64,000 nt of DNA, taken from the NCBI GenBank assembly GCA_040367435.1, contig BAABWY010000004.1, positions 186,001 to 250,000 on the forward strand. Direction: 5' to 3'. Positions 1 through 64,000 of this stretch are shown in pieces. Position 1 is the stretch's first letter; the number at the start of each line of letters is the position of its first letter. The translations under genes and the position numbers were made by a program. The stretch is from Hyphomicrobiales bacterium 4NK60-0047b. Its GTDB lineage: Bacteria; Pseudomonadota; Alphaproteobacteria; Rhizobiales; HXMU1428-3. Below the pieces are notes generated by a model. It was not told the DNA's origin. It worked only from the letters and a program-made list of their open reading frames with translations, and did no database searches.

Positions 1-557
1 TCGATAATCGCGGCAATCCGTTTTGAAAACCAATAATCAAGGCGTTGATCAAGAGAGAAACTTGCGAATATTGCAAGAATAATAGCAGGTAGCATCGCGA
101 TCATGCAAAAGAGACTGACGATCCGAATATGGAGCTCGGCTCCAGCTGTTTGTCCTTTTCTATCTTGCCACAGAAGATAGATTTGCCAGAGCACAATCGT
201 GACTAATGCGAGGATTAAGGCGCAGTTTATCAGGAGAACTGTGATGACTACATTATTAGATGGAGCAATTGGTGTGAGACCGGTGAGAATTAGGAATGTG
301 ACGACTGCTGAAAGAAGCGCCATGACAACTGTGATTAGCCCGGCTTTAAAAAGGAGAGGTCTGTCTATATGCGAAACAATGTTTCTGGCCTTTATGAACT
401 TTTTTGCTGATTTTTGAACTTTAACTTTGGTAAGACGGGCGGTGTTTTTTAAAGGTTTCTTGCTCATTTGATCAGTGTTTGTTTGAGCTTGTTGAAGATT
501 TGGGTTTTCTTCTTGCCCTGTTTTTTCGGTTTTTATGTTAATTCTCTGTTCTGACAT
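1..557 (-). CDS. ntrY: Nitrogen regulation sensor histidine kinase NtrY, N-terminal part (runs off left edge)
   Basis: Reading the minus strand from the ATG at 555-557 gives an open frame of 185 codons to the window edge. It has a polar N-terminus of about 65 residues and then three hydrophobic segments (about residues 70-95, 105-130 and 145-165). A stretch containing AGAELHIRIVSLF and, near the edge, LDYWFSKRIAAII is the typical membrane region of NtrY, the sensor partner of NtrX. The periplasmic loop, HAMP, PAS and kinase domains lie outside the window. It follows ntrC on the same strand, which is the usual alphaproteobacterial order ntrB-ntrC-ntrY-ntrX. The start is the first ATG of the frame; the Shine-Dalgarno match is poor, so the exact start is less sure than the identity. 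Confidence 0.88.
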   Translation of the reverse strand, partial: MSEQRINIKTEKTGQEENPNLQQAQTNTDQMSKKPLKNTARLTKVKVQKSAKKFIKARNIVSHIDRPLLFKAGLITVVMALLSAVVTFLILTGLTPIAPSNNVVITVLLINCALILALVTIVLWQIYLLWQDRKGQTAGAELHIRIVSLFCMIAMLPAIILAIFASFSLDQRLDYWFSKRIAAII

Positions 558-883
558 TTTATAAGACCGAAACTCTTTACCGTTCATAAACTCAGATACA
601 CTCAGTCCAGATATACTGACTGTGTATTTATTTCTGTTAGATGGTTTCTCATGAAGTTTTCATCTAACTGTGATCAGAAAGCATCACAATTTCCTGTTGC
701 TAATGAGTGACAGTTTTTCCCATGAAACACAAGTTTTATTTGTGTAAGATGATTAACAGAAATTCCATGATGTTTACATGACACTAACTGAGATATTATG
801 GCAACAAAAAGGGCAGTAGGCATTTTTTTGACCTACATGCCTCTTTATCTACAAAATGTAATTTGTCGTTGCTCTGTGACTGT
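558..883. other. ntrC-ntrY intergenic region
   Basis: No gene of convincing length. It holds a weak terminator-like hairpin near the ntrC end (806-842) and an 8-bp inverted repeat, GTTAGATG at 636-643 and CATCTAAC at 661-668, about 80 bp upstream of ntrY. The inverted repeat could be an operator or leader hairpin for ntrY. The spacing suggests ntrY has its own promoter here. Both readings are inference. Confidence 0.5.
806..842 (-). terminator. Weak intrinsic terminator candidate after ntrC
   Basis: On the minus strand AGGCAT (from 842) pairs with ATGCCT (to 818) across a 13-nt loop, and a short T run follows at 810-806. The stem is only 6 bp and the T run is not directly adjacent, so this is a low-confidence call. 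It lies 42 bp past the ntrC stop. Confidence 0.35.
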
Positions 884-2323
884 TTAGTGACGAATTGGAT
901 GGAATTGTATATCCAAGTCTCTAATTTTTTTTCTTAATGTATTTCTGTTAATGCCAAGAAGGTCTGATGCCTTTATTTGATTGCCATTTGTGGCAGCTAG
1001 CGCGGCCAGAATAAGGGGCTTTTCCACTTCTTTTATCACCCGATCATAGAGACCTGGTGGAGGAAGATCTGCACCGAATGTGGTAAAATAATTTTGCAGG
1101 TGATTTGCTACAAAGCCGGGCAATGATTTTTCTTCTATCATTACGGGGTCGGAGGGAGAAATTGAACTTGAAAGTTCTTCTTCAACTACAACTTTTGTAA
1201 TGATCTCTTCTGGATGTAGCGCGGTGATGCGTTGTACGAAGTTTTCTAATTCGCGCACATTACCGGGCCATTGATAGGTTTGCATGCGCTTAATTGCATC
1301 AGGTTCAAAACGTTTAACCGGTAAGCCCTGCTCTTCTGCTTTTCGTAGAAAATGGTGAGCTAGGTCAGATATATCATCTAGCCTTGATCTTAATGGAGGG
1401 ACTTTAATTGGAACCACGTTTAATCTGTAGTAAAGATCTTCTCGGAATGTTCCGGCATGAATGAGTTTTTGCAAATCTCTGTGTGTGGCGGCTACAATCC
1501 TTACATTGGTTTTAATGGGCACACGTCCGCCTACTCTGGTGTATTCGCCCTCTTGTAAAACTCTTAATAGTCTTGTTTGAGCTTCGAGTGGCATGTCGCC
1601 TATTTCGTCGAGAAACAGCGTTCCACCTTCTGCTTGCTCAAAACGGCCAATATGGCGCCCTTGTGCTCCGGTAAAGGCACCTTTTTCGTGTCCAAATAAT
1701 TCGCTTTCAATTAACTCTCTTGGAATAGCTGCCATATTGATGGCAACAAATGGGCCTGCAACACGGTTGGAGAAATCGTGCAATGCTCTTGCCACCAATT
1801 CTTTACCGGTACCGCTTTCACCTCGTATCATGACTGAGAGATCTGTTTTCATGACGCGTGCGATAATGCGATAAATATCTTGCATGGCAATTGAGCGACC
1901 AATTAAGGGTAACTGCTCATTATCTTCTTCAACGACCTTGTTGATGTTTGGTTTTGCGGGTTCTTCTAGAGCGCGCTCGATGACATTCATTAGTTCGGTT
2001 AAATCAAAAGGTTTGGGGAGATAATCAAACGCACCTTTTTCTGATGCTTTGATAGCCGTCATAATGGTGTTTTCAGCGCTCATCACAATAATAGGAAGTT
2101 CTGGGCGTTGTTTTTTTATTTGCGGGATCAGATTAAAGGCATTTTCATCTGGCATTACAACGTCCGTTATGATGAGGTCACCATCTCCAGCTTCAGCCCA
2201 GCGCCAAAGTGTGGCTGCGTTACTTGTTGCTCGAGGTGAATAGCCGGCTCTGCTTAAGGCTTGTGTGAGCACGGTGCGAATGGCGGCATCATCATCTGCA
2301 ATTAATATTTCATTATTGGGCAT
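884..2323 (-). CDS. ntrC: Nitrogen regulation response regulator NtrC (sigma-54 activator)
   Basis: 479 aa, normal length for NtrC. Receiver domain at residues 1-120 with the acidic pocket D10-D12 and phosphoacceptor D54 (ITDVVMPDE). The AAA+ domain (about 145-380) has Walker A GESGTGKE and the sigma-54 contact loop GAFTGA. A Fis-type helix-turn-helix closes the protein ([20 protein letters not shown]). NtrC phosphorylated by NtrB activates sigma-54 promoters of nitrogen assimilation genes. It is the third gene of dusB-ntrB-ntrC. The start is supported by GAGGA about 9 nt upstream. The 189-bp spacer to ntrB is unusual because tandem hairpin repeats fill most of it. Confidence 0.97.
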
Positions 2324-2340
2324 TGCCTATTTCCTCGTTT

Positions 2341-2500
2341 TAGTTGTGCTCCAGGTTGCCCACAAGCAACCGCACTAATTTAGTTGTGCTCCAGGTTGCC
2401 CACAAGCAACCGCACTAATTTAGTTGTGCTCCAGGTTGCCCACAAGCAACCGCACTAATTTAGTTACGCTTCAGGTTGCCGACCACCAACCGAGCTATTT
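2341..2500. repeat. Four tandem 40-bp hairpin repeats between ntrB and ntrC
   Basis: Three identical 40-bp units (2341-2380, 2381-2420, 2421-2460) are followed by a diverged fourth (2461-2500). Each perfect unit contains GGTTGC, a 6-nt loop, GCAACC, and outer arms GTGC/GCAC with a 4-nt bulge, so each can fold as DNA or RNA. The fourth keeps the inner stem as GGTTG/CAACC. The array sits in the untranslated spacer inside the operon, so the ntrBC transcript would carry four hairpins. Relatives occur at 26108-26205, 60335-60367 and possibly 17549-17586. Confidence 0.93.
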
Positions 2501-2512
2501 CCAAAAACGAAT

Positions 2513-3658
2513 TCATACCTGCGTGTGTTGCTCTATCGTTTTGGTTTCATTTATGTCGCCTGTTTCCGCAATGGGTAATCTTGTTCGGAATATGGTTCCG
2601 CTTTCACTGCTCTCGCATTCAATTGTACCGCCATGATCTGCAATCATTTTAGCAACTAGAGCGAGGCCGAGCCCAGATCCTTTTGCTTTGCTTGAGACAA
2701 ATGGGTCAAACAAATGAGGGAGGATATCTTCTCTGACACCTGGTCCATTATCTTTGACGACAATTTCTAATGGGAGAATGACGCGTTCTTTAGTCCCGGG
2801 TAATGTTAATCTGAAACCGGGCCGGAAGGAGGTTTCTAGTGTGATAACCCCATCGTCTCTATCTTCTAAAGCTTCGGCAGCATTTTTTATTAAGTTTAAG
2901 TAGAGCTGTATGAGGAAGTCTCGCTCACCAGCAACTTTTGGCAAACTTGGGTCGTAATGCTGTTCTATGTGCACCTTGCTTGCAAAACCATTTTTTGCAA
3001 TTTCGGTTACATGATGGAGAACGGAGTGGATATTAATTGGTACTGATTGAATTGGGCGCTCATCTCCAAATATTTCCATACGGTCGACCAGTTTTCTAAT
3101 GCGGTCGGTTTCTTCGCAAATTAGACGCGCTAGCATTTGATCATCTTCAGTCACGGCCATTTCCAGAAGTTGGGCTGCTCCTCTGATGCCTGATAATGGA
3201 TTTTTAATCTCATGCGCTAGGACAGCTGCTACGCCGTTGACAGTTTTAGCCGCTCCTCTATAGCTTATTTGTCTTTCAATCATTTGAGCCATTGAGCGAA
3301 GTTGAAATTGAATGAGAATATGACTTGAACGTGCGGTGCTGTTATTGTTTGCTTTGTTGGTGTTGCTCTCTCCGATTGGACCACAAAACACATCGACAAT
3401 ATAATTTTCTTTTAATTTTGGCGTGGCGATATTGATGCCATATTCATTGTAACTGCAGGATTTGTGTCGCACTTGATCTATGGCCGTCAGGATTGGACAG
3501 CCAAATGGAAGAAGATCATCAATTTTGCTTTTCTTTAGTAGTTCTAGCCCTGAGTGATAAAACAACTCAGCTGCTGCATTCGCATAAGTAATGTCGTTTT
3601 CATCATTGATCACAATGATGGGGTGGGGAACTGCATTTAGTATTTGATTGTTATCCAT
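2513..3658 (-). CDS. ntrB: Nitrogen regulation sensor kinase NtrB (GlnL)
   Basis: 381 aa soluble histidine kinase. An N-terminal PAS domain (about residues 5-100) is followed by the dimerisation/phosphoacceptor helix with AHEIKNPLSG, giving His149. The ATPase domain has an N box (NLIKNAAEAL), DNGPGV and the G2 box GSGLGLALV. NtrB phosphorylates or dephosphorylates NtrC according to PII status. There is no transmembrane segment, which separates it from NtrY. It lies 81 bp downstream of dusB on the same strand. Between the PAS and kinase domains there is a short polar Asn/Ser-rich stretch (about residues 97-111). Confidence 0.96.
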   Translation of the reverse strand: MDNNQILNAVPHPIIVINDENDITYANAAAELFYHSGLELLKKSKIDDLLPFGCPILTAIDQVRHKSCSYNEYGINIATPKLKENYIVDVFCGPIGESNTNKANNNSTARSSHILIQFQLRSMAQMIERQISYRGAAKTVNGVAAVLAHEIKNPLSGIRGAAQLLEMAVTEDDQMLARLICEETDRIRKLVDRMEIFGDERPIQSVPINIHSVLHHVTEIAKNGFASKVHIEQHYDPSLPKVAGERDFLIQLYLNLIKNAAEALEDRDDGVITLETSFRPGFRLTLPGTKERVILPLEIVVKDNGPGVREDILPHLFDPFVSSKAKGSGLGLALVAKMIADHGGTIECESSESGTIFRTRLPIAETGDINETKTIEQHTQV

Positions 3659-3739
3659 CCCTAGTCCTGCTTAAAAGTCCTGTTTTATAGTGTCCTGCTT
3701 GAAAATTTATTTTGATGTTTTTTTATTTTTTAATTTTAC

Positions 3740-4762
3740 TCAGCACTCTCTTTCTTCAAAAAATGAATTGAGGTGTTTAGTGACATCGGTGATGTTCTCT
3801 GTGGAGCAAAGTTTTTGTCTCCATTGCTTTGCTTCCGATTCATTTTTTTCAAAGTGATCGACATACCAAACCAGATGTTTGCGTGCGCTCTTGACGCCAA
3901 ACTTTTTTCCGTAGTGACTGAGCATGTGGTCATAATGTTCGAGAACGCAATTTTTATACTCGTCAAGAGATGGCTTTAAAGGTTCCAGGCCATTAAGTTC
4001 TCTCGACATTTGCGCTGGGAGCCAAGGGGCACCATATGCCCCTCTTCCTATCATTACGCCATCAGCTTTAGAGGCTGTCATTGCAGCTTTTGCATCTTCT
4101 AGTGTGCAAATGTCTCCATTTACAAAGAGAGGTTTTGAGATGGCTTCTTTTACGGCCTTCACTTTCGACCAATCTGCTTGTCCCTTATAAAATTGTTGTC
4201 TGGTTCGGCCATGTACAGTGAAGGCCTGCACGCCGGCGTCTTCGGCCCTTTTGGCAAGTTCCGGTGAATTGAGAGAATTGTCATCCCATCCAAGTCGCAT
4301 TTTCAGGGTTACTGGTTTCGTTGTGGCGTTGACGACGGCCTCAATTAAGGTAAGGGCGTGATCAAGGTCGCGCATTAGTGCAGAACCCGATAGCCCCTTC
4401 GTGACTTGTTTTGCTGGGCAACCCATATTGATATCGATTATATCAGCGCCAAGATCTTCCACTCTTTTGGCAGCTTCTGCCATCCAAAATGCTTTTCTGC
4501 CAGCTAACTGGATTACGAAGGGGGCTAAGTGCTCACCAATGGCACGGCGGCTCATATCTTTGTTTGCATTAACAAGGCTTTCGCTGGCCACCATTTCGGA
4601 CACGACAAGGGGTGCGCCCCATTGGTGGGCTAATTTACGAAAAGGAAAATCCGTAACCCCTGACATTGGCGCTAAAATCGCCTTGCCGCTTAGGTTATAG
4701 TTACCAATTTTTATAGTTTTTTCGTTCATACCCATCGTTTTCTTGCATTTAGTATTATTCAT
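3740..4762 (-). CDS. dusB: tRNA-dihydrouridine synthase DusB (NifR3 family)
   Basis: 340 aa TIM-barrel flavoenzyme that reduces uridine to dihydrouridine in tRNA. Seen: the N-terminal LAPMSGVTDFPFR, the catalytic-loop motif DINMGCPAKQVTKGLSGSALM with its conserved Cys, MRLGWDD, FTVHGRTRQQ and MIGRGAYGAPW. It heads the dusB-ntrB-ntrC transcription unit, the standard alphaproteobacterial arrangement for which the family got the name nifR3. The first ATG (4762) lacks a good ribosome site; in-frame ATGs at 4735 and 4729 are alternatives that would trim 9-11 residues outside the barrel. Confidence 0.95.
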   Translation of the reverse strand: MNNTKCKKTMGMNEKTIKIGNYNLSGKAILAPMSGVTDFPFRKLAHQWGAPLVVSEMVASESLVNANKDMSRRAIGEHLAPFVIQLAGRKAFWMAEAAKRVEDLGADIIDINMGCPAKQVTKGLSGSALMRDLDHALTLIEAVVNATTKPVTLKMRLGWDDNSLNSPELAKRAEDAGVQAFTVHGRTRQQFYKGQADWSKVKAVKEAISKPLFVNGDICTLEDAKAAMTASKADGVMIGRGAYGAPWLPAQMSRELNGLEPLKPSLDEYKNCVLEHYDHMLSHYGKKFGVKSARKHLVWYVDHFEKNESEAKQWRQKLCSTENITDVTKHLNSFFEEREC

Positions 4763-5309
4763 AAATGCTTTTATTTGCCCTTGTAGTCCTGTTTTCAGTC
4801 ATTCGACGCCCTTATATGATGTGCATGTTTTTCACTAGGATGTCTCTACGACGCCTTGTTTATCCACTTCTCGAAGCTTTTGATGCCCTCTTGATGCCTA
4901 GATATTCATCGAAGAGCTAAATTGGCTAAATAATACACAGTCAAAACCTTGGTTAATGCCCGTTAAATAGGCCGCTAATGATTAATTATTATGCATTAAC
5001 GCATGTGTCTGTTTAAAATATGTGCAATTATTGTTGTTGCGTATAATTTAGTCAATATTATCTTACTCTTTGCAAATATGAAGCCAATTCCAGCAAATAA
5101 AAAACAATCCGAACAAATATGAAACCAATGCTGTTTAAAGTTTGAATCTCTATTTAGAACTGAGTTGTGTTGCGTAAAATATATTTTAAGTGGGCATTTC
5201 TATTATTGAGAAATTTTGATAGTGAACTTACTGCACATTACGAAAATTTCTGTGTTTTAGAACATTTAGGCCGAAAACTTTGGGAACTTTTTATGACTAG
5301 GAACTATTT
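4763..5309. other. Divergent dusB / ispDF promoter region
   Basis: 547 bp without a gene, very AT-rich, between divergently transcribed dusB and ispDF, so promoters for both are expected here. A 16-bp imperfect direct repeat, CAAATATGAAGCCAAT at 5073-5088 and the same with one change at 5114-5129, starts 41 bp apart (about four helical turns). No RNA gene was recognised. Confidence 0.5.
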
Positions 5310-6509
5310 ATGACAAAGGGCACATTTGTTTTGGTTGTTGCAGCGGGCCGTGGGGCCAGAGCAAGACAAGAAAATTGCGACCTACCAAAACAGTATGTTT
5401 TGCTTAAAGGTCAGCCTGTTCTGCATCATGTATTGACTAAATTTCACTCTATTGATGCTATTGATGGCATATTACCAGTGATTCATGCTGAAGATGCGGA
5501 TATTTTTCAAGATATTGCCAAAAACTTTTCAGATAGGCTTCTTCCACCTGTATTTGGTGGTGCAACTCGGCAAGCTTCAGTTTTAAACGGCTTAGAAGCC
5601 CTTAAAGACCTCTCTAACACTCAAGACGTTGAAACAGTGTTTATTCATGATGGTGCGCGCCCCTGTTTTTCGCGGGACCTGATAGACAGACTGCTTGTTC
5701 AACTATCATTATCAGACGCTGTCCTGCCTGCTTTACCTGTGACTGATACACTGAAACTTTCCTGTGAGAAAAAGGTCGTGAAAACTGTAGATCGTTCAAA
5801 TCTTTGGCGTGCTCAAACACCTCAATGTTTTAAGTTTGAAACTATTTACAACTCACATAAAGCTGCCACTCATGTGCCTGAAATAGAGTTTACTGATGAT
5901 TGTTCAATAGCTGAGTGGCATGGTGCCTCTATTGATATTATACCCGGCGAAGAACGAAATATAAAAATTACGACAAGTGATGATTTTAAAAGGGGAGAAC
6001 ATTATTTGAGTGACATGATGGATGTAGGACAAATTGACGTAAGAGTGGGGCATGGGTTTGATGTTCATGCCTTTGAAGATGGAAATGAAATAATATTATG
6101 CGGTGTTCCTCTTCCTTTTGATAAAAAGCTAAAGGGCCATTCTGATGCTGATGTTGGGCTTCATGCTTTGACTGATGCAATTTATGGTGCGTTAGGTGCC
6201 GGGGATATAGGGACGCACTTTCCTCCCTCTGATGAGCAATGGCGCGGGACTTCTTCTGATGTATTTTTAAAAGCCGCTTGTGATCTTACAGAACAAAAGG
6301 GCGCTAGTATTTCTAATGTTGATGTCACCCTAATATGTGAAGAGCCTAAGATTGGCCCTTATAGTAAGGCAATGCGTGAAAGTATTTCCAAGATCACTGG
6401 TCTTGATGTTGAGCGGGTCAGTGTTAAGGCAACAACGACTGAACGACTTGGCTTTACTGGGCGGGGTGAAGGAATTAGCGCGCTTGCGACGGCGACTTTA
6501 ATTTTTTAA
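5310..6509 (+). CDS. ispDF: Bifunctional IspD-IspF of the MEP isoprenoid pathway
   Basis: 399 aa fusion. Residues 1-230 are the cytidylyltransferase IspD (VVAAGRGARARQ nucleotide loop, HDGARP). Residues 240-399 are 2-C-methyl-D-erythritol 2,4-cyclodiphosphate synthase IspF (VGHGFDVHAF with metal ligands Asp and His, GHSDADVGLHALTDA, GTHFPPSD, ATTTERLGFTGRGEGI). The two make steps three and five of the pathway; dxr, step two, is also in this window at 53654-54823. The fusion is common in alphaproteobacteria. The start is supported by AGGA about 8 nt upstream. pncC follows after 10 bp, probably in the same transcript. Confidence 0.97.
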   Translation: MTKGTFVLVVAAGRGARARQENCDLPKQYVLLKGQPVLHHVLTKFHSIDAIDGILPVIHAEDADIFQDIAKNFSDRLLPPVFGGATRQASVLNGLEALKDLSNTQDVETVFIHDGARPCFSRDLIDRLLVQLSLSDAVLPALPVTDTLKLSCEKKVVKTVDRSNLWRAQTPQCFKFETIYNSHKAATHVPEIEFTDDCSIAEWHGASIDIIPGEERNIKITTSDDFKRGEHYLSDMMDVGQIDVRVGHGFDVHAFEDGNEIILCGVPLPFDKKLKGHSDADVGLHALTDAIYGALGAGDIGTHFPPSDEQWRGTSSDVFLKAACDLTEQKGASISNVDVTLICEEPKIGPYSKAMRESISKITGLDVERVSVKATTTERLGFTGRGEGISALATATLIF

Positions 6510-6519
6510 AGGTTTTTCC

Positions 6520-7026
6520 ATGTTTGATCAAAAGATCACGGCAGTTTCTGAAGAGTTGGTGAAAAAAGCCAGCGGTTTAGGTGTTTGGATTTCTACTGCT
6601 GAGAGTTGCACGGGCGGCCTGATTGCGGGGGCTTTGACATCAGTTGCGGGGGCGTCTGCTTGTGTTGGCGCTGGGTTTGTTACCTATTCTAATGAAGCGA
6701 AGATGGATGCGCTTAATGTTACTTCTAAAAGCTTAGATCTTTATGGTGCGGTTAGTGCTGAGGTTGCTGGTGAAATGGCGCGCGGTGCTCAGACACAAGC
6801 GAAAGCTCACTTAGCCATTGCAGTTACGGGTATTGCCGGCCCTGGTGGTGGGAGTGCTGAAAAGCCTGTTGGGTTGGTTTATATAGCTGCAGCTGGTGGA
6901 ACGAATAAAGATGCGCTACGGGTTCAAGAACATCAATTTGGTGACATTGGTCGCAGTGAAGTGCGACGAGAGACCGTACTTAAAGCGTTAGAGCTTGGGT
7001 TAGAAGCACTGAATTCACAAAGTTAA
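6520..7026 (+). CDS. pncC: Nicotinamide-nucleotide amidohydrolase PncC (CinA C-terminal domain)
   Basis: 168 aa, exactly the stand-alone CinA-C size. Motifs include STAESCTGGLIAG with the catalytic Ser, GFVTYSNEAK, and AVTGIAGPGGGSAEKPVGLVYIA. The enzyme deamidates nicotinamide mononucleotide in the pyridine nucleotide salvage cycle. The N-terminal CinA domain (MoCF-like, NMN/ADP-ribose part) is absent, which is normal for this subtype. It lies 10 bp after ispDF and converges on the START-domain gene 13 bp beyond its stop. Confidence 0.93.
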   Translation: MFDQKITAVSEELVKKASGLGVWISTAESCTGGLIAGALTSVAGASACVGAGFVTYSNEAKMDALNVTSKSLDLYGAVSAEVAGEMARGAQTQAKAHLAIAVTGIAGPGGGSAEKPVGLVYIAAAGGTNKDALRVQEHQFGDIGRSEVRRETVLKALELGLEALNSQS

Positions 7027-7039
7027 AACAGAGATATGC

Positions 7040-7507
7040 TTAAAGAATTTTCGATGTTTTTTTTAATGTATCAGCTCTGTTTTCAAAACTTTTAGCATAT
7101 GTTCTAAAGGCTTTATCAAACATGCCACCTAGAAGTTTTTCCATCATCCAATTCTTGAACTCATAGTCTATAGAGAAATGAATATCTGTACTTGTTTCAT
7201 TAACTGGTACAAACCGCCATTTGTTTTTCATATATTTGAAGGGGCCGTTTATATTTTCTGAGGTGATGATGTTGTTAGTTTTATCAAGTGTTACCTTTGA
7301 TCGAAACACTTCTCGTATGGCTTTAAAGCCGACAGTCATATCAGCTTCTAGAAGTTGCTGTCCCTCTTCTGAACGATCAGATTTAGAAAGAATTTTAAGG
7401 TCTTCACATAGCTCCAAAAATTCAGGGTATTTTTCAACATCTGCAACAATGTCATACATCACATCGCATTCATGTTGGACGCGGTGAACTGTTTCAAACT
7501 TAGGCAT
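7040..7507 (-). CDS. RatA/COQ10-type START-domain protein
   Basis: 155 aa polyketide cyclase/START-like protein. The beginning (MPKFETVHRVQHECDVMYDIVADVEKYPEFLELCEDL) and the DYEFKNWMMEKLLGGMFDKAF stretch are typical of the COQ10/RatA family. Members bind ubiquinone-like lipids and help respiratory electron transfer in mitochondria and proteobacteria. It lies 71 bp downstream of lipA on the same strand, a pairing frequent in Rhizobiales. The database name 'RatA toxin' comes from an E. coli homologue; nothing here suggests a toxin-antitoxin pair, as no antitoxin gene adjoins it. Confidence 0.85.
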   Translation of the reverse strand: MPKFETVHRVQHECDVMYDIVADVEKYPEFLELCEDLKILSKSDRSEEGQQLLEADMTVGFKAIREVFRSKVTLDKTNNIITSENINGPFKYMKNKWRFVPVNETSTDIHFSIDYEFKNWMMEKLLGGMFDKAFRTYAKSFENRADTLKKTSKIL

Positions 7508-7578
7508 TTATGGGTCTTTATTAGCTCTTAATAATGATAGTCGTACAGGCCCTTTCGAACCAGCACTATTTTCTAGCA

Positions 7579-8568
7579 TTATAAAGCGTGAGCTCCAACT
7601 TTTTTAGCGCGTGCTTGTTTTAATTCCTCAAAATCTTCGCCTGCGTGATGGGATGAGCGGGTGAGAGGTGTGCATGAGGCTTTTAAGAAGCCTTTAGAAT
7701 ATGCTATTTGCTCAAGAGATTTAAACTCTTCTGGTGTGAGAAATTTAGCAATCGGGGCGTGCTTAAGTGTTGGCTGCAAATATTGCCCGACGGTAAGAAA
7801 ATCGACATCAGCACTTCTAAGATCATCCATAAGTTGGAGGATTTCTTTTCTCTCTTCACCAAGGCCAACCATAATCCCTGATTTGGTAAAAATCAGTGGG
7901 TCAATTTCTTTAACTTTTTGTAAAAGCCGAATTGAGTGGAAATAACGAGCGCCTGGGCGAATGTCTAAATATAGACGAGGCACTGTTTCTAAATTGTGAT
8001 TGAAAACATCTGGTTTGGCTTCCACTACAACTTCTAACGCGCCTTCTTTGCGCAAGAAGTCAGGCGTTAAAATTTCTATGCTTGTTGACGGTGCTGCTTT
8101 TCTAATCGACGTGATAACTTCAGCAAAATGCTGAGCGCCGCCGTCAGCCAGGTCATCTCTATCAACAGATGTGATAACAACGTGATTAAGGCCTAATTTT
8201 GCAACGGCGTCTGCCACTCTATTTGGCTCTTCTTTATCTAGAGCTAGAGGTAGGCCCGTTCTAACGTTACAAAAAGCACATGCTCTTGTGCAAATTTCGC
8301 CCATGATCATCATAGTGGCGTGGCGCTTTTCCCAGCATTCACCAATGTTTGGGCAGGCCGCTTCTTCACAGACTGTTGTGAGCTTATGTTCTTTTACGAT
8401 GTCTCGTGTGGTTTGATAATCTTTAGACCCTGGAGCTTTAACCCTGATCCAGTCGGGTTTGCGTAATGGTGTTGAGACAGGATTATTGCGCTTTTCTGGA
8501 TGGCGAATTGGCTGTTTTTCGGCAGAGGTTTTGTTTTGCTGCTTTTTGTTATCAATAAGAGTTACCAT
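7579..8568 (-). CDS. lipA: Lipoyl synthase LipA
   Basis: 329 aa radical-SAM enzyme that inserts two sulfurs into octanoyl-protein. Both iron-sulfur clusters are visible: the auxiliary cluster C67-x4-C72-x5-C78 and the radical-SAM cluster C93-x3-C97-x2-C100 (CTRACAFC). The C-terminal [14 protein letters not shown] carries the conserved RSS serine. Its product is needed by the E2 and E1-beta lipoyl domains encoded by pdhC and pdhB nearby. The first 40 residues are a polar extension rich in Lys, Gln and Asn. In related genomes lpd and lipA are near neighbours; here two acyltransferase genes on the other strand separate them. Confidence 0.97.
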
Positions 8569-8733
8569 TCGGGGCAGTCATCCTTTTGTGCATAGAAGTT
8601 TGTGCATAGAGCTTGTGTGTTGTTAATCTTCTTTTTAATTAAACTTTTGAATTTGGGTGCTTTTTATCTATTAAGGCCATGCTTCTAGACGTTAGGCTTT
8701 TATTCAAAAATTTTAAAAGATTGAACGTTTGCT

Positions 8734-8770
8734 AAGACTTATAGTCTATCTTCTCAAAGACTATAGTCTT
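8734..8770. promoter_or_regulatory. Double palindrome, operator candidate upstream of the acyltransferase pair
   Basis: A perfect 14-bp palindrome AAGACTATAGTCTT lies at 8757-8770, and a near-copy AAGACTTATAGTCT at 8734-8747. Their centres are 23 bp apart, about two helical turns, the geometry expected for cooperative dimer binding. The pair is 80-116 bp upstream of the first acyltransferase start and about 170 bp upstream of lipA. The binding protein is unknown; the regulatory role is inferred from symmetry and position. Confidence 0.5.
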
Positions 8771-8849
8771 AAAGATCGTTATTTAATATCAGCTTTTAGG
8801 TCAAATGGCTATAAAACATGTACCTAAAGTCGAATAATGCGAGAATTTT

Positions 8850-9917
8850 ATGAGTTCAATTTCTAGTTTAATGGATGGTCGAAATAATAATTTCAACCTG
8901 CTTCGTTTATTAGCTGCCTTTTTTATAGCTTACTATCATTGTTATTTCATGGCGCTGGGCCCTGAGATGGATGAAAAGGTCTATGTTGGCCTTTATGAAC
9001 TCAGTCAAATTGCGCTTAATTTCTTTTTTATTACCAGTGGTTTTTTAATTGCGCTTAGTTTTACACGGCGCTCTTCGCTTCTTTCTTATTTTATTGCCAG
9101 GGTCTTGCGACTTATTCCTGGGATCTTTGTTCTTTCCTTGTTGATTTGTTTTGTTATGGGTCCTCTTGTGACGGGGGTTTCTCTCGGATCGTATTTCTCC
9201 TCTTTTGAAACTTGGGCTTATGTTCCGCTTACAACTGCCCTTCAGCCAGATAGAACTTTACCAGGTGTTTTCACTAACAATCTTAATCCAAATGAGATTG
9301 ACGCGGCGCTTTGGACGCTTCGATATGAAATGATTTGTTATGTCGGGTTAGCAGCTTTGGGGATGCTTGGACTTTTAACCGATCGGGTGAAGTTTGGTTT
9401 TGTTACCCTTGGGGTTTTGTTGGCTTTTCTATTTATTACTTTTTTTACTAACCTTCGAGACATAGCCGCGATCAATCATCTTGTGCATTTTGGTCTGAGT
9501 TTTTATATGGGTACTTTGGCTTTTGTTTATAAAGATAAGATTCCATTGCATTGGCTGATTGCTGTTGTTTTATCTGTTTGTGCTTTGCTGATGTATATCT
9601 ATTTGCCACGCTCAATTGCTGAACCGTTTATTATTCTAGCAACAGCTTATTTTGTTTTTTGGTTGGCTTATGTGCCACGTGGGTTTCTACTGGAATTTAA
9701 TAAGCTTGGTGACTATTCTTACGGGGTCTATATCTACCATTACCCAATCGAACAATTGCTCATGCAGTATGTTGGCGGGTTTACGCCATTAACTTTGTTC
9801 CTAATTGCATTACCACTCAGTTTGATTTGTGCGGTAATTTCCTGGACGTTGGTTGAAAAACCTAGTCTTGAGTTGCTTCCACGAATGAAACGTGCAGCTG
9901 TTGCTCAACCCAGCTAA
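8850..9917 (+). CDS. Membrane acyltransferase, OafA/AT3 family (copy 1)
   Basis: 355 aa polytopic membrane protein with about ten hydrophobic segments. The family hallmarks are present: R19-x10-H30 in the first segment and RVLR in the cytoplasmic loop before LIPG. AT3 proteins move acetyl or other acyl groups onto surface sugars such as O-antigen, exopolysaccharide or Nod factor. There is no fused SGNH domain. The next gene is a clear paralogue with a 17-bp gap, so the two are co-transcribed. No glycosyltransferase or polysaccharide gene adjoins, so the substrate cannot be inferred. The pair sits inside an otherwise conserved housekeeping order, suggesting insertion. Confidence 0.88.
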   Translation: MSSISSLMDGRNNNFNLLRLLAAFFIAYYHCYFMALGPEMDEKVYVGLYELSQIALNFFFITSGFLIALSFTRRSSLLSYFIARVLRLIPGIFVLSLLICFVMGPLVTGVSLGSYFSSFETWAYVPLTTALQPDRTLPGVFTNNLNPNEIDAALWTLRYEMICYVGLAALGMLGLLTDRVKFGFVTLGVLLAFLFITFFTNLRDIAAINHLVHFGLSFYMGTLAFVYKDKIPLHWLIAVVLSVCALLMYIYLPRSIAEPFIILATAYFVFWLAYVPRGFLLEFNKLGDYSYGVYIYHYPIEQLLMQYVGGFTPLTLFLIALPLSLICAVISWTLVEKPSLELLPRMKRAAVAQPS

Positions 9918-9934
9918 TTAATACCAGAAGTGAT

Positions 9935-11038
9935 ATGACTTTGCCTTTTACATTAAAACCTTCATTGCTCTCTTATATGGAGGGGAGAAATAATAATTTT
10001 AATTTGCTCCGCATGATTGGGGCATTAACGATTATGTTTGCTCATGCCATGTTTATCACCATTGGCGATGATATTAATTTTGAGACTTATCCTGTTAAAT
10101 ACACACTTGGGATTACCACGCTCAATTTGTTTTTTGTTCTCTCTGGTATGTTGGTGACTGCGAGTTGGATGAAGCATTCTGATGTGATTACTTATGCTGT
10201 TTCTCGCGTTATGCGCATAATTCCGGGGTTGATGGTTGTTTCGTTTGTTCTGCCCTTTCTATTAGGACCTCTTGTAACAAAGCTTCCTTTGAGCGAATAT
10301 TTCTCTAATCCAACTGTATGGTTTTACTGGCCTGTTACGACTTTGTTAAATCCTGATATGATGTTACCCGGTGTCTATGAGGGGATGCCTAACGATGCAG
10401 TGATTAATGCTCCTTTATGGACCCTTCGTTATGAAGCGCTGTTATATGCTGGAGTTGCCTTCATTGGTTTGTTGGGCTGGCTGCATGTGCGGTCTCGCTT
10501 TTTAATTTTTGCTGGAGTTGCTCTATGTGTTTATTTTGGAGTGACCCATTTAACGTCTTTGCGCTCTATAGCTGCGGTTGATCATCTTATGCATTTTGGT
10601 TATGCGTTTTTGGTTGGTAGTGCCTTTCATATTTTCAGAGATAAAGTGTCGCTTGATCTTCGCCTAGGGTTTATTGGGCTACTCGCAGCGCTCTTTATCG
10701 TTTGGCAATTTGGTTTAGAGTCTGGAGAGTTTTTGCTTATCCCATCAGCAGCTATTTTAGGGTGTTGGCTTGCCTATGTTCCTGGCGGAGTTATTCGTTA
10801 TTATAATGGTCTTGGTGATTATTCTTATGGGCTTTACATTTGGCACTACCCTATTGAGCAGCTGTTCTGCCAAATCTATGGAACCATCTCGGCATCTAAT
10901 TTGTTTTTAATTAGTTTACCGTTTGCTTTGTTCGCTGCAATTCTTTCTTGGCATTTCATCGAGCGCCCTGCTCTAGCCAGTATAAAATTAGTTGTCGGTT
11001 TCTTTAAAGCATTTCAGAGCAAAGGTCTTAGGTCATAA
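9935..11038 (+). CDS. Membrane acyltransferase, OafA/AT3 family (copy 2)
   Basis: 367 aa, same architecture as the preceding gene: R26-x10-H37, RVMR before IIPGL, and about ten membrane segments. The two share clear sequence blocks, for example GRNNNFNLLR near the N-terminus, ALWTLRYE/PLWTLRYE in the middle and GDYSYG(V/L)YIxHYPIEQL near the C-terminus. This points to tandem duplication followed by strong divergence. It ends directly at a bidirectional terminator facing lpd. The substrate is unknown. Confidence 0.88.
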   Translation: MTLPFTLKPSLLSYMEGRNNNFNLLRMIGALTIMFAHAMFITIGDDINFETYPVKYTLGITTLNLFFVLSGMLVTASWMKHSDVITYAVSRVMRIIPGLMVVSFVLPFLLGPLVTKLPLSEYFSNPTVWFYWPVTTLLNPDMMLPGVYEGMPNDAVINAPLWTLRYEALLYAGVAFIGLLGWLHVRSRFLIFAGVALCVYFGVTHLTSLRSIAAVDHLMHFGYAFLVGSAFHIFRDKVSLDLRLGFIGLLAALFIVWQFGLESGEFLLIPSAAILGCWLAYVPGGVIRYYNGLGDYSYGLYIWHYPIEQLFCQIYGTISASNLFLISLPFALFAAILSWHFIERPALASIKLVVGFFKAFQSKGLRS

Positions 11039-11073
11039 AAAAAGCTGCCAGATATTTCATCTTGCAGCTTTTT
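11039..11073. terminator. Bidirectional intrinsic terminator, acyltransferase / lpd
   Basis: AAAAAGCTGC (11039-11048) pairs perfectly with GCAGCTTTTT (11064-11073) across a 15-nt loop. The A and T tracts make it work in both directions between convergent genes. It begins immediately after the acyltransferase stop. Confidence 0.85.
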
Positions 11074-11092
11074 AATTCTTATTATTTAAGTT

Positions 11093-12487
11093 TTAGAAAT
11101 GAAGCGCTCTACCGTATGCATCAAGCACACTTTCGTGCATCATCTCTGAAAGCGTTGGATGAGGGAAGACTGTTTCCATCAACTCATGCTCTGTTGTCTC
11201 CAAGCCCATTGCAACAGCATAGCCTTGAATAAGCTCGGTCACTTCTGTACCGATCATATGAGCGCCTAGTAGCTCACCTGTTTTGGCATCAAAAATAGTT
11301 TTGACCATGCCATCTGGTTCACCCAGCGCCAATGCTTTACCATTTGCCTGGAATGGAAATTTGCCCACTTTTAGTTTGTGGCCTTTTTCCTTAGCTTGAT
11401 CTTCAGTTAAACCAACTGAAGCAATTTGCGGAGTTGTATAAGTACAGCCTGGAATGAGATTGCCGTTCAGTGGTTTTACTGAATGGCCAGCTAAAGTCTC
11501 GACTGCAATGATGGCTTCGTGGCTGGCTTTGTGAGCGAGCCATGGTGGGTTGGTTACGTCGCCAATGGCATAGATATTTGCGACATTGGTTTTGCCCCAG
11601 CCATCAGTTTTGATAAAGCCACGATCAAGCTCAATGCCTAAAGCTTCCAGGCCAATGTTTTCGACATTCGGTGTGATGCCGATTGCGGTGATTACACGTT
11701 CAAAACTTTCAGTTTTGGTCTTACCGTCTTTGCCTTCTATGGTTAGGCTTATATCTTTTTTACCTGGTTTGGTTTCCTTTACACTCGATTGAGTCAGGAT
11801 TTTAATTCCAGATTTTTTGAATGCTTTTAGAGCAAAATCAGAAATCTCAGCATCTTCAGCAGGCACAATTCTATCTGCTAATTCAACGATGGTGACATCT
11901 GCACCAAGGGCATTGTAAAAGTTTGCGAACTCAACGCCGATTGCACCTGAGCCGATGACGCAAAGCTTCTTTGGCATGATGTCTGGCATCAACGCTTCGC
12001 GGTAAGCCCAGATGAATTTACCTTCTGGCTCCAATCCTGGTAAGTTGCGTGCCCTGGCACCGGTTCCGATGATGATGTTTTTCGCTTTTACCGTTTGATC
12101 GCCTTTGCCTGTTTTTACAATCAGGCTTTTGTCTTTGGCTATCGCTGCTTCACCTTCTATGACTTCGATTTTGTTTTTCTTCATCAAATAGCCAACGCCC
12201 TGCGTTAGTTTTTCAGAGACTTTTCTTGACCGTTTAATGATGGCATCAAAATCAAATTTCACACCTTCAACTGAAATGCCAAATTCATCAGCATGTTTGA
12301 TAGTTGAATAGATTTCAGCTGAACGTAGCAGTGCTTTGGTTGGGATGCAGCCCCAGTTCAAACAGATGCCACCCAAGTTTTCACGCTCAATCAGAACTGG
12401 TTTTAAACCTAGCTGTGATGCGCGTATGGCGGCTACATAACCACCAGGTCCGCCGCCTATGATTGCGACGTCGTATATTGTACTCAT
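11093..12487 (-). CDS. lpd: Dihydrolipoamide dehydrogenase (E3)
   Basis: 464 aa flavoprotein disulfide reductase. FAD-binding GGGPGGYVAA is at the N-terminus and the redox disulfide is C42/C47 in GGICLNWGCIPTK. The NAD-binding motif IGSGAIGVEF and a dimerisation domain with the catalytic HPHPT complete the set. It reoxidises dihydrolipoamide on E2 of pyruvate dehydrogenase. As the last gene of pdhA-pdhB-pdhC-lpd (26 bp after pdhC) it is the PDH-dedicated E3. Confidence 0.97.
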   Translation of the reverse strand: MSTIYDVAIIGGGPGGYVAAIRASQLGLKPVLIERENLGGICLNWGCIPTKALLRSAEIYSTIKHADEFGISVEGVKFDFDAIIKRSRKVSEKLTQGVGYLMKKNKIEVIEGEAAIAKDKSLIVKTGKGDQTVKAKNIIIGTGARARNLPGLEPEGKFIWAYREALMPDIMPKKLCVIGSGAIGVEFANFYNALGADVTIVELADRIVPAEDAEISDFALKAFKKSGIKILTQSSVKETKPGKKDISLTIEGKDGKTKTESFERVITAIGITPNVENIGLEALGIELDRGFIKTDGWGKTNVANIYAIGDVTNPPWLAHKASHEAIIAVETLAGHSVKPLNGNLIPGCTYTTPQIASVGLTEDQAKEKGHKLKVGKFPFQANGKALALGEPDGMVKTIFDAKTGELLGAHMIGTEVTELIQGYAVAMGLETTEHELMETVFPHPTLSEMMHESVLDAYGRALHF

Positions 12488-12513
12488 TTTTTATGTTCCT
12501 TATACCAACATCG

Positions 12514-13854
12514 TTAAACCAGCATTGTCACAGGGTCTTCGATATAGCCTTTGAATGCACCTAATAATTCGGCACCCAAAGCTCCATCGACCACCCGGTG
12601 ATCACAAGAGAGCGTGACAGACATGACTGTACGTGGCTCTACTTTGTCTCCAACAATGATTGGTCGGCGCTCACCAGCACCAACGGCTAAAATGGTTGAT
12701 TGCGGTGGGTTGATTACGGCATCAAACTTTTTAATGCCAAACATACCGAGGTTTGAGATTGATGTTGTTCCACCTGTATATTCATGAGGTGCCAGTTTTT
12801 TAGAGCGGGCTCTGAATGCAAGGTCTTTCATTTCATTTGAAATTTCAGACAGAGTTTTTAATTCACAATGGCGGATAACCGGTGTGAATAAACCACCTTC
12901 AACAGCAACGGCGACTGAGACGTCTGACCTTTTGTGGCGCAAGATGCCTTGTGTTGACCACGTTGAGTTTGCGTCTGGTACTTGCTGTAGGGCTAGCCCC
13001 ATAGCTTTGATGATGAAGTCGTTTACTGAAATTTTAAATGCATTTGGACCTTCTGTTGGAGCTTGTGCATTTAAACGTTTGCGTGCGTCTAGAAGGCTGT
13101 CTAGCTCGCAATCAATTGTCAGATAAAAATGAGGGATTGTTGATTTTGCGACAGTTAGTCTCTCGGCGACTACTTTGCGCATATTATCTAATGGGACTAG
13201 ATCGTATGTGCCCTCTTCATAAGTGGCAAAGATCTCTTTATCGGAGACTGGAGAAATTGCATGTCCGCCTGTAACAGGAGCGGCTTGAGCAACCTTACCA
13301 ATGCTACGAGAAACAGCAGTCCCTTCAGGAGCGCCCTCAAGATCAGCTTTGATGATGCGACCATTTGGGCCGGAGCCTTTAATAGCTGCAAGATCTATGT
13401 TTTTCTGTTTAGCTATCCGTTTTGCAAGAGGGGACGCAATGATACGCCCATTTGTATTGCTTTGAGGTGCATTACTTTTAGTTGCATTCGCCGCTTTAGG
13501 GTCAGCTGCTGGTTCAGAAGATGGTGTTGCGGCAGGTTTTTCTTCAGCAACAGGAGCTTTCGCTGCTGCGGCCGGTGCTGCATCCATACTATCTAAAGCA
13601 GTTTTGTCTTCCCCTTCAAGAAGGAGGACAGCGATGGTTGAATTGACCGCTACATTTGCAGTTCCTTCTTCGATTGTAATTGAGCCGATGGTTCCTTCAT
13701 CAACTGCTTCAACTTCCATTGTGGCTTTGTCGGTTTCAATCTCTGCTATGATGTCACCTGAGGAGACTTCATCTCCTTCAGTGACATGCCATTTAGCTAG
13801 AGTGCCGACTTCCATTGTTGGGCTTAGTGCCGGCATCAAAATTGGAATAGGCAT
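12514..13854 (-). CDS. pdhC: Pyruvate dehydrogenase E2, dihydrolipoamide acetyltransferase
   Basis: 446 aa. One lipoyl domain at residues 1-78 with lipoyl Lys43 in [11 protein letters not shown], an Ala/Pro-rich linker (about 85-130), the E1/E3-binding domain (about 137-172, SPLAKRIAKQ and GPNGRIIKADL), and the catalytic core ending in CDHRVVDGALGAE with His419 and Asp423. It forms the acetyltransferase core of PDH. Its lipoyl domain is very similar to that on PdhB in the next gene upstream. The spacer to pdhB is 42 bp. Confidence 0.97.
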   Translation of the reverse strand: MPIPILMPALSPTMEVGTLAKWHVTEGDEVSSGDIIAEIETDKATMEVEAVDEGTIGSITIEEGTANVAVNSTIAVLLLEGEDKTALDSMDAAPAAAAKAPVAEEKPAATPSSEPAADPKAANATKSNAPQSNTNGRIIASPLAKRIAKQKNIDLAAIKGSGPNGRIIKADLEGAPEGTAVSRSIGKVAQAAPVTGGHAISPVSDKEIFATYEEGTYDLVPLDNMRKVVAERLTVAKSTIPHFYLTIDCELDSLLDARKRLNAQAPTEGPNAFKISVNDFIIKAMGLALQQVPDANSTWSTQGILRHKRSDVSVAVAVEGGLFTPVIRHCELKTLSEISNEMKDLAFRARSKKLAPHEYTGGTTSISNLGMFGIKKFDAVINPPQSTILAVGAGERRPIIVGDKVEPRTVMSVTLSCDHRVVDGALGAELLGAFKGYIEDPVTMLV

Positions 13855-13896
13855 TTTGTGCTCTTTCTTTCAAAAAATGATTTATGTTCTGGTAGC

Positions 13897-15246
13897 TTAG
13901 GTTGTGTAAGTAACTTTCTTAATTGCATCCACAATCTGGTTGGTTGTTGGCAATGCCAACGCTTCCAAATTTGCTGCATAAGGCATTGGTACATCTTTAC
14001 CGCTGACCTTAAGAGGTGGTGCATCTAACTCGTCAAATGCGAGGTTCGTTACACTGCTACAAATTTCTGATCCAATTGAACAAATCGGCCAGCCCTCTTC
14101 GACAACAACCAAACGATTGGTTTTGCGAACGGAAGCTAACACCGTATCCATATCCAGTGGGCGCAAGGTTCTGAGATCAATGATCTCTGCGCTTATGCCC
14201 ATTTCTTTCAGTTCGACATCAGCATTTTCGACATATTCAATACCGCGAGAATAAGAAACGATGGTTACATCTGATCCTTGTTGTCTGACATTGGCTTTGC
14301 CGATTGGGATGATATGATCATCTGTGTCCGGAACAGGGAAAGATTTGCCATAGAGAATTTCATTTTCAAGAAAAACGACCGGGTTTGGGTCCTTAATGGC
14401 GGCTTTAAGTAAGCCTTTGGCGTCACTTGCGCTGTAAGGTGCTAAGACCTTGAGCCCAGGAACTGAGGCATACCAGGCTGAATAATCCTGACTGTGCTGT
14501 GCTCCTACACGTGATGCAACGCCATTTGCTCCTCTGAATACAACAGGGCAGCGCATTTGTCCGCCCGACATATAGAGGGTTTTAGCGGCTGAGTTGATGA
14601 TGTGGTCAATGGCTTGCATCGCAAAGTTGAAGGTCATAAATTCAACAATTGGTTTCAAACCAGCCATACCTGCGCCGCAAGCAATACCAGCAAAGCCATA
14701 TTCAGTAATTGGAGTGTCAATGACCCTCTTTTTACCAAACTCATCCAGCAAGCCTTGTGTCACTTTATAAGCGCCTTGATATTCGGCCACCTCTTCACCC
14801 ATGATGAACACTCTATCATCAAGACGCATTTCTTCTGCCATCGCATCTCGCAATGCTTCACGGACTGTAATTTCGACTTGATTGGTGAGGGGTGCTGGTT
14901 CTTCAGTTGCAACGACTGTCTGCGAAACGGGTGTCTCTGTGACGGGTGTATCTGCTACAACTGCATTTGTGTTCGTTTCGGTTATGGCAGTTTCGGCGTC
15001 TTCGCCTTCACTAAGAATAATGGCGATGGGTGTGTTTACGGCCACATCCATTGAGCCTTCTTCAATTAATATTTTGCCAATGGTGCCTTCATCAACAGAT
15101 TCAACTTCCATCGTTGCTTTGTCTGTTTCAATTTCAGCTATTACATCACCGGAGCTTACTTCATCTCCCTCGGTGACGTGCCATTTGGCTAGATTGCCTT
15201 TTTCCATTGTTGGAGAAAGGGCGGGCATTAAAACCTCAATAGGCAT
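13897..15246 (-). CDS. pdhB: Pyruvate dehydrogenase E1 beta subunit with N-terminal lipoyl domain
   Basis: 449 aa, longer than the usual E1 beta (about 325) because residues 1-80 are an extra lipoyl domain (Lys43 in [11 protein letters not shown]), joined by a Thr/Val-rich linker. The E1-beta body begins near residue 127 ([16 protein letters not shown]) and contains [21 protein letters not shown] and [15 protein letters not shown]. This layout is known from alphaproteobacteria such as rhizobia. With PdhA it decarboxylates pyruvate and acetylates lipoyl groups; whether it acetylates its own lipoyl arm is open. It lies 20 bp after the pdhA stop. Confidence 0.96.
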
Positions 15247-15266
15247 ATAGTGTCCTCACTTCAAAT

Positions 15267-16250
15267 TTAAGCGGTCTCTTCCAGATGAATGTCTGTATAT
15301 AGTTCAGACGGATCTGGTTCCGGAGCGTTTTGGGCAAATTCAGCGGCTTCATTTACGATTTTTCGTATTTCAGCGTCTATTTGCTTCAAGCCATCTTCAT
15401 CAATGTCACCATCATCCAAGATTTTTTCTTTTAAGGTGATGATTGGATCATGATCCTGGCGCATCTCGTTGACTTCATCACGGCTTCTGTATTTAGCCGG
15501 ATCAGACATTGAGTGACCACGATAACGATAAGTGATCATCTCCAGGATAAAGGGACCGTTCCCTGAGCGTGCATGATCGAGAGCTTTACGCCCTGCTTCC
15601 ATAACAGCGTCAACATCCATGCCATCCACTTGGATGCCTGGTATGTCAAAACTTAAGCCCCGTTGGGATAGGTCTGTTGTTGAAGAGGCTCGCTCGATTG
15701 AGGTGCCCATGCCGTATCTGTTATTTTCAATGACGTATACAACGGGTAAGTTCCAAAGCTTTGCCATATTAAAGGCTTCATAGACCTGGCCTTGGTTTGC
15801 TGCACCATCGCCAAAGTAAGCTAGTGAGACATTGTTGTTTTCACGGTATTTATTTGCAAATGCCAGGCCGGTTCCTAATGGAACCTGAGCGCCAACAATG
15901 CCATGACCACCATAAAAATGTTTCTCAACTGAGAACATATGCATTGAACCACCTTTGCCTCGCGAATACCCATCTACCCGGCCGGTTAGTTCTGCCATCA
16001 CGCCATTTGGTTCCATGCCTGCTACCAGCATGTGGCCGTGATCGCGGTAACCAGTTATAACCTGGTCACCTTCTATCATGACGGCGTTCATCCCTGTCAC
16101 GACAGCTTCTTGTCCAATATATAAGTGACAAAAGCCACCTATATGTCCCATGCCATATAATTGACCGGCTTTTTCTTCAAAACGCCGGATTAAAAGCATA
16201 TCTCTATACAGATCTTTTTTAGATACTGATTTTTGGGATTTTGAGCTCAT
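15267..16250 (-). CDS. pdhA: Pyruvate dehydrogenase E1 alpha subunit
   Basis: 327 aa from the ATG at 16250. ThDP-binding GDGAANQGQVYEAFNMAKLWNL region, MGHIGGFCHLYIGQEAV, and the regulatory-type loop YRYRGHSMSDPAKYR. The start was chosen at MSSKSQKS because the ATG has AGGT about 9 nt upstream; the longer frame to 16301 begins with TTG and adds 17 atypical residues. First gene of the PDH operon; the 240 bp between pdhA and ftsB hold no other gene and should contain the PDH promoter or read-through. Confidence 0.96.
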   Translation of the reverse strand: MSSKSQKSVSKKDLYRDMLLIRRFEEKAGQLYGMGHIGGFCHLYIGQEAVVTGMNAVMIEGDQVITGYRDHGHMLVAGMEPNGVMAELTGRVDGYSRGKGGSMHMFSVEKHFYGGHGIVGAQVPLGTGLAFANKYRENNNVSLAYFGDGAANQGQVYEAFNMAKLWNLPVVYVIENNRYGMGTSIERASSTTDLSQRGLSFDIPGIQVDGMDVDAVMEAGRKALDHARSGNGPFILEMITYRYRGHSMSDPAKYRSRDEVNEMRQDHDPIITLKEKILDDGDIDEDGLKQIDAEIRKIVNEAAEFAQNAPEPDPSELYTDIHLEETA

Positions 16251-16490
16251 GTGTGAAATACCTCGCTCATTATAAACCTCTCTAATGTTTCTATGCTTCA
16301 ATATGTCCCACTTGATTGGTAAGTCATTGATAAATTTCTTACGATTTGGGGAATTGAAGCAAGTTTCTTGGTCTAATGTATAAACCCAACTTTAGTCGAA
16401 TTTCAAATGATTATTACGAACTATGTCAAAGATTTAAAAATTTTTCGAAATGGGATACGCAGTATTGGGTAGTTAAAGTTACCTAAAATA

Positions 16491-16811
16491 TTAGTCAAAA
16501 AGGACCAGGTCTTTAGGATCCGCATACTGAAGAGACGTTCTAGCTAGCTCATCAACTAAATCTTTTTTGGCGCGATTTGATGCAATCAGATCTATCCGAT
16601 TTTCATAAATTTTACGCGTTGATGATAGTTCTTTTAGAGATATTTTTAAGCTAGATACTTTTTGTTCTAGGCGCTCATGAGACTCAAGGCCATATTTACC
16701 GCCAGCAAAGTGAAGAGAAAAATAGCAAAAAAGCGCAGCGCATAACACAACAGGAAACAGCGCGCGCGCTCCTTTGCTAATTTTTATGTAAACTCTAGTA
16801 AACACACGCAA
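16491..16811 (-). CDS. ftsB: FtsB/DivIC-type septum formation initiator
   Basis: 106 aa bitopic protein: short basic N-terminus, one membrane segment (about residues 18-36), then a predicted coiled coil (about 43-80, LEQKVSSLKISLKEL) and the family ending DLVDELARTSLQYADPKDLVLFD. FtsB homologues join FtsL and FtsQ in the divisome. Position between eno and pdhA agrees with the Rhizobiales core order. Sequence similarity in this family is low, so topology, the DELAR signature and context carry the call. Confidence 0.82.
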   Translation of the reverse strand: MRVFTRVYIKISKGARALFPVVLCAALFCYFSLHFAGGKYGLESHERLEQKVSSLKISLKELSSTRKIYENRIDLIASNRAKKDLVDELARTSLQYADPKDLVLFD

Positions 16812-17048
16812 TACTTAACTCTCTACCAATTGCTTACTGAGCTAAGATAGTTGCTTGAGGTTAATAGTAGGTAAAAGAAAACGATACATTTTTTGGAATT
16901 AAATTTTAATTGTCTCAACTTTGCCGCACGATTAAATCCGATCAATCGTATAATTTGTAACTTTAATGATCCTTACACAGAAAGTACTTGATTAGTTTTT
17001 TACGCTTTTTTCTTAGACTGGCGTTATTTGAAATATTGGTGACTGATT

Positions 17049-17462
17049 ATGCCTGTGGAAATTAGATTTATTAAATTTACGCTAAATGAAGTAATTGAAG
17101 CCTTGAGAGACTTGTCTCATAAAGGGCAAGTTGAACTTCCTAAGTCTAGCCCCCGTGATGCTAGAGAAAAAAAAGAAAGGGAGGGACTGGTAATAGAATT
17201 TCTATTTACTGGGACAAGTTCACCGGTAAAAGTTCCCAGCAGTTTTGTCGCGGCTGCTCTCATTCGATATTGTAAAAGATTTCATATTCCCATTCCTAAA
17301 AATGAAGAAAAATCTATCGCTGTTGTGCAGGGTGGCGTGATTTTGAAAATTGGTTCAGATCGTGGCAAAGGCCAATCTGCAACAGGTGGAAAAAAAGTGG
17401 GGAAAGAAACAAATTTAGAGAAAGAAAAGAGAAAATCGGAAGCAGAAGAATTTTTACTTTAA
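17049..17462 (+). CDS. Conserved-looking hypothetical protein, 137 aa
   Basis: Not recognised with confidence. The first 95 residues look like a small folded alpha/beta domain (RFIKFTLNEVIEALRDLS... AAALIRYCKRFHIPIPKNEEKS), with VVQGGVILKIG as a final strand. The last 40 residues are charged and low-complexity (Lys/Glu rich) and probably disordered. No signal peptide or membrane segment, so cytoplasmic. It is monocistronic: 237 bp of non-coding DNA precede it and a strong terminator follows within 25 bp. I recall short alphaproteobacterial proteins of similar build but no assigned function. Confidence 0.7.
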   Translation: MPVEIRFIKFTLNEVIEALRDLSHKGQVELPKSSPRDAREKKEREGLVIEFLFTGTSSPVKVPSSFVAAALIRYCKRFHIPIPKNEEKSIAVVQGGVILKIGSDRGKGQSATGGKKVGKETNLEKEKRKSEAEEFLL

Positions 17463-17485
17463 GTCAATTCCTTTGAGTTTTAGAA

Positions 17486-17523
17486 AAAAAGCGAGCTTTA
17501 CAATTTAGTAAAGCTCGCTTTTT
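17486..17523. terminator. Strong bidirectional terminator, hypothetical gene / eno
   Basis: A 16-bp perfect stem, AAAAAGCGAGCTTTAC (17486-17501) with its complement at 17508-17523, closes a 6-nt loop. A and T tracts form the stem base, so it can stop transcription from both convergent genes. Confidence 0.92.
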
Positions 17524-17546
17524 GTATTTAAGGTTTGGTGTTTTTA

Positions 17547-18851
<1,305 letters not shown>

Positions 18852-19131
18852 TTAACTTGCCTTTCATGAGGAGATTTGTTCATGCTTATCTTTAGATGCA
18901 CTTACACACATAACAAATCATTTATATGGGAATTTCATTTGTTTTGCGGGTTTTAGCTTATCTCTTGCCGTTGTGGAAGGGTTAAAACCGAAAAAATCAA
19001 GTTTTTTCAGTTTTCCTCTGCTCTTTGACATGGTATGCCAGCTGGCTTTAGTTCAGTTTTTTGGTTTATTGCATATTTTGAGTGTTTATTGATGCGTCAA
19101 ATAGTCTTGAGCTGGCCCTCTATTACAATGA

Positions 19132-19866
19132 ATGGTTTTTAAAATGACTGGTGTTAAAAATTTAGATCAAAGTCGCGCTCTTGTTTTATTTTCTGGCGGG
19201 CAGGATTCAACGACCTCTTTGGCGCATGCTTTAGATAATTATGATCTTGTTGAAACTGTTGGTTTTGACTATGGGCAGCGCAACAGAATTGAACTTGAAT
19301 GCCGCATTGAAATTTTGAAGTCTTTTAAAAAGGATTTTCCACAATGGTCTGCCAAACTCGGAAATGATCATGTGCTTGACCTTTCAACATTTGCTACGCT
19401 TTCGAATAGTGCATTAACTGACCATACTCAGGAAATAGCAATTGGTGAGACTGGTTTGCCTACGACTTTTGTTCCGGGGAGAAATTTGTTCTTTTTCACT
19501 TATGCAGGTGTGATTGCCTATAATCGCAACTTGGGAACTCTTGTTGGTGGTATGTGTGAAACGGATTTTTCCGGTTATCCTGATTGCAGGGAAGAGACAC
19601 TTAAATATCTTGTTTTAACTCTTAATCACGGTATGGGAACTGACTTTGAGCTTGTTACTCCACTAATGTGGAAAAGCAAGGCAGAAAGCTGGAAACTGGC
19701 GCATGACTTGGGCGGTGACGATCTTATTTCTCTCATTCGTGAGCAGAGCCATACTTGTTATAATGGGGTTCGGGAAGAACTGCATGACTATGGTTATGGC
19801 TGTGGGAAATGCCCTGCATGTGAACTGCGGGCCAAGGGTTATGCTGAGTGGAAAGCTAAGTTTTAA
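19132..19866 (+). CDS. queC: 7-cyano-7-deazaguanine synthase QueC
   Basis: 244 aa PP-loop ATPase that turns 7-carboxy-7-deazaguanine into preQ0. PP-loop SGGQDSTTS is near the N-terminus; GFDYGQRN and VPGRNLFF follow; the zinc-binding cysteines are in HTCYNG and [15 protein letters not shown]. First gene of queC-queE-queD-queF. The start may be 19132 or the in-frame ATG at 19144; neither has a strong ribosome site. I looked for a preQ1 riboswitch in the leader and found none I could support. Confidence 0.96.
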
Positions 19867-19911
19867 TATAATTAGTCCTGTTAAATTTGAGAAAGTCTAA
19901 AATCTAGTTTT

Positions 19912-20607
19912 ATGTATCAAGTCAAAGAAATATTTTACACCTTGCAAGGTGAAGGCACTCACAGTGGGCGCGCGGCTGTTTTTATGCGTTTTAGTGGCTG
20001 TAACCTTTGGACAGGCCGTGAGATTGATCGTGCTCAGGCGATTTGTCAATTTTGTGATACGGACTTTGTTGGAGTTGATGGTGAGAATGGTGGGAAGTAC
20101 GCCACAGCTGAAGAGTTGGCCTTAAAGGCTTGTCGTGTCGCGATTGGTGACAGAGAAGAAACTTCGAACGTTGATGGTTTGCTTATTGTGCTCACAGGGG
20201 GCGAGCCTTTGTTACAAGTGGATGCTGCTTTAATTGATGCCTTACATAAACAAGGTTTTGAAATTGCGGTTGAGACTAATGGCACTATTAAGGTTCCTAC
20301 GGGATTAGACTGGGTTTGCGTCAGCCCAAAGGCCGGTTCTGAGATTGTTCAAAAGTCTGGAAATGAGTTGAAGCTTGTTTTTGGGCAAAAGGGACTGACA
20401 CCTGAAGAGTTTGAAAGTTGGGAATTTGACCATTTCTATCTCCAACCTATGGACACCCTAAGGGTGAGTAGTAAAAGGAGTGATTATTCGCAGATTAATA
20501 TTAGTGACGAAACTGACAGCCTCACTGATCAAGTGATTGCTTATTGTAAGGCTCATCCTAAGTGGAAACTCAGCTTGCAGACCCATAAGATCTTAAACAT
20601 TGCTTGA
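19912..20607 (+). CDS. queE: 7-carboxy-7-deazaguanine synthase QueE
   Basis: 231 aa radical-SAM enzyme converting 6-carboxytetrahydropterin to 7-carboxy-7-deazaguanine. The N-terminal YTLQGEGTHSGRAAVFMR is typical. The cluster motif is the expanded C-x14-C-x2-C (CNLW ... CQFCDTDF) rather than the standard C-x3-C-x2-C; the expanded form is known from some proteobacterial QueE. LTGGEPLLQ and VETNGT are the other signatures. 45 bp after queC. The end of the gene (TGCTTGAGG) has slight likeness to the hairpin repeat but was not counted as one. Confidence 0.95.
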   Translation: MYQVKEIFYTLQGEGTHSGRAAVFMRFSGCNLWTGREIDRAQAICQFCDTDFVGVDGENGGKYATAEELALKACRVAIGDREETSNVDGLLIVLTGGEPLLQVDAALIDALHKQGFEIAVETNGTIKVPTGLDWVCVSPKAGSEIVQKSGNELKLVFGQKGLTPEEFESWEFDHFYLQPMDTLRVSSKRSDYSQINISDETDSLTDQVIAYCKAHPKWKLSLQTHKILNIA

Positions 20608-20700
20608 GGTGCAACTTGCCCTTTCAAACCGGGTGCTCTAAAGAAGTTAGGACTAGACCCTAGCTAATCCATTAAATGAGAAAATACAGCCGAAACTATC

Positions 20701-21084
20701 ATGCTTATATATAAAGAATTTACATTCGAAGCCGCACATTTCTTACCTTCTGCGGAAAAAGGAACGCCTAATAGCCGTATTCATGGGCATTCTTTTCGGG
20801 TGCGCGTGACTTTAAAAGGAGCACCTGATGATGATACCGGTCTTATTTTGCATTTAGGCACAGTTGAAGAAAAACTGAAGACTGTTCAGGGGAAACTTGA
20901 TCATCGGTTTTTGAATGAGGATGTACCTGGCTTGGAACTTCCAACGCTAGAGCATATTGCCTTATGGATTTGGGGTGAGTTGCATCATGAGCTGCCATTG
21001 ATTTATGAAGTGAGTGTGATGCGTGATAGTTGTGGCGAGGGCTGCATTTATCGCGGGTCTCAGCACAAGAAAGATGCGGGCTAA
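20701..21084 (+). CDS. queD: 6-carboxytetrahydropterin synthase QueD (atypical active site)
   Basis: 127 aa, T-fold PTPS family. The N-terminal YKEFTFEAAHFLP and the zinc-binding HGHSFRV match QueD, as do LDHRFLNE, LPTLEHIALWIW and RDSCGEGCIYRG at the end. At the place of the catalytic Cys of E. coli QueD (KCGRLHGHSF) this protein has PNSRIHGHSF, that is Asn instead of Cys. The segment corresponding to WIIDFAELK is also changed (LILHLGTVEE). Context (queC, queE, queF) strongly supports the function, so this may be a clade variant using another residue. queF starts 3 bp after its stop. Confidence 0.88.
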   Translation: MLIYKEFTFEAAHFLPSAEKGTPNSRIHGHSFRVRVTLKGAPDDDTGLILHLGTVEEKLKTVQGKLDHRFLNEDVPGLELPTLEHIALWIWGELHHELPLIYEVSVMRDSCGEGCIYRGSQHKKDAG

Positions 21085-21087
21085 GAT

Positions 21088-21558
21088 ATGAGTGATGAAG
21101 ACAACTTAAAGCAACATATTTCACAATTAGGTGGCTCAAATGAAATAGCGGCCTCACCTAAAGAAGCTGTTCTTGAGCGTGTACCGAACCCGCAAGCTGA
21201 TACGCCTTATGTGGCTCGTTTTACCTGCCCTGAATTTACGTCTCTATGTCCTGTGACCGGGCAGCCTGATTTTGCCCAGTTGATGATTGATTATGTGCCA
21301 GGTGATTGGTTGGTTGAATCTAAATCTCTTAAACTCTACCTCACATCGTTTCGAAATCATGGTGCTTTTCATGAAGATTGTACGGTGGCAATTGGCAAGC
21401 GCATTGCTGAATTATTGGAGCCACAATATTTACGTATTGGTGGATATTGGTATCCGCGCGGCGGCATTCCTATTGATGTGTTTTGGCAATTTGGTACTGT
21501 GCCTGAAAGTGTGTGGCTGCCAGATCAAAATGTGCCAAATTACCGCGGCCGTGGTTAG
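21088..21558 (+). CDS. queF: preQ0 reductase QueF
   Basis: 156 aa, the short unimodular type. It reduces the nitrile of preQ0 to the amine preQ1 with NADPH. Catalytic Cys in [18 protein letters not shown]-binding ESKSLKLY, and [11 protein letters not shown] are all present. Only 3 bp separate it from queD, so translation is probably coupled. The following cfa gene begins 59 bp later on the same strand and may be transcribed with it. Confidence 0.96.
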
Positions 21559-21617
21559 GCCCTAAGGCCATTTTTATTTGATTTCATTTCTATCAAGAGT
21601 AAAAAAGGTGTTTCCCC

Positions 21618-22889
21618 ATGCGACTGCTTCCCAAACTGCTTAAAAAGGCTATCAAGAAGGGTACGTTACGGTTAAGGGGACCGAAGGGAGAAGTTCATCT
21701 CATAGGCGGGCTTGAAGACGGCCCTGAGGTGAGCATTGAAATCACTGACCCATCATATGATTGGAAAATCGTTCTCAACCCGGAGCTTTATGCGGGCGAA
21801 GCTTATATGCATGGCGCCCTTAAGATTGAAACGGGCGATATCTATTCGTTTCTTGAATTATTTTTCCTTAATAAGCGCAGCTTTGACCTCACGGCCAGTC
21901 AGATTTACTGGAAAGGTGTGGCGCGCAAGCTCAAACGTTTTCAACAGCACAACCCGATTGCAAGAGCGCGTGCCAATGTGAAGCATCATTATGATTTAGG
22001 GAATGAGTTATACCGACTGTTTCTTGATGATGATATGCAATATTCCTGCGGTTATTATGCAGAGGGGGTGCAAACTCTTGAAGAGGCACAATTAGCCAAG
22101 AAACGTCATCTAGCTGCCAAACTTGGATTAGAAGATGGACAGCGAATTTTAGAAATTGGCTGTGGCTGGGGTGGCTTGTCGCTTTATCTCTCACAACTAG
22201 CTGATGTTGAGATCACGGCGGTGACGCTCTCGAAAGAACAGATTGATATTGCGCGCGCCAGAGCGGCGGCAGCATCACTAACTGACCGTGTGAATTTCAA
22301 GCTTTGTGATTACCGTGAAGTATCTGGCACCTTTGATCGGGTGATTTCTGTTGGTATGCTTGAGCATGTGGGTGTTGGGCATTTAGATGAGTATTTCTTA
22401 AATGTGCGGGATCGTTTGAGTGCGGATGGCTTGGCACTCATTCATTCGATTAGTTCAAAAGCCCCTCCTGGCATTACTGGTCCGTTTTTAGCGAAATATA
22501 TATTCCCTGGCGGCTATAGTCCCTCTTTATCGGAAGCGATTACGTCTGTGGAGCATAGCGGCTTATGGGCGCTTGATATTGAGATTTGGCGCAAGCACTA
22601 TGGGCACACGCTTCGCGAATGGCGCATGCGCTGTGCTGAGAATAAAGATCAGATCATCAAACTCTATGATGAGAAATTTTATCGGATGTGGGAGTTTTAT
22701 CTCGCCGCATGTGAAGGGGCGTTTATGCATGGGGCTTCCCATGTGTTCCAAATGCAGCTTGCGCGTTCTCCTGATGCCGCGCCGTTAACACGGGGTTATG
22801 TTGAAGAGCGGACGGTGAAGATCAAAGAGCGCGAGCCTTTGTTTCTTGATAGGTTACAAGATGCAACTGATGAAGCTTTCTCTAGATAG
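21618..22889 (+). CDS. cfa: Cyclopropane-fatty-acyl-phospholipid synthase family methyltransferase
   Basis: 423 aa. N-terminal lipid-binding region (about 1-110), ARANVKHHYDLGNELYRLFLDDDMQYSCGYY, then the SAM-binding loop ILEIGCGWGGLSLYL, VTLSKEQ, and VGMLEHVG; the C-terminal part has FPGGYSPSL and WRKHYGHTLREW. The enzyme adds a methylene bridge from SAM to unsaturated acyl chains in membrane phospholipids. It follows queF by 59 bp and converges on kdsA with an 8-bp gap and no terminator, so antisense overlap of transcripts is likely. Its GC content looks a little higher than its neighbours. Specific member of the family uncertain. Confidence 0.9.
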   Translation: MRLLPKLLKKAIKKGTLRLRGPKGEVHLIGGLEDGPEVSIEITDPSYDWKIVLNPELYAGEAYMHGALKIETGDIYSFLELFFLNKRSFDLTASQIYWKGVARKLKRFQQHNPIARARANVKHHYDLGNELYRLFLDDDMQYSCGYYAEGVQTLEEAQLAKKRHLAAKLGLEDGQRILEIGCGWGGLSLYLSQLADVEITAVTLSKEQIDIARARAAAASLTDRVNFKLCDYREVSGTFDRVISVGMLEHVGVGHLDEYFLNVRDRLSADGLALIHSISSKAPPGITGPFLAKYIFPGGYSPSLSEAITSVEHSGLWALDIEIWRKHYGHTLREWRMRCAENKDQIIKLYDEKFYRMWEFYLAACEGAFMHGASHVFQMQLARSPDAAPLTRGYVEERTVKIKEREPLFLDRLQDATDEAFSR

Positions 22890-22897
22890 ATTAAATT

Positions 22898-23725
22898 CTA
22901 GCTTTTCACCACGTCATCAATTGCCTTGAGGCTTTGCAGCAAGGCTTTTAGTTCTTTTAGTGGGATCATGTTGGGGCCGTCTGAGGGGGCGTTGTCTGGG
23001 TCGTCATGGGTTTCGATGAATAGGCCGCCTACTCCCACTGCAACAGCTGCTCTTGCCAATACAGGCACGAATTCTCGTTGGCCGCCGCTTGATGTACCCT
23101 GACCGCCTGGTTGTTGGACGGAATGGGTGGCGTCAAACACGACTGGGCAGCCGGTTTCCGCCATGATGGGCAGGCCTCTGAAGTCTGTTACCAAGGTGTT
23201 ATAACCAAAGCTTGCACCGCGCTCTGTTAGCAAAATGTTTTGATTACCGGTGCTGAGGACTTTATCGACGACGTTTCTCATATCCCAAGGAGCTAGGAAC
23301 TGCCCTTTTTTAATTTTGATGACTTTGCCCGTTTTACCAGCAGCTATGAGTAAATCAGTTTGGCGGCACAGAAAGGCAGGAATTTGTAGGACATCTACTA
23401 CTTCAGCAACTTGTGCGCATTGGCTTGCTTCGTGGATGTCTGTAAGTATAGCAAGGTCTAGCTGCTCTTTAATTTCAGCAAAAATTTCCAGGCTTTTTTC
23501 TAAGCCCAATCCGCGCTGGCCGCTGGCGCTGGTCCTGTTGGCTTTATCGAACGAAGCTTTAAAGACAAAAGGAATGTTTAGCTCTGTGCAGATTTCTTTA
23601 ATGCCCTCAGCCATCATGAAGCCATGATCTCTGCTCTCTAGTTGGCAGGGACCGGCAAAGAGCATAAATGGAGATTTGATGCTTATGTCATTTTGATGGA
23701 TAGAAACTGAGGAATGAGGCTGCAT
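22898..23725 (-). CDS. kdsA: 3-deoxy-8-phosphooctulonate synthase (KDO-8-P synthase)
   Basis: 275 aa DAHP-synthase-like TIM barrel that condenses arabinose 5-phosphate with PEP, giving the KDO precursor of lipopolysaccharide. Motifs: [59 protein letters not shown] split over two segments, [11 protein letters not shown] and [20 protein letters not shown]. Active LPS synthesis is consistent with lpxA/B/D/I in this window. Between it and pyrG lies one small membrane-protein gene. Confidence 0.97.
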
Positions 23726-23877
23726 TGATTGTCCTAATTGCTTGGCTTTCAGGGCTTAAATAAGAACTTATCTAAATAAAGTTTTCAGTGGGTTTAAGCA
23801 AGCTCTTTGTAGGGGAATACCAGTTCAATAGGCATCGCATAAGGATTACATGAGGCGTGTCGTAGATTTAAAAGGAT

Positions 23878-24135
23878 TTAAGATTGTTTTTTATTTTTGT
23901 GTTTTGTGTGAATGGCAGAATAGACACCAATTCCTATGATGAAAGATACAAGAAGAATTAGGCCGTACATGAAAAAGATTTCACTATTTTGATTAAATGA
24001 AATTCTTGAATTTTCAAAGTGAGAGATCATATCCCCATTAGTTGCATTTAAACCAATGTTTGAATCTTCCCCATTAACTAGCCCTGTAAGGCTTTGCAGA
24101 ACGTTAACTAATTTTTCTGTCACTTGAGTGAACAT
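23878..24135 (-). CDS. Small membrane protein, 85 aa, unknown
   Basis: Not recognised. One strong membrane segment (about residues 53-75, FFMYGLILLVSFIIGIGVYS) is followed by a short basic tail ending HTKHKNKKQS, so the C-terminus is likely cytoplasmic. The first 50 residues are polar with an amphipathic stretch. It lies between kdsA and pyrG with about 150-200 bp of non-coding DNA on each side. The ribosome site is weak (AGAG), and coding status rests on the coherent membrane segment and the lack of an alternative gene in the gap. Confidence 0.5.
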   Translation of the reverse strand: MFTQVTEKLVNVLQSLTGLVNGEDSNIGLNATNGDMISHFENSRISFNQNSEIFFMYGLILLVSFIIGIGVYSAIHTKHKNKKQS

Positions 24136-24333
24136 GCTCTATCTCTATATCAATCAAATTTTGCGGGTAATTTATCCCTATATTAAATTACATACTATAA
24201 TTAAATCAATAGGCTGTAAAAATGGTTAAATATTACAATTTAAGCTAGTTAATATTAGTCATTGAAAATTATGGTGAATTTTAGATTGTTGACTGCAAAG
24301 AGGCAATAACTGCAATTTAAGAACTATTTTCAA

Positions 24334-25968
<1,635 letters not shown>

Positions 25969-26028
25969 TTAGATTGCATGTTTATTTACAGATTCGTATA
26001 GAAAAATTCAGTTGCGAACAGTTAAATT

Positions 26029-26075
26029 AGAAAAAGGGCGATAGTGATGACATATTCGTCACACTTATCGCCCTT
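26029..26075 (-). terminator. Intrinsic terminator after secG
   Basis: AAGGGCGATA (26034-26043) pairs with TATCGCCCTT (26066-26075), extended inwards by GTG/CAC and TGAC/GTCA with small bulges. On the minus strand the stem is followed by TTTTTC. It separates secG from pyrG. Confidence 0.9.
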
Positions 26076-26107
26076 ATGTCATTTAAAAGTATGACTTTTT
26101 TGATGTG

Positions 26108-26205
26108 CTTCAGGTCGTCTACTAGCTACCGTACTATTTTATGCTTCAGGTTTTTCACCAGGAAACGAAACGAAGCAACCGTCACAAAATAACCGCGCTA
26201 TTTTT
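26108..26205. repeat. Hairpin repeat family members overlapping the secG stop codon
   Basis: The first copy begins GTGCTTCAGGT at 26108 and ends CCGTACTATTTT; the outer arms GTGC/GTAC still pair with a wobble. A second begins ATGCTTCAGGTTTTTC near 26142 and, after a longer interior, ends CCGCGCTATTTT at 26194-26205. The secG stop TAG (minus strand, 26198-26200) lies inside this last motif. The second copy is longer than the 40-bp unit and may be a composite or carry an insertion. Confidence 0.65.
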
Positions 26206-26566
26206 TAGGTGCATCTGGAGTTGGAACAACTGGACCATCAAGTTTTTTAGGTGCGGCTGGTGGTGTTGGGAGCCCGTCCAAGACTTTGCCAGATTTTTTC
26301 GGTCCATCAACTTTGATTGCGTCAATTTTAGACTCTGTTGTGGTTGCATTACGACCTAAAACTGTAAGGCCGATGCTTGAAAGAAAGAAGCAAGCCGCTA
26401 ATATGGCCGTTGTTCTGGAGAGTAAATTGCCTGTTCCGCGTCCTGACGTCATACCGCCGCCGCCGCCGCCAATACCAAGTGCACCACCTTCAGAGCGTTG
26501 CAATAACACTGTGGCGATGATGCCCAGTGCGATTAGCACGTGAACGACCAATAATATAGTTGCCAT
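26198..26566 (-). CDS. secG: Preprotein translocase subunit SecG
   Basis: 122 aa. Two membrane segments (about residues 4-22 and 50-72) are separated by the SecG signature LLQRSEGGALG and a Gly-rich loop with GTGNLLSRTTAILA. SecG assists SecYE during export. The C-terminal 45 residues are Pro/Ala/Lys-rich, longer than in E. coli SecG, as often in alphaproteobacteria. The stop codon lies within a hairpin-repeat element, so the very end of the protein may have been set by that insertion. Confidence 0.95.
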   Translation of the reverse strand: MATILLVVHVLIALGIIATVLLQRSEGGALGIGGGGGGMTSGRGTGNLLSRTTAILAACFFLSSIGLTVLGRNATTTESKIDAIKVDGPKKSGKVLDGLPTPPAAPKKLDGPVVPTPDAPKK

Positions 26567-26969
26567 TAGACTTCCTTTGTTAGCTGCGACGGGCCAAAGA
26601 GTTATCCCTATTTAAGAGAGTGATAAATCTTTATGGCGTCACGCTGAGTTCTTTAGCTTGTTGTCTTATTTAACTTAATTGTCGCAGGACACAAGAAAAA
26701 TGAGACAAAAGATTAATTGCCATATATTTACGAGTACTTTTTTGTCAGTTTGCTCAAACTTTTAAACGTAAATGTTCGGTTCTAAAGGAGCAAATAGTTT
26801 AGAGTGCCCAAATCAGTTGATTTAAGGCTTATATCGCCTTCTTTGGTGAAAAATCAATAGAGAAACGCTTTAATGTTACAAGTTAAATCAGATAGATAAT
26901 GATTAAACCTGATGAATTTCTTTTTTTTGCATTTATTTCAGTGAGTTAATCCTGTTTAAGACCATTAGT
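26567..26969. other. Non-coding region upstream of secG
   Basis: 403 bp, AT-rich, no supportable gene on either strand. Only a small 5-bp hairpin (AAGGC 26824-26828 with GCCTT 26836-26840) stands out. No tRNA was found although tRNA genes lie near secG in some bacteria. The secG promoter is expected here. Confidence 0.45.
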
Positions 26970-27539
26970 TTAAGACTTTTCTTTGTTTTCAACGCTTGAT
27001 GGGAAAATAGTCTCAAACAAAGTGGGTTCAGGTTTTTTCGTTGGTTCTAGGCTTGATTTCTTTTTTTTCTTTTTAACCGGTTTCTTTTTTGTCGTACTTT
27101 TCTTGGTATTTTTCTTCTTTTTAGGTTTTGGCTTTTGTACTTTTTTCTCAGGCTTAGATTTTGTTTTCGCTTTTTTGTCGACTAAATCCTTTTTAGGATC
27201 AGCTTTTTTAGGCTTTGGCTTTGGCGCTTTTTTCTTTCTTGGCTGGGGGCAGCGGAATTTATATTGTTCTTCGGTTTCGATGAATTCCTTAATTGGTAGG
27301 AGGTCATCACCTTTCATGTTGTCTTTTACCCATTCAAAGCCTTTTGACATATTCATCACGGCTGGAGTGGCTTTTAGTGTTTTTATTTTGCTCTTAAGGG
27401 TTTTGCATTCTTTCTTGGCCAGGGGCTTAGCGCTTACAGGCTGAATAGAAGATACGCTCAGAGTGAGCAAAAGAACTGCTAGCGCCAAAGTCAGTGATTT
27501 TATGAATGAAATTGCCCAGCGGATACGCGTAACAAACAT
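26970..27539 (-). CDS. Secreted Lys/Pro-rich hypothetical protein, 189 aa
   Basis: Not recognised. The N-terminus is a Sec signal peptide (basic start, hydrophobic core about residues 14-30, probable cleavage after PVSA). A small domain with two cysteines follows (about 38-100; KKECKTLKSKIKTLK, FEWVKDNMKGDDLLPIKEF, QYKFRCPQP), which may form a disulfide in the periplasm. Residues 100-165 are almost only Lys, Pro, Ser, Thr and Ala, and the tail regains normal composition. Such basic tails often bind DNA, acidic polymers or cell wall, but no function can be assigned. It lies 91 bp downstream of tpiA on the same strand. Confidence 0.68.
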   Translation of the reverse strand: MFVTRIRWAISFIKSLTLALAVLLLTLSVSSIQPVSAKPLAKKECKTLKSKIKTLKATPAVMNMSKGFEWVKDNMKGDDLLPIKEFIETEEQYKFRCPQPRKKKAPKPKPKKADPKKDLVDKKAKTKSKPEKKVQKPKPKKKKNTKKSTTKKKPVKKKKKKSSLEPTKKPEPTLFETIFPSSVENKEKS

Positions 27540-27630
27540 GAATTTTATGCCCCGAATAGTGTAAGTAGGTACAGTCCTACCTATGGCTTATGTCTTTAAC
27601 CATAAGGATTTGGACTGCACCTTATATCAG

Positions 27631-28377
27631 CTATTCGTAGGCTGCAATAATTCCTGCAAAATCTTCTGCTTTTAAACTCGCGCCGCCAACAAGCGCGCCG
27701 TTTACATTACTTGCTGCCATAAGTTCTTTGGCATTGCCTGGTTTCACGGAACCACCATAGAGAAGACGCATATTGGAACCTGTTTCAGACCCTAGGGTCT
27801 CAATAAGGTTATTTCTAATGAATGTGTGTACTGTTGCCACGTCGTCGACTGTTGGAGTTAAACCCGTTCCAATAGCCCATACGGGTTCATATGCAATGAT
27901 TAAATTCTCTGCTGTTGCGCCTTCAGGAATTGAATTTTTCAACTGACGCTCAATGACTTTCAAGGTTAATTCAGCTTTTCTCTCGCCTATCAACTCGCCA
28001 ACACATAGAATAGCTTTTAAGCCTGCTCTCCAAGCGGCTTCTGTTTGGGATTTAACGACCCTATCTAGCTCTCCATGGTCCATACGGCGCTCTGAATGGC
28101 CGGTGATAATGTAAGTGGCACCGCAATCTTTCAGCATTTCCGCTGATAAATCGCCTGTGTGAGCTCCTTTTTCAGCGCTGTGACAGGTTTGGCCGCCTAA
28201 TTCAATGGGAGTTCCTTTAAGAACATGGGAAAAAGCCATGATTAATGTTGCTGGAGGGCAAATTAAAACGTCACAATTCGGAGTTGAACTGACTTTATCT
28301 TTTAATGAATTAATTTCAGATACTGAATTAGAAATCCCATTCATTTTCCAGTTTCCGGCTACTATTGGTCTGATCAT
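27631..28377 (-). CDS. tpiA: Triosephosphate isomerase
   Basis: 248 aa TIM barrel interconverting dihydroxyacetone phosphate and glyceraldehyde 3-phosphate. Catalytic residues are visible: Lys in GNWKMNG, His in IITGHSERR, Glu in [11 protein letters not shown]; the phosphate loop [11 protein letters not shown] follows. Normal length. It is transcribed divergently from ppiD, with which it shares about 280 bp of upstream DNA. Confidence 0.98.
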
Positions 28378-28474
28378 TTTTGAAAAACGCCCCTCAGTTT
28401 ACATGTGTATTTATTTGATCTTTTTATAAAGGCAATTAAGCCTTTTGTTATTTTGCTTAAAAAATGGCTTGCCA

Positions 28475-28557
28475 AGACCTTCCTATCCACTTTAGGAAGG
28501 TCTATTAAGCTAGAAACCTTACCACCAAAGAATTGTTGGCATTCGCCTAAGTGGATA
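28475..28557 (+). promoter_or_regulatory. Alternative hairpins in the ppiD leader
   Basis: Hairpin A: AGACCTTCCTA (28475-28485) with TAGGAAGGTCT (28493-28503), a perfect 11-bp stem with a 7-nt loop. Hairpin B: TATCCACTTTAGG (28484-28496) can pair with CCTAAGTGGATA (28546-28557), with one extra T. B would use the loop and 3' arm start of A, so the two exclude each other. The element lies 100-190 bp upstream of ppiD and upstream of tpiA in the other direction. Regulatory meaning is inferred. Confidence 0.5.
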
Positions 28558-28660
28558 CTATGATGGGTGGAATTTGTACATAGATCGTCTTTTTTTGTAT
28601 TAATGGCAATGAATATCATTAATTACAATGCGGCGAATCGAAACATAAGATGGAATTTAA

Positions 28661-30556
28661 ATGCTAAGTGTTCTTCGCAAAGGTGCTACCACCTGGTTAG
28701 CCAAAATTTTAATTGGTTTATTGATTTTGAGTTTTGCTGTTTGGGGTGTTCAAGGGTTAATTCAAACTCAGGGCCAAACGGAACTTGCAAAAGTTGGTGA
28801 AATTGAAGTTTCTCGTCTGGATTATGAAAGACTTTACCCGACAGTTGTTAATGAGTGGAATACTCGTCTAAAGCAGCGCTTGAGCCGAGACCAATTGCGG
28901 GCTTTTGATATTCCGAGCCAAGTGAAATTCCGTCTCATTAATCAAGCTGTGGTTGATAATCATGCTAAAGAATTGGCGCTGGGTGTTTCTGATGATGCTA
29001 TTGGTGATGCCATTAAGAATGATCGCCAATTTCAGGATCAAGCCGGTAATTTCAATAAAGAATTGCTTAAACAAATTTTGCGATCTGAACGTATCTCTGA
29101 ACAAGGTTATTTTGACACTCAAAGAAATTCAGCTCTGCGAACCCAAGTGACAAGTTTATTCACTCAGAAAAAACGTATTCCTAAAGTTTTAATTGATAGT
29201 CTGTATCATTACCGAGAAGACAAGGTTGAAGCAGAATATTTTGTTGTTCCGACTAAGGGAATTAAGAAAGCAGCTGCTCCAACGGATGCGCAATTAAAGG
29301 AATTTTATAACCTATCAAAAAGTGCTTACAGAGCACCTGAGTTTCGTAAAGTGGCATTGTTCTCTCTTTCTCTAGAGGATTTGAAGAAAAAGGCCGTTCT
29401 GTCTGAAGAGGATGTGAATAAGACATATGAAGTGCGCAAAAAGCGCTTTAATTCACCTGAGAATAGGTCCTACAGCCAGATTGTTTTTGACAATATGGAA
29501 CAGGCCCTTGAAGCTCACAAGGCTCTGAACTCGGGAAAGAAATTTGATGAGGTCGCTAAAGAGTTTGGTAAAGACAAGAAGGCTGATGCTGTTGGTCCTG
29601 TGACTAAAAAAAGCATGGCTGATCCAAAACTTGCTAAGGCGATTTTTGATGTTAAAGACGGTGAATATACAGCGCCTGTTGAAGGCACTTTTGCTATCAC
29701 CATCGCCAAGGTGACAAAAACTGTGGCAGCCGTTGAGAAAACACTTAAGGATGTGCGCCCTCAGATCGAAAGTTATCTTAGGGAGATAGCGGCCCGCAAA
29801 GAGGTACGTAAACTTTTTGATAGAGTTGAAGATCTTCGTGCTAGTGGTATGAGCATTGCTGATGTTGCCAAGGAAATGGGCAGCAAATCCATTTTAATTG
29901 ATGCGATTTCTTCAAAGAGCCAAGGGCTTGATGGTAAGGCTGTTAAAGATTTGCCGGCGTCCCCTAAATTTATCAAATCTGTTTTTGCATCAGCTATAGG
30001 GGATGACACTGTCTCTGTTCGTCATGCAGATGGTGGGTATATTTGGTTTGATGTTTTAGAAATCACGCCTACACGGATTAAGCCGCAAGATGAAGTTAAA
30101 GACGCTTTATCGAAAGCGTGGACTACGCGTGAGAATAAAAAATTAGCGACTGAGTATGCGGCTTCTCTTGAAAAAGAAATTCAAGATGGCAAGAGTTTTG
30201 CGGATGTTGCTAAATCTTTGAAGGCTAAAGTTATTCAAGTTAAACCGGTTGGACGTGGTGCTGTGGTTGAAGATATCCCTGCCTTCTTTACCAACCGTTT
30301 GTTTACAGTGAAGACTGGGGGCATTGCTTCTGGATTAGATGCTTCTAATAAGAACTGGCTCATTGTTAAAGTTAAGAAACATGTTCCGGCTAAAACAACA
30401 GGTCCAGCTTATGATGCTTATGCTATTAAGCTTGAAAATGAGTTGCAGGAAGAGATGACAAACGATCTTGTCACTCAATATTTAGAAGGTGCAAAAGAGT
30501 TTTTTGGTGTGAGTGAAAACAAGCAGCTTTTCAATCAACTTAAAGATGCTCTTTAA
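28661..30556 (+). CDS. ppiD: Periplasmic folding chaperone/peptidyl-prolyl isomerase PpiD-like (SurA_N)
   Basis: 631 aa. A short cytoplasmic end and one membrane anchor (about residues 12-35, LIGLLILSFAVWGVQ) precede a SurA-type chaperone region (about 45-200) and a parvulin-type domain (about 245-360; VLSEEDVNKTYEVRKKRF, SQIVFD, KFDEVAKEFG). The C-terminal 250 residues have a second degenerate parvulin-like part. It assists folding of outer-membrane proteins at the periplasmic face of the inner membrane; BamA is also encoded in this window. It is followed by a strong terminator and then trpE. Confidence 0.93.
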   Translation: MLSVLRKGATTWLAKILIGLLILSFAVWGVQGLIQTQGQTELAKVGEIEVSRLDYERLYPTVVNEWNTRLKQRLSRDQLRAFDIPSQVKFRLINQAVVDNHAKELALGVSDDAIGDAIKNDRQFQDQAGNFNKELLKQILRSERISEQGYFDTQRNSALRTQVTSLFTQKKRIPKVLIDSLYHYREDKVEAEYFVVPTKGIKKAAAPTDAQLKEFYNLSKSAYRAPEFRKVALFSLSLEDLKKKAVLSEEDVNKTYEVRKKRFNSPENRSYSQIVFDNMEQALEAHKALNSGKKFDEVAKEFGKDKKADAVGPVTKKSMADPKLAKAIFDVKDGEYTAPVEGTFAITIAKVTKTVAAVEKTLKDVRPQIESYLREIAARKEVRKLFDRVEDLRASGMSIADVAKEMGSKSILIDAISSKSQGLDGKAVKDLPASPKFIKSVFASAIGDDTVSVRHADGGYIWFDVLEITPTRIKPQDEVKDALSKAWTTRENKKLATEYAASLEKEIQDGKSFADVAKSLKAKVIQVKPVGRGAVVEDIPAFFTNRLFTVKTGGIASGLDASNKNWLIVKVKKHVPAKTTGPAYDAYAIKLENELQEEMTNDLVTQYLEGAKEFFGVSENKQLFNQLKDAL

Positions 30557-30599
30557 AGCTTAATTTTCTTTTTGTATTTATTTTACTATTTTTATTGTT

Positions 30600-30655
30600 C
30601 TGTGCTCAAGGAATTCTCGATTAGAGGCTAATTTCCTTGAGCACAGTTTTGTTTT
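30600..30655 (+). terminator. Intrinsic terminator between ppiD and trpE
   Basis: CTGTGCTCAAGGAA (30600-30613) pairs perfectly with TTCCTTGAGCACAG (30633-30646), 14 bp with a 19-nt loop, followed by TTTTGTTTTAT. It ends less than 50 bp before the trpE start, so it either leaves little room for a trpE promoter or acts as an attenuator for trpE. Confidence 0.9.
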
Positions 30656-30692
30656 ATATGTTGGGCTGTATTTATTTTTCGAGGCTATTTTT

Positions 30693-32243
30693 ATGAATGA
30701 AGTTCCAAATTCAGGGGGACGTAAATTTGCCCCAGAACTTTCATCCTTTCAAAAGCTCTATAAAAAGGGACAGTCTCAAGTTGTCTGGGCACGGCTTGTT
30801 GCTGATTTGGAAACGCCTGTTTCGGCCTTTTTAAAATTAACTGAGCGTTGCCCGCAAAATAGTTTTCTTTTTGAAAGTGTTGAAGGCGGTGCTGTTCGTG
30901 GGCGCTATTCTGCTATTGGTTTAAAACCGGACCTTATTTTTCAAAGCAATGGTAAATCTGCTGAAATTAATGAAAGCTGTCTTGAAGGGAAAACTGAATT
31001 TAGTCCTCTCCCCTCACCAACACTTGATGCGATGCGAGAGTTGCTTAAACGCTCTAAGATAGACTTACCAGATGAGTTGCCCCCTATGTCTGCTGGTGTG
31101 TTTGGCTATATGGCTTATGACACAGTTCGTTTGATGGAACATTTACCTGATGTGAATGAAGATGTTTTGGGTGTACCTGATAGTATTTTTGTTCGCCCTA
31201 CCATTATGGTCATTTTTGATGCTGTTAAAGATGAAATGGTTATGGTTCATAGGGTTGATGTGAAGGATGGTATTTCAGCTAAAAAGGCCTATCTAACTGC
31301 ACTTGAGAATTTAAAATCTGCAATTTTAGATTTGAATGCTCCTGTTCCCCACCAACAGGATTTTGATGAGGAAGATGGCTCTCTAGTGTTTGAAGAACCA
31401 TCTTCAAACACGCCACCTAAGAAATATAAAGAGATGGTCAAAAAGGCGCAGGACTATATCACTGAAGGTGATATCTTTCAGGTTGTTTTGAGCCAACGTT
31501 TTACGGCTCCGTTTTCATTGCCACCCTTCTCTCTTTATCGAGCTTTGCGCCGTACAAATCCTTCACCATTTCTTTATTATCTCAATTTCACTGATTTTTC
31601 GGTGATTGGATCTAGTCCTGAAATCTTGGTACGTGCACGTAATGAAGTTGTTACCGTTCGGCCGATTGCCGGAACGCGGCCACGCGGGAAAACTGAGACT
31701 GAAGATATCGCTCTTGGTGAGGATTTGTTAGCTGACCCTAAAGAATGTGCTGAGCATCTCATGTTGCTTGATTTAGGCCGCAATGATGTTGGCCGGGTTT
31801 CAAAAACGGGTAGCGTTACTGTGACGGATCAATTCTTTTTAGAAAGATATAGTCATGTGATGCACATTGTCTCGAATGTTGAGGGAAAGCTTGCATCTGA
31901 ATTTGATGAGATTGATGCCTTAATGGCAGGCTTTCCGGCAGGAACGGTATCTGGTGCACCAAAAGTACGGGCCATGGAAATTATTGATGAGTTAGAAGTA
32001 CATAAGCGCGGTATTTATGCCGGATGTGTTGGTTATTTTTCAGCGACTGGTGAAATGGATAGCTGTATTGTTTTGCGCACTGCAATTGTTAAGAATGGTG
32101 AAATGCATGTGCAGGCCGGGGCTGGTATTGTGGCAGACTCTGTTCCTCAATCTGAATTTGATGAATGTGTGAATAAGGCAAAAGCATTGTTTAGTGCCAG
32201 GACTGAGGCTCTAAGATTTGCTGGTATTAAGAGAAATACTTAA
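30693..32243 (+). CDS. trpE: Anthranilate synthase component I
   Basis: 516 aa, stand-alone TrpE without the TrpG fusion seen in many rhizobia. N-terminal tryptophan-feedback region (about 40-75, with FLFESVEGG in place of LLES), then the chorismate-binding domain: VVLSQRFTAPF, LNFTDFSVIGSSPE, RPIAGTRPRGKTE, LLADPKECAEHLMLLDLGRNDVGR in two segments, FPAGTVSGAPKVRAMEII and QAGAGIVADSVP. Makes anthranilate from chorismate with TrpG. GAGG about 9 nt before the ATG supports the start. A phosphohistidine-phosphatase gene lies between it and trpG. Confidence 0.97.
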   Translation: MNEVPNSGGRKFAPELSSFQKLYKKGQSQVVWARLVADLETPVSAFLKLTERCPQNSFLFESVEGGAVRGRYSAIGLKPDLIFQSNGKSAEINESCLEGKTEFSPLPSPTLDAMRELLKRSKIDLPDELPPMSAGVFGYMAYDTVRLMEHLPDVNEDVLGVPDSIFVRPTIMVIFDAVKDEMVMVHRVDVKDGISAKKAYLTALENLKSAILDLNAPVPHQQDFDEEDGSLVFEEPSSNTPPKKYKEMVKKAQDYITEGDIFQVVLSQRFTAPFSLPPFSLYRALRRTNPSPFLYYLNFTDFSVIGSSPEILVRARNEVVTVRPIAGTRPRGKTETEDIALGEDLLADPKECAEHLMLLDLGRNDVGRVSKTGSVTVTDQFFLERYSHVMHIVSNVEGKLASEFDEIDALMAGFPAGTVSGAPKVRAMEIIDELEVHKRGIYAGCVGYFSATGEMDSCIVLRTAIVKNGEMHVQAGAGIVADSVPQSEFDECVNKAKALFSARTEALRFAGIKRNT

Positions 32244-32291
32244 ACGCAAGGCTTACCCGGTTAATTGCATTTAAAATGCTGGAGGGTATTA

Positions 32292-32861
32292 ATGTTAGAC
32301 TTATATATTTTGCGGCATGCTAAATCGAGCTGGAAAGATGAGAGCCTAGAAGATTTTGATCGTCCACTGAATAAACGCGGGAAACTTAATGCGGCTTCCA
32401 TGGGGGAGTTTTTAAGTGGTTCTGTTATTCAACCTGACATGGTCCTATGCTCTACTGCAAAGCGGTGCAAACAAACGCTAAAGTTGTTGCTATCTAGCGG
32501 ATTTTCTCCTTCTCAACAGAAGTTCTTAGATCGTTTGTACCTTGCGCGTGCTGACGAAATAATGAACGAGATTCAAAGTTCATCAAATTTGATCTCTTCA
32601 CTAATGATTATCGGACATAATCCTGGTTTAGAGGATTTGGTGCAAAAGCTTATTAAAGACAAAACCAGCTCGGATTATTTATCTCTTCTTGATAAATTTC
32701 CAACATGTGCTTTTGCTCAGATACAGTTTAACAAAGATAATGGGCAGCTTAATAAAAATAAAGGGCAATTTAACACAGGTAGCTGGACGAAGCTTGCCCC
32801 TAACAGTGGAACCCTTTATTGTTATTTAACACCAAAACATCACCTTTCTCAGGACAACTAA
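32292..32861 (+). CDS. SixA-type histidine phosphatase superfamily protein
   Basis: 189 aa. The N-terminal [11 protein letters not shown] is the RHG/RHA catalytic motif of the histidine phosphatase superfamily; [23 protein letters not shown] and [13 protein letters not shown] carry the other catalytic Arg and His residues. SixA proteins dephosphorylate phosphohistidine, for example on phosphotransfer proteins. The C-terminal part has a short Asn/Lys/Gly/Gln tandem motif ([13 protein letters not shown]). The start is set at the ATG preceded by GGAGGG; the upstream extension is not used. It sits between trpE and trpG (5 bp before trpG), so it is co-transcribed with trp genes. Substrate unknown. 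Confidence 0.87.
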
Positions 32862-32866
32862 ATTTA

Positions 32867-33478
32867 ATGATCACACTTATCGATAATTACGACAGTTTCA
32901 CCTATAATCTGGTTCATTACATTGGAGATCTTGGTGTTACCTCAGATGTTGTACGTAATGATAAAATTACAGTCAACAAAGTTATTAAATCCAAACCTCA
33001 AGCTATTGTTCTCTCACCGGGGCCATGCACGCCTAATGAAGCAGGTATTTGTCTTGAGTTAATTAAGAAAGCAGCGGGTAAGTTTCCTATTTTTGGTGTC
33101 TGTCTGGGGCATCAGTCTATAGGCCAGGCTTTTGGTGGGACTGTTCTGAAAGCTCCGGAACTTATGCATGGTAAAACTTCAGAAATTATCCATGATAATC
33201 ATTCTGTTTTTAAAGGATTGCCCTCTCCTTTTACAGCAACAAGATATCATTCGCTTATTGTTGAAAGAGAGACGTTGCCAGATTGTTTAGAAATTACCGC
33301 AGAGAGTTCTGATGGGTTGATTATGGGGTTAGCTCATAAAGATTATCCAATTTTTGGTGTGCAATTTCATCCCGAAAGTATTGCGTCTGATTTTGGTCAT
33401 CAGATTTTAGCTAATTTTCTTGAAAGTGCTGGCCTTTCGGTTGATCATCAAATTTTAGAAAAACAGGCCAATGTATAA
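32867..33478 (+). CDS. trpG: Anthranilate synthase component II (glutamine amidotransferase)
   Basis: 203 aa from the ATG at 32867. Begins [18 protein letters not shown], as TrpG/PabA does. Class I amidotransferase triad: Cys in [16 protein letters not shown], His and Glu in [10 protein letters not shown]; the oxyanion region [12 protein letters not shown] is present. It feeds ammonia from glutamine to TrpE and may also serve aminodeoxychorismate synthase. The open frame extends upstream to 32819 but that would overlap the phosphatase by 43 bp; the chosen ATG follows its stop by 5 bp. Confidence 0.95.
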
Positions 33479-33579
33479 GAAGTTAGTGCATAATAAATTA
33501 GTGCATCAAGCAACGGTTTTAAGCCTGTATTTATTGTAAATTATTTTGGACATTTTATTCGTTTGATAGTGGGGACAAA

Positions 33580-34596
33580 ATGGCGCGCATCGAAGATTAC
33601 ATTCAAATTGTATCAACGGGGACGAGTTTATCTCGCCAAGAAGCCTCTGAAGCTTTCGAGCTTCTTATGACAGGTCAAGCGGAACCAGCTCAAATTGGTG
33701 GTTTTCTCATGGCGCTTAGAGTGCGCGGAGAAACTGTTGATGAAATAACAGGTGCGGCTGAAGTGATGCGGGCTAAGGCAACCGGTGTTAAAGCGCCAGA
33801 TGGTGCCGTTGATACTTGCGGAACTGGCGGCGATAGTTCTGGTACATATAATATTTCCACTTGTAGTTCTTTTGTTGTGGCTGGTGCTGGTATTCCGGTT
33901 GCGAAACATGGGAATAAATCTATTTCATCCAAATCTGGATCTGCCGATGTGTTGGCCTCATTAGGTGTTAATTTAGATGTGACACCTGAACTGGTTGAAA
34001 CCTGTATTAAAGAAGCTAATATTGGATTTATGTTTGCACCAGCACATCACTCTGCTGTTCGCCATGTTGGCCCAGCTCGTGCTTCGCTTGGTGTGCGGAC
34101 AATTTTTAATTTATTAGGCCCTCTTTCTAACCCGGCTGGGGCAAAACGACAGGTTCTTGGTGTTTTCTCTGATGAATGGTTAGTACCACTAGCAGAAGTG
34201 CTGCGCACATTGGGTTCGACAAAACTCTGGGTAGTTCATGGTGCTGATGGGCTTGATGAATTATCAACTACTGGAGACACCAAAGTAGCGGCCCTTGATA
34301 ATGGTGAGATCACAACTTTTACCGTACACCCTGAGGACGTTGGATTACCACTTGCAAGCATGGATATGCTAAAAGGGGGTGATTCTGAAGTGAATGCTGC
34401 GGCCATTAAGGAAGTTTTAAAGGGTGAGATGGGACCATTCAGGGATATTGTTTTGCTAAATGCTGGCGCAGCTCTTGTTGTTAGTGGTCAAGTCAATGAT
34501 TTAAAAGAGGCAGTTGCACTGGCTGGTAAAGCCATTGATGACGGCAAAGCGCTTGAAGCATTGGATACACTGATTAAATTGACGAATGCTCAGTAA
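33580..34596 (+). CDS. trpD: Anthranilate phosphoribosyltransferase
   Basis: 338 aa. Phosphoribosyl-diphosphate binding [38 protein letters not shown], and [31 protein letters not shown] (two joined family blocks) are all seen. Second enzyme of the tryptophan branch. It follows trpG by 101 bp, a spacer with a short direct repeat TTAGTGCAT (about 33483 and 33498) but no hairpin. TrpC follows after 164 bp. Confidence 0.97.
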
Positions 34597-34760
34597 TTTG
34601 GGCTCAATTATTTAGTCGCTGTCATTACTGCGAAGTAGTTTGTGCAAAGCCGCAAGAGTAAGGTAGGCGATGCTTTGAAATTTCGCTTAAATGGAGACTT
34701 TCTAACTCACAGAGACATTCTCTGATTTTATTTTGATTTTTTATTTTTAGGACCTCAGTT

Positions 34761-36434
34761 ATGAAAAATATGCTGGATCGAATTATTGCTCACAAAGCTA
34801 AAGAGGTGGCCAATGCCAAGAATATTTTACCTCTTTCAGAAATCGAGACACAAGCAAGGGCTGCAACAGCGCCACGCGGGTTTATAAAGTCAATTCAGAA
34901 ATTTCATAATGAAGGCAAGCCAGCACTGATTGCTGAGATTAAAAAAGCCAGTCCATCGAAAGGTCTTATCCGACCTGATTTTGATCCAGCTCATTTAGCT
35001 GACGCTTATGAAACAGGTGGTGCCGCCTGTATTTCAGTTTTAACTGATATTGCTTTTTTCCAAGGTCATCCGCAATATTTAAAAGAAGTCCGCACAGCAT
35101 CAACTTTGCCAGTTTTACGAAAAGACTTCATGATTGATACGTACCAGGTTGTGGAAGCGCGGGCTTGGGGTGCTGATTGTATTTTAGTGATTATGGCAGC
35201 TGTTGATGATGTGGTTGCTCAATCTATTACGAATATGGCGCGCAAGTGGGGAATGGATGTACTTATTGAAGTCCATAATCGCCAGGAATTAGAACGCGCG
35301 TTGAAATTGAATTCTGTTTTGATTGGTATTAACAACCGTAATTTGCAGACATTTGATATCACGTTAGAGACAACTGAAGGCTTGGCCCCGCTTATTCCTA
35401 AGGACCGTATTATTATCAGTGAAAGTGGCATTAGCACTCATGATGATTTGGTTAGACTTTCAAAGATTGGTGCGAATACTTTTCTTGTTGGTGAAACTTT
35501 GATGCGCAAGGAAAATGTTGAACTTGCAACAAAAGTTCTTCTTGGTACGGAGGCTGCTCCTGATTTTTTTCCTGAAGTGAAGGGAGGAGATGCGAATGTC
35601 AAAGACACAGCCGATAAGTCGACCTCGCTTCCTACCCCTTCACAAGATGATGCCAGTGTTCAATCAATAGATGAGAATAAGTTCAATGAAGAACTTCAAC
35701 AATCTAATGACACTTCTCTCCAGGCTGCGAATATTAAAATTCAAGATGTGGAGCTTTTAGGCGACAATTTTGAATCTGCGATTGAAGAGCTTGGTGCCTT
35801 GATTAACTCTGGTTCTGAAGCATCTACAGCTCCTATAACACAGAAACCAGAATCTGAAATTGAGCAGGATGCAACTCAATCGCCAATTGAACCCCACGAG
35901 CCGCAAAAAGCTAAAGGGAGCCCCATGGACCAAAGTGAGGCTCTGGGCAAACTATCTCATGTCAATGAAGCTGGTGCTGCTCATATGGTTGATATTTCTG
36001 AAAAAGGCGTCACTCAACGAGTTGCGACAGCAGAAGGGTTTGTTTCGATGCAGCCCGATACGCTTGCTCAAATCCAACAGAATGCGATGAAAAAGGGAGA
36101 CGTTTTAGCGACTGCTCGTATTGCTGGAATTATGGCCGCTAAAAAGACGTCTGATCTAATACCTTTATGTCACCCCTTGCCTGTTACCGGTGTAGAAGTG
36201 GATTTCACTCCTGTGACAGATCATCAAACGGGAATTTTAGTACAAGCAACTGTTAAGGTGGATGGAAAAACCGGTGTTGAGATGGAAGCATTAACAGCGG
36301 TGTCTGTATCATGCCTTACTATTTATGATATGGCAAAAGCGATTGATAAGGGGATGACTTTCTCTGGCGTTCGATTGATTGAAAAAACAGGCGGTAAGTC
36401 TGGTACGTACAGAGCACCTGATGCTGCTGAATAA
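34761..36434 (+). CDS. trpC-moaC: Fusion of indole-3-glycerol phosphate synthase (TrpC) and cyclic pyranopterin phosphate synthase (MoaC)
   Basis: 557 aa in a single frame. Residues 1-262 are Trp[46 protein letters not shown]. Residues 389-557 are Moa[66 protein letters not shown]. Between them lies an acidic, Ser/Gln/Asp-rich linker of about 125 residues with no known domain. In related genomes trpC and moaC are separate neighbours. An internal ATG at 35925 with AAAGGGAG 4 nt before it could yield free MoaC, so two products may be made. TrpC serves tryptophan and MoaC serves molybdenum cofactor synthesis; no metabolic link is known. Confidence 0.92.
35914..35927 (+). promoter_or_regulatory. 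Internal ribosome binding site and start codon for MoaC inside trpC-moaC
   Basis: AAAGGGAG ends at 35920, four bases before the in-frame ATG at 35925 (codon 389). Translation from here gives [17 protein letters not shown], which is a normal MoaC N-terminus of 169 residues. This is one of the better Shine-Dalgarno matches in the window. Whether it is used is inferred. Confidence 0.6.
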
Positions 36435-36479
36435 CTATTTTATTTTTTATCAATGTCATGAGTTAATTCGGAGAGTTTG

Positions 36480-37697
36480 ATGAGTTTAATTTCAGTTGCT
36501 GATGCCCAAGCCCGTATGATTGCTAAGGGACAGCTTATGGCAACTGAAAATTTGCCTTTGGAACTTTGTGCCGGGCGGGTTACTTCAGAAGATGTTTTGG
36601 CTAAGATTACTCAACCTCCATTTGATGCCTCAGCTATGGATGGTTATGCCGTTCGCTCAGTTGATTGTACATCGCTTCCTCAATCCTTTAAATTAATTGG
36701 TGAAAGTTCTGCTGGTCATCCATTTAGTGGGGAGCTTTCGGCTGGTAACGCTGTTCGTATTTTTACAGGGGCTGTTGTGCCATCTGGTGCTGATGCGATT
36801 GCGATACAAGAGGATTGTGATCGGCCTGATGATGAAAACGTTGTGGTAAAAGAGGTCTCCCCTCCAGGCAAATTTATTCGTGTTGCGGGTTATGACTTTC
36901 ATGAAGGTGATGAGCTTGTTACAAAAGGGACAACACTTGGATACAGGCATCTAGCATTGCTGGCATCTATGAATGTTGCTTCAGTTGAAGTTTACAAAAA
37001 ACCAAAAGTTGCCATTATCGCGACAGGTGATGAATTGGTTTCTCCTGGTGAAGTCTTATCGACGGGGCAAATAATTTCCTCTATTCCTTTTGGTATGAAG
37101 CATCTGCTAGAAAAGGCTGGTGCCGAGGCTCACTGTTTGGGTATTGCGAAAGATGATCTTCAAAGCCTTAGCGATATTTTATCGACTGCAAAAGATCCTC
37201 AAAATGAATTTGATATAATTGTTACTATTGGCGGGGCGTCTGTTGGCGACCATGATTTGGTGCAAGAGGCTTTGAAGCTAGCTGGTATGGAGCTTGATTT
37301 TTGGCGGATTGCTATGCGTCCAGGAAAGCCATTAATGGTTGGGTCTTTAAACAATCAAAGTATTGTTGGCGTACCTGGCAACCCAGTATCCGCTCTTATA
37401 TGTTCTGAGATTTTTGTGGTACCGCTTATTCGCTCGATGCTTGGTCATTCATCCCCAATTAAAGTGACAAGCCAAGCGGTCTTGCAAAATGAAGTTAGTT
37501 CTAATGGTCCACGAAAACACTATATGCGTAGTTTTTTCTGGGTTGATGATAAGGGCCAACAAAGAGTTAAATGCGTTGAGAATCAGGATAGTTCTTTACA
37601 GGCTACTTTTGCTTTCTCTAACTGTTTGATTGTTCGGGCCCCTCATTCTGACACTGCTAATCAAGGTGAGCTTGTTGATATTTATCCGCTTGATTAG
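36480..37697 (+). CDS. moeA: Molybdopterin molybdenumtransferase MoeA
   Basis: 405 aa. QPPFDASAMDGYAVR, IFTGAVVPSGADAIAIQEDC, the MoCF-domain motifs TGDELV and TIGGASVGDHD, and AMRPGKPLMVG with GVPGNPVSALI show MoeA. It inserts molybdate into adenylylated molybdopterin. It follows the MoaC part of trpC-moaC by 45 bp, so molybdenum cofactor genes are co-transcribed. Start at the ATG preceded by GGAGAG with 4-nt spacing; a TTG one codon earlier is unlikely. Confidence 0.96.
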   Translation: MSLISVADAQARMIAKGQLMATENLPLELCAGRVTSEDVLAKITQPPFDASAMDGYAVRSVDCTSLPQSFKLIGESSAGHPFSGELSAGNAVRIFTGAVVPSGADAIAIQEDCDRPDDENVVVKEVSPPGKFIRVAGYDFHEGDELVTKGTTLGYRHLALLASMNVASVEVYKKPKVAIIATGDELVSPGEVLSTGQIISSIPFGMKHLLEKAGAEAHCLGIAKDDLQSLSDILSTAKDPQNEFDIIVTIGGASVGDHDLVQEALKLAGMELDFWRIAMRPGKPLMVGSLNNQSIVGVPGNPVSALICSEIFVVPLIRSMLGHSSPIKVTSQAVLQNEVSSNGPRKHYMRSFFWVDDKGQQRVKCVENQDSSLQATFAFSNCLIVRAPHSDTANQGELVDIYPLD

Positions 37698-37880
37698 AAT
37701 GGTAATTAGGAATTTAAGCTCAAATTCAGCTACTTAGGTCAATTGTTACGAGCTTTGTAAAAACTGCAACGCTGAGTTGATTAAATTGATCTACCTCATT
37801 TCATTCTGTTTCCCTATCTTTAGTACAGGAGAAAGTTTTCTCAGTAACCGGTGTTCACTAAACACTTAAGGAGAAACACA

Positions 37881-38081
37881 ATGTCATATGAAACTAAAGA
37901 CATTACTATTGATGAATTGAACTATCACATTACTCAAGCTCACAAACTAAGAAGTGAAGCTGTGTATGATGCATTTTCACATATTGGCCATTCCGGTACA
38001 GCTGCACTTTCTACAGCTCGTGATGTTTTGAACCATATTCATCTACCTAAATGGAGTAAAATGAAGGCTGACCTTCACTAA
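37881..38081 (+). CDS. Small protein of 66 aa, unknown
   Basis: Translated from the ATG at 37881, which has a very strong ribosome site (AAGGAG, 8 nt upstream). The protein reads as a helical, His-rich small protein: ITIDELNYHITQAHKLRSEAVYDAF, then a Gly/Ser/Ala stretch and a basic end (KWSKMKADLH). No signal peptide or membrane segment. It stands alone between moeA and lexA, with 183 bp upstream and its own strong terminator 28 bp downstream, so it is probably highly expressed. It recalls short alphaproteobacterial proteins with an 'A-x-x-LR-x-E/Q' helix, but I cannot name a family. Confidence 0.75.
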   Translation: MSYETKDITIDELNYHITQAHKLRSEAVYDAFSHIGHSGTAALSTARDVLNHIHLPKWSKMKADLH

Positions 38082-38108
38082 ATTATTTCCATTTAATTTT
38101 ATGAATTT

Positions 38109-38143
38109 AAAGGATCGCAATTAAATATTGCGATCCTTTTTTT
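38109..38143 (+). terminator. Intrinsic terminator after the 66-aa gene
   Basis: AAAGGATCGCAA (38109-38120) pairs perfectly with TTGCGATCCTTT (38128-38139), 12 bp with a 7-nt loop, followed by a run of T to 38143. It isolates lexA from the upstream genes. Confidence 0.93.
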
Positions 38144-38179
38144 GTCTTTTACTGATGTAAAGGTTTTTTTGGACTTGCG

Positions 38180-38218
38180 GAACAAGACAGGAACATGCAT
38201 AATGTTCTTGATTCGTAC
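38180..38218 (+). promoter_or_regulatory. LexA (SOS) box upstream of lexA
   Basis: GAAC-N7-GAAC at 38180-38194 is the reverse complement of GTTC-N7-GTTC, the alphaproteobacterial LexA box. A second near-match GTTC-N7-GTAC lies at 38204-38218, and GAACAT/ATGTTC (38191-38196 and 38202-38207) form an inverted repeat joining the two. It lies about 110-150 bp before the lexA start and fits LexA autorepression. Confidence 0.8.
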
Positions 38219-38329
38219 TTTTGATTGTTTTTTGAATCACATGACTTGATGAAATTGCAAAAATTGTTTGATGAGACATATGCACTTTCACTTTTCCAGG
38301 CTCACTTTCCAAGAGAGGGACTATTTTTA

Positions 38330-39046
38330 ATGCTAACTAAAAAACAAAAAGATTTATTGCTTTTTATTCATAACCGGGTCCAAGAAACCGGTGTGTCACC
38401 CTCTTTTGATGAAATGAAAGATGCTCTTGAGCTAAAATCCAAGTCGGGCATTCATCGATTGATCACAGCCCTTGAAGAACGTGGATTTATACGGCGGTTA
38501 GCACACCGAGCACGGGCGTTAGAGATTTTGAAATTACCTGAAGGGCTTCAAGGCAAGCCGTCTTCAGAAAATCCCACAACAGCTAAATCAACTAATAATG
38601 TTGTTTCAATTGCTGATGCGAAACTAAAGCCCGCTGATGAAGTGGCAACTGACGCTTCTTCTTTCACGGTTCCTGTTATGGGGCGTATTGCAGCTGGTGT
38701 ACCGATTTCGGCTATTCAAGATCATAATAATGATCTCGTTGTTTCCCCTGATATGTTGGGTGCTGGCAATCACTATGCATTGGAAGTTCATGGTGATTCT
38801 ATGATTGATGAAGGTATTCTTGATGGTGATACTGTTTTGATTAAAGAGACTTCATCTGCGAGAAACGGTGATATTGTTGTTGCTTTTATTGTTGAAGAAG
38901 AAGAAGCAACTTTGAAGAAGATTTATAAATCAGGAAACACCATTGAACTTGTTGCTGCGAACCCGGCTTATGAGCCGCGTCAATTCACGTCTGACAAAGT
39001 GCAAGTACAAGGGCAGCTTGTAGGGCTTGTTCGAAAATATCATTAA
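38330..39046 (+). CDS. lexA: SOS repressor LexA
   Basis: 238 aa from the ATG at 38330 (GAGAGGGA about 10 nt upstream). N-terminal winged helix-turn-helix [26 protein letters not shown] region with [20 protein letters not shown]; a linker of about 50 residues; C-terminal S24 protease with cleavage site Ala-Gly in [10 protein letters not shown], catalytic Ser in [11 protein letters not shown] and Lys in EATLKKIY. RecA-stimulated self-cleavage lifts repression of DNA-repair genes. The longer frame from 38225 runs through the promoter and is not used. A LexA box precedes it. Confidence 0.97.
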
Positions 39047-39351
39047 AGTGTGTTGCTTTTATTGGATTAACGAAACGCTCTGTTTTGTCTCACGACTTTT
39101 TTTGTTGTGCCTTTCGTTTTCTCAGTACTCAGTCGGCGCAACATCCGCACTGTACGCCCCCGAGAGGCAGAACCAGGCTTCGGAAGCATTTTATTTTCGC
39201 TTTAGGTTACTATAAATAACCATGCTGACGTCATGACTGTGCTCCGAAGTAGAGCACTCCCTTCTTCATTATGAGAATTAAAAGCCAAGTTTTATAAATT
39301 TATATAAACGCAACAGGTTCTAGTGATAGACCTTCCGTTTTTGTCTATATT
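39047..39351. other. lexA / comEC intergenic region
   Basis: 305 bp between convergent genes with no supportable gene. A small hairpin GTGCTC (39239-39244) with GAGCAC (39252-39257) may serve as a weak terminator. The stretch around 39135-39155 contains GCAACATCCGCACTGTA, which resembles the end of the hairpin repeat unit (GCAACCGCACTA) and may be a decayed copy. Confidence 0.4.
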
Positions 39352-41592
39352 TTATCGATAGGCTGACCAAATTCTATTTTTTCTAAATTGATTTGCTGAG
39401 ATAATTTTTATCTTTCCGTCTTTTATATATAGAGAGAGTGTTCCGCTGTTGGTTAGCTCTCTTTTAGATAAGATTAGTTTTGGGTTTTTACATTTTCTGG
39501 TGATGGAAAATTTGTAGATTAAAATATCCGCTGTTTGGCAGGCTTCTTCCAAGGCGGCTATGGACTTGATAAGAGTTACTCTTTTTCCTGATGTTTTTCC
39601 AGAACAGGCTGTATCATCACAGAGGAAGTTTTGTGAATTTCTCACACTATTTAATGATCGTGTGTCTCCATCTGCTTTCAACCAATTCGTTAGAACAAAA
39701 GTTCCTTTTCGCCCTGTCGGTGCGTAGAGTTTTTTGTCCACTCCTCTTAAGGCAATGACATCGGCTGATGCACCTATATAAATATCTGGCTTTTCATTCT
39801 TCAATGCTGATATTGGCGCAATGACTATGAGTGCTGCTCCTATTAGATTAATTGGTCGATTTGTGTAAAAGACAAGAACCAGACCTGCCATCATGAGCAA
39901 TACAGAACCTAAATTTATCGCAGCTATTGTAATGGTTGCCGGGTCAAAACTTGAAGTCCAGTGTGCTGTGCTTAAAAGAATTTGGATTGAATATTTTAGC
40001 GGAACGAACGCTATCGCCTCTAACCCTAGGGGCATCATTATCAACGACATGAGGGCTGAAGGCATTAATAACAAACTGAATATGGGGATAGCTAACATGT
40101 TCCCAACAGGTCCCATATATGAGACATTGTGGAAATGATAGATAGCAAATGGTGCTGTTGCAACGGTTGCTATAATTGACGTTACCCATATGCCTCCCAA
40201 GTAATAAAAGGGTTTGATCCACCTGTTTGCTGAAGACCTTTTTAGATTGTTTAATGGTTCATATTCCCTAAATATTTGATATGTCACAATGAGAGCTGTT
40301 ACAGCTGCAAATGACATCTGAAACCCAGCTGACATTAAACTTTCTGGTTTGAGTACCAATATGATGAGGGCAGCTACTGCTACATTTCTAAGTGTCAATG
40401 CTGTTCGCTCGATCATGATGGCGGTGAAGAGAACTGAGATCATTAAGACGGCGCGCTGTGTTGGGATTGATTGTCCTGAAATTAAAAAGTACGCAAAGCT
40501 CCCGATTAGTGCGCCGAAGGCTGCGTATTTTTTTATTGGATGGTTTTGACTGAATATTGGAAAGAGAGCCAGAAGTGCTCGGATTAATATAAATAGAGTT
40601 CCGCCAAAGACGGCCATATGCAATCCTGAAATGGCAAGTAAGTGACCGAGCCCTGCTTTGCGCATAGCCTCTAAATCATCTTTACTTACTCGGCCTCTAT
40701 CTCCTAGAATTAAAGCCCGTGCCATGGCTCTTTCGGGCTCATTTAATCCATTATCTATTTTGTTACCAATGAAGTTTCTTATATTCGCGATGATTTGATT
40801 TAAGGATGATTGGTGTTCTATACGCTCCTGGTTGTAGGGGCACAGTCTTATAGGAGAAATATTGAACCCTGTTGCCCCGACTTGTTTGAACCACAAAGCA
40901 AAGCCAAAATCATATCCACCCGCCCTTATTGGTCCTTTGGGCCGTGCTAGCATTGCTCTCATGCATAGCAAGTCACCATATTTAAATCTTGGTCCTTGGT
41001 CAGAGGTGCGAATACGAATTCGTTTTGGTATTTTGTTTTCAGTTCGCTTTGATAATGAGAGGAGTTTTCCGGTGTATCTTATTCGATTTTTCTGTAAGGG
41101 CTGATTTCCTTCGACCATCATTACAACATCGAAAGGTTTTAAAGTTTGACTTAAAAGGTGGGTGGAGCTTTTGTGAGTTCTATAGAGTGCCAGACTATAA
41201 CCGATGCTTATGATTAAAGCTCCGATAATTAGATTATTTAAATATCTGTATTTTTTGGTTAGGGCCACGCAACATAATAAAATGATGAGGAGAAGAGCGC
41301 AGACTTTTGAGTTGCCTTCACCAGGCAAATTAAAATAAAGACCTATTCCTGTTGCGATACATAATAGTGTGATTGGACTATTGTTTTTAATAACAGGTGT
41401 TTGCTTTTTTTGTACGTTACTTAGGTTTTGCGCGCCTTGCTTGAAAAAAGAATTGTTCTTTTGGGGCCATAACGACTTAAACGACAGGTGGCTTATCAAG
41501 AAGTTTTGACGTTTTTGCTCCCCTGCCATTTTGTATTTCCTAACATTTTTTTTGCTTTTTAAACTTTGCAATTTGATTTTACGGCTGAACAT
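39352..41592 (-). CDS. comEC: ComEC/Rec2-family DNA-uptake channel protein
   Basis: 746 aa polytopic membrane protein. A basic N-terminal tail of about 65 residues is followed by membrane segments and a soluble N-terminal region (about 140-280). The Competence domain (about 290-570) contains ARALILGDRGRVSKDDLEAMRKAGLGHLLAISGLHMA in family form and SIPTQRAVLMI. The C-terminal part is short, without a complete metallo-beta-lactamase domain, as usual in alphaproteobacteria. The family moves single-stranded DNA across the inner membrane. No other competence gene is nearby. Its codon use is slightly more AT-rich than the neighbours. The exact start is uncertain because several in-frame starts lie in the polar tail. 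Confidence 0.92.
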   Translation of the reverse strand: MFSRKIKLQSLKSKKNVRKYKMAGEQKRQNFLISHLSFKSLWPQKNNSFFKQGAQNLSNVQKKQTPVIKNNSPITLLCIATGIGLYFNLPGEGNSKVCALLLIILLCCVALTKKYRYLNNLIIGALIISIGYSLALYRTHKSSTHLLSQTLKPFDVVMMVEGNQPLQKNRIRYTGKLLSLSKRTENKIPKRIRIRTSDQGPRFKYGDLLCMRAMLARPKGPIRAGGYDFGFALWFKQVGATGFNISPIRLCPYNQERIEHQSSLNQIIANIRNFIGNKIDNGLNEPERAMARALILGDRGRVSKDDLEAMRKAGLGHLLAISGLHMAVFGGTLFILIRALLALFPIFSQNHPIKKYAAFGALIGSFAYFLISGQSIPTQRAVLMISVLFTAIMIERTALTLRNVAVAALIILVLKPESLMSAGFQMSFAAVTALIVTYQIFREYEPLNNLKRSSANRWIKPFYYLGGIWVTSIIATVATAPFAIYHFHNVSYMGPVGNMLAIPIFSLLLMPSALMSLIMMPLGLEAIAFVPLKYSIQILLSTAHWTSSFDPATITIAAINLGSVLLMMAGLVLVFYTNRPINLIGAALIVIAPISALKNEKPDIYIGASADVIALRGVDKKLYAPTGRKGTFVLTNWLKADGDTRSLNSVRNSQNFLCDDTACSGKTSGKRVTLIKSIAALEEACQTADILIYKFSITRKCKNPKLILSKRELTNSGTLSLYIKDGKIKIISANQFRKNRIWSAYR

Positions 41593-41765
41593 CCATCTAA
41601 GATATATTTCATCATAAATTCTATCAGAATTAATGAATTTTGACCTTACATTTAATGAGGTTATTTCCCGCTATGCGCTTGGCTAGAGCTATGTTATGAC
41701 CTGTTTTAATAGTTTCCCATACATGCTTTTTTCGATTACGTATTCGATACTCTCAGGAATTTAAA

Positions 41766-43184
41766 ATGTCTCAACCTATCATCACTCGTTTTGCCCCAAG
41801 TCCAACTGGTTATTTACATATTGGTGGGGCTCGTACGGCTCTTTTTAATTGGGCTTTTGCTAAGTCTCAGGGCGGTCAATTTTTATTACGTATTGAAGAT
41901 ACTGATAAGGCACGTTCAACATCAGACGCGATAGCAGCTATTTTAAAAGGTATGGACTGGCTTGGGTTAAAAGCTGATGCGGAACCGGTGTTTCAATCAA
42001 AGCAACAAGACCGGCATGTTGAGGTTGCGACACAATTGTTGGCCTCTGGTCATGCTTATCGCTCTTTTGCAACAGATGAAGAAATAGAAGAGATCCGTAA
42101 CAAAGCCCGCGCTGCTGGTGTTGCTGCTCGCTATCCGGGACGGGATGAACCAATTGCTGATGAGTTTCTAGATCGCTCGGTCTTACGTTTTAAAGCGCCG
42201 ATTGATGGAGAGACTAAAATAACGGATCAAGTGCAAGGTGATGTTGTTATTCGCAATGATCAACTTGATGATTTGGTTTTGCTACGCTCTGACGGATCTC
42301 CAACTTATATGCTTGCTGTCGTTGTTGATGATCATGATATGGGAATTACACATGTTATCCGCGGTGATGACCATCTGACAAATTGTGCAAAGCAAATACA
42401 AATTTACAATGCTCTACAATGGGATTTACCCGTATTTGCTCATATCCCGCTTATTCACGGAAGTGACGGTGCGAAACTTTCAAAACGTCATGGTGCTCTT
42501 GGAGCCGAAGCTTATAAAGCGATGGGGTATTTGCCTGAAGGAATGAGAAATTACTTGGCAAAACTTGGCTGGAGCCACGGTGATGATGAAATTATTCCCA
42601 CAGATAAACTTATTGAATGGTTTGACTTAGGCGGCATTAATAAAGCTCCTGCTCGGTTTGATATGGCCAAGTTAGATCATTTAAATGGTCATTATGTTTC
42701 GACAAGTTCTGATGAGGAGCTTCTCTCATCACTGAAATCACTTATTGAAGATAATGTATTTACGCCTGAACTTTCCTATTCTTCTGGGCTCATTGATCTT
42801 GATGTGCTTTCATCAAACCTCTCTTTCTTAAAAGAACGGTCTAAGACACTAATTGAATTGTTAGAGACAGCGGCTTACCTGTTTAAATCTGTACCGTTAG
42901 AAATGGATGCCAAAGCAGAAAAAGCGCTTAATAAAGATGGAGTAACTGACATTTTAGAAGGTGTTTGCTCAAAATTTACTGATTTGCAGCAATGGAATCG
43001 CAATGAAATTGAAGGACTGTTAAAAGATTACGCAAGTGAGCATGATCTAAAGTTTGGAAAAATTGCGCCGCCGCTTCGTTCTGCACTCACTGGATCTATG
43101 GTTTCGCCTGGAATTTATGATGTCATACACAGTTTAGGCCGCAGCGAGGTCTTAAAACGGCTTCAAGAGGTTATTAAGGCCTAA
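41766..43184 (+). CDS. gltX: Glutamyl-tRNA synthetase
   Basis: 472 aa class I synthetase. HIGH motif in APSPTGYLHIGGARTALFNW, KMSKS-type loop as KLSKRHGAL, and VIRGDDHLTN are present. AGGA 7 nt before the ATG supports the start. Many alphaproteobacteria carry two GltX copies, one of which may charge tRNA-Gln with glutamate; this copy lies in the conserved comEC-gltX-gltA order. It is read divergently from comEC. Confidence 0.97.
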   Translation: MSQPIITRFAPSPTGYLHIGGARTALFNWAFAKSQGGQFLLRIEDTDKARSTSDAIAAILKGMDWLGLKADAEPVFQSKQQDRHVEVATQLLASGHAYRSFATDEEIEEIRNKARAAGVAARYPGRDEPIADEFLDRSVLRFKAPIDGETKITDQVQGDVVIRNDQLDDLVLLRSDGSPTYMLAVVVDDHDMGITHVIRGDDHLTNCAKQIQIYNALQWDLPVFAHIPLIHGSDGAKLSKRHGALGAEAYKAMGYLPEGMRNYLAKLGWSHGDDEIIPTDKLIEWFDLGGINKAPARFDMAKLDHLNGHYVSTSSDEELLSSLKSLIEDNVFTPELSYSSGLIDLDVLSSNLSFLKERSKTLIELLETAAYLFKSVPLEMDAKAEKALNKDGVTDILEGVCSKFTDLQQWNRNEIEGLLKDYASEHDLKFGKIAPPLRSALTGSMVSPGIYDVIHSLGRSEVLKRLQEVIKA

Positions 43185-43450
43185 AGTTGTAGAAAAACTT
43201 GCCAAATCGCGCTCTAGGACTTATTAAGAGGGCATCGAAAGCAGATATTCATTATCTGTTTTATATACATATTTCAATGAATGCGCCTATTCTAAACCGT
43301 CAAAGAGCTAAAATTCGTATTTTTTTCATTTTTATGAATTATAAAGCGGGCTTATAGCATTTTAAAATTCTTTATGTTAGGTCTTACGTCAACTGCGTCA
43401 TAGGGACGCGGTGTACTGACATTCGGCGCGATAAATAAAAGGGTATGTTT

Positions 43451-44782
43451 ATGACTACTGTTCAAACTTCTACTAATGGTGACCAGCTTAATCAGGATAG
43501 CGATAAGTCCAATCTTATAGTTGAAGGGAAAACACTCGACTTACCGCTTTACAAGGGCTCTATTGGCCCAACTGTAATGGATATCAGCCGTTTGTATGCT
43601 CAAAGTGACATGTTCACTTATGACCCAGGTTTCACCTCTACAGCGTCTTGTGAAAGTAAAATCACTTATATTGATGGTGATAAAGGTATTTTATTGCACC
43701 GTGGTTATCCAATTGATCAACTGGCTGAACAAGGTTCGTTCCTGGAGACTTGTTATTTGTTGCTTTATGGTGATTTACCACAAGGCGAACAGTTTGAAGA
43801 TTTCAAACATCGCATCACTTATCATACTATGCTGCATGAACAAATCCACACATTCTATAAAGGTTTCCGCCGGGATGCGCACCCAATGGCGATTATGGTT
43901 GGTGTTGTTGGCGCTCTTTCAGCGTTTTATCACGACTCAACAGACATTAATGACCCAACACAACGTAACATTGCCAGCTTGCGCATGATTGCTAAAATGC
44001 CAACCATTGCTGCAATGGCTTATAAATATTCTATTGGTCAACCGTTTGTAACACCTAGAAATGATTTGGATTATTCTGCTAATTTCTTGAACATGTGCTT
44101 CAGCGTACCTGCTGAAGACTACAAAGTTGACCCTGTGCTTGCTCGTGCAATGGATCGTATTTTCATTCTTCATGCTGATCATGAGCAAAATGCATCGACT
44201 TCTACAGTTCGTTTAGCTGGTTCTTCTGGCGCGAACCCATTTGCTTGTATTGCTGCTGGTATTGCTTGTCTTTGGGGACCATCGCATGGTGGTGCTAACG
44301 AAGCTGCTTTAACTATGCTTGAAGAGATCGGTTCAGTTGATCGCATTCCAGAATATATTCGCCGTGCGAAAGATAAGAGTGATCCTTTCCGTCTTATGGG
44401 CTTTGGCCACCGGGTTTATAAAAACTATGACCCTCGCGCGACTGTTATGCAAAAGACATGTCATGAAGTGTTGGATACGCTTGGACTTAAAGATGAGCCT
44501 TTGCTGCAAGTTGCTATGGAACTTGAACGTATTGCTCGTGAAGATCCTTATTTTGTTGAGAAGAAACTTTATCCGAATATTGATTTCTATTCAGGTATTA
44601 CACTTCGTGCATTAGGTTTCCCACCTGAGATGTTTACAGTGTTGTTTGCGCTTGCGCGGACAGTTGGCTGGATTGCTCAATGGAGAGAAATGATTGAAGA
44701 TCCACAACAACGTATTGGTCGTCCTCGTCAACTTTACACTGGCCCGACTTTGCGTGATTATGTACCGACTTCAAACCGCTAA
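43451..44782 (+). CDS. gltA: Citrate synthase (type II)
   Basis: 443 aa. Condenses acetyl-CoA and oxaloacetate in the first TCA step. Catalytic regions: [20 protein letters not shown] (first His), [13 protein letters not shown] (second His) and [11 protein letters not shown] (catalytic Asp). An N-terminal extension of about 25 polar residues precedes the family start. The ATG at 43451 has AAGGG about 7 nt upstream; the ATG at 43445 would be too close to the ribosome site. 266 bp separate it from gltX, enough for its own promoter. A strong terminator follows. Confidence 0.97.
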
Positions 44783-44802
44783 GTGAATTAAGTTAAACTA
44801 AT

Positions 44803-44844
44803 AAAAAAAGCCACCCTCTAAAAATTTAGAGGGTGGCTTTTTTT
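44803..44844. terminator. Bidirectional terminator between gltA and lpxB, overlapping the lpxB stop
   Basis: AAAAAAAGCCACCCTCTA (44803-44820) pairs with its complement at 44827-44844 across a 6-nt loop. The stem is flanked by A and T tracts for use in both directions. The minus-strand stop codon of lpxB (44843-44845) lies in the base of the stem. Confidence 0.95.
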
Positions 44845-46030
44845 ATTTCTTATTTTCATAAATTGTTTCAATGGTTTGCTTGGCTGCTGCAATTGATGGT
44901 CTTGGACCAGCTTCAAACATTTTTTCTTCTATCGTTTCAAGATGCGTTTTTTGAGACAGGTATTCTTTGGTGGATTGATCAAACAAGGGGGTTAGCGCGG
45001 CGACAATTTTTTCAGGTGTACAATCATACTGAATGAATTCAGGGAATGCCTTTTTCCCTAAAATATGATTTGCCAGAGCAAACATATCTGCTTTGATTAA
45101 AGGTCTTAAAAGGTGCAGTAACTTATCATATTTGTAAGCAACAACCATTGGCGTGCCAGTTATGGCCAGCTCTAATGTGACGGTACCGGATGCAGCAAGT
45201 GCTGCAGTTGCGCATTTAAATGCTTTGAATTTATCATCTTGACCGTCAATAATATGTGGTTTAACCGGCCAAGATTTAATAGCTTCTTCAACTGAATTTT
45301 TTACTGATCTGACTGTTGGTAACAAGACTTCTATCGGCCCGATATTTTTATTTAATTGTCCAACTACTTCACCGAAAGGTTCCATCAAATGTTTGATTTC
45401 ATTAGAGCGACTACCTGGTAGGATTGTGAGTATTTTGGCGCCTTTTTCAATACCAAGTTTATCTAATAAACTTGCTTCATCAAGCTCACTAATCCATTGC
45501 TTTTGTTCAATTAGGGGATGACCGACATAGTGACAAGAGGGGCCGCCCAGTTCTTTATGTTTTTGAGGTTCAAAAGGAAGTAAAGCTAACACCTCATCGA
45601 CATAAGGTTTCATCTTTTTCGCTCTGCCTGGTCTCCAGGCCCAAACGGTTGGACTGACATAATTTACAATTGGTATGTGGGGTGCATTTTTGCGCACTCT
45701 TTTGGCGATCGGATGAGTGAATTCAGGACTGTCTATAATGATTAAGCCGTCTGGATTGTGTTCGATGACATGGTCTACGCATTGATGAACGCGTTTGATT
45801 AAATTTGGTAACCTGGCGAGAATTGCAAATGGCCCCATTATCGCAACTTCTTCCATTGGAAACAGAGAGTTTAGTCCCTCTTTTGTCATAGCGTCTGAAC
45901 CTAGACCTTGAAATATCAGGTTTTCTTCTCCCAATTCTTCTTTTAAGGCTTGCATTAATTTGCCGCCCAAGGCATCCCCAGAATGTTCACCTGCTATGAT
46001 GTGTAGTTTGAAGGGTGGGGTTTTCCTCAT
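44843..46030 (-). CDS. lpxB: Lipid-A-disaccharide synthase
   Basis: 395 aa GT19 glycosyltransferase joining UDP-diacylglucosamine and lipid X. Motifs: IIAGEHSGDALGGKLM at the N-terminus, MGPFAILARLPNL, YVSPTVWAWRPGRAKKM, LLPFEPQKH, LTILPGSRSNEI and AASGTVTLELAITGTPMVVAYK. It ends the lpxD-fabZ-lpxA-lpxI-lpxB run, 52 bp after lpxI. A peripheral membrane protein on the cytoplasmic face. Confidence 0.97.
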   Translation of the reverse strand: MRKTPPFKLHIIAGEHSGDALGGKLMQALKEELGEENLIFQGLGSDAMTKEGLNSLFPMEEVAIMGPFAILARLPNLIKRVHQCVDHVIEHNPDGLIIIDSPEFTHPIAKRVRKNAPHIPIVNYVSPTVWAWRPGRAKKMKPYVDEVLALLPFEPQKHKELGGPSCHYVGHPLIEQKQWISELDEASLLDKLGIEKGAKILTILPGSRSNEIKHLMEPFGEVVGQLNKNIGPIEVLLPTVRSVKNSVEEAIKSWPVKPHIIDGQDDKFKAFKCATAALAASGTVTLELAITGTPMVVAYKYDKLLHLLRPLIKADMFALANHILGKKAFPEFIQYDCTPEKIVAALTPLFDQSTKEYLSQKTHLETIEEKMFEAGPRPSIAAAKQTIETIYENKK

Positions 46031-46082
46031 AGCTTACAGGCCTTTTTATTTTCTATGACTGATTTATTGAGATGATGACTTT

Positions 46083-46997
46083 TTAAGAATTGAGCTCTTC
46101 TTCTTTTAGGCCAATGATGAAGACCCCTAATTTATTGGCTAACTCTATGGTTTTTTGTTTTTCACTTATCAGGACTTTATTCTCAACAATTGCTATGCCA
46201 TTCAACCCTGCGTCTGCGACTAATTCAATAGTTTTCGGGCCAATAGTTGGCATATCGATTCGTAGTTCCTGATTTGGTTTTGGCAGCTTTACCAATACGC
46301 CATGACGTTTGTTCAGCCAGCCTTTGCCCCATTGTCTCAGGCCTTTTGCGCGCTTTAACATGTTATCGGTGCCTTCAGCTGCTTCGACACAAAGCACATA
46401 TTCTCGCGCCACGATGGCGCCTTGGCCAATATCCATTTCACCAAGGGAGAGAACCGTTTTAATGCCTTTTTGAATATCTTTACGATCTATTTTTGAAGGT
46501 TTTTTCTTGGTGAATGTACCACCATCAGCTGTCAGTTCAGGCGCCACTTCATGAGCTCCAACGATTTGAAGTCCCTTTTTCTCGACGAAATTGACTATGT
46601 TGGTCAAAATAGTATCATCGCCGCCCATTGTTAAGCTAAAGACAAAACGTAGATTTCTGATCATACCGAAATCAAAGTGAATGTTTTTAAATTCTGGACG
46701 AGAGACACCGCCAATGAAAAGGATTTGTTCGACGTTTTCTTTTTTCAAGGTGTTAAAAAGCTTGTCGACCTCTCCCCATTTTACCCACTGATGAGGGTAG
46801 TTTTCTATCTCTTTAGATGCTGTTCCTTCAATGCCAACGATAAAGACATCTCGGCCAGCTTTTTTCGTTCGCTCAGCTATATAGAGAGGAAGGGAGCCAT
46901 TACCAGCTAATATGCCCAATGGGGTTTTAGGGCTGTCTTGAGGTTGCCCTGATTGCTGGTCTGGTTGCTGTTTTGGCAAATTGGCCTGTTGCATCAT
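46083..46997 (-). CDS. lpxI: UDP-2,3-diacylglucosamine pyrophosphatase LpxI
   Basis: 304 aa from the ATG at 46997. LpxI-family body with LGILAGNGSLPLYIAE, FIGGVSRPEF, GAHEVAPELTADGGTFTKKKPSK (two adjoining blocks), GQGAIVAREYVLCVEAAEGTDNML and VKLPKPNQELRIDMPTIG. It makes lipid X and replaces the unrelated LpxH of gammaproteobacteria. An extra N-terminal tail of about 25 residues rich in Gln and Pro precedes the domain. AGGA about 9 nt upstream supports this ATG; the longer TTG-started frame to 47057 crosses a hairpin and is unlikely. Confidence 0.93.
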   Translation of the reverse strand: MMQQANLPKQQPDQQSGQPQDSPKTPLGILAGNGSLPLYIAERTKKAGRDVFIVGIEGTASKEIENYPHQWVKWGEVDKLFNTLKKENVEQILFIGGVSRPEFKNIHFDFGMIRNLRFVFSLTMGGDDTILTNIVNFVEKKGLQIVGAHEVAPELTADGGTFTKKKPSKIDRKDIQKGIKTVLSLGEMDIGQGAIVAREYVLCVEAAEGTDNMLKRAKGLRQWGKGWLNKRHGVLVKLPKPNQELRIDMPTIGPKTIELVADAGLNGIAIVENKVLISEKQKTIELANKLGVFIIGLKEEELNS

Positions 46998-47053
46998 GTT
47001 ATTGTTCCTAGATGCTATAAAATGATGCGAAAAAATTAGCAACATCTGCAAAG

Positions 47054-47080
47054 CCAAAGGGTTTTATGTTAACCCTTTGG
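47054..47080. other. Hairpin in the lpxA-lpxI spacer
   Basis: CCAAAGGG (47054-47061) pairs perfectly with CCCTTTGG (47073-47080) across an 11-nt loop. On the minus strand no T run follows, so it is not a standard terminator; it may modulate expression of lpxI and lpxB relative to lpxA. Confidence 0.5.
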
Positions 47081-47129
47081 TTTATTTATGGATTTATCTA
47101 ATTGCATCAGTCTATTTAACTGACACGAT

Positions 47130-47936
47130 TTAGCTATTATCTCTTGGTACGCACAATGCCCGACTTGATTCATTGCGAATGAATGTGATCATTTCTTGTA
47201 CGCATTTATTGTCTTTGTAATCAATTTCAACTTGATCAACACGCTCTTTCAAAGTTGCTCTATCAGCAAAAATATCTTGATAAGCGCTTCTTAATTGATG
47301 AATGTCTTCTCGAGAAAAACCTGAACGTTTTAGACCAACAATATTCAGTCCACCAAGTCCAGCTCTGTGACCAATGGCCATTCCGTAGGGTATTACATCA
47401 TGTTCAATGCCTGACATGCCGCCAATAAATGCTTTATGACCAATGCGCACAAATTGATGAACTGCCGTGAGGCCACCAAGGATTGCACCGTCACCAATGG
47501 AACAATGACCACCTAATGTAGCGTTATTGGCAAAGATAACTTCATTACCTAAAAAGCAATCATGCGCGATATGAGAGCCGGCCATGTAGAGACCATTGTC
47601 ACCAACTTTTGTTATCCAACCACCATGTTCTGTGCCGGAATGCATTGTCACATGTTCGCGAATACGGTTGTTTTTACCAACAATGAGTTTGCTTTGTTGT
47701 TCAGGGTCTTCAAAGTTCGCGACTTGAGGAATTTTTCCAAGGGACGCGAAGGGATAGATTTCACAATCATCTCCAATTGAGGTTTGGCCACACAAAACAA
47801 CATGTGAATGTAGTTTTACATTATCACCAATTTCGACATTTGGTCCAACTTGACAGAAAGGGCCAATTTCTACATTTGATCCAATTTTTGCGTCTGCTGA
47901 AATATCGGATGAAGCGTGTATTTTATTTTTCGACAT
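47130..47936 (-). CDS. lpxA: UDP-N-acetylglucosamine acyltransferase
   Basis: 268 aa left-handed beta-helix protein with many hexapeptide repeats (IGSNVEIGPFCQVGPNVEIG and later) and the catalytic His region GTEHGGWITKVGDNG with AHDCFLGNEVIFANNATLGGH split over two blocks. It adds a 3-hydroxyacyl chain to UDP-GlcNAc, the first step of lipid A. The start at 47936 has AAGGG 5 nt upstream and begins 7 bp after fabZ; the extension to 47966 overlaps fabZ and is rejected. Confidence 0.96.
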   Translation of the reverse strand: MSKNKIHASSDISADAKIGSNVEIGPFCQVGPNVEIGDNVKLHSHVVLCGQTSIGDDCEIYPFASLGKIPQVANFEDPEQQSKLIVGKNNRIREHVTMHSGTEHGGWITKVGDNGLYMAGSHIAHDCFLGNEVIFANNATLGGHCSIGDGAILGGLTAVHQFVRIGHKAFIGGMSGIEHDVIPYGMAIGHRAGLGGLNIVGLKRSGFSREDIHQLRSAYQDIFADRATLKERVDQVEIDYKDNKCVQEMITFIRNESSRALCVPRDNS

Positions 47937-47943
47937 TTGACCC

Positions 47944-48411
47944 TTATACGTCCACAATCGTTGCACTTATTTCGGCTTCAGCAACGCGTTCGCCATCTAC
48001 TTTCGCTTCAGCTGCGAAACGCCATACACGGCCGCGGCTTCTAATCTTTTGAACGTGGTAATGGACTTGATCACCAGGGCCTACAGGCTTGCGAAAACGT
48101 GCGCGGTCAATAGCCATGAAATAAACCAACTGTTCCGTTGCTTTTTCTTCTAAGTTAGCAACGCATAATGCGCCTGCCGTTTGGGCCATGCCTTCTACAA
48201 GCAATACACCTGGGAATACAGGGTGCTCTGGAAAGTGTCCTTGAAAGAAGTTTTCATTGTAAGTGACATTTTTAATCCCAATGGCACTTTCATCTTTATA
48301 CATGTCGATGATGCGATCTATGAGTAAAAAGGGATAGCGGTGAGGGAGATATTTCATAATATCTGCGATATCTGCTGTCCCTAACTCTCCTTTTGTTGCG
48401 CTCTCATCCAT
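47944..48411 (-). CDS. fabZ: (3R)-hydroxyacyl-ACP dehydratase FabZ
   Basis: 155 aa hot-dog fold enzyme from the ATG at 48411. Begins with [17 protein letters not shown]; the catalytic His and Glu are in [23 protein letters not shown] (His in GHFPEHP and Glu in LVEGMAQ). It dehydrates 3-hydroxyacyl-ACP in fatty acid synthesis and competes with LpxA and LpxD for the same substrates, which fits its place between them. AAGG about 9 nt upstream supports the start; the 23-residue extension to 48480 is not family-like. Confidence 0.95.
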
Positions 48412-48494
48412 ATTTTTAATCCTTAAATATTTTACTTTATACCCATCATATAGCTCATGATTTTTATGCCTTATTTGCAAAGAAAGATCATGGA

Positions 48495-49547
48495 TTAAAT
48501 GCCAGGTTTTTTTAACTTTGAATCGCGTGTCTCAACCATTTTTTCAACAGCAATAATCTCTTTAAACCATTGTTTCATTGGTTTCGCCGGAGTGCCTCCG
48601 TAACGACCTTTGGCAGGGACACTTTTATGAACATTGCTTGATGCCGCAATTTGAGCACCATCACCAATTTCGATATGGCCAACGGCACCTGTTTGGCCCC
48701 CCATAACAACGTAATTACCAATTTTACAACTGCCAGATATGCCTGTTTGAGACACGATCACTGCGTGACAGCCAATTACCACATTATGACCTATTTGCAC
48801 AAGGTTATCTATTTTTGTGCCTTCACCAATGATTGTGTCAGTTAATGCGCCACGATCAATTGATGTATTTGCCCCAATTTCAACCTTATCTTGTATGATT
48901 ACACGGCCAATTTGTGGTACTTTTTTATGACCACCAGCGCCCATAATATACCCAAAACCATCCTGCCCGATAGCCGCACCTGAATGTATGGTTACTTCAT
49001 TGCCAACCAGACTATGGGTGAGAACGGAATTGGGGCCTATTTTACAATCACGGCCAATATAGGTTCTATAACCTATAACAGCGCCAGACGAAATAATTGT
49101 CCCTGAGCCAATATAGGCTTCTTTTCCAATTATGGCGCCAGCTTCTATTATAGCACCCTCTTCAATGACCGCTGAAGGGTCAATTAAACTACCAGTGTTT
49201 AATGTGGCACCTTGCGAGGAGGCGAGAGGATAAAACAGTTTAATGGCTTCCACGAAGGTTTCATGGGGCTTACTGGTTATAAAGCCGACCATATTTTCAG
49301 GGACTTTATCCTTGAACTTTGCGTTAAGGAAACAAGCAGAAGCTTTTGAACTTTGAAACGTTTCAAGTAATTTTTTATCTTCGAAAAAGCTTAAGTGACC
49401 TTCATTTGCAGCTGCAAGGCTTGCAACATCAGAAAGCTCTATCTCTTGCTTGCCATCTTCGGAAACAATTTCTTCAATATTGAGTTTTTCAGAAATTTCA
49501 GCAATCCGAAATGGACCGACCTTTTGGAAAAATCCGGGGTGCTCCAT
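48495..49547 (-). CDS. lpxD: UDP-3-O-acylglucosamine N-acyltransferase
   Basis: 350 aa. N-terminal uridine-binding domain (about 1-110), then a long left-handed beta helix of hexapeptide repeats ([41 protein letters not shown]) with the catalytic His in [15 protein letters not shown], and a C-terminal helix ([14 protein letters not shown]). Third enzyme of lipid A synthesis. A hairpin with a T-rich tail separates it from bamA. Confidence 0.96.
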
Positions 49548-49564
49548 GGGCTGATCCTTTATAA

Positions 49565-49599
49565 AAATACCCTCATGCTCTCAATCGAGAACATGAGGG
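49565..49599 (-). terminator. Terminator or attenuator between bamA and lpxD
   Basis: CCCTCATG-c-TCTC (49570-49582) pairs with GAGA-a-CATGAGGG (49587-49599), 12 bp with one symmetric mismatch and a 4-nt loop. On the minus strand it is followed by TATTTTTAT. It lies between the bamA stop and the lpxD start and may reduce read-through. Confidence 0.75.
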
Positions 49600-49627
49600 G
49601 GCTAATTTTAGAAAATTATAACCTAGA

Positions 49628-52030
49628 TTAGAACTTTGTTGAAGCACCGAAGCGGAAAACTTCTTCTTCGTCGAAATCTTCTTTTTGAAGAACGTGAGAA
49701 TAATCAGCTCGAATTGGACCAACAGGTGAATCCCACAATACAGATATACCAACTGATGCTCTAATCGAATCCTGATCAAAAGCAGTCGTTGTAGTTGTAT
49801 CTGGTAGGTCGACATCATACACAGAGCCCGCATCAGCAAATACAGCTCCTGAAATACCTGTATTTTCAGTTAGATAAGGAATTGGGAAGCGTGCTTCAAC
49901 AGTGGCAGCGTAGAATACTTTACCACCCAATGCATCGCGATCACCAGTCGTTTCACGAGGACCTAAACCACCTGATTCAAAGCCACGTACGGTTTCACCA
50001 CCTTTAAAGAAATGATCATTCAATCGAACTTTATCACCACCCGTACCAGTAATTACACCACCGATGACACGTCCAACCAAGGTTATTTTATTCCATAAAG
50101 GATAGTATGCACGAGCTTCACCAACTGTTCTTAGGTAGTTTACATCACCACCAACACCTGCAAAATCTTGTGATACAGTAAGGTATAGACCACGGTTAGG
50201 TTTTTTACGGTGGTTACGAGTATCATAAGTTAACGAGTAACCAACAGATGAAATATTTGAAATACCTTCTTGCTGCCTAATCGCATCAGATGCACCGTTT
50301 GTAATTTCATAGATATCGTCACGAGTAAATGTGTATCGTACTGAACCGCGCAAGTTTTCAGCTACTGGGAAGCCAAGACGGATACCACCACCTGTTTTAC
50401 GGTTTTTAAAGTTAGATTCGTCTGAACGGTCGATTTCTTTATGGAAAAGATCAAAGCCTGCAGCCAAGTTCATATCCAAGAAACGAGGTTCGGTAAAACT
50501 TAGGTCAATTTGTTGACGTTCAAAGCTACCACCTAAACTTAAGCGAAGGAATTGACCGTTACCTAGCAAGTTACGTTCTGTAATTGAGATATCACCGATG
50601 ACACCTTCTGATGTTGAATAACCAGCACCGAAGCTTAATTCACCAGTATTTTTCTCTACGACACTTACATTCAGAATAACACGATCAGGAGATGAACCAG
50701 TTTCACGTGAAATATTAACTTTTTCAAAGAAACCTAGACTTTGAAGACGTTTTTTCGCATTTCTTACGAGTAATCTGTTGTAGGCGTCACCTTCAACTAG
50801 TCTAAATTCGCGGCGAATGACATAGTCTTTTGTCCGTGTGTTTCCGTAAACATTGATACGATCGATATAAACTCTAGGTCCTTCTTCGATCATGTATGTA
50901 ATGCCAACAGTGCGACCAATAGGGTCTCGTTCGATACGTGGACGCACTTGAGCAAAAGCATAACCTTGCGCGGATACGGCTAAAGTTAAGGCTTCAATTG
51001 TTTTATCAATTTTTGTGGCATCATAAATAGCGCCAGGTTTGGTTAGAACACTTCCACCTAGTACATCAACATTAATCGCAGCAACAGTTGTTTCAACATT
51101 TACATTACCTATTCTGTAAAGCCCACCTTCATCTACAGTGAAAGTGATAAAAAATGCTTTACCTTCGGCGTCAATATCAGCAACAGCGTTCAGTACGCGA
51201 GCATCTGCATAACCGTTAGAAAGATAATATCTACGTACTAATTCACGGTCCACATTCAACCGATCCGGATCGTAAATGTCATTTGATTTTAAGAAGCTTA
51301 AAAGACCAGATTCACCCGTTGTGATTACATCCTTCAGTTGGCTATCTGAAAATGCCTGGTTACCAATAAAGTTGATACTCTTAACCTTTGTTGAATCACC
51401 TTCTACGATTTCATAGACAAGATTTACACGATTATGAGGAAGCTTGATGATTTTAGCTTCAACTTTAGCTGTGAAGATACCGCGCACTTGGTAAAGATCT
51501 AAAATTCTCTGAATATCTGATTGTACACGAGCACGTGTGTAGATTGCGCGAGTTTTGGATTGCACTTCTGCAGAGATAGAGGCGTTGTCTACTTCTTTGT
51601 TGCCTTCAAAAGCGACTTTGTTAATTACAGGGTTTTCTTCGACTGAAACTGTAACAGTACCGCCTGATTTATCGATAGAAATGTCACTGAAAAGGCCCGT
51701 TCCAAATAAAGATTGAAGTGAATCATCAACAGCAAAAGCTGAATATTGATCACCTACTCCAAATTTTAGATAGGACTTGACTGTTTCTGGTTCAACACGG
51801 CGGTTACCTGTTACCCGAATAGCACTAACAGTGCCTGATTGAGCATGAGCTGTTGCTATGCTGAATGGTGAAATTGAGTTTCCTGCTAATTGAGCTTCAT
51901 TCAATGAAGTACCAATAGCGAAAGTCGCACTTGTTATCCCTAAACACAAGATTGCTGCCTTGATGGTTCGACCAAGGGTTTTTTGCCCTTTAGCTGACTT
52001 TACCAGTTTGGCATTACCTACAAAAACCAT
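49628..52030 (-). CDS. bamA: Outer membrane protein assembly factor BamA
   Basis: 800 aa. A long signal sequence (hydrophobic core about residues 23-40, probable cleavage after ATAHA near residue 63) leads into five POTRA repeats (about 68-420, for example SAIRVTGNRRVEPETV, KSINFIGNQAFSDSQL, IDRINVYGNTRTKDYVIRREF). The C-terminal 16-strand barrel (about 445-800) includes FFKGGETVRGFESGGLGPR, the conserved L6 region with VRGF, and ends in Phe. BamA is the core of the machine that inserts outer-membrane barrels. Order rseP-bamA-lpxD is the common proteobacterial one. Confidence 0.97.
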   Translation of the reverse strand: MVFVGNAKLVKSAKGQKTLGRTIKAAILCLGITSATFAIGTSLNEAQLAGNSISPFSIATAHAQSGTVSAIRVTGNRRVEPETVKSYLKFGVGDQYSAFAVDDSLQSLFGTGLFSDISIDKSGGTVTVSVEENPVINKVAFEGNKEVDNASISAEVQSKTRAIYTRARVQSDIQRILDLYQVRGIFTAKVEAKIIKLPHNRVNLVYEIVEGDSTKVKSINFIGNQAFSDSQLKDVITTGESGLLSFLKSNDIYDPDRLNVDRELVRRYYLSNGYADARVLNAVADIDAEGKAFFITFTVDEGGLYRIGNVNVETTVAAINVDVLGGSVLTKPGAIYDATKIDKTIEALTLAVSAQGYAFAQVRPRIERDPIGRTVGITYMIEEGPRVYIDRINVYGNTRTKDYVIRREFRLVEGDAYNRLLVRNAKKRLQSLGFFEKVNISRETGSSPDRVILNVSVVEKNTGELSFGAGYSTSEGVIGDISITERNLLGNGQFLRLSLGGSFERQQIDLSFTEPRFLDMNLAAGFDLFHKEIDRSDESNFKNRKTGGGIRLGFPVAENLRGSVRYTFTRDDIYEITNGASDAIRQQEGISNISSVGYSLTYDTRNHRKKPNRGLYLTVSQDFAGVGGDVNYLRTVGEARAYYPLWNKITLVGRVIGGVITGTGGDKVRLNDHFFKGGETVRGFESGGLGPRETTGDRDALGGKVFYAATVEARFPIPYLTENTGISGAVFADAGSVYDVDLPDTTTTTAFDQDSIRASVGISVLWDSPVGPIRADYSHVLQKEDFDEEEVFRFGASTKF

Positions 52031-52298
52031 TCTAAATACGTGCCCCTTAAAAAGTGCGCTTATTACACAACACTAATTTGACTTTTTTATACGCATTTAC
52101 CACACGAAAACACATGTATCCCCAGATCCTTTTATAAGACAATTTAATCAGTTTTATAAAAAGTTCCCTAATCCGCGGACACATTCAGTGCAGCTTACTG
52201 TTTAACTGTACAGATTCATTCTCCAAATGCAAAGAGCCTTTTAAGCAACATTTAACTTTATTTAATGTTTTTTTAGCTTTTTTGCGAAACTTAAGTCG

Positions 52299-53441
52299 TT
52301 AATTAAACCAACCAATATCATTTTTTGTGGCCAACAGCATCATCCCTAATAAAAGAGCTAAACCTGCTCTAAAACTATATTCCATCACTCTTTCGCTAGC
52401 TGGTTTGCCTCTAATAGCTTCAACGGCATAAAACAACAGATGTCCGCCATCCAGCATTGGGATTGGAAATAAGTTAAATAATCCAATGCTTACAGACAAA
52501 AGTCCTGCGATATACAATGTGGAAACCAGTCCAAAGCCGGAAAAATGATTAACAATTTTTCCGATGCCAATAGGACCGTTTAGTTTATCTATTGACTCTC
52601 GGCCTGTTAATAATTTTGAGATATATCCTAAAGTACTGGTGATAATAAATTGCGTCTGCTTTTTTGCAGCATTTGCGGCCCCTAGAAGAGTATATTTTTC
52701 TGTGACCCAGGTTGTTTTATCTCTTGAAGGGCCAACACCAATTCGTCCCATAGAAACTTTTCGCCCCATGCCATTATCAACCATTTTAAGTTCTGGCGTA
52801 ATTGGAATGGTTAAAGCTTCTTTTTCTCTCAAAACCGTTAGTTTTAAATTTTCTTCACCGCTAAATGAAACAATACGAAAAATATCATTGAAAAACTTAG
52901 TTTCGGTACCATTAATGTGGGTGATTTGATCGCCTTTAAGAAGCCCTGCTTTTTCAGCGGGACTCTCTTTAACGACTATATCGATTAACCCTGAAGGTCC
53001 TTGTTGTCCATTTGCATAATGTATACCTGAGAAGATTATCCAACCGAGTAAAAAACTTGCGATCGGCCCAGCAGCTACAACTAATGCTTTTTGCCATAAA
53101 GGCTTATTATGGAATGCACCGGCTTTTTGTTCCGATGTCAGTTTATCAAAGGCTTCTTTGTCTTCAGCGCTTGCAGCGTTTGCATCATCAGAAAATTTTA
53201 CATAGCCCCCAAGTGGGATCCAGCAAAATTTCCATCTTGTGTTTTGCTTATCTGTAAAGCCAAAGATTTCTTTACCAAAGCCAATTGAAAAAGCATCAAT
53301 TGTAACATTGCACCATCTTGCGACCATGAAATGTCCGAGTTCGTGGAAAAACACTACAAGTGTCATAACAAACAGTATTGGCAACACCCATCCGGTTATT
53401 ACACCCGGGATTGAGGTTATAATCTGTGTTATTAGTTCCAT
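52299..53441 (-). CDS. rseP: Site-2 membrane metalloprotease RseP
   Basis: 380 aa intramembrane zinc protease. Zinc-binding HELGH in VVFFHELGHFMVARW within the first membrane segment and NLFPIPMLDGGHLLF (third zinc ligand) near the C-terminus. One PDZ domain lies between (about 165-235, SPAEKAGLLKGDQITHINGT). RseP cuts anti-sigma factors such as RseA and leftover signal peptides. 268 bp separate it from bamA; dxr is upstream. Confidence 0.96.
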   Translation of the reverse strand: MELITQIITSIPGVITGWVLPILFVMTLVVFFHELGHFMVARWCNVTIDAFSIGFGKEIFGFTDKQNTRWKFCWIPLGGYVKFSDDANAASAEDKEAFDKLTSEQKAGAFHNKPLWQKALVVAAGPIASFLLGWIIFSGIHYANGQQGPSGLIDIVVKESPAEKAGLLKGDQITHINGTETKFFNDIFRIVSFSGEENLKLTVLREKEALTIPITPELKMVDNGMGRKVSMGRIGVGPSRDKTTWVTEKYTLLGAANAAKKQTQFIITSTLGYISKLLTGRESIDKLNGPIGIGKIVNHFSGFGLVSTLYIAGLLSVSIGLFNLFPIPMLDGGHLLFYAVEAIRGKPASERVMEYSFRAGLALLLGMMLLATKNDIGWFN

Positions 53442-53653
53442 AATGCAGTGTATCCTTTAATTTGATTTCAAAATTAGCTTTCATTTTGTCAAAATTCAGG
53501 CCGATTTATTCTCATTTAAGTTATTTGCGCAAATTTTTAAACCCTTAAAGTCGTCTCGATTTTGCACAATATAGTTTGAGCCCTTAATCTGTTTTGATAC
53601 AGGTGTGGCTCGTTAAGTTAAAAATAATCAATCCGTCTGTATTTCGCTGTTAT

Positions 53654-54823
53654 TCAGAGCAAGTTCGAAGCCATAGTTCGCGCTAACTGATCTATTCTCA
53701 ATATATCATTAACGCAAAATCTATCTGTTGAAGTTAGTTCATTTTGAATTTTTTCAAGGACTTTTTCAATTATCTGGGGGATTTCAATGTAAGAACAGTT
53801 ATTCTTAAGAAATGCATCAACTGCGATTTCATTTGCTGCATTTAAAGCCGGCCCATTAAAGGCCTCAGATTCCATAACCTGCCGTGCTAATTTCAAGCAG
53901 GGAAAGCGTACTTCATCGCCAGCTTCAAAATCCATTTTGCTTATTTCTACTAAGTTTATAGGCTCAATCGGCGTTTTCATTCTTTGGGGCCAGGAAAGAC
54001 TATAAGCAATTGGTACGCGCATATCTGGTTCGCTCAATTGTGCCAGAACTGAGCCATCAAAAAAACTAACAAGACAATGGATAATTGATTGAGGGTGTAC
54101 AACCATATCAACCTGGTTAGCTTTTAGAGAAAATAGATGTTTTGCCTCTATTAATTCTAGGCCTTTGTTCATTAGGGTGGCTGAATCAATTGTTATCTTT
54201 GCGCCCATTTCCCAGTTTGGATGTTTAAGAGCTTGTTCTTTAGACACATGCTTCAACTGATCCATAGTCAAAGTGCGGAATGGGCCACCTGAGGCTGTAA
54301 GTGTTAATTTTGAAATGTCTGATATTTGGTGACCAGCTAAACATTGAAACGCTGCTGAATGTTCTGAATCAACGGGTATGAGTGTGGTTTGGTGTTGTTT
54401 AGCTGATTGCATAAATAAATCGCCAGCTGAAACGAGGCATTCTTTGTTCGCTAATGCGACAAGCTTGGAATTTTCTAAGGCTTTTAAGGTGGGTTTTAAA
54501 CCAGCTACCCCCACAATTGCTGCCATACATATGTCAACAGGTATTGATGCAGCTTCAATAATAGTTTGTTCGCCGGCACCACACTGAATATTAGTTCCTG
54601 CCAATGCTTCTTTTAATTCATCATATTTTTCTTCACAGGCGGTTGCCACAAAATCAACCTGCAACTCAATCGCCTGTTTTGCTAATAGTTGAATGTTATG
54701 ATTGCCGGTAATGGCGACTACTTGAAATTTTTCTTTGTTACGCCTGATTAGATCTAGAGTATTTTGTCCTATTGTTCCTGTGGCACCCAAAATGGAAACA
54801 GACTTGATAGAATTTTGATCCAT
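53654..54823 (-). CDS. dxr: 1-deoxy-D-xylulose 5-phosphate reductoisomerase
   Basis: 389 aa. NADPH-binding LGATGTIGQNTLDLI, then LANKECLVSAGDLF, metal- and substrate-binding PVDSEHSAAFQCL, LTASGGPFRTL and MGAKITIDSATLMNKGLELIEA. Second enzyme of the MEP isoprenoid pathway, whose later steps come from ispDF at 5310. GGAAG about 7 nt upstream supports the start. It lies 149 bp after cdsA. Confidence 0.97.
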   Translation of the reverse strand: MDQNSIKSVSILGATGTIGQNTLDLIRRNKEKFQVVAITGNHNIQLLAKQAIELQVDFVATACEEKYDELKEALAGTNIQCGAGEQTIIEAASIPVDICMAAIVGVAGLKPTLKALENSKLVALANKECLVSAGDLFMQSAKQHQTTLIPVDSEHSAAFQCLAGHQISDISKLTLTASGGPFRTLTMDQLKHVSKEQALKHPNWEMGAKITIDSATLMNKGLELIEAKHLFSLKANQVDMVVHPQSIIHCLVSFFDGSVLAQLSEPDMRVPIAYSLSWPQRMKTPIEPINLVEISKMDFEAGDEVRFPCLKLARQVMESEAFNGPALNAANEIAVDAFLKNNCSYIEIPQIIEKVLEKIQNELTSTDRFCVNDILRIDQLARTMASNLL

Positions 54824-54972
54824 TAATTTCTTCCCTACAGAGGTTTTTATTGAGTGCCTTAGGTCTCTTATAAGAAATCATTACAGCATTCTTGCTTTAT
54901 AAATATTGTTCTTCGCTTTTGGATAGAGAGCTTTGGCCCTATTTAGAAGCTTAATTCATTATATTTGTAGTT

Positions 54973-55887
54973 TTAAAGCAGCCAGATAAGCAGGCCTTGG
55001 CCTGGGTTTTCTGCATTATGCAAGGCTGCTATAATCGCTGCACCGATTGCAGCAAAAATAACGCCGTCTAACCGATCTAGGATACCTCCGTGACCAGGGA
55101 TTAAATGACTGCTATCTTTTACGCCAAAGTGCCGTTTTATAGCACTTTCAAACAGATCACCACATTGAGCAATGGTTGAAAGCACCAAACCTATAAGAGC
55201 GGGTATTATTGGATTTTGATTGATTGAGAAGGCAAACAACGCCCCGATAATAAAACCGCCAAACAGCCCACCGAAGAAGCCTGACCACGTTTTACCCGGT
55301 GATATTGCTGGCGCTAATTTTTTGCCGCCAAAGTGCCTACCCGCAAAATAAGCTGCGGTATCAGTTCCCCAAACGACGAAAAAGAGAAAGAGAATTGCAT
55401 AAAACCCTAAATTTGGATCTGAGCGAAGATATATGAGACTGAAAATAGGTAGGCCTACATAAAACAAACCAGATAGAGCCCATTTAGAGCGCCACCAATA
55501 GTGAGTTGACCAAGAGGCCAGGAAACCAGCTGCGAAAAGAATGGCTGCAAAAAGAAACCATTCATTTAAAAAAAACGCTGCGATAGCAATAGTAATGGAT
55601 GAAATCTGAATTGATAATTGAAGGTACGTATCATTATTCGTCAATCGTCCCCATTCCCAGCACATCAAAACCAAAAACACGCCGCACAGTCCGATGAAAG
55701 CTGTGAAACTGTGCCATGATAAATAGATTACTCCGGCTGCCAAAATGATAGCTGATATTGTTCGAACTAATAATTCTCGATTGAATATCTTTTTCTGTGG
55801 AGCTTTTTCGCTGGATTGATCGGTCTGCCCAACATTATTAAATTTTAGCAGATCTCTAAATTTATCTTTCACAAACTTGTCTTTCAC
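54973..55887 (-). CDS. cdsA: Phosphatidate cytidylyltransferase CdsA
   Basis: 304 aa multi-spanning membrane enzyme making CDP-diacylglycerol from phosphatidate and CTP. The family signature is seen near the C-terminus: CGDLFESAIKRHFGVKDSSH followed by LIPGHGGILDRLDG. Six to eight membrane segments follow a polar N-terminal stretch of about 35 residues. I set the start at the GTG at 55887, whose GTGA overlaps the uppS stop and has GAGG about 8 nt before it; ATG 55905 is possible. The open frame continues to 55983 but would overlap uppS by 100 bp. Confidence 0.93.
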   Translation of the reverse strand: MKDKFVKDKFRDLLKFNNVGQTDQSSEKAPQKKIFNRELLVRTISAIILAAGVIYLSWHSFTAFIGLCGVFLVLMCWEWGRLTNNDTYLQLSIQISSITIAIAAFFLNEWFLFAAILFAAGFLASWSTHYWWRSKWALSGLFYVGLPIFSLIYLRSDPNLGFYAILFLFFVVWGTDTAAYFAGRHFGGKKLAPAISPGKTWSGFFGGLFGGFIIGALFAFSINQNPIIPALIGLVLSTIAQCGDLFESAIKRHFGVKDSSHLIPGHGGILDRLDGVIFAAIGAAIIAALHNAENPGQGLLIWLL

Positions 55888-56648
55888 GGTGCAGACCTCG
55901 CACATACACCGCCATATCTCCGGTCTCGATTGTAAAAGATATCGATAGCTTCTTCGAATTTTTCTTTCGTGAAATCTGGCCAATTACAATCGAGAAACAC
56001 AAATTCAGAATATGCTAGTTGCCAAAGAAGAAAATTACTGATGCGATATTCACCGCTTGTACGAATTAAAAGGTCCGGATCTGGTAAATCACCAGTATCC
56101 AGGCTTTGATTAAAAAGATCCTCAGTGATTTCTTCAGATTTAATCAAGCCTTTGGCAACTTGATCAGCTAGTTTCTTTGTAGCTCTGATGATTTCATCAC
56201 GCCCGCCGTAATTAAAGGCAACAGTAAGTTGAAGGCCAGTATTTTCCTTAGTTTTTAATTCAGCCTTTTTCACCAGTTGGTAAAGCTCTGATGTTTCTTC
56301 TAAAGGGGCACCAATCATTCTGATACGAACATTAGCCTTGTGTAAGGTGTTTTCTTCTCGTTCAATGAATAGCTTCATCAAACGCATGAGCTCATCGACT
56401 TCAGGCTTAGGCCTTGACCAATTTTCTGATGAAAAACTAAAGAGAGTTAGGTAGGGAATTGAAAGATCTATGGCATTCTTTACTGTTGCTTTGACGGTAT
56501 CTACACCTTTTTTATGACCTGCAGTTCTGGGCAAACCTCGTTTTGCTGCCCAGCGACCATTGCCATCCATGATAATCGCAACATGACGTAATTCTTGGCG
56601 TAATTCGGGACGCAATTCTTGTCTCAAATTATCGCTTTGATCATTCAT
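55884..56648 (-). CDS. uppS: Undecaprenyl diphosphate synthase
   Basis: 254 aa cis-prenyltransferase producing the lipid carrier for peptidoglycan and LPS. HVAIIMDGNGRWAAKRGLPR carries the catalytic Asp; TLFSFSSENWSRP, NYGGRDEI and LLIRTSGEYRISNFLLWQL follow. The ATG at 56648 is chosen although its ribosome site is weak. The N-terminus contains an internal repeat (LRQEL, RPELRQELR) coded by near-identical DNA units just before the domain, which looks like a small recent expansion. Confidence 0.95.
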   Translation of the reverse strand: MNDQSDNLRQELRPELRQELRHVAIIMDGNGRWAAKRGLPRTAGHKKGVDTVKATVKNAIDLSIPYLTLFSFSSENWSRPKPEVDELMRLMKLFIEREENTLHKANVRIRMIGAPLEETSELYQLVKKAELKTKENTGLQLTVAFNYGGRDEIIRATKKLADQVAKGLIKSEEITEDLFNQSLDTGDLPDPDLLIRTSGEYRISNFLLWQLAYSEFVFLDCNWPDFTKEKFEEAIDIFYNRDRRYGGVCARSAP

Positions 56649-56708
56649 AAATAACACTCGAATTTGGTTTGTTGATATTACTGCAGGTCAATTCAATACT
56701 GGTTTGGC

Positions 56709-57272
56709 TTATACTTGCATAATTTCAGCTTCTTTAGTTGATAAAGTGCTATCAATCTCATCTACAAACTTTTTTGTTAGTTCATCAACTTTTGCGCCTT
56801 GGCTGTGTTGTTCATCCTGGCCGATATCACCGTCTTTTTCCTGTTTTTTCAAAACATCCATACCATCTCTTCGAACATTGCGAACAGCGACACGAGCTTG
56901 TTCAGCATATTTTGCGGCGACTTTTGTGAGTTCAGCACGGCGTTCTTCGTTTAATTCTGGGATATTGATGCGAAGAGTGGCTCCTTCAACATTAGGATTT
57001 AGCCCTAGGCCAGATTCTCTAATTGCTTTTTCAACGGCTGCGACTTGAGATTGGTCCCAAACGCTCACAGTGATTGAACGTGGCTCTGGAACAGAGACAG
57101 TTGCTACTTGGCTTAGCGGCATTGGTGAGCCATAAGCCATTACGTTTACGGGGTCTAATAAAGAAGCGCTGGCACGGCCAGTACGTAAACCAGAAAAATC
57201 ACTTTTTAGAGATGCTATTGCACCTTTCATTCGTTTTTCAATATCGCTCAAATCGAATGTTCCATCTGACAT
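56709..57272 (-). CDS. frr: Ribosome recycling factor
   Basis: 187 aa, family-typical. [33 protein letters not shown] at the start (in two blocks), [14 protein letters not shown] in the middle, and [21 protein letters not shown] near the end. Works with EF-G to split post-termination ribosomes. Middle gene of pyrH-frr-uppS, a conserved bacterial order. Confidence 0.98.
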
Positions 57273-57329
57273 GATCGTTTCCTTTATGCTTTCTCTTTAT
57301 TTTTTTGACTAACTTATCTTTTTATATAT

Positions 57330-58049
57330 TTAACTTTTGACATAGGTTGCTGAGACTGTGCCATCAACCATTTTTACTAGATTGCCTTTTTCATGAATAG
57401 AAAAAATTACTAACGGTAATTTATTGTCTCGTGCCAAGGCTATAGCTGCCCCATCCATAATTTTTAAATCTTTTGCCAAAATGGTATCATAGTCAAGGCT
57501 ATCATAGCGTTTGGCTGTTGGGTCTTTTTTAGGATCTGCTGTGTAAACACCATCTACCTGTGTTGCTTTGGCGAGGCAATCACAATTCATCTCAATAGCT
57601 CTTAACGTTGAAGCTGTGTCTGTTGTAAAAAATGGATTTCCTGTGCCACCGACAAAAATTACAATGCGACCTTCTTTTAAATGATCTAGCGCATGGTTTC
57701 TTACATAAGGTTCACATACAGTTGGCATTGGAATGGCTGACATGACAACGACTTCCACGCCGAACTCTTTCAAAACACCTTGCAAGCCTAAACCATTCAT
57801 GACTGTTGCCAACATGCCCATATAGTCAGCCGAGGCACGGTCCATCCCCTTTGCCGTTCCCGTCATACCGCGAAAAATATTACCACCGCCAACTACAATG
57901 GCGATCTCGACGCCTTTTTTCGCAGCGGTTGCAATTTCGCTGGCATATTGGCGGGTGGTTTCCATATTGATGCCATAGTCATCTTCACCCATGAGCGCTT
58001 CACCAGATAGTTTTAATAAAAGACGCTTATATTTGGGGCTATCTGACAT
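57330..58049 (-). CDS. pyrH: Uridylate kinase
   Basis: 239 aa amino-acid-kinase fold enzyme phosphorylating [58 protein letters not shown] and [13 protein letters not shown] are all typical. The ATG at 58049 is preferred (GGAG 8 nt upstream) over a GTG three codons earlier. A strong terminator separates it from tsf, so it is at least partly expressed from its own promoter in 58050-58178. Confidence 0.97.
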
Positions 58050-58178
58050 AAGGGGCACTCCTTCATTTATTCAACGCTGCTCAAAAGCTTTATACGATCT
58101 CTTACCATTGCTCAATTTAATTAGCTAAATAAATGGATCATTTGTTTTATAAGAGACTAAAATGACTAAACTAGACAC

Positions 58179-58218
58179 AAAAAAACCGGTTCAAAGTTTT
58201 CCTATGAACCGGTTTTTT
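58179..58218 (-). terminator. Intrinsic terminator after tsf
   Basis: AAAAAACCGGTTCA (58180-58193) pairs with TGAACCGGTTTTTT (58205-58218) across an 11-nt loop. On the minus strand the stem ends in seven T. It closes the rpsB-tsf unit. Confidence 0.93.
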
Positions 58219-58234
58219 AAAATTTGTATATAAA

Positions 58235-59155
58235 TTAAACGCCTGCAGTTGCAGCCACTTCAGCCGCAAAATCAGATTCTTCAACTTCGATGCCTTCACC
58301 GAGTTCAAAACGTACGAAGCCTTTAAATTCAACAGGGGCTCCAATATCGCTTTCAGCGTTTTTAATGGCTTTTTCAACTGTGTTTTCGCCATCAATAACG
58401 AAGACTTGTTTCAATAGAACAACTTCTTCATAGAATTTACGGATACGGCCTTCGATCATTTTTTCAATGATGTTGTCTGGCTTACCTGATTCACGAGCTT
58501 GTTCAGTTAAAACAGCTTTTTCGCGCTCTACAACTGCTGGATCAAGGTCTTCAACAGTTGCTGAAAGTGGGTTGATCGCTGCGATGTGCATAGCAATTTG
58601 CTTGCCCAAGCTTTCCGCTTTAGCTGCATCGCCAGTTGTTTCTAACGCGACAAGTACACCGATTTTACCAAGACCTGGAACGGTTGCGTTATGGATATAA
58701 CCAGCAACAGCACCATTTTCGACTGATAATTGAGCGCCACGGCGATAGTTCATGTTCTCGCCAATTGTACCGACCATTTCTTTGATATAATCTTCGATTG
58801 ACATGTCTTTGCCAGGAAATTCAACGTTGGCTAGATCATCAACACCTTTTTCAAGGGCTACGTCACCAATTTTAGCTACAATTTCTTGGAACTGTTCGTT
58901 ACGAGCAACAAAGTCTGTTTCGGAGTTAACTTCAACAACAACACCTTGCGTGCCGCTTGTTTTAATGCCAACAAGTCCTTCAGCAGCTACACGGCCTGCT
59001 TTTTTAGCCGCTTTTGCTAAACCTTTTGTACGCAACCAATCGATTGCTTGCTCTAGATTGCCGTCAGCTTCTTTTAGTGCAGCTTTACAATCCATCATGC
59101 CTGCGCCAGTTGTTTCGCGCAGTTCTTTAACCATGCTTGCTGTAATTTCAGCCAT
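58235..59155 (-). CDS. tsf: Elongation factor Ts
   Basis: 306 aa. N-terminal UBA-like domain with [19 protein letters not shown], the core with [19 protein letters not shown] and FVARN, and two dimerisation subdomains. It exchanges guanine nucleotide on EF-Tu. GAGG about 9 nt upstream supports the start. It follows rpsB by 93 bp, the universal bacterial order. Confidence 0.98.
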
Positions 59156-59248
59156 ATCACTTGCCTCAAATTTTGTTTAATAGATTTTGATCGTGAATTA
59201 TTAAGGCAAGATCCTGATGACAAGATCTTACCTCAGTTTGTATTTGCT

Positions 59249-60280
59249 CTAAGCTTCTTGAAGCTTAGTTGCCTGGCCTAGCCAATCATCACGTTCGATG
59301 CGGCCTTTAAATGCAATCGCTTCATCAATTGCATCTGCTTGCTCTTTGCTAAGTGTTGCGATTTGTTTGAAGTGGTAGATACCAAGTTCATTGAGTTTCT
59401 TTTCAATAACTGGTCCCACACCATCAATTTTTTTCAGATCGTCAGCTTCACCTTCTGGAGCTTCCAGGCCTGTAAAGCCTTTTAGATCTACAGTGGCAGG
59501 AGCTGCTGCTGCTTCACTTGAAACTTCTTCTTCAGTGATGGCTTGCTCAACAACTTCTTCAGAAGCGCCTAAATCCATGCCTGAAGCACCTTGAGAGCGC
59601 TCGATACCATCTAGTACTGATTTAACAATCAGGTCGCAATATAGTGAAATTGCACGACCAGCGTCATCATTTCCTGGAATTGGGAATGTGATGCCTGATG
59701 GGTTAGAGTTGCTATCTACAACAGCAATTACAGGAATGTTTAGTTTGTTAGCTTCAGCAATTGCAATTGCTTCTTTATTTGTGTCGATCACAAAAAGAAT
59801 ATCCGGGATGCCACCCATGTCTTTCACGCCGCCAATAGCTTGGTTTAGACGATCGCGCTCGCGTGTCATTTGAAGACGTTCTTTCTTGGTTAGGCCTTGA
59901 GCTTCACCTGAAAGCAATTCATCTAATTTTTTCAGACGCTTAATTGACTGAGTGATGGTTTTCCAGTTTGTAAGCGTTCCACCCAACCAACGGTGGTTGA
60001 TGTAATATTGAGCACAACGGTTGGCGCTATCTGCAATTGCGTCAGATGCTGCGCGTTTTGTACCTACGAATAGAACACGGCCGCCTCTTGCAACTGTATC
60101 ACTTACAGCTTGAAGAGCCTGGTGCAACATTGGCACTGTTTGAGCCAAGTCAATGATATGAATATTGTTGCGTGAACCAAAGATATATTGGTCCATTTTT
60201 GGGTTCCAACGGTGAGATTGGTGTCCAAAGTGTACGCCAGCTTCTAGGAGTTGACGCATGTCGAATGATGGCACTGCCAT
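59249..60280 (-). CDS. rpsB: 30S ribosomal protein S2 with extra C-terminal helix-hairpin-helix-like domain
   Basis: 343 aa, about 90 residues longer than typical S2. Residues 1-228 are normal S2 ([61 protein letters not shown]). A Glu/Ala-rich linker (about 229-280) leads to residues 281-343: [20 protein letters not shown], then [12 protein letters not shown] and [17 protein letters not shown]. This last block matches, from memory, the domain at the C-termini of NuoE and ribosomal protein L21 in rhizobia. S2 binds the small subunit near S1; the role of the extra domain is unknown. Confidence 0.96.
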
Positions 60281-60652
60281 AGTTTTATAATCCTTCAGTT
60301 TTCCGGTTTAACCTCCGCGGGGACATGCATTTTCTGTGCTTCAGATGCCCACAAAGCATCCGCACAAACGTCTATAATTCTATAAATCAACGCATAAAAT
60401 TTCCCATTTGAGATAAAACTCAAAGGGAAGTGCTTGATTTTAAGATTATCGACATGCACCGGAGCGGTCGGGATGGCATATAATACATATGCCCACCGCA
60501 CCCCCGCGTGTGGAATGAGAGGGTTTATAGTGGTTATTTCACGCTATGACAAGCTTTTTGTTCTATTTTCAGGATCATCCAGGTGATTTGCCTGAGGAGG
60601 TTCCTGAATACCGTTTGTTCTGGCTGGTTTATCCTATATTTCACTAAGTATG
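60281..60652. other. dnaE-rpsB intergenic region
   Basis: 372 bp with no convincing gene; an open frame on the minus strand (60295-60501) has no family look and crosses a repeat. It holds a hairpin-repeat family member (60335-60367) and, nearer dnaE, a dyad TTCAGGA (60568-60574) / TCCTGAA (60602-60608) with an inner CAGG/CCTG hairpin. The rpsB promoter and S2 leader are expected here. Confidence 0.5.
60335..60367. repeat. Single hairpin-repeat family member upstream of rpsB
   Basis: TGTGCTTCAGATGCCCACAA followed by AGCATCCGCACAA aligns with the ntrB-ntrC unit over its whole core. The inner stem has changed on both sides, GATGC pairing with GCATC instead of GGTTGC with GCAACC, and the outer arms GTGC/GCAC are intact. 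Such paired changes argue that the fold is kept. Confidence 0.75.
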
Positions 60653-63600
60653 TTAAATCTCAGTCACGGACAAAACACCTTTTAAAGTTCTCAAATCACT
60701 GGCTCGCTCCAATGAAACACTATATTTACCAGGAAGGTCCATTTCAACTTCACGTTTAAAGTCATCAAGCATGAGGCCAACTTTGATTTTACCGCGCCCT
60801 TGATGATCACCCAGCGCTTTGGCGAGTTCTGCCATATCCATTTCTTTAGTGACTGTAAGCTTTAGCCCACGCACCATATTCTGTGCCGCGAATTCGAGCG
60901 ATTCGGCTTTTTGTAAACGTAAGCGAACTGTATCTTCTTCTACATCGGCATCTACTTTTAAAAGAACAGGTTGCCCGCTCTCTAAGATGTCACGGCAGGC
61001 TTCTAATGTGTCTGAGAATGCAATGGCTTCAAATTGACCCGTTTGATCGGAGAATTCGATAAAGGCGTATAAGTTTCCTGATTTTGCGCGGCGCTCTCGT
61101 ACTGCAGATACAGTAGCTGCCAGAACACCAAGTCCACCATTATTATCCAGTGCCTTTTTCTCATAATGCACCCATTGATCTACATTTAGACGGTCTAATA
61201 CAGCTTCATACTCATCCAATGGATGGCCTGAGAGATAAAACCCCACGGCGTCATATTCTCTGGTGAGTTTTTCCATTTCACGCCAGCGCTGAACATTCAA
61301 GAGTTCTAAGTCTGGTGTGCCTGCATCTGAAGAGCCGCCAAACAAATCCGATTGTCCTGTTTTACGGTCATTATGTAATTTACTGGCGACAGCGGCCATG
61401 CGCTCTGAGTTTGCGTGAACTTTTGCTCTATCCGGTTCTATTTGGTCAAAAGCACCAGCACATGAAAGGGTCTCAAGCCCGCGTTTATTAATGGCTTTTG
61501 GGTCAAAGCGGTTAGCAAAATCAGATAGGCTTTTGTAGTTACCATTTTCTTTGCGCTCTTGAACAAGGCTTGCAACTGCGCCTGTTCCTATATTTTTCAA
61601 GGCTGCCATTGAATAAAGGATGGTTTTGTCCTTGGGTAAAAAATCGATCTCAGACGCGTTTACGTCAGGTGATTTGGTCTCAATCCCAATCCTTCTGGCC
61701 TCATTGGCAAACATGCTTAGTTTATCTGTATTTCCCAAATCAAGGGTCATTGAAGCGGCGAGGAATTCTACGGGATGATTGGCCCGTAAATAAGCCGTTT
61801 GATATGCCAATAGGGCATAAGCTGCCGCGTGAGATTTGTTAAACCCGTAGCCTGCGAATTTATCCACTTGCTCGAAGATGAATTCAGCTTGTTTTTTAGC
61901 GACATTGTTTTTCTCAGCGCCCTCAACAAACCTTGCTTTTTGCCGAGCCATTTCTTCTTTAATCTTTTTACCCATGGCACGGCGCAGCATATCCGCTTCA
62001 CCAAGGGAATAACCGGCCATGATTTGGGCGATTTGCATCACCTGTTCCTGATAGATGATCACACCATATGTTTCTTCCAAGACAGGCTTGAGCATATCGT
62101 GATAATAATCGGGCTCTTCATCACCTTGCTTTCTGGCGATGTAGGTTGGGATGTTATCCATAGGACCAGGTCGATAGAGAGACACCATCGCAATGATGTC
62201 TTCAAATCTATCGGGGCGTAGTTTTTTCAAACTATCGCGCATGCCCGTACTCTCCAACTGGAACACCCCAATGGTTTCCCCTTTGGCCAAGAGTTCATAA
62301 CTAGCTTTATCATCAAGGGGTAGATTTGGTATGTCGAGCTCAGTTCCGTTTGCCTCTATGAATTCCCTAGCCTTTTCAATGACGGTGAGGGTTTTTAGGC
62401 CGAGAAAGTCAAACTTCACGAGGCCAGCTGGTTCTACCCATTTCATATTGAACTGGGTAACCGGGATGTCTGATTTCGGGTCACGGTATAAGGGGACTAG
62501 CTGGGTTAGAGGGCGGTCACCGATAACCACGCCGGCAGCGTGAGTTGAGGCGTGGCGATAGAGCCCTTCTAGTTTTAAAGCAATGGTAAGGAGTTCATCG
62601 ACGACTTTTTCCGAGCGTCTTGCTTCGGCTAATTTGGGTTCTTCTATTAGTGCTTCGCTTAGTGTGCAGGGATTAGCCGGATTATTAGGAACCATTTTAC
62701 AAAGACGGTCTACCTGACCATAGGGCATGGATAAAACACGGCCAACGTCGCGTAGCACAGCACGTGCTTGTAATTTACCGAAGGTAATGATTTGGGCGAC
62801 TTTATCATCGCCATATTTTTGCTGCACATAACGGATCACCTCATCGCGCCTTGTTTGGCAAAAATCGATGTCAAAGTCGGGCATGGACACCCGTTCTGGA
62901 TTAAGGAAACGTTCGAACAGAAGACCGAACCTTAAGGGGTCAAGGTCTGTAATGGTGAGGACCCAGGCAACAACTGAACCCGCACCAGAACCACGACCAG
63001 GCCCAACTGCGATATTATTATTTTTCGACCACTGGATGAAGTCCGCAACAATTAGGAAGTAGCCAGGGAATTTCATGGAGATGATGATATCCAGCTCGAA
63101 ATTAAGCCGATCAACATAATCTTTCTTCGTCATGTCTTCCGGCATTGAGATTTGAGAGAGGCGATCTTCTAACCCTTTTTCAGCAAGATCTCTTAGAGCT
63201 TTTGCCTCTGCTTCAAGTTTTTCTTCATTATCCATTTGCTCATCACTGCTGAGATAGTTTGGCAGGATGGGGGCGTGAGTTGTAGGACGGTAAGAGCAAC
63301 GCTTGGCGATTTCAATTGTGTTTTCGATGGCTTCTGGAATGTCTTTAAACAGTTCCGCCATTTGACGAGATGATTTTAAATGGTGGTCTGGAGTTAATCG
63401 CCGTCTTTCATCTTCAGACACATAAGCGCCGTCCGCGACACAAATCAGAGCATCGTGTGCTTCGTAATCTTCACGTTTATCAAAATAGGCTTCATTTGTC
63501 GCAACGAGGGGGATGTCCAGAGCGTAGGCGGTCTCGATTAGGTTTTGTTCTCTTCTCTTTTCACTTGGCCGGCCATGTCTTTGCAGCTCAATATAAAACC

Positions 63601-64000
63601 TGTCTTTGAATGTTTCTTTGAGTAATGCCGCCCATTTACCAGCCAAGTCAGCCTGATTGTTTTTAATAGCGAGGTCTAATGGTCCGTCTTCGCCGCCGCT
63701 TAAAAGAATGAGCCCTTCAGAATGATCACTTAAAAATTCATAGGTGATAAATGGATCTGTTTCCCCGGCCGTATCGAGAAAGGCAATACTTGTTAAGGCC
63801 ATGAGGTTCTGATAGCCCCTCTCATTTTGAGCTATGAGAGCAATTTCTCCATCCGTCTTATGGGTTTCTTGAGCCTTTTCAAAGACAGATTTTTTGGCTT
63901 CACCCTCTAGTGACGGCATTTTAATGGCTAGTGTACAACCTATGAGAGGTTGAACGCCTTTACCGACACATTTTTCAGAGAACTCAAGCGCTCCAAACAG
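60653..64000 (-). CDS. dnaE: DNA polymerase III alpha subunit (N-terminus beyond right edge)
   Basis: 1115 residues visible; the frame is open to the window edge, and LFGALEFSEKCVGKGVQPLIGC continues the PHP domain upstream of the first internal Met, so about 40 residues are missing. Seen: rest of the PHP domain, palm catalytic aspartates in MPDFDIDFC and the GPGRGSGAGSVV fingers motif, HASTHAAGVVIG, DFLGLKTLTVIEKA, the thumb/finger motif YSLGEADMLRRAMGKK, FNKSHAAAYALLAYQTAYL, the helix-hairpin-helix region, and an OB fold (about 960-1050, YAFIEFSDQTGQFEAIAFS). Main replicative polymerase. Confidence 0.98.
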   Translation of the reverse strand: MFGALEFSEKCVGKGVQPLIGCTLAIKMPSLEGEAKKSVFEKAQETHKTDGEIALIAQNERGYQNLMALTSIAFLDTAGETDPFITYEFLSDHSEGLILLSGGEDGPLDLAIKNNQADLAGKWAALLKETFKDRFYIELQRHGRPSEKRREQNLIETAYALDIPLVATNEAYFDKREDYEAHDALICVADGAYVSEDERRRLTPDHHLKSSRQMAELFKDIPEAIENTIEIAKRCSYRPTTHAPILPNYLSSDEQMDNEEKLEAEAKALRDLAEKGLEDRLSQISMPEDMTKKDYVDRLNFELDIIISMKFPGYFLIVADFIQWSKNNNIAVGPGRGSGAGSVVAWVLTITDLDPLRFGLLFERFLNPERVSMPDFDIDFCQTRRDEVIRYVQQKYGDDKVAQIITFGKLQARAVLRDVGRVLSMPYGQVDRLCKMVPNNPANPCTLSEALIEEPKLAEARRSEKVVDELLTIALKLEGLYRHASTHAAGVVIGDRPLTQLVPLYRDPKSDIPVTQFNMKWVEPAGLVKFDFLGLKTLTVIEKAREFIEANGTELDIPNLPLDDKASYELLAKGETIGVFQLESTGMRDSLKKLRPDRFEDIIAMVSLYRPGPMDNIPTYIARKQGDEEPDYYHDMLKPVLEETYGVIIYQEQVMQIAQIMAGYSLGEADMLRRAMGKKIKEEMARQKARFVEGAEKNNVAKKQAEFIFEQVDKFAGYGFNKSHAAAYALLAYQTAYLRANHPVEFLAASMTLDLGNTDKLSMFANEARRIGIETKSPDVNASEIDFLPKDKTILYSMAALKNIGTGAVASLVQERKENGNYKSLSDFANRFDPKAINKRGLETLSCAGAFDQIEPDRAKVHANSERMAAVASKLHNDRKTGQSDLFGGSSDAGTPDLELLNVQRWREMEKLTREYDAVGFYLSGHPLDEYEAVLDRLNVDQWVHYEKKALDNNGGLGVLAATVSAVRERRAKSGNLYAFIEFSDQTGQFEAIAFSDTLEACRDILESGQPVLLKVDADVEEDTVRLRLQKAESLEFAAQNMVRGLKLTVTKEMDMAELAKALGDHQGRGKIKVGLMLDDFKREVEMDLPGKYSVSLERASDLRTLKGVLSVTEI

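Follow-up and report, generated by a model that had tools for sequence, protein, structure and literature searches.

A genus-wide TrpC-MoaC fusion with a conserved motif in its long acidic linker in uncultured Hyphomicrobiales

Introduction

Gene fusions are often taken as evidence that two enzymes cooperate. In Hyphomicrobiales bacterium 4NK60-0047b, a single open reading frame joins TrpC (indole-3-glycerol phosphate synthase, IGPS), an enzyme of tryptophan synthesis, to MoaC (cyclic pyranopterin monophosphate synthase), an enzyme of molybdenum cofactor synthesis. The two enzymes have no shared pathway. Is this frame a genuine gene, how could it have arisen, and is the linker between its two halves anything more than filler? 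The frame lies in a stretch of 64,000 nucleotides that was analyzed as a whole and is called the window below. The features discussed are collected in Table 1.

Table 1. Features of the fusion locus in the window and the fusion loci of a second family
Feature	Position	Strand	Basis or remark
trpE	30693..32243	+	Pfam Chorismate_bind, 7.5e-94
SixA-like histidine phosphatase gene, between trpE and trpG	32265-32861	+	Pfam His_Phos_1, 3.7e-9
trpG	32867..33478	+	Pfam GATase, 9.3e-64
trpD	33580..34596	+	Pfam Glycos_transf_3, 4e-92
TrpC-MoaC fusion frame	34761..36434	+	ATG to TAA, 557 aa
TrpC domain, residues 1-262	34761..35546	+	Pfam, NCBIfam, confident AlphaFold2 fold
Acidic linker, residues 263-397	35547..35951	+	Length, composition, AlphaFold2 pLDDT
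Conserved linker motif, residues 335-348, predicted amphipathic helix	35763..35804	+	Conservation, dN/dS, AlphaFold2
Possible species-specific internal MoaC start: GGAG (35917-35920), 4 nt, ATG (35925-35927, M389)	35917..35927	+	Sequence
MoaC domain, residues 398-557, plus stop codon	35952..36434	+	Pfam, alignment to solved MoaC chains
moeA, directly downstream of the fusion	36477..37697	+	Pfam MoeA_N, MoCF_biosynth, MoeA_C; ATG at 36480 likely
TrpC-MoaC fusions of family f117 (genomes G362, G450, G451, G453)	L141:819-2096; L151-L153; L156	- (L141)	

Gene Neighborhood and the Two Enzyme Domains

The fusion is preceded by trp genes and followed by moeA and lexA. The gene order trpD-trpC-moaC-moeA is widespread among unfused relatives, which agrees with the proposal of an earlier note on this DNA that adjacent genes without a shared pathway were fused. 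In Sargasso Sea data, all 25 moaC genes located close to trp genes come after trpC (PMC2395257). A homologue of the SixA-like phosphatase is found upstream of trpG in the genus of the window species and in many Hyphomicrobium loci; none was found in Devosia and Mesorhizobium loci, some of which may have too short a flank.

The frame encodes both enzymes in full, as had been read from the sequence before. The Pfam IGPS domain (PF00218) covers residues 5-259 (3e-95, profile positions 1-253 of 254), and the Pfam MoaC domain (PF01967) covers residues 409-545 (5.7e-57, profile positions 1-136 of 136). The NCBIfam equivalog model for TrpC (PRK00278.1-2) is matched with 410 bits against a cut-off of 348, and the MoaC model (TIGR00581) with 206 bits against 141.5. 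The bifunctional NCBIfam models PRK09427, PRK13802, PRK03604, PRK14499 and PRK14500 all score far under their curated cut-offs, with one half matched only. AlphaFold2, run with a 36-row alignment, folds both enzyme domains confidently, and residues 276-392 between them have a pLDDT below 50.

The signature and catalytic residues and segments of IGPS (E59-x-K61...SPSKG, K121, E170, N191, S222) are invariant across 8/8 fused proteins of the genus. In the MoaC half, the active-site segment YDMAKA aligns with YDMCKA of a solved MoaC chain, and LIPLCHPL and a second segment, of 12 residues, are kept. D523 and K526 of the window protein are the counterparts of Asp128 and Lys131 of E. coli MoaC. Each half is whole and very probably active. 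MoaA is detected in 7/8 genomes of the genus, the one lacking it being 78% complete, and TrpF in 7/8; no second copy of the TrpC or MoaC gene was found in the eight fused genomes. Catalytic segments are kept, further components of each pathway are encoded in the genus, and neither domain has a second copy, so both activities must come from the fusion protein, whether it stays in one piece or is cleaved.

Fixation of the Fusion in the Genus

The fusion was searched for in 61 genomes; the genus of the window species is represented by eight. The search among relatives suggested by the earlier note recovered the fused frame, free of internal stops, in all eight of them, the G005 copy being truncated within MoaC where its contig ends. 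Junctions outside the genus were read at about 25 loci from other families and about 70 loci from genome contigs and were checked by eye. In other genera of the order, every junction read has a stop or a frame change. Equal open-frame lengths hinted at a fusion in G023, G024, G036, G047 and others, where direct reading shows a stop between the genes; equal open-frame length alone is an unreliable sign of fusion.

The relatives are metagenome-derived genomes, and a sequencing or assembly error could in principle have erased a stop or frameshift that separates two genes. This explanation is refuted and retains practically no probability. The eight separate assemblies carry linkers of 95-139 codons, all in frame and with no stop, and the missed stop or frameshift that the earlier note had wanted checked is present in none of them. 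As these assemblies are separate and their synonymous sites are near saturation, such an error is ruled out. After shuffling of the linker bases, an open frame survives in just 0.01-2.5% of the trials, depending on the species.

The eight fused proteins group together with 100/100 support in the TrpC tree and in the MoaC tree. Both halves therefore share one history, and the fusion predates the radiation of the genus. TrpC-MoaC is a fixed, genus-wide, single-copy fusion of the bifunctional type in uncultured Hyphomicrobiales.

Origin of the Fusion

Among the nearest unfused relatives, the TGA stop of trpC often lies within an ATGA overlap with the start of moaC, and the two genes are in different frames. 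The domain ends are 17, 20, 23 or 26 nt apart, none of these distances being a multiple of three. The ATGA overlap fits translational coupling of the two genes. The earlier note had thought it probable that the fusion came from loss of the stop codon and the linker from the spacer, a derivation that is not supported for the window genus. Stop loss alone cannot yield the fusion because trpC and moaC are out of frame in the nearest unfused relatives, and the spacer cannot be the source of the linker because these relatives have none of useful length. To judge from these junctions, about 100 codons must have been added, by an insertion or by a series of indels, and the MoaC start was then lost. 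Most likely, a frame-changing insertion in an old, tightly spaced trpC-moaC junction created the fusion, and loss of the moaC start made it hard to reverse.

Wider junctions were also seen by eye in a few unfused relatives. At L070, L115 and L030/L039, trpC and moaC lie 396-552 nt apart, with what looks like an additional short gene between them; it resembles an acetyltransferase gene in L115 and a small membrane-protein gene in L030.

Independent Fusions in Another Family

A second family of the class, f117, likewise encodes TrpC-MoaC as one frame of about 425 aa, in three species of one genus (G362, G450, G451). The linker between the domain ends comprises 8-12 residues in these three genomes and about 10-20 when G453 is included. 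G453 belongs to a sister genus in which several species have trpC and moaC in frame with one stop between them; it reads TGG in place of the TGA of its sister species. Simple stop-loss fusion of trpC and moaC, as expected for the window by the earlier note, is seen here instead. In the trees of both halves, the f117 fusions stand apart from the window genus, and well-supported branches force three label changes. The simplest reading is that TrpC-MoaC fusions had at least two separate origins, one in the window genus and one in f117. The f117 fusion has the same two domains in the same order as the window fusion and differs from it by its short linker, the lack of the motif described below and its separate position in the trees. 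Occasional fusion is to be expected of genes spaced as closely as trpC and moaC, but the long tether with the motif is found only in the window genus.

The Linker and Its Conserved Motif

The linker comprises 135 aa between the aligned domains, close to the 125 residues estimated before, and is acidic as had been stated (28 D+E against 9 K+R). Across the eight species its length varies from 95 to 139 aa and its sequence changes fast. Beyond what the earlier note had seen, the linker is more than filler, since one motif within it evolves under purifying selection; the consensus of this motif in the alignment of the eight fused proteins is D[DN]F[QE]xA[VI]xELGA[LM]I. Eight of the 14 motif columns are invariant in the eight species, and no other linker column is. 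The hypergeometric probability of this clustering is 2.8e-7, or about 2e-5 allowing for the choice of window along the linker, to be read with the relatedness of the sequences and the anchoring of the alignment at the motif in mind.

In close pairs, dN/dS lies at about 0.03 (0.02-0.05) in TrpC and MoaC, at 0.05-0.13 in the motif and, where measurable, at 0.3-0.8 in the linker part C-terminal to it; these values rest on four close species among only eight sequences, whose deep pairs are near synonymous saturation. Purifying selection on the motif almost matches in strength that acting on TrpC and MoaC. The motif shows the local conservation within a disordered, fast-changing region that characterizes linear motifs.

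AlphaFold2 places a helix at the motif (residues 337-350 in the window protein, 312-321 in a distant member) with a pLDDT of about 30-40, and because of this low confidence the docking site of the helix cannot be read from the model. One face of the predicted helix carries F337, A340, I341, L344 and I348; its hydrophobic moment is 0.41-0.51, against a linker median of 0.24. Twelve positions in TrpC and four in MoaC are fixed only in the fused genus. Several of the TrpC positions fall in the N-terminal helix or near residues 99-110, and no docking patch could be mapped from the whole set. In the G001/G005 branch, a second helix-like stretch, LEQVAATMA[HK]AAK, lies directly before MoaC and is conserved between both species (L033 residues 348-365, encoded at 1092-2666 on the - strand, and L046).

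A motif profile run against the window genome matches only the fusion (8.7e-13). The next match has E = 3.8, so there is no second copy, and an origin shared with or copied from another protein of the genome was rejected. Within the genus only the fusion is found at significant E, the motif was found in none of 290 other genomes of the order, and no match at E 10 was obtained among PDB sequences of solved structures. A search of viral contigs found no relative. Mimicry of an ssrA degradation tag was rejected as well: the tag encoded by the genome, ANDNSAPVAQAA, has only DN in common with the motif. This tag belongs to an alpha-type tmRNA (L159:1526-1964, + strand, genome contig C1) and is unlike the alphaproteobacterial tags of the Caulobacter type, which have a DNF stretch.

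Proposed Function and Alternative Explanations

The reading preferred here, with a probability of about 0.62, is a bifunctional TrpC-MoaC enzyme with a disordered tether of about 100-140 residues whose motif is a protein-docking helix, the fusion having arisen between neighbors through an insertion with loss of the moaC start. A protein-binding role of the motif is, taken by itself, likely. MoaC is an oligomer (hexamer), and its oligomer could form a core bearing several TrpC units on flexible tethers. On binding a protein surface, the motif would take the form of an amphipathic helix; candidate surfaces are the protein's own TrpC or MoaC domain, a neighboring tether or an outside partner. The bound helix would determine how the particle is arranged, how stable it is or where it is located. 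It could further be supposed that the motif, as a signal for docking or assembly, brings the syntheses of tryptophan and molybdenum cofactor together in one particle. This is unlikely; if true, two pathways without a known connection would be physically coupled, for example through placement of the particle in the cell or through an effect of the state of one enzyme on the other.

The fusion could also be a chance join with the linker as a mere spacer, kept like a ratchet since the MoaC start was lost. The absence of a shared pathway speaks for such a neutral origin, as do the trpC-moaC adjacency, which is older than the fusion, and the freedom of most of the linker to change. The f117 fusions, with linkers of about 10-20 residues and no motif, and the single TGA to TGG difference in one species, indicate that this pair fuses easily. 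However, a pure spacer needs no constrained site, and the motif, the sole such site of the linker, is constrained nearly like the enzymes; the long linker is moreover retained in 8/8 species. Since one short helix has been kept almost unchanged, the join is probably more than an accident, and we consider the neutral explanation doubtful.

Two products could be made from the one frame, namely the full-length protein and a separate MoaC, arising from an internal start near 35925 or from cleavage of a floppy linker, which would be easily cut. In the window species the ATG at 35925 has GGAG 4 nt upstream; an ATG no more than 10 codons from MoaC is likewise present in G002, G001 and G005. Against this, G003, G006 and G007 have no usable start codon near the junction, and G004 has only a TTG without a Shine-Dalgarno sequence. 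No conserved internal MoaC start was found in the eight genomes, the ATG position being common only to the sister species G001 and G005, and the dissimilarity of the motif to the tmRNA tag does not favor degradation through it. Separate products are quite improbable, and the bifunctional protein with a docking helix remains the preferred reading.

Comparison with Known Systems

TrpC-TrpF (PRK09427) and other trp fusions likewise chain IGPS to an enzyme encoded beside it in the trp operon. TrpF performs the preceding step of the same pathway, whereas MoaC belongs to another pathway; the window fusion reaches 280 of the 380 bits required by the TrpC/TrpF model, with its TrpC part only. MoaC is also part of bifunctional chains in MoaC/MoaB (PRK03604), MoaC/MobA (PRK14500), MoaC/MOSC (PRK14499) and MoaC-MoaE. 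In these known fusions the partners mostly serve the molybdenum cofactor and the MoaC portion of the models is N-terminal, whereas in the window MoaC is C-terminal and its partner is TrpC. Repeated independent MoaC fusions are described in archaea (PMC11237513).

The accessible part of the Sargasso Sea metagenome paper (PMC2395257) reports TrpF-TruA and TrpE-PLPDE_IV fusions, which likewise join a trp enzyme of marine bacteria to a protein from beyond the classical trp pathway, with different partners, and that part contains no mention of TrpC-MoaC. No published TrpC-MoaC fusion was found in the literature searched, which covered few subscription papers, and no NCBIfam bifunctional model matches it.

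In its architecture the linker resembles FtsZ-type disordered linkers with a short linear motif, which likewise consist of a fast-changing tether with one short conserved helix-forming stretch. Unlike those, the window motif is a candidate binding element without a match among PDB sequences.

The adjacency of trpC and moaC and the fusion of operon neighbors are known; the conserved helix within a long TrpC-MoaC linker is new. A pathway link should not be read from a fusion alone. Neighbors of an old gene cluster that belong to unrelated pathways appear to have been fused at least twice, in one case by a plain short joint and in the other through a long tether carrying a conserved helix. Set side by side, the two types allow one to ask whether fusions start as accidents of gene order and gain a function only afterwards.
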